From positions 1 to 10,870 of the forward strand of contig CAMYZK010000049.1 in assembly GCA_947303825.1 (NCBI GenBank): DNA of 10,870 nt. Direction: 5' to 3'. The DNA comes from an uncultured Prevotella sp. (GTDB lineage: Bacteria; Bacteroidota; Bacteroidia; Bacteroidales; Bacteroidaceae). A program made the position numbers and the translations under genes. The notes under the pieces are model-generated. The model searched no databases. It had not been told where the DNA came from and was given only the letters and a program-made list of their open reading frames with translations. This document shows positions 1-10,870 of this stretch, piece by piece (the stretch's first letter is position 1; each line of letters starts with the position of its first letter).

Positions 1-106
1 CAGAGCACTGTCCACTGCCACAAACAAACTGCACTACGTGACCTGCAGAAAAAGCAATACCGGCTATCTCGGCAGCACCAGTAATGTCATCGGCAATAAC
101 AATCAT
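1..106 (-). CDS. Four-carbon acid-sugar kinase (DUF1537), N-terminal fragment
   Basis: Only the first 35 codons lie in the window; the gene runs off the left edge. The ATG is at 106-104 and the product begins MIVIADDITGAAEIAG. The motif IADDxTGA near the N-terminus is the hallmark of the DUF1537 kinases (OtnK/DtnK/DenK types), which phosphorylate tetronates or 3-oxo-tetronates at O4 using ATP; its aspartates lie in the sugar-acid-binding N-terminal domain. The gene is the last visible member of the minus-strand set and lies directly downstream of a PdxA2-type dehydrogenase. That pairing is the known D-threonate route (DtnK plus PdxA2), so D-threonate 4-kinase is the best guess; 3-oxo-acid kinases of the same family are alternatives. 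The upstream leader shows no Shine-Dalgarno sequence. The family call is firm from the motif and the neighbour, but substrate and integrity of the gene cannot be judged from 35 residues. Confidence 0.85.
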   Translation of the reverse strand, partial: MIVIADDITGAAEIAGIAFSAGHVVQFVCGSGQCS

Positions 107-120
107 TAGTATAGTGTATA

Positions 121-162
121 TAGAGTGTAGAATTTAGAGTGTAGAGTGTAGAGTTTAGAGTT
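121..162. repeat. Heptamer tandem array, 6 units
   Basis: Six in-phase 7-bp units read TAGAGTG, TAGAATT, TAGAGTG, TAGAGTG, TAGAGTT, TAGAGTT on the + strand. The array lies about 15 bp upstream of the DUF1537 kinase start. The purine-rich strand is +, opposite to the related array at 305-346, so the two arrays face each other across 163-304. Confidence 0.85.
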
Positions 163-187
163 TGCTACCGCTTGCAGGGTATCGTTT

Positions 188-283
188 TTCGCTCGGCTCT
201 GCCGCTTGGCTCGTCCAAGAACTCCTTTAACTTCTTTAACTCCTTTCGCTCGGCTCTGCCGCTTCGCTCGTCGAAGAACTCCT
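188..283. repeat. Two direct copies of a two-hairpin repeat
   Basis: Two 39-bp copies (188-226 and 245-283) match at 37 of 39 positions. Each holds two abutting hairpins. Hairpin A is CGGC-TCT-GCCG (194-204 and 251-261). Hairpin B is CTTGG-CTCGT-CCAAG in copy 1 (205-219) and CTTCG-CTCGT-CGAAG in copy 2 (262-276). The only two differences between copies pair with each other, so the stem is kept. Each copy is followed by a TTTAACTTCTTTAACT stretch (about 226-241 and 295-310). A third, inverted copy lies at 7606-7648. The 226-bp gap between pdxA2 and the kinase gene (107-332) holds these repeats and the flanking heptamer arrays; I see no small gene or clear terminator in it. Confidence 0.85.
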
Positions 284-304
284 AAAAAAGAGTCTTTAAC
301 TTCT

Positions 305-346
305 TTAACTGTTAACTCTTAATTCTCAACTCTTAACTCTTAACTC
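305..346. repeat. Heptamer tandem array, 6 units, over the pdxA2 stop
   Basis: Six in-phase units read TTAACTG, TTAACTC, TTAATTC, TCAACTC, TTAACTC, TTAACTC on the + strand (GAGTTAA type on the coding strand). The array overlaps the end of pdxA2: the stop codon (335-333) and the last residues, VKS, are encoded by repeat units. Confidence 0.85.
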
Positions 347-1364
347 GATACACCGCCATGCGTGTGGCATAGTCTATGGAGAGCGTCATGGCCGAGTCGT
401 TGGCGATGCCCTTGCCTGCCACATCGAAGGCAGTGCCGTGGTCTACCGAGACGCGTATAATGGGCAGTCCGAGGGTGATGTTAACGCCGCTGGCACTCTC
501 CATCTTTCCGGTTTCCTTGTTCCAATTGAAAGCACAAACCTTCAGGGGAATATGTCCTTGGTCGTGATACATGGCCACGACACCATCGTACTGTCCGCAC
601 TTGGCCTTGGCAAACACACTGTCTGGAGGCACGGGACCGTCAACGTCGAAGCCTCTGCCCTGCAATTCCTCTATGGCAGGAATGATTTCCTGTGCTTCTT
701 CCCAGCCAAACATGCCGTTCTCACTGCTATGGGGGTTAAGGCCGGCCACACCGATATGAGGTTTCTCGATGCCAAACTGACGGCAGGCATCGTCGATAAG
801 CTCAACACATTCGATGATACGAGGTTTCTTCACCAGGTCACAGGCCTTGCGCAGCGGCACGTGGGTGGACACGTGGATGACGCGGATGTTCTCATCGGCC
901 AGCATCATGGCATACTTGTTCGTACCGGTGAAGGTGGCGTAAATCTCTGTATGGCCGTCATAGTGGTGTCCTGCCAGGTTGAGAGCCTCCTTGTTGAGGG
1001 GAGCGGTGACGGTGCCGTCCACCTCGTTGGCCATGGCGAGGTCGATGGCCTTACGGATATACTGGAAGGCGGCATTGCCGCACTGTGCCTGTACCTTGCC
1101 GAACTCGAAGGTGGAGAGGTCTACGCATTGCAGGTCTATCACGTCGATGGTGCCGTACTCGAACTTGGCTTCTTTAACCTCTTGTATGGCGTTGACAGCC
1201 AGGTCAAAGCCCAACAGACCTACTGCCTGCTGCATGATGGCGGCATCGCCAGTAACTAGGGGGCGGCACTTCTCGTAAGTCTCTTTTCTGTTCAGGGCGC
1301 GCACGGTTATCTCTGGACCTATGCCTGCGGGGTCGCCCATGGTGATGGCTAATATGGGTTTCAT
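333..1364 (-). CDS. pdxA2: PdxA2-type 4-phospho-D-threonate dehydrogenase
   Basis: A 343-residue PdxA-family protein of normal length. It opens with the family motif MGDPAGIGPE (residues 9-18). The metal-binding histidines expected from E. coli PdxA are present: H168 in STHVPL, H212 in LNPHSSENG, and H267 in MYHDQGH; GHTE is at 137-140. The family carries out NAD(P)-dependent oxidative decarboxylation of 3-hydroxy-acid 4-phosphates in the cytoplasm. In vitamin B6 synthesis the substrate is 4-phosphohydroxythreonine, but the PdxA2 branch, encoded beside DUF1537 kinases as here, converts 4-phospho-D-threonate to dihydroxyacetone phosphate and CO2. The adjacent kinase gene and sugar-acid genes favour PdxA2. 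From memory, the vitamin B6 PdxA of Bacteroidales has a diverged GDxNGIGYE motif, unlike this one. The ATG at 1364 begins at the expected motif distance. The C-terminal VKS and stop come from a heptamer repeat. The kinase start lies 226 bp downstream. Confidence 0.88.
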   Translation of the reverse strand: MKPILAITMGDPAGIGPEITVRALNRKETYEKCRPLVTGDAAIMQQAVGLLGFDLAVNAIQEVKEAKFEYGTIDVIDLQCVDLSTFEFGKVQAQCGNAAFQYIRKAIDLAMANEVDGTVTAPLNKEALNLAGHHYDGHTEIYATFTGTNKYAMMLADENIRVIHVSTHVPLRKACDLVKKPRIIECVELIDDACRQFGIEKPHIGVAGLNPHSSENGMFGWEEAQEIIPAIEELQGRGFDVDGPVPPDSVFAKAKCGQYDGVVAMYHDQGHIPLKVCAFNWNKETGKMESASGVNITLGLPIIRVSVDHGTAFDVAGKGIANDSAMTLSIDYATRMAVYRVKS

Positions 1365-1377
1365 TTTTCCTTTTTTT

Positions 1378-1441
1378 TCGATATTTCGTTATGTCGTTAT
1401 TTCAATATTTCGGCTCGTCGATATTTCGTCATGTCGAATTA
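1378..1441. repeat. Octamer tandem array, 8 units, ending at the dehydrogenase stop
   Basis: Eight in-phase 8-bp units, each starting TC, read on the + strand TCGATATT, TCGTTATG, TCGTTATT, TCAATATT, TCGGCTCG, TCGATATT, TCGTCATG, TCGAATTA. The last unit contains the stop codon of the alcohol dehydrogenase (1441-1439). The array fills nearly all of the 74-bp gap before pdxA2. Units 1-2 and 6-7 form a 19-bp direct repeat with one mismatch. Confidence 0.85.
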
Positions 1442-2653
1442 ATAAAGCGAATTATAAATGTCTCTTGCATCCTGTTCGGTTACTTCCCTGGGATTGTTCT
1501 TCAGCAAGCGCTGCACCTGCATTGCAGCCTTTGCCATGCCGTCGACAGCAGTCTGAGGAATGCCCAGTGCCGTCAGCTTGTCAGGGATGCCTACGGCCTC
1601 GGCTAACCGATAGATGAAGTCCACTCCTCGCTGTGCCGTTTCTTCGTCAGTGTGTCCTGCGGTTATACCACAGGCAATGGCCACGTCAGCATAGCGCTGC
1701 ACGGCGGCAGGCATGTTGTCCTTGCCGACATCGGACGCAACTCGGCCATTTATGCCAGCATGATGGCACTCGCTGCTCCCGATGTTAAACTTCATGACGC
1801 TGGGCAGCAGGATAGCGTTAGACAACCCGTGAGGTATATGGAACTCCCCGCCTAGCGGATAGCTCAAGGCATGTACGGCTGCTGTGTTGACGGGCCCTAG
1901 GCACAATCCTCCGTAGAGCGAGCCAAAGGCCAGCGCCTCGCGTGCTTCTACATCCCTGCCATCGCGAACGGCACGCTCCAGATGGGCAGCGATGAGACGT
2001 ATGCCCTGTAGGGCATAGATGTCTACAGAGGGGTGGGCAAACTTATTGGTATATGCCTCTATGCAGTGCGTCAGGGCATCCATGCCGGTGTCGGCAGTCA
2101 CCTTGGCAGGCACTGTCCATGTCAGCTTGGGGTCCACGTATGCTGCATCGGCAATGAGGAAAGGCGATACTATGCCTTTCTTCAGGTGGTCGCGCTCGTC
2201 AAGCAGAATGGCATTTGGCGATACCTCGCTGCCTGTACCTGCCGTTGTGGGCAGACAGGCGAACCACAGGCCTTTCTTCTTGATGAAACCTGTTCCGAAG
2301 CAGTCCTCCACCTGTTGGCTGCTGCCATAGAACGCAGCCACCAGCTTTGCCACGTCAAGCACACTGCCACCGCCGATGCCTACCACGCTGTCGGCTCCGA
2401 ATGAGCGGGCCAGGCCAAGCACTTCCTTAAAGTCGGCTACCGTTGGCTCGGCCTTGATGCTGCTGTACACCGTCCAGCCCAGGCCGGCCTTGGACAGCTG
2501 GTTCATCGACTCCTCGATGAGCGGCATTATTGGCGGTGCCGTTATGACAAACAGATGCCGCAGTCCCAGCTTCTTGTAATCTTCTACAAAGGTCTCAATG
2601 CAGCCTGTGCCGAACACTATTTTCTGTGGCTGCAGTAGGGTGATAGGTTTCAT
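1439..2653 (-). CDS. Iron-containing alcohol dehydrogenase
   Basis: A 404-residue group III (PF00465) dehydrogenase. The N-terminal nucleotide-binding half shows GIGGGSVLD (92-100) and PTTAGTGSE (135-143). The four metal ligands known from lactaldehyde reductase FucO are conserved with FucO spacing: D192 and H196 in MDALTHCIEA, then H261 and H275 in the C-terminal half. The enzymes are cytoplasmic NAD(P)-dependent oxidoreductases that usually reduce small aldehydes or hydroxy-aldehydes. Its ATG (2653) overlaps the symporter stop as ATGA, so the two are probably translationally coupled. Beside an aldolase gene and a tetronate kinase/dehydrogenase pair, a likely role is reduction of the aldehyde released by the aldolase to a tetronate; this is inferred. 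It could also be a general lactaldehyde or glycolaldehyde reductase. The family call is secure, the substrate is not. Confidence 0.92.
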   Translation of the reverse strand: MKPITLLQPQKIVFGTGCIETFVEDYKKLGLRHLFVITAPPIMPLIEESMNQLSKAGLGWTVYSSIKAEPTVADFKEVLGLARSFGADSVVGIGGGSVLDVAKLVAAFYGSSQQVEDCFGTGFIKKKGLWFACLPTTAGTGSEVSPNAILLDERDHLKKGIVSPFLIADAAYVDPKLTWTVPAKVTADTGMDALTHCIEAYTNKFAHPSVDIYALQGIRLIAAHLERAVRDGRDVEAREALAFGSLYGGLCLGPVNTAAVHALSYPLGGEFHIPHGLSNAILLPSVMKFNIGSSECHHAGINGRVASDVGKDNMPAAVQRYADVAIACGITAGHTDEETAQRGVDFIYRLAEAVGIPDKLTALGIPQTAVDGMAKAAMQVQRLLKNNPREVTEQDARDIYNSLY

Positions 2654-4212
2654 GTCGTTTTTTGTTTTTTACGTTCTTCCAAATAACCAAAGATAGTCAG
2701 CTCCTTGTCGGCCAGTGGGGTCTTGAACAGGAAGCTTGCGGCATAGCCCACCACGAGTACGATGAGATGGCTATACACGCCCAGCATATATTTATGGTGC
2801 GTGAAGTTCCAGCTGCCCAGATCGAGCAGGGTCTCCTTGGCACCCGTTCCGTGTATATCTACTTTAGTCGAGGTGAGCACAGCGTAGGCCGTGAACAGTA
2901 TGGCGGCAGCAATGCCGATGTACAGTCCCTGCTTGTTGGCCCGGCGGCTGAATAGCCCCAGCATGAAGATGCCCACGATGCCTGCGCTGAAGATGGCATA
3001 GAGTGAGAACAGTGCGCCCAGCACGCCCTCGCCGCCCCAGCTGATGTAGAGGCAAGCCACGCCGATGGCACCTGCACCGCTGGCAACCACCATCCACCGT
3101 CCGAAGTGTAGCCGCTGGCGGTCGGTGGCCTTTGGGCGGAAACGGGCATAGTAGTCTTCGACGGCAATGGCCGAGATGCAGTTGAGGTCGCTGTCGAGGC
3201 TCGAGATGGCTGCCGCTGCCAGTGCTGCCACAATGAGTCCGCGTATGCCTATAGGCAGCTCATGGGCTATGAAGTAGGGGAACACCTCGTCGGCTTTGAT
3301 ACCATCGGGCAGGACGGGCGCTCCGGTGGCGTGGTAGTAGGCAAAGAGTGCCGTGCCGATGAACATGAACAATGCCCAAATGGGAACGCTCATCAGCACG
3401 CCGATGTACGCCGCCTTCTTCGCCTCGTGGTCGTTCTTGGCAGCCAGGTAGCGCTGTACGATGGTCTGGTCGGTGCCATATTTCTGCAAGGCATAGAAGA
3501 TGCCGTTGAGCACCATCACCAGGAAGCATAGCTGGGTAAGGCTCCAGTCGTAGGGGCCGAAGTCTATCTTACTGTTGTCAGAGGCTATGCGGAACAGCTC
3601 TGCCGGTCCGCCGTCTATGCCAAACATGATAATAAGCACGCAGATGATGCCGCCACCAATGAGGAGCATGCCCTGGGCCACATCCATCCATACGATGGCC
3701 TCCATGCCACCCAGCAGAGTCAGCAGGACAATGGCTACGCCCAGCACAAGCACAATGGTGAAGATATTGATGTCGAGGAATGTGGAAAGAGCCATTGAGA
3801 CGAGGAAGAACACCGTGCCACTCTTGGAAAAGTGACCCAGGGTGAAGGCTACTGAGCTGTATAGCCTGGCAAATAGTCCGAACCGGCGTTCAAAATATTC
3901 ATAGGTAGACAGCCTGATAACCTTTCTGAACAGTGGTACGATGATGCCTATCAGTGCCACCAGCACAATGGGCACCATCAGCCCCTGCACCAGCAGAATC
4001 CAGTTGCCGCCATACGCCGCACCGGGATAGGCCAGGAAGGTGACGCTACTGATGAGCGTTGCAAAGATGCTCATACCCACAGCCCATGCAGGTATCTTTC
4101 CACTTGCTGCGAAATAGGCCGACGTGTCTTTCTGCCTTCGGGCGAAGAACAGGCCTGCGCCTATAGCCGCCGCTATTGATGCAAGAACAATGATATAGTC
4201 TATCCAGTGCAC
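2650..4212 (-). CDS. Sodium:solute symporter (SSS family)
   Basis: About 520 residues with roughly 13 hydrophobic segments, as usual for SSS transporters (PF00474). Family landmarks include GTDQTIVQRYLAAK in the middle loop and GLIVAALAAAAISSLDSDLN, which matches the SSS signature and carries the serines of the second sodium site. SSS proteins import sugars, sialic acid and other small organic acids with sodium across the inner membrane. I chose the GTG at 4212 (product VHWIDYIIVLAS...) because the first membrane segment starts there, and the only upstream ATG (4293) would overlap the aldolase gene by 41 bp and add a polar, unlikely N-terminus. The gene lies 40 bp after the aldolase gene and overlaps the dehydrogenase start by 4 bp. 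A neighbour from the sialate-lyase family suggests a 2-keto-3-deoxy acid or similar acid sugar as cargo. Confidence 0.9.
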   Translation of the reverse strand: MHWIDYIIVLASIAAAIGAGLFFARRQKDTSAYFAASGKIPAWAVGMSIFATLISSVTFLAYPGAAYGGNWILLVQGLMVPIVLVALIGIIVPLFRKVIRLSTYEYFERRFGLFARLYSSVAFTLGHFSKSGTVFFLVSMALSTFLDINIFTIVLVLGVAIVLLTLLGGMEAIVWMDVAQGMLLIGGGIICVLIIMFGIDGGPAELFRIASDNSKIDFGPYDWSLTQLCFLVMVLNGIFYALQKYGTDQTIVQRYLAAKNDHEAKKAAYIGVLMSVPIWALFMFIGTALFAYYHATGAPVLPDGIKADEVFPYFIAHELPIGIRGLIVAALAAAAISSLDSDLNCISAIAVEDYYARFRPKATDRQRLHFGRWMVVASGAGAIGVACLYISWGGEGVLGALFSLYAIFSAGIVGIFMLGLFSRRANKQGLYIGIAAAILFTAYAVLTSTKVDIHGTGAKETLLDLGSWNFTHHKYMLGVYSHLIVLVVGYAASFLFKTPLADKELTIFGYLEERKKQKTT

Positions 4213-4219
4213 GCTGTGA

Positions 4220-4240
4220 AAATTGAGGATTAAAGATTGA
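4220..4240. repeat. Short heptamer array, 3 units
   Basis: Three in-phase units read AAATTGA, GGATTAA, AGATTGA on the + strand. They fit the RRRTTRA pattern of the other heptamer arrays in opposite orientation to 305-346 and 7684-7718. The array occupies half of the 40-bp spacer between the aldolase stop and the proposed symporter start. With only three degenerate units it is weaker than the others. Confidence 0.5.
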
Positions 4241-4252
4241 AACGAATGGGTA

Positions 4253-5149
4253 CTAAAGTGACTGGACTTTACGGGCGATGGTCTGTTCCTCATCAGCAGA
4301 AAGCCTGGTCAGGGGCATGAGCATCCAGGGGTCGCAGAGTCCCTTGGTCTGCATCATCACCTTCAGTGCGGCAAGGCTCTGTCCCAGAGTACGTCCCTGC
4401 TGGTATATCTTTGCAATGGCATCGGTCTCTGCTTGAAGATGATTGGCGGTCGCCATGTCGCCATGGACAGCTGCCAGATAGAGCTGCTGAAACATCTCTG
4501 GGACGTAGTTGCCTGTTGAGGGCACTATGCCGTCGCCTCCCAGTCCCAGCGAGTGTGCGCTCTGTGCAGCCCATCCGCAGAAGTAGCTGAAGTCTTCTCG
4601 TCCTGTAGCCAGCTCTATGCACTGTGCCATTCGGTCCAGGTCGCGCTCAGAGTCCTTGAGGCCAACAATATTAGGATGATCGGCCAGCCGACAAATTACG
4701 TCTATTGGTATTGACATGTGGGTGGTTGCCAGGATGTTGTATAGCATCAACGGTCCTTCGATGCTGTCGGCTAGGGTGCGATAGTAGTTCTCCATCTGCT
4801 CCGGCGTCAGCGCGTAGTAGGTGGGCAGGGTAGCAACTATGACGTCGGCTCCGGCTTTGGTATATGCTTCTGCCTGTACCTTCTGCTCAACAAAGCAGTT
4901 GCCTGTCAGTCCGGCATAGATGGTTATCGGACGGTTGCTGCGGGCTTTGACTGCCGTTTGTACAAGCAGCAAACCATCATCCTGACTCACGCTGTTGCCT
5001 TCGCCTGTGGTGCCCATCAACAATGGCGATACGCCTGATTGGGCAAAAGAGTCCACAATGAGCTCAACAGCTGCGGTGTCGAGCGTTCCGTCTTCCTTGA
5101 CTGGTGTCACCATAGGCACCACCACTCCTTTGTATTTCTTCTCAATCAT
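4253..5149 (-). CDS. N-acetylneuraminate lyase/DapA-family aldolase
   Basis: A 298-residue class I aldolase/lyase, the normal length for this TIM-barrel family (PF00701). It has GTTGEG (46-51) for binding the keto-acid carboxylate, the catalytic Y137 in LYNIL (proline of the usual YNxP replaced), and the Schiff-base lysine K165 in GLKDS. Y137 and K165 fall at the same numbers as in E. coli NanA. The sialate-lyase GYDE motif after the lysine is replaced by CGWAAQ (191-196), so a sialic-acid lyase is unlikely. The family joins or cleaves pyruvate and an aldehyde. With the symporter, reductase and tetronate genes downstream, cleavage of a 2-keto-3-deoxy sugar acid is most likely. The start is MIEKKYKG at 5149; a longer in-frame reading into GH127 lacks family similarity. 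A 5-keto-4-deoxyglucarate dehydratase-like role is an alternative. Confidence 0.88.
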   Translation of the reverse strand: MIEKKYKGVVVPMVTPVKEDGTLDTAAVELIVDSFAQSGVSPLLMGTTGEGNSVSQDDGLLLVQTAVKARSNRPITIYAGLTGNCFVEQKVQAEAYTKAGADVIVATLPTYYALTPEQMENYYRTLADSIEGPLMLYNILATTHMSIPIDVICRLADHPNIVGLKDSERDLDRMAQCIELATGREDFSYFCGWAAQSAHSLGLGGDGIVPSTGNYVPEMFQQLYLAAVHGDMATANHLQAETDAIAKIYQQGRTLGQSLAALKVMMQTKGLCDPWMLMPLTRLSADEEQTIARKVQSL

Positions 5150-5150
5150 A

Positions 5151-5184
5151 TTTTGATTTCTTGAGCTTTTTGATTTCTTGAGCT
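5151..5184. repeat. Perfect 17-bp tandem duplication
   Basis: The unit TTTTGATTTCTTGAGCT is present twice without mismatch (5151-5167, 5168-5184). It fills most of the 44-bp spacer between the GH127 stop and the aldolase start and forms the A-rich translation leader of the aldolase on the coding strand. Within the unit an 8/9-bp sub-period (TTGATTTC, TTGAGCTTT) is visible. Confidence 0.85.
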
Positions 5185-5193
5185 TTATGAATT

Positions 5194-7377
5194 CTAATAG
5201 GCTGCTGGCATCCATACGGTCATCTCGGCGTGGCCTCTGTTGCCCCATGCGAAGTAGGGTATGAGACGTATGGTCTTCTTCTTCTTCCCTATGCTGACAG
5301 GCTGGTATAGCTGCTGCGGCTGGGGGTGGCTGTCGCGCACGTAAGCCTCTGTCTCCAGAGCCGTGATGCGGCATCCGGCTATCTCCATCTCCACGGGTTT
5401 GAACTGTGCGGTGACGGGCAGCAGGATGTTGTCGATGTCGGTATCGCCAAGGTCGGTGCTCTCCAGGCAGTAGAGCAGGGGGCCGCGCATCACGGCCACC
5501 TGGCCACGGTTCTCCTCTACCAGCGGATGGGCCTCTACTATGCGGGTGGGCATGGCCACCTCGAAGGTGAGGCTGTCGCCCCGCTTCCATGCCCTCCTCA
5601 CCACCAGATATCCCTTGTCGGCAAGGGGCTCCACGGCGTGACCGTTAACGCAGACGGTGGCACTGTCGGCAAACGACGGCAGGCGGATGGCTATCTCCAG
5701 CGCGGCTCCTCGCTTCTGGGCCTTTATATGGTCGATGGTGAGCGTCATGCTGCCGTCCCAGGGATAGCGGGTGGTCTGTGTCAGGCTAAGGGTGCCCACG
5801 CCGTCTATAGCGGTGCTCAGGCGGCTGGCTCCCAGCATGTTGACATAGAGCCGACAGGGGGCGGTGGCGTAGGCGTAGTCTTGGGCCTGGCAGAGGGTGC
5901 GCAGCGTGTTGGGCGGACAGCAGAAGCAGCTGATGTACCGCTTGCGCTCCTTGGGCCAGCGCAGCTTGTAGGGCAGCTCGTCGGTGAGGCGCAGGGGGTT
6001 GGTGTAGAAATAGCGCTCTCCGTCGAGCGAGATGCCGGGCAGTATGCTGTTATAGAGGCAGTTCTCTACCAGCTGGGCATACTGGGCCTGACCGGTGGCC
6101 AGGAGCATGCGCCAGTTGAAGAGCATGTTGCCAATGTTGGCGCAGGTCTCGTTGTGGGCGGTGGAGTGTGGCAGCTGGTAGGGGCGCCCGTAGCTCTGGT
6201 GCACCTTCTGTATGCTGTCGGGGGTGTAGTTGGTGCCGTCGGGCGACGTGCCGTCGTAGAGTGCTCCGCAGGCTCCGTTGATGTACATCTTGCGCTGGGT
6301 GATGTCTTGCCAGATGCTGGTGAGGTTCTTCATCAGCTGCTCCTCGCCGCTCTCCAGGTAGAGGTCGGCAACGCCGGCATAGAGGTAGTTGGCACGCACG
6401 GCATGGCCCATGGCCCGGTACTGCTGCCGGAAGGGTATGCGGTCTTGGTTGTCGTCGGTGCCGTTCTTCACCATTCCGCGAATGTCGATGAACTTCTTGA
6501 GCAGCTCCAGATACTTGGGGTTGCCGCTCTCGCGGTAAAGCTCGGCCACGCCCATGTAGTGCGAGGGGCAGATGGCGTTGCCTGCCAACTCCTGGGGTGC
6601 CCGCTGACAGAAGTTGTAGAGGAAGTCGGCTGCCTTCACGCCCGCGTTGTATAAAGATGTCTTGCCCGTGGCTCGCTTGTGTATGATGCCTGCCATGATG
6701 AGATGGCCCAGGTTGTAGGTCTCGAAGTTCAGGCGGTTCGAGAAAGACCCATCGCCAACAGACTCTCCCCCACCCCCTCCCTTAGAGGGAGGGGAGGAAT
6801 TACCTGGCACGCCTGGAGATGAGTCACCCGACCATGCGCCCTCTACATCAGTTAGTACCTCAGTTTGTACCATGGAAGAGGTATCTACTCCCCTCTCCTT
6901 AGGAGAGGGGTTGGGGGTGAGGCTTTTTATGATGACGGGGGTGTGTATATAGCCGTCGTCGCGCTGTGCCTTCACCACCAGACCGATGAAGCGGTCCATG
7001 ATCTGTTCCAGCTCGGGGTCGTGCGTCACGGCATAGACGGTCGCAACGGCCTCCAGCCACTTGTACATGTCGCCATCGTGGAATGGAGGGCCGTGGTGCT
7101 CGCCCTTCTGCTCGCCAGCGGCAACGAGGAAGTTGGTAAATCCCTTGCCCTCCTTCGACTGCCATGTCTGCCACATGCTCTGCACAGAGGTCTTGCTGAA
7201 CACCGCGAAGCGTTCACCCCAGAAGCCTCCATCCCACTGCACCCCACTGAGGGGCACTGCCGTCATCACGGCGTGGCGGCTCTTGCTGGTGTCTGTCAGT
7301 CCCTGCGCCTTGGCATCGTTGGCCAAGACCAGTCCCATCAGTACAAGGGAGGAAAAAATACGCAATTTATAATTCAT
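5194..7377 (-). CDS. Secreted GH127-type glycosidase with in-frame repeat insertion
   Basis: 727 residues. Residues 1-25 form a signal peptide with a likely cut after AKAQ, so the enzyme should act in the periplasm or outside the cell. Residues about 40-500 match the alpha/alpha-barrel domain of family 127 (beta-L-arabinofuranosidase type), followed by a beta-sandwich region. The zinc/cysteine centre known from HypBA1 is present: E410 and C412 in HNETC, C486 (expected nucleophile) and C487 in CFCCPPN, at nearly HypBA1 spacing. No glutamate lies in the 28 residues before E410, where the HypBA1 acid/base would be expected; the segment is VHQSYGRPYQLP instead. Residues about 152-205 (SLTPNPSPKERG ... 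PPSKGGGGG) are an inserted palindromic repeat that keeps the frame. GH127 members act on L-arabinofuranosides, and one is known as an aceric-acid hydrolase in rhamnogalacturonan II breakdown; the exact substrate here is open. Confidence 0.88.
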   Translation of the reverse strand: MNYKLRIFSSLVLMGLVLANDAKAQGLTDTSKSRHAVMTAVPLSGVQWDGGFWGERFAVFSKTSVQSMWQTWQSKEGKGFTNFLVAAGEQKGEHHGPPFHDGDMYKWLEAVATVYAVTHDPELEQIMDRFIGLVVKAQRDDGYIHTPVIIKSLTPNPSPKERGVDTSSMVQTEVLTDVEGAWSGDSSPGVPGNSSPPSKGGGGGESVGDGSFSNRLNFETYNLGHLIMAGIIHKRATGKTSLYNAGVKAADFLYNFCQRAPQELAGNAICPSHYMGVAELYRESGNPKYLELLKKFIDIRGMVKNGTDDNQDRIPFRQQYRAMGHAVRANYLYAGVADLYLESGEEQLMKNLTSIWQDITQRKMYINGACGALYDGTSPDGTNYTPDSIQKVHQSYGRPYQLPHSTAHNETCANIGNMLFNWRMLLATGQAQYAQLVENCLYNSILPGISLDGERYFYTNPLRLTDELPYKLRWPKERKRYISCFCCPPNTLRTLCQAQDYAYATAPCRLYVNMLGASRLSTAIDGVGTLSLTQTTRYPWDGSMTLTIDHIKAQKRGAALEIAIRLPSFADSATVCVNGHAVEPLADKGYLVVRRAWKRGDSLTFEVAMPTRIVEAHPLVEENRGQVAVMRGPLLYCLESTDLGDTDIDNILLPVTAQFKPVEMEIAGCRITALETEAYVRDSHPQPQQLYQPVSIGKKKKTIRLIPYFAWGNRGHAEMTVWMPAAY
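6763..6924. repeat. In-frame palindromic element inside the GH127 gene
   Basis: Two inverted copies of a C/G-rich unit bound the insertion. The left copy (6763-6797) has perfect 9-bp arms CCCCTCCCT and AGGGAGGGG around TAG (6774-6794). The right copy (6888-6923) has perfect 10-bp arms CCCCTCTCCT and AGGAGAGGGG around one T (6890-6910), followed by a TTGGGGGTGAGG tail. The tails point outwards. The total of about 162 bp is a multiple of three and stop-free on the coding strand, so it adds about 54 low-complexity residues. The flanking protein sequence (DDGYIHTPVIIK and SNRLNFETYNLGHL) reads as normal GH127. Confidence 0.8.
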
Positions 7378-7430
7378 AACTCAATCTACTTTAAATAATC
7401 CGCTACCGTCAACCAACGAGCCGCATGGCA

Positions 7431-7534
7431 CTCCCCTCCCTTGTAGGGCAGGGGCAGGGGTGGGGTGACTAACTCTTTCAGCGGCTGAGAGATACCTACC
7501 CCACCCCCGACCCCTCCCCTTAAGGGGCGGGGAG
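7431..7534. repeat. Inverted pair of G/C-rich palindromic units with G4 motifs
   Basis: Unit 7431-7468 (palindrome CTCCCCTCCCTTG..., then G-rich tail) and unit 7496-7534 (C-rich tail, then palindrome CCCCTTAAGGGG) are inverted copies with tails facing inwards across about 27 bp. They align with the two units inside GH127. The left unit carries GGG-CA-GGGG-CA-GGGG-T-GGGG on the + strand (7446-7465), and the right unit carries a matching four-run motif on the minus strand (7499-7519). Both fit the quadruplex pattern with 1-2-nt loops. Confidence 0.8.
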
Positions 7535-7605
7535 CGGCTGCGCACAGATTTCTTCTCGGAATGCTCATTTCTGGACTTTTTAAAGTGGGCTCTTTGCTCT
7601 CATCA

Positions 7606-7648
7606 GGGGTTCTTGCGTCCCTTCGGTGGCAAGCGGCAAAGCCGAGCG
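7606..7648. repeat. Inverted third copy of the two-hairpin repeat
   Basis: On the minus strand this matches the copies at 188-283: hairpin A is CGGC-TTT-GCCG and hairpin B has arms CTTGC/GCAAG (+ coordinates 7629-7633 and 7612-7616). The B arms differ from both other copies yet still pair, while the loop is 12 nt instead of 5. The outer GGNGTTCTTG and CCGAGCG blocks are conserved. Confidence 0.7.
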
Positions 7649-7683
7649 CACCTCTGCCTGTGGTCTGAACGCCCCTTCGGGGC

Positions 7684-7718
7684 TTAATTCTCAACTCTTA
7701 ATTCTTAACTCTCAATTC
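7684..7718. repeat. Heptamer tandem array, 5 units, over the lipoprotein stop
   Basis: Five in-phase units read TTAATTC, TCAACTC, TTAATTC, TTAACTC, TCAATTC on the + strand, the same family and orientation as 305-346. The lipoprotein stop codon (7714-7712) lies in the last unit, which also encodes the terminal asparagine. Confidence 0.85.
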
Positions 7719-8401
7719 AATCCGTAGGGCGACACTTTGTACGTGGCATCGTCGAAGTTGTCGTAATTGCGGGAGTTAATCTCGTCAACATACATCACCA
7801 GAGGCCCCATCTTCTTGTCGTATGCAAAGACAATGCAACCGCCACTGACGTTTATGCAGTCTACGCCTTCACAGAATCCCGACACCTTGGAGTGGTATTT
7901 CTTTTCCAGTTCAGGTACGATGGTGTTGTACATATACGACTCTCCCCTGCTCGTGTCGTAGTGCAGGTCTAACTCCATGACGTTCCACACCTTGTTTGTC
8001 CTTTTGTCGTAATAGACCCAAAGGGCGTTGAACTGGTTGTAGTACTTGTACAGCTTGCGGGCCAGGTTCTTCTCACCCAGGCTGTATCCTTGTGCCTCCA
8101 GCTTTTTTCGGAACATGTCGATGGTCATATTGAGCGACAGGCCTCCATACTTGATGTGTGTGCCTGTTGCATCGGTGCTTTCTGCACCGTTGCTCTCTGT
8201 CTCGTTACCCTCGGCTACGGCAGTCTCCGATTTGCTGTTCTCTGCTTCGTTGACCTCTGCCTCAATTTTGTCTCCCTCTTCTTCATCGTCGTGGTTGTTG
8301 CTTTTTGCGTTGCCTTGGCTACAGCTGGCCATCAGGAAAACGAAGGAGAAGACGGCCAACGTCTTGGCTGTAAACATAAAAATAATGTTTTTCATAATCA
8401 T
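7712..8401 (-). CDS. Lipoprotein of unknown function with acidic linker
   Basis: 229 residues, or 227 if the second ATG (8395) is used. A lipoprotein signal peptide ends in FLMASC with C27 as the lipidation site. Residues about 38-78 form a low-complexity linker rich in Glu, Asp, Asn, Ser and Ala. Residues about 83-229 look like a compact globular domain starting YGGLSLNMTIDMFRKKLEAQ, with three cysteines (FCEGVDC and GGC). The start of this domain resembles small Bacteroidales envelope proteins with a GxxLxxxxxxFxxKLxxxG pattern, but I do not recognise a named family. It should sit in the outer or inner membrane facing the periplasm; the acidic residues are too far from C27 to claim the Bacteroides surface-export signal. 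It lies 60 bp after the TIM-barrel gene and 334 bp before GH127, so it probably shares the operon. No function can be assigned. Confidence 0.85.
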   Translation of the reverse strand: MIMKNIIFMFTAKTLAVFSFVFLMASCSQGNAKSNNHDDEEEGDKIEAEVNEAENSKSETAVAEGNETESNGAESTDATGTHIKYGGLSLNMTIDMFRKKLEAQGYSLGEKNLARKLYKYYNQFNALWVYYDKRTNKVWNVMELDLHYDTSRGESYMYNTIVPELEKKYHSKVSGFCEGVDCINVSGGCIVFAYDKKMGPLVMYVDEINSRNYDNFDDATYKVSPYGLN

Positions 8402-8424
8402 CTGGTTTTTAGTGGGTTATTATG

Positions 8425-8472
8425 TCCTTGTGTTTGTAAGTTCTTGAGTTTGTGAGTTTTCTCATTTTCTCG
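8425..8472. repeat. Octamer tandem array, 6 units, over the TIM-barrel gene stop
   Basis: Six in-phase 8-bp units read on the + strand TCCTTGTG, TTTGTAAG, TTCTTGAG, TTTGTGAG, TTTTCTCA, TTTTCTCG. The stop codon of the TIM-barrel/DUF3826 gene (8464-8462) lies inside the fifth unit, and the last coding residues (SRK) also come from the array. The array fills most of the 60-bp spacer to the lipoprotein gene. Confidence 0.65.
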
Positions 8473-9910
8473 ATTTCATTCTCTCGTACCACTGCTCACG
8501 CTCCTTGGCAAGGTCGTAGCCACGGCGGGTGAGGTAGTTATTTATGCGCCCTTTGTACTTGCCGAAGACCTCATGCTTCTTCTTCGAGCTCTCGGCATCT
8601 ACAGCCAGCTCGCGTGCCTCTATGAGCCAAGCCATTATCTGCTGCTTTTCCTCGTTGGTGAGCGATGGAATCATATCGCAGTGAGCATCGTAGGTCACTT
8701 TCACCACGTTGAAGGTCATCACGTCTTTTACCGTTTCTATTTCCTGTGGCTTGAGGTACATGGAAAGGTCAGCATCGAAGTCGAAATGCGAACGGTAGAG
8801 CTTCGAGTCGCACTGAGCCTCGGCCAGCTTCTTGTCGGTCTTCTTCAGTGAGTCACGCTCGGCGTAGATGTCGTTCAGTTTGAAATACTTGTTACACACT
8901 ATGTTGAGCACGCTCTGCCCTTCTTCGGTATAGGTGATGCCCAGCTGGTCGGTGGCTTTCTGCGACCGCTGGATGATAGTCTCGACATACTGTGGGTCAC
9001 GTCCGGCACTGTCCAGCTTTACAGCGGGCTCGCTTTCGGGGCATCCCAGTACCCGCTTCAGGTATCGCACGTTGGCACCGTAGTTCATCTTCACGTTGCG
9101 CACCATGGTGGTGTCGCGGCTTCTCTCTACAAAGAACCATCCTTTCCATCCCGTCTGGTCGAGTACCTGCTTGATGGCCTGCATGTCGATGGCCTTGTCG
9201 TTCTGCAGCCATACGCCGTCGGTGTTTGAGGCGTGAATGGCACAGATGTTGGCTGCTCCCAGTGCCTTGATGTCCTTGGCAATGTCGGCCCCTGCCTCCA
9301 GCACGTTTTGGAACTTGTAGAAGATGGCAATGCCCTTGCTGCCTACTTCCTTGAGTAGTTTCTTGTTGCCTTTGGCATCGAGCGGAGTATCTATGCCTAC
9401 CACCAGTCCGCGTTTTTTGGCTGCCTCGCCAATGTCGTGCAGACGCTTTACCACCTTGATGCGCTTCTCGCGGTCGGTAGTCCAGTTGTTTCCGCATCCA
9501 CCCAAGGGGAGGAAGGCCACCTTCACGCCGCCCATCCTGTCCATGGTGTCGAAGCAGTCGGCAGCCAAGTCCATATAGTTGTCTCGCTGAGTAAGGTCTT
9601 GGGCATACAGTCCGCTCATGGCCACTGCTCCCACAGCCACACCTAGTGAGTCGGCCACACGCTTGAAGTGTGCTGCCTCGCCTGCATCGCGCAGCTTATT
9701 GTCGAAGAGCACACGCTGCCCCAGTCCGCCCATGTCGAGCTCCACACCGTCGGCACCAAGGGTCTTGGCCAGCTGGAACTCGCCTAGCTTCTGCCGCTTC
9801 AGTATCATCCAGTCGCACACTCCCACGCGATAACGCGCTTCCTGTGCTTCTGCCAAAGAGGGTGCAATAAGCAATGCTGCCATGATTAGCATTAAGTAGT
9901 TTTTCTTCAT
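8462..9910 (-). CDS. Secreted TIM-barrel/DUF3826 fusion protein
   Basis: 482 residues from the ATG at 9910. Residues 1-22 form a signal peptide (MKKNYLMLIM..., likely cut near AEAQ), so the product is exported. Residues about 26-288 match the xylose-isomerase-like TIM barrel (PF01261), with E57 in GVELDMGG, D174 in VGIDTP, H226 in AIHASNTDG and E262 in FVERSRD as plausible metal ligands. Residues about 305-478 match DUF3826, including NDIYAERD, MTFNVVKVTYDA, MIPSLTNEEKQQIMAWL and FGKYKGRINNYL. DUF3826 proteins are usually stand-alone and uncharacterised. The barrel family includes sugar isomerases and epimerases, but export argues against a phosphorylated substrate. The open frame extends 32 codons upstream, across the promoter boxes, and those are rejected. 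It is the first gene of the minus-strand set, directly behind a consensus promoter. Specific activity unknown. Confidence 0.85.
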   Translation of the reverse strand: MKKNYLMLIMAALLIAPSLAEAQEARYRVGVCDWMILKRQKLGEFQLAKTLGADGVELDMGGLGQRVLFDNKLRDAGEAAHFKRVADSLGVAVGAVAMSGLYAQDLTQRDNYMDLAADCFDTMDRMGGVKVAFLPLGGCGNNWTTDREKRIKVVKRLHDIGEAAKKRGLVVGIDTPLDAKGNKKLLKEVGSKGIAIFYKFQNVLEAGADIAKDIKALGAANICAIHASNTDGVWLQNDKAIDMQAIKQVLDQTGWKGWFFVERSRDTTMVRNVKMNYGANVRYLKRVLGCPESEPAVKLDSAGRDPQYVETIIQRSQKATDQLGITYTEEGQSVLNIVCNKYFKLNDIYAERDSLKKTDKKLAEAQCDSKLYRSHFDFDADLSMYLKPQEIETVKDVMTFNVVKVTYDAHCDMIPSLTNEEKQQIMAWLIEARELAVDAESSKKKHEVFGKYKGRINNYLTRRGYDLAKEREQWYERMKSRK

Positions 9911-9939
9911 AATAGCATCCGTTTTTGATAAAAATCGGG

Positions 9940-9971
9940 GCAAAGTTACAAAAAGTTGAGAGCAAAACAAA
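9940..9971 (-). promoter_or_regulatory. Bacteroidetes-type promoter for the minus-strand operon
   Basis: On the minus strand TTTG (9971-9968), a 19-bp spacer and TAACTTTGC (9948-9940) match the Bacteroidetes primary sigma consensus (TTTG, 19-21 bp, TAnnTTTG). The start codon follows 29 bp downstream, implying a leader of about 20 nt. It is the only promoter I found for the whole co-directional gene set. Confidence 0.7.
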
Positions 9972-9991
9972 ACAAAAAAGAAAAAAAATCG

Positions 9992-10000
9992 TACCTTTGC
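9992..10000 (+). promoter_or_regulatory. Probable tyrS promoter -7 box
   Basis: TACCTTTGC on the + strand matches the TAnnTTTG box, 41 bp before the tyrS ATG. The expected -33 TTTG is missing; the region is A-rich (9963-9988). The box is divergent to the operon promoter, with about 43 bp between the two -7 boxes. Confidence 0.55.
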
Positions 10001-10041
10001 AGCCAAATTGCAAACAATAGGAAAAACTTATATAGAAAACG

Positions 10042-10870
10042 ATGAGAAAAAACTTTGTTGAAGAGCTCCGCTGGCGCGGAATGCTGGCACAGATTATGCC
10101 AGGAACGGAAGAACTGTTACAGAAAGAAATGGTGACGGCCTACCTGGGTACCGACCCCACAGCCGACTCACTGCACATAGGCCACCTCTGCGGCATTATG
10201 ATGCTGCGTCACCTGCAGCGCTGCGGACACAGGCCCGTCATTCTCGTTGGCGGTGCCACAGGCATGATTGGCGACCCCAGCGGCAAGAGCCAGGAGCGTA
10301 ACCTGCTGAACGACGAGACGCTGCGCCACAACCAGGAATGTATCAAGGCTCAGGTGGCTAAGTTTCTGGACTTCGAGTCGAAGGAGCCCAACGCTGCCAT
10401 CATGGTGAACAACTACGACTGGATGAAAGACTTCACCTTCCTAGACTTTGCCCGTGAGGTGGGCAAGCACATCACCGTAAACTACATGATGGCCAAGGAG
10501 AGTGTGCAACAGCGACTGAACGGTATGGCCCGCGACGGACTGTCGTTCACGGAGTTCACCTATCAGCTGCTACAGGGCTACGACTTCCTGTACCTCTACC
10601 AGCATTACGGCGTGAAACTGCAGCTTGGAGGCAACGACCAGTGGGGCAACATGACTACGGGTACAGAACTCATTCGCCGCACACTGGGCAACGAGGTGGA
10701 GACCTTCGCGCTCACCTGCCCCCTCATCACCAAGAGCGATGGTAAGAAGTTCGGCAAGACAGAGAGCGGTAACATCTGGCTTGACCCGAAGCGAACCACA
10801 CCTTATAGCTTCTACCAGTTCTGGCTCAACGTCAGCGACGACGATGCCGAGCGCTACATCAAGATATTCA
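10042..10870 (+). CDS. tyrS: Tyrosine--tRNA ligase, N-terminal part
   Basis: The first 276 codons of a class I aminoacyl-tRNA synthetase; the gene runs off the right edge. It starts [20 protein letters not shown]. The HIGH signature is LHIGHL (44-49), and the KMSKS equivalent is KFGKT (236-240), as in E. coli-type bacterial TyrRS. Other family landmarks are [12 protein letters not shown] (34-45), [12 protein letters not shown] (69-80) and [11 protein letters not shown], where the tyrosine-binding QxxxGGNDQ-type block lies. It attaches tyrosine to tRNA-Tyr in the cytoplasm. The C-terminal S4-like anticodon-binding domain would lie outside the window. It is transcribed away from the operon on its left and is a housekeeping gene with no evident functional link to it. 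Confidence 0.97.

Follow-up and report, generated by a model that had tools for sequence, protein, structure and literature searches.

D-Threonate is catabolized through the DUF1537 kinase DtnK and the dehydrogenase PdxA2, which lead to dihydroxyacetone phosphate, and in many sialate clusters a Na+ symporter adjoins the lyase. Few plant polysaccharides are as complex as rhamnogalacturonan II (RG-II), for which the dismantling hydrolases are known; Dha (3-deoxy-D-lyxo-2-heptulosarate) is one of the rarest plant-wall sugars. No account of Dha breakdown after its release was found in those parts of the open-access literature that were searched. The locus presented here has the two enzyme types of D-threonate catabolism adjacent to each other, with the same predicted dihydroxyacetone phosphate end; the proposed difference is that D-threonate would be an internal intermediate, formed by an aldolase and a reductase, and not an imported substrate. 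As in many sialate clusters, a symporter adjoins the aldolase. We consider it probable that the five genes of this set are a catabolic module for Dha from side chain D of RG-II.

The stretch of DNA analysed (the window, 10,870 nucleotides of an uncultured Prevotella sp.) begins at base 1 of its contig, C49, and carries on the minus strand genes for a DapA/NAL-type aldolase, an SSS symporter, an iron-type alcohol dehydrogenase (Fe-ADH), a PdxA2-type dehydrogenase and a DUF1537 (DtnK-like) kinase. An earlier, sequence-only reading had listed these as five adjacent minus-strand genes; their families are confirmed and the first four are complete, but the kinase (1-106, minus strand) is cut by the contig end after its first 35 codons from the ATG. 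The assembly has a full-length DUF1537-family kinase of 385 aa on another contig, C305 (L001:796-1953, minus strand). Since the overlap of C305 with C49 is 90% identical (154/171), C305 does not continue C49 exactly but represents this place in a variant copy.

We infer the substrates and the order of the steps as follows. Dha would be taken up by the SSS symporter, predicted to act across the inner membrane, and then split by the DapA-family aldolase through a Schiff base, which would yield pyruvate and (2S,3S)-2,3-dihydroxy-4-oxobutanoate. D-Threonate would arise from this C4 aldehyde acid by reduction with the Fe-ADH and be phosphorylated by the DUF1537 kinase to 4-phospho-D-threonate, which PdxA2 would oxidise and decarboxylate to dihydroxyacetone phosphate and CO2. 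Because the reduction and oxidation steps cancel, the pathway would suit an anaerobe. The stereochemistry put forward in the sequence-only reading was re-derived by hand with the same outcome: besides pyruvate, the retro-aldol cleavage of Dha leaves a C4 aldehyde acid that becomes D-threonate on reduction. None of the other RG-II sugars considered would be expected to yield, as Dha would, pyruvate together with a C4 acid on which a D-threonate kinase and PdxA2 could act.

The aldolase (4253-5149, minus strand), predicted to be a Dha aldolase with pyruvate and the C4 aldehyde acid as products, belongs to the DapA/NAL class I superfamily by its PF00701 match (166 bits), by Lys164 and Tyr136, which we take to be the Schiff-base lysine and the catalytic tyrosine, and by its fold, the AF2 model (pLDDT 96) matching DHDPS/NAL folds with TM-scores of 0.87-0.93 by query length among the 50 matches listed. 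Fold, Schiff-base lysine and tyrosine are shared with N-acetylneuraminate lyase (NAL) and the 2-keto-3-deoxy-sugar-acid aldolases, whereas the lysine motif of the set, K-D-[SA]-E-R-D, is its own and contains Arg168, which like Lys164 and Tyr136 is invariant in 20/20 aligned sequences. An ordinary DapA (dihydrodipicolinate synthase) was rejected: the NCBIfam dapA model gave 150 bits for a cut-off of 206, and the position of E. coli Arg138 is Thr141 in all 20 aldolases, while DHDPS 2ehh has Arg there. N-acetylneuraminate lyase was rejected as well, considering that both nanA (84 bits, cut-off 382) and PRK04147 (98 bits, cut-off 281) were missed and that sialate products would give the kinase and PdxA2 nothing to do. 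Ala/Gly-Ala stands in the aldolase at the place where NAL has Asp-Glu.

The PdxA-family gene (333-1364, minus strand; PF04166, 362 bits) is a predicted 4-phospho-D-threonate dehydrogenase. In phmmer comparisons the protein scored 315 bits with 4jqp, 306 with 2hi1 (PdxA 2) and 287 with 6e85 (D-threonate 4-phosphate dehydrogenase), against about 190 bits or less with most other PdxA structures; the best of these matches, 4jqp, carries the name 4-hydroxythreonine-4-phosphate dehydrogenase. The protein passes the general pdxA model TIGR00557 (353 bits, cut-off 290), misses the NCBIfam D-threonate 4-phosphate dehydrogenase model NF002891 (341 bits, cut-off 583) and also misses its best NCBIfam model, the PdxA-named NF002992 (411 bits, cut-off 470). 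A role in vitamin B6 synthesis was rejected because a separate second PdxA is present in 5/5 genomes checked, including one at C29. It is this separate PdxA, together with the greater proximity to 2hi1 and 6e85 than to most PdxA structures, that places the protein with PdxA2. The C305 kinase matches SBD_N (PF07005) with 104 bits and reaches 27.7 bits with NBD_C, slightly short of the cut-off of 28.3. It lies far under the curated cut-off of the NCBIfam D-threonate kinase model NF047819 (91 bits, cut-off 450), and seven relatives reach 75-120 bits with this model. D-Threonate kinase is the top NCBIfam model for 7 of the 8 kinases scanned, the kinase of locus L066 preferring 3-oxo-tetronate kinase.

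The conservation of the set was examined in 60 loci from named genomes, retrieved by the aldolase alone. All five genes stand in one order and on one strand in 40 of them, and as the aldolase was the sole means of retrieval, this linkage is beyond chance. The symporter (2650-4293, minus strand; PF00474, and TIGR00813 with 210 bits for a cut-off of 184) was found in 58/60 loci. The Fe-ADH (1439-2653, minus strand; PF00465/PF25137), which would reduce the C4 aldehyde acid, has as nearest solved structures alcohol dehydrogenase 2, methanol dehydrogenase and lactaldehyde reductases, and was found in 45/60. It is absent beside the aldolase in G122, G168, G171, G176 and G185, where a genome search gave no match at E 1e-20, and in G180 the search gave a 26% match only; a move of the missing gene elsewhere in the genome was thus rejected in five of the six genomes searched, the match in the sixth being weak.

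The set also occurs rearranged, as FeADH-ALD-PdxA2-K-SSS in L113 and L117 and as SSS-K-PdxA2-ALD-FeADH in L114 (ALD, aldolase; K, kinase), and in four genomes (G166, G170, G177 and G178) it is split, with aldolase and symporter together and Fe-ADH, PdxA2 and kinase together beyond the DNA examined around the aldolase (L132, L133, L131 and L135). In G184 the PdxA2, Fe-ADH and kinase genes lie outside the aldolase locus L040, which shows no split because L040 ends at its contig end. PdxA2 was not found in G182, a 1.8 Mb genome searched because its locus has only aldolase and symporter, and the search in G194 gave just one 36% PdxA; in G206 and G208 the best matches (L137 and L136) are probably those already present in L062 and L064. 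An aldolase relative in G600, for which the 19.9 kb examined contained none of the remaining genes of the set, was counted as operon-less in the statistics.

We then considered the link with PF24067, the BT_1020-type propeller domain, which we take to be the Dha hydrolase GH143. PF24067 was found in 57 of the 60 genomes of the aldolase loci, being absent from G194, G206 and G208. In a sample of the family of the window it was present in 5/5 aldolase-bearing genomes and in 15/146 without the aldolase (Fisher p 2.5e-5, genomes treated as unrelated). In a phylum sample the figures were 3/5 set-bearing genomes and 19/390 others, at most five candidates being scored per genome, so that a few relatives may have escaped. 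In L066, GH28, an arabinosidase-like gene and GH143 precede the aldolase, symporter, Fe-ADH, PdxA2 and kinase genes on a single strand, and GH143 ends 82 bp before the aldolase; GH143 is also near the set in L044, L045, L058 and L113, and in G241 both are on one contig, among sulfatases. The co-occurrence with GH143 that the sequence-only reading had proposed to look for is therefore observed, and its path from Dha to D-threonate is supported by the chemistry, by this co-occurrence and by the proximity of GH143. GH143 is not sufficient for the set, given that the aldolase is missing from 15 of the 20 family-sample genomes with PF24067. Set-bearing G284 and G386 lack PF24067, and G180 has a partial match only. 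The Bacteroides RG-II loci (BT_1020-type enzymes) have in common with the set the upstream PF24067 domain, and GH95 and GH127 occur in the same genomes or loci, but most PF24067 genomes of both samples are without the aldolase; the set is therefore an extra, presumably cytoplasmic module.

The GH127 and DUF3826 genes lie upstream as the sequence-only reading had placed them, with Pfam profile matches for both. The GH127 (5194-7377, minus strand), 44 bp upstream of the aldolase, resembles aceric acid hydrolase, its score with NF049879 (926 bits) being just under the cut-off of 950, and it has an apparent extra stretch encoded at about 6730-6920. In the DNA examined around the 60 other aldolase loci no GH127 relative above 80 bits was found; GH127 was thus rejected as a conserved partner of the set, and it probably belongs to the RG-II context and not to the Dha route. 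For the TIM-barrel and DUF3826 protein (8462-10006, minus strand; PF01261 and PF12875), BLAST relatives, whose match may involve either part, are near GH143 in L115, L123 and L125, and an RG-II context is possible. A few loci adjoin what may be an apiose-type module.

The GH127 could also be read as freeing aceric acid that the five genes then degrade. Its position and score would suit this, and in 39 genomes picked by hand among the 69 known to bear the aldolase such a GH127 (>700 bits) was found in 33 and PF24067 in 34; the RG-II genes co-occur as a block, and co-occurrence alone therefore cannot choose among RG-II sugars. In G208 the GH127 is present and PF24067 absent. Nevertheless, the lack of GH127 relatives at the other loci, the carriage of the set by G241 and G284 with no match to the aceric acid hydrolase model at E 1e-30, and the chemistry of aceric acid, which would offer no obvious C4 acid to a tetronate kinase and PdxA2, make this very improbable. 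Equally improbable in our view is that symporter, kinase and PdxA2 take up and use D-threonate or D-erythronate directly, with aldolase and Fe-ADH unrelated. Kinase and PdxA2 are indeed of the types of described tetronate pathways, judging from NCBIfam and PDB names, but the symporter remains with the aldolase in the split sets, the aldolase remains with kinase and PdxA2 through the rearrangements in L113, L114 and L117, and the PF24067 link would be left unexplained. A consistent link with tetronate or apionate uptake in the absence of pectin genes, which the sequence-only reading had named as speaking against Dha, was not found among the loci.

An aldolase and symporter serving both 2-keto-3-deoxy acids of RG-II, Kdo and Dha, would be unlikely, though less so. 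Cleavage would then release pyruvate from both, leaving D-arabinose in the case of Kdo and the C4 acid in that of Dha. The Fe-ADH, the kinase and PdxA2 would serve the Dha half only, with the pentose left to a fucose-isomerase-like protein, an FGGY kinase and a split transketolase. The fucose-isomerase-like gene is upstream in 8/60 loci, with the FGGY kinase in 6 and the transketolase halves in 5, and also adjoins the set in L114. At L113 and L117 the set lies next to BNR_2 proteins, and L062, from G206, which lacks PF24067, has beside the set a rhamnosidase-BNR_2 fusion that would suit side chain C (rhamnose-Kdo). However, the fucose-isomerase-like gene is absent from 52/60 loci in the DNA examined, several of which end at contig ends, the three tetronate genes are not needed for Kdo, and a split transketolase with a glycerol-kinase-like FGGY kinase equally fits D-apiose breakdown. 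The intracellular and cell wall polysaccharide of Tetraselmis suecica is reported to contain more Kdo (54%) than Dha (17%) (PMC7693365), in favour of a shared aldolase. A tentative proposal of rather low probability is that Bacteroidota complete the breakdown of both acids with one dedicated ulosarate/ulosonate module, in which Dha would pass by way of D-threonate to dihydroxyacetone phosphate while a pentose module next to it would take care of Kdo. Land plants (RG-II) would be one target of this module and scaly green algae, for a distinct lineage with sulfatases at its loci, the other. For the preferred reading, a module for Dha, the source in the one lineage with sulfatases at its loci would possibly be algal walls; G241 and the Dha content reported for Tetraselmis suecica count in favour of this reading.

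If the Dha reading is true, the aldolase would be a tool for making Dha, standards of which are lacking according to a 2025 review (PMC12168206). With a route of five genes that is redox-balanced and has a named hydrolase partner, the fate of the freed Dha becomes testable, and the genes of the set provide markers of Dha use in metagenomes from rumen and gut. It is carried by some gut, rumen and environmental bacteria, and looks like their route for the breakdown of Dha.

Four of the five adjacent minus-strand genes read from the sequence alone are complete in the window, a DapA/NAL-family aldolase (4253-5149), an SSS symporter (2650-4293), an iron-type alcohol dehydrogenase (Fe-ADH, 1439-2653) and a PdxA-family dehydrogenase (PdxA2, 333-1364), and the fifth, a DUF1537 kinase (1-106), is represented there by its first 35 codons only, the window starting at base 1 of contig C49 in a 2.6 Mb, 71% complete assembly of 385 contigs. 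A full DUF1537 kinase was found on another contig of this assembly, C305, adjoining a GH95 gene. As 154/171 positions of its overlap with the window are identical, the C305 stretch represents this place in a variant form, which may stem from a different strain in the bin. A 40-base repeat lies in two copies, 95% alike, between PdxA2 and the kinase (window 187-283) and is also present at C305 1147-1223; two copies on C305 fall within the GH95 open frame. Its 19-base core, with at most one mismatch, occurs 83 times in the genome and 0 times for a reversed control.

Upstream of the aldolase, a GH127 protein scores 926 bits with the aceric acid hydrolase model, a little short of the cut-off of 950. 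At about 6730-6920 it carries an in-frame, Pro/Gly/Ser-rich extra stretch that resembles a repeat insertion and may explain the score just below the cut-off. Beyond it are a minus-strand ORF of 229 residues (7712-8401), whose N-terminal part is acidic and rich in Glu and Ser and which matched nothing in Pfam, NCBIfam or PADLOC, and a TIM-barrel/DUF3826 protein (8462-10006), BLAST relatives of which recur near GH143 clusters at loci L115, L123 and L125.

The five genes were proposed as a catabolic module for Dha, a rhamnogalacturonan-II sugar, with D-threonate as product, and the stereochemistry, derived by hand, bears this product out. With D-lyxo as C4 left, C5 left and C6 right, the split of Dha at the C3-C4 bond yields OHC-CHOH(left)-CHOH(right)-COOH, which, turned round, has C2 left and C3 right, so that its reduction gives D-threonate. 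The D-threonate kinase/PdxA2 pathway ends in dihydroxyacetone phosphate and CO2, to which the kinase and PdxA2 of the set would take D-threonate, and the NADH used by Fe-ADH would be recovered at the PdxA2 step. No account of Dha breakdown was found in the open-access papers searched, among which most subscription journals are missing.

The best PDB matches of PdxA2 are 4jqp (315 bits), which bears the name 4-hydroxythreonine-4-phosphate dehydrogenase, and 2hi1 (306), named as a "dehydrogenase 2", followed by 6e85 (287), named D-threonate 4-phosphate dehydrogenase; the remaining PdxA entries score no more than about 190. A second PdxA was present in 5/5 genomes checked. The NCBIfam models do not settle the identity of PdxA2, the PdxA-named NF002992 giving 411 (cut-off 470) and D-threonate 4-phosphate dehydrogenase 341 (cut-off 583). 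For the C305 kinase and 6/7 relatives the best model is D-threonate kinase, all far below cut-off, and for the L066 kinase it is 3-oxo-tetronate kinase. The aldolase misses the NCBIfam cut-offs for both DapA and NanA. Where the dihydrodipicolinate synthase (DHDPS) 2ehh has the Arg of the DHDPS motif, the aldolase of the set has Thr, in 20/20 sequences; its own motif is K-D-[SA]-E-R-D, with an invariant Arg168 four residues past the Schiff-base Lys164, and we conjecture that Arg168 contacts the far carboxylate of Dha.

A scan with the aldolase alone, using one genome per species and reaching close relatives only, gave 60 loci, mostly from Prevotella-type MAGs but also from Palleniella, Hoylesella, Alistipes, Paludibacter, Flavobacterium, Belliella and Pleomorphovibrio; many of the genomes are MAGs. 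Next to the aldolase, 58 of these 60 loci have the symporter, 46 have PdxA2, and 45 each have Fe-ADH and the kinase; all five genes are present in 40, throughout which order and strand are constant. Among the 20 incomplete loci, five lack only Fe-ADH (L024, L027, L032, L036, L041), and four (L022, L026, L033, L034) have only aldolase and symporter around the aldolase, their genomes holding Fe-ADH, PdxA2 and kinase together elsewhere (L132, L133, L131, L135). L040 resembles these split loci, yet is cut by a contig end; L050 has aldolase and Fe-ADH only, and the other nine stop at or close to a contig end. Fe-ADH is absent or weakly matched in six genomes, where a different reductase must therefore act. 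In f17, a family that belongs to another class than the window's, the order is FeADH-ALD-PdxA2-K-SSS at L113 and L117 (ALD, aldolase; K, kinase; SSS, symporter) and FeADH-ALD-PdxA2-K at L116, with no symporter in view, while L114 has SSS-K-PdxA2-ALD-FeADH. That the set is reshuffled yet kept together argues for one pathway. The genes of L030, whose title names a Bacillota MAG, share 63-74% identity with the aldolase, symporter, Fe-ADH and PdxA2 of the window, which probably reflects a mislabelled or mixed bin rather than transfer.

The predicted co-occurrence with the Dha hydrolase GH143 was followed through PF24067 (Beta-prop_BT_1020). We take BT_1020 to combine GH143 with a GH142 arabinofuranosidase; here the link consists of the Pfam name and of the L113 copy matching residues 26-595 of PDB 5mqr, deposited as a beta-L-arabinobiosidase. 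The co-occurrence was recovered, PF24067 being present in 49/50 and 8/10 genomes of the 60 loci; it was not found in G206, G208 or G194, the last with a locus from which symporter, PdxA2 and kinase are missing too, and G180 gave a partial match only. In a family sample of 151 genomes, the 5 with the aldolase (E 1e-50) all had PF24067, against 15/146 others, one of these 15 under cut-off. In a phylum sample of 395 genomes, the aldolase matched in 6 (E 1e-60), 5 of them within the set, and PF24067 was over cut-off in 3/5 set-bearing genomes against 19/390 others; it was not found in set-bearing G284 and G386. The Fisher p values, 2.5e-5 for the family and 0.0014 for the phylum, take no account of relatedness, and some genomes are in both samples. 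Most PF24067 carriers of the samples are without the aldolase. Around the aldolase, GH143 lies near the set in 4/60 loci (L044, L045, L058, L066), and additionally at L113. The L045 protein, divergent from the aldolase and one gene away, joins PF24067, a sialidase-like CBM and an MGH1-like GH domain. L066 has, on one strand, GH28, an arabinosidase-like gene (PF22847 is carried by its L058 relative), GH143, aldolase, symporter, Fe-ADH, PdxA2 and kinase, GH143 ending at 9918 and the aldolase starting at 10001.

Co-occurrence alone is not specific for Dha, since among 39 genomes hand-picked from 69 aldolase-bearing ones, aceric-acid-hydrolase-like genes (>700 bits) are present in 33/39 and PF24067 in 34/39. 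Kdo, aceric acid, apiose and sialate would not obviously yield a tetronate. The same aldolase may also serve Kdo, in line with a fucose-isomerase-like gene upstream of it in 8/60 loci and a BNR_2 sialidase-like domain fused to an alpha-L-rhamnosidase near the set (L062:16062-19814, minus). Another BNR_2 domain near the set is fused to an FGE-sulfatase (sulfatase-modifying-factor-like) domain (L117:3948-6440), and both fusions are candidates for new ulosonic-acid hydrolases. A module in which a split transketolase is joined by a glycerol-kinase-like FGGY kinase and a fucose-isomerase-like protein (L013:3522-10008; also L008, L010, L011, L015 and L114) precedes or flanks the set, accompanied in Prevotella loci by pectate-lyase-like genes, and is a candidate D-apiose or D-arabinose (Kdo) route.

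As for Dha itself, genome G241 carries GH143 some 7 kb past the symporter gene of the set, in surroundings that include sulfatases, BNR_2 proteins and laminin-G proteins, and gave no hit with the model for aceric acid hydrolase. Dha is reported together with Kdo in a Tetraselmis polysaccharide (PMC7693365) and in green-algal scales (PMC1413533), so that an algal source of Dha is a reasonable guess for G241.
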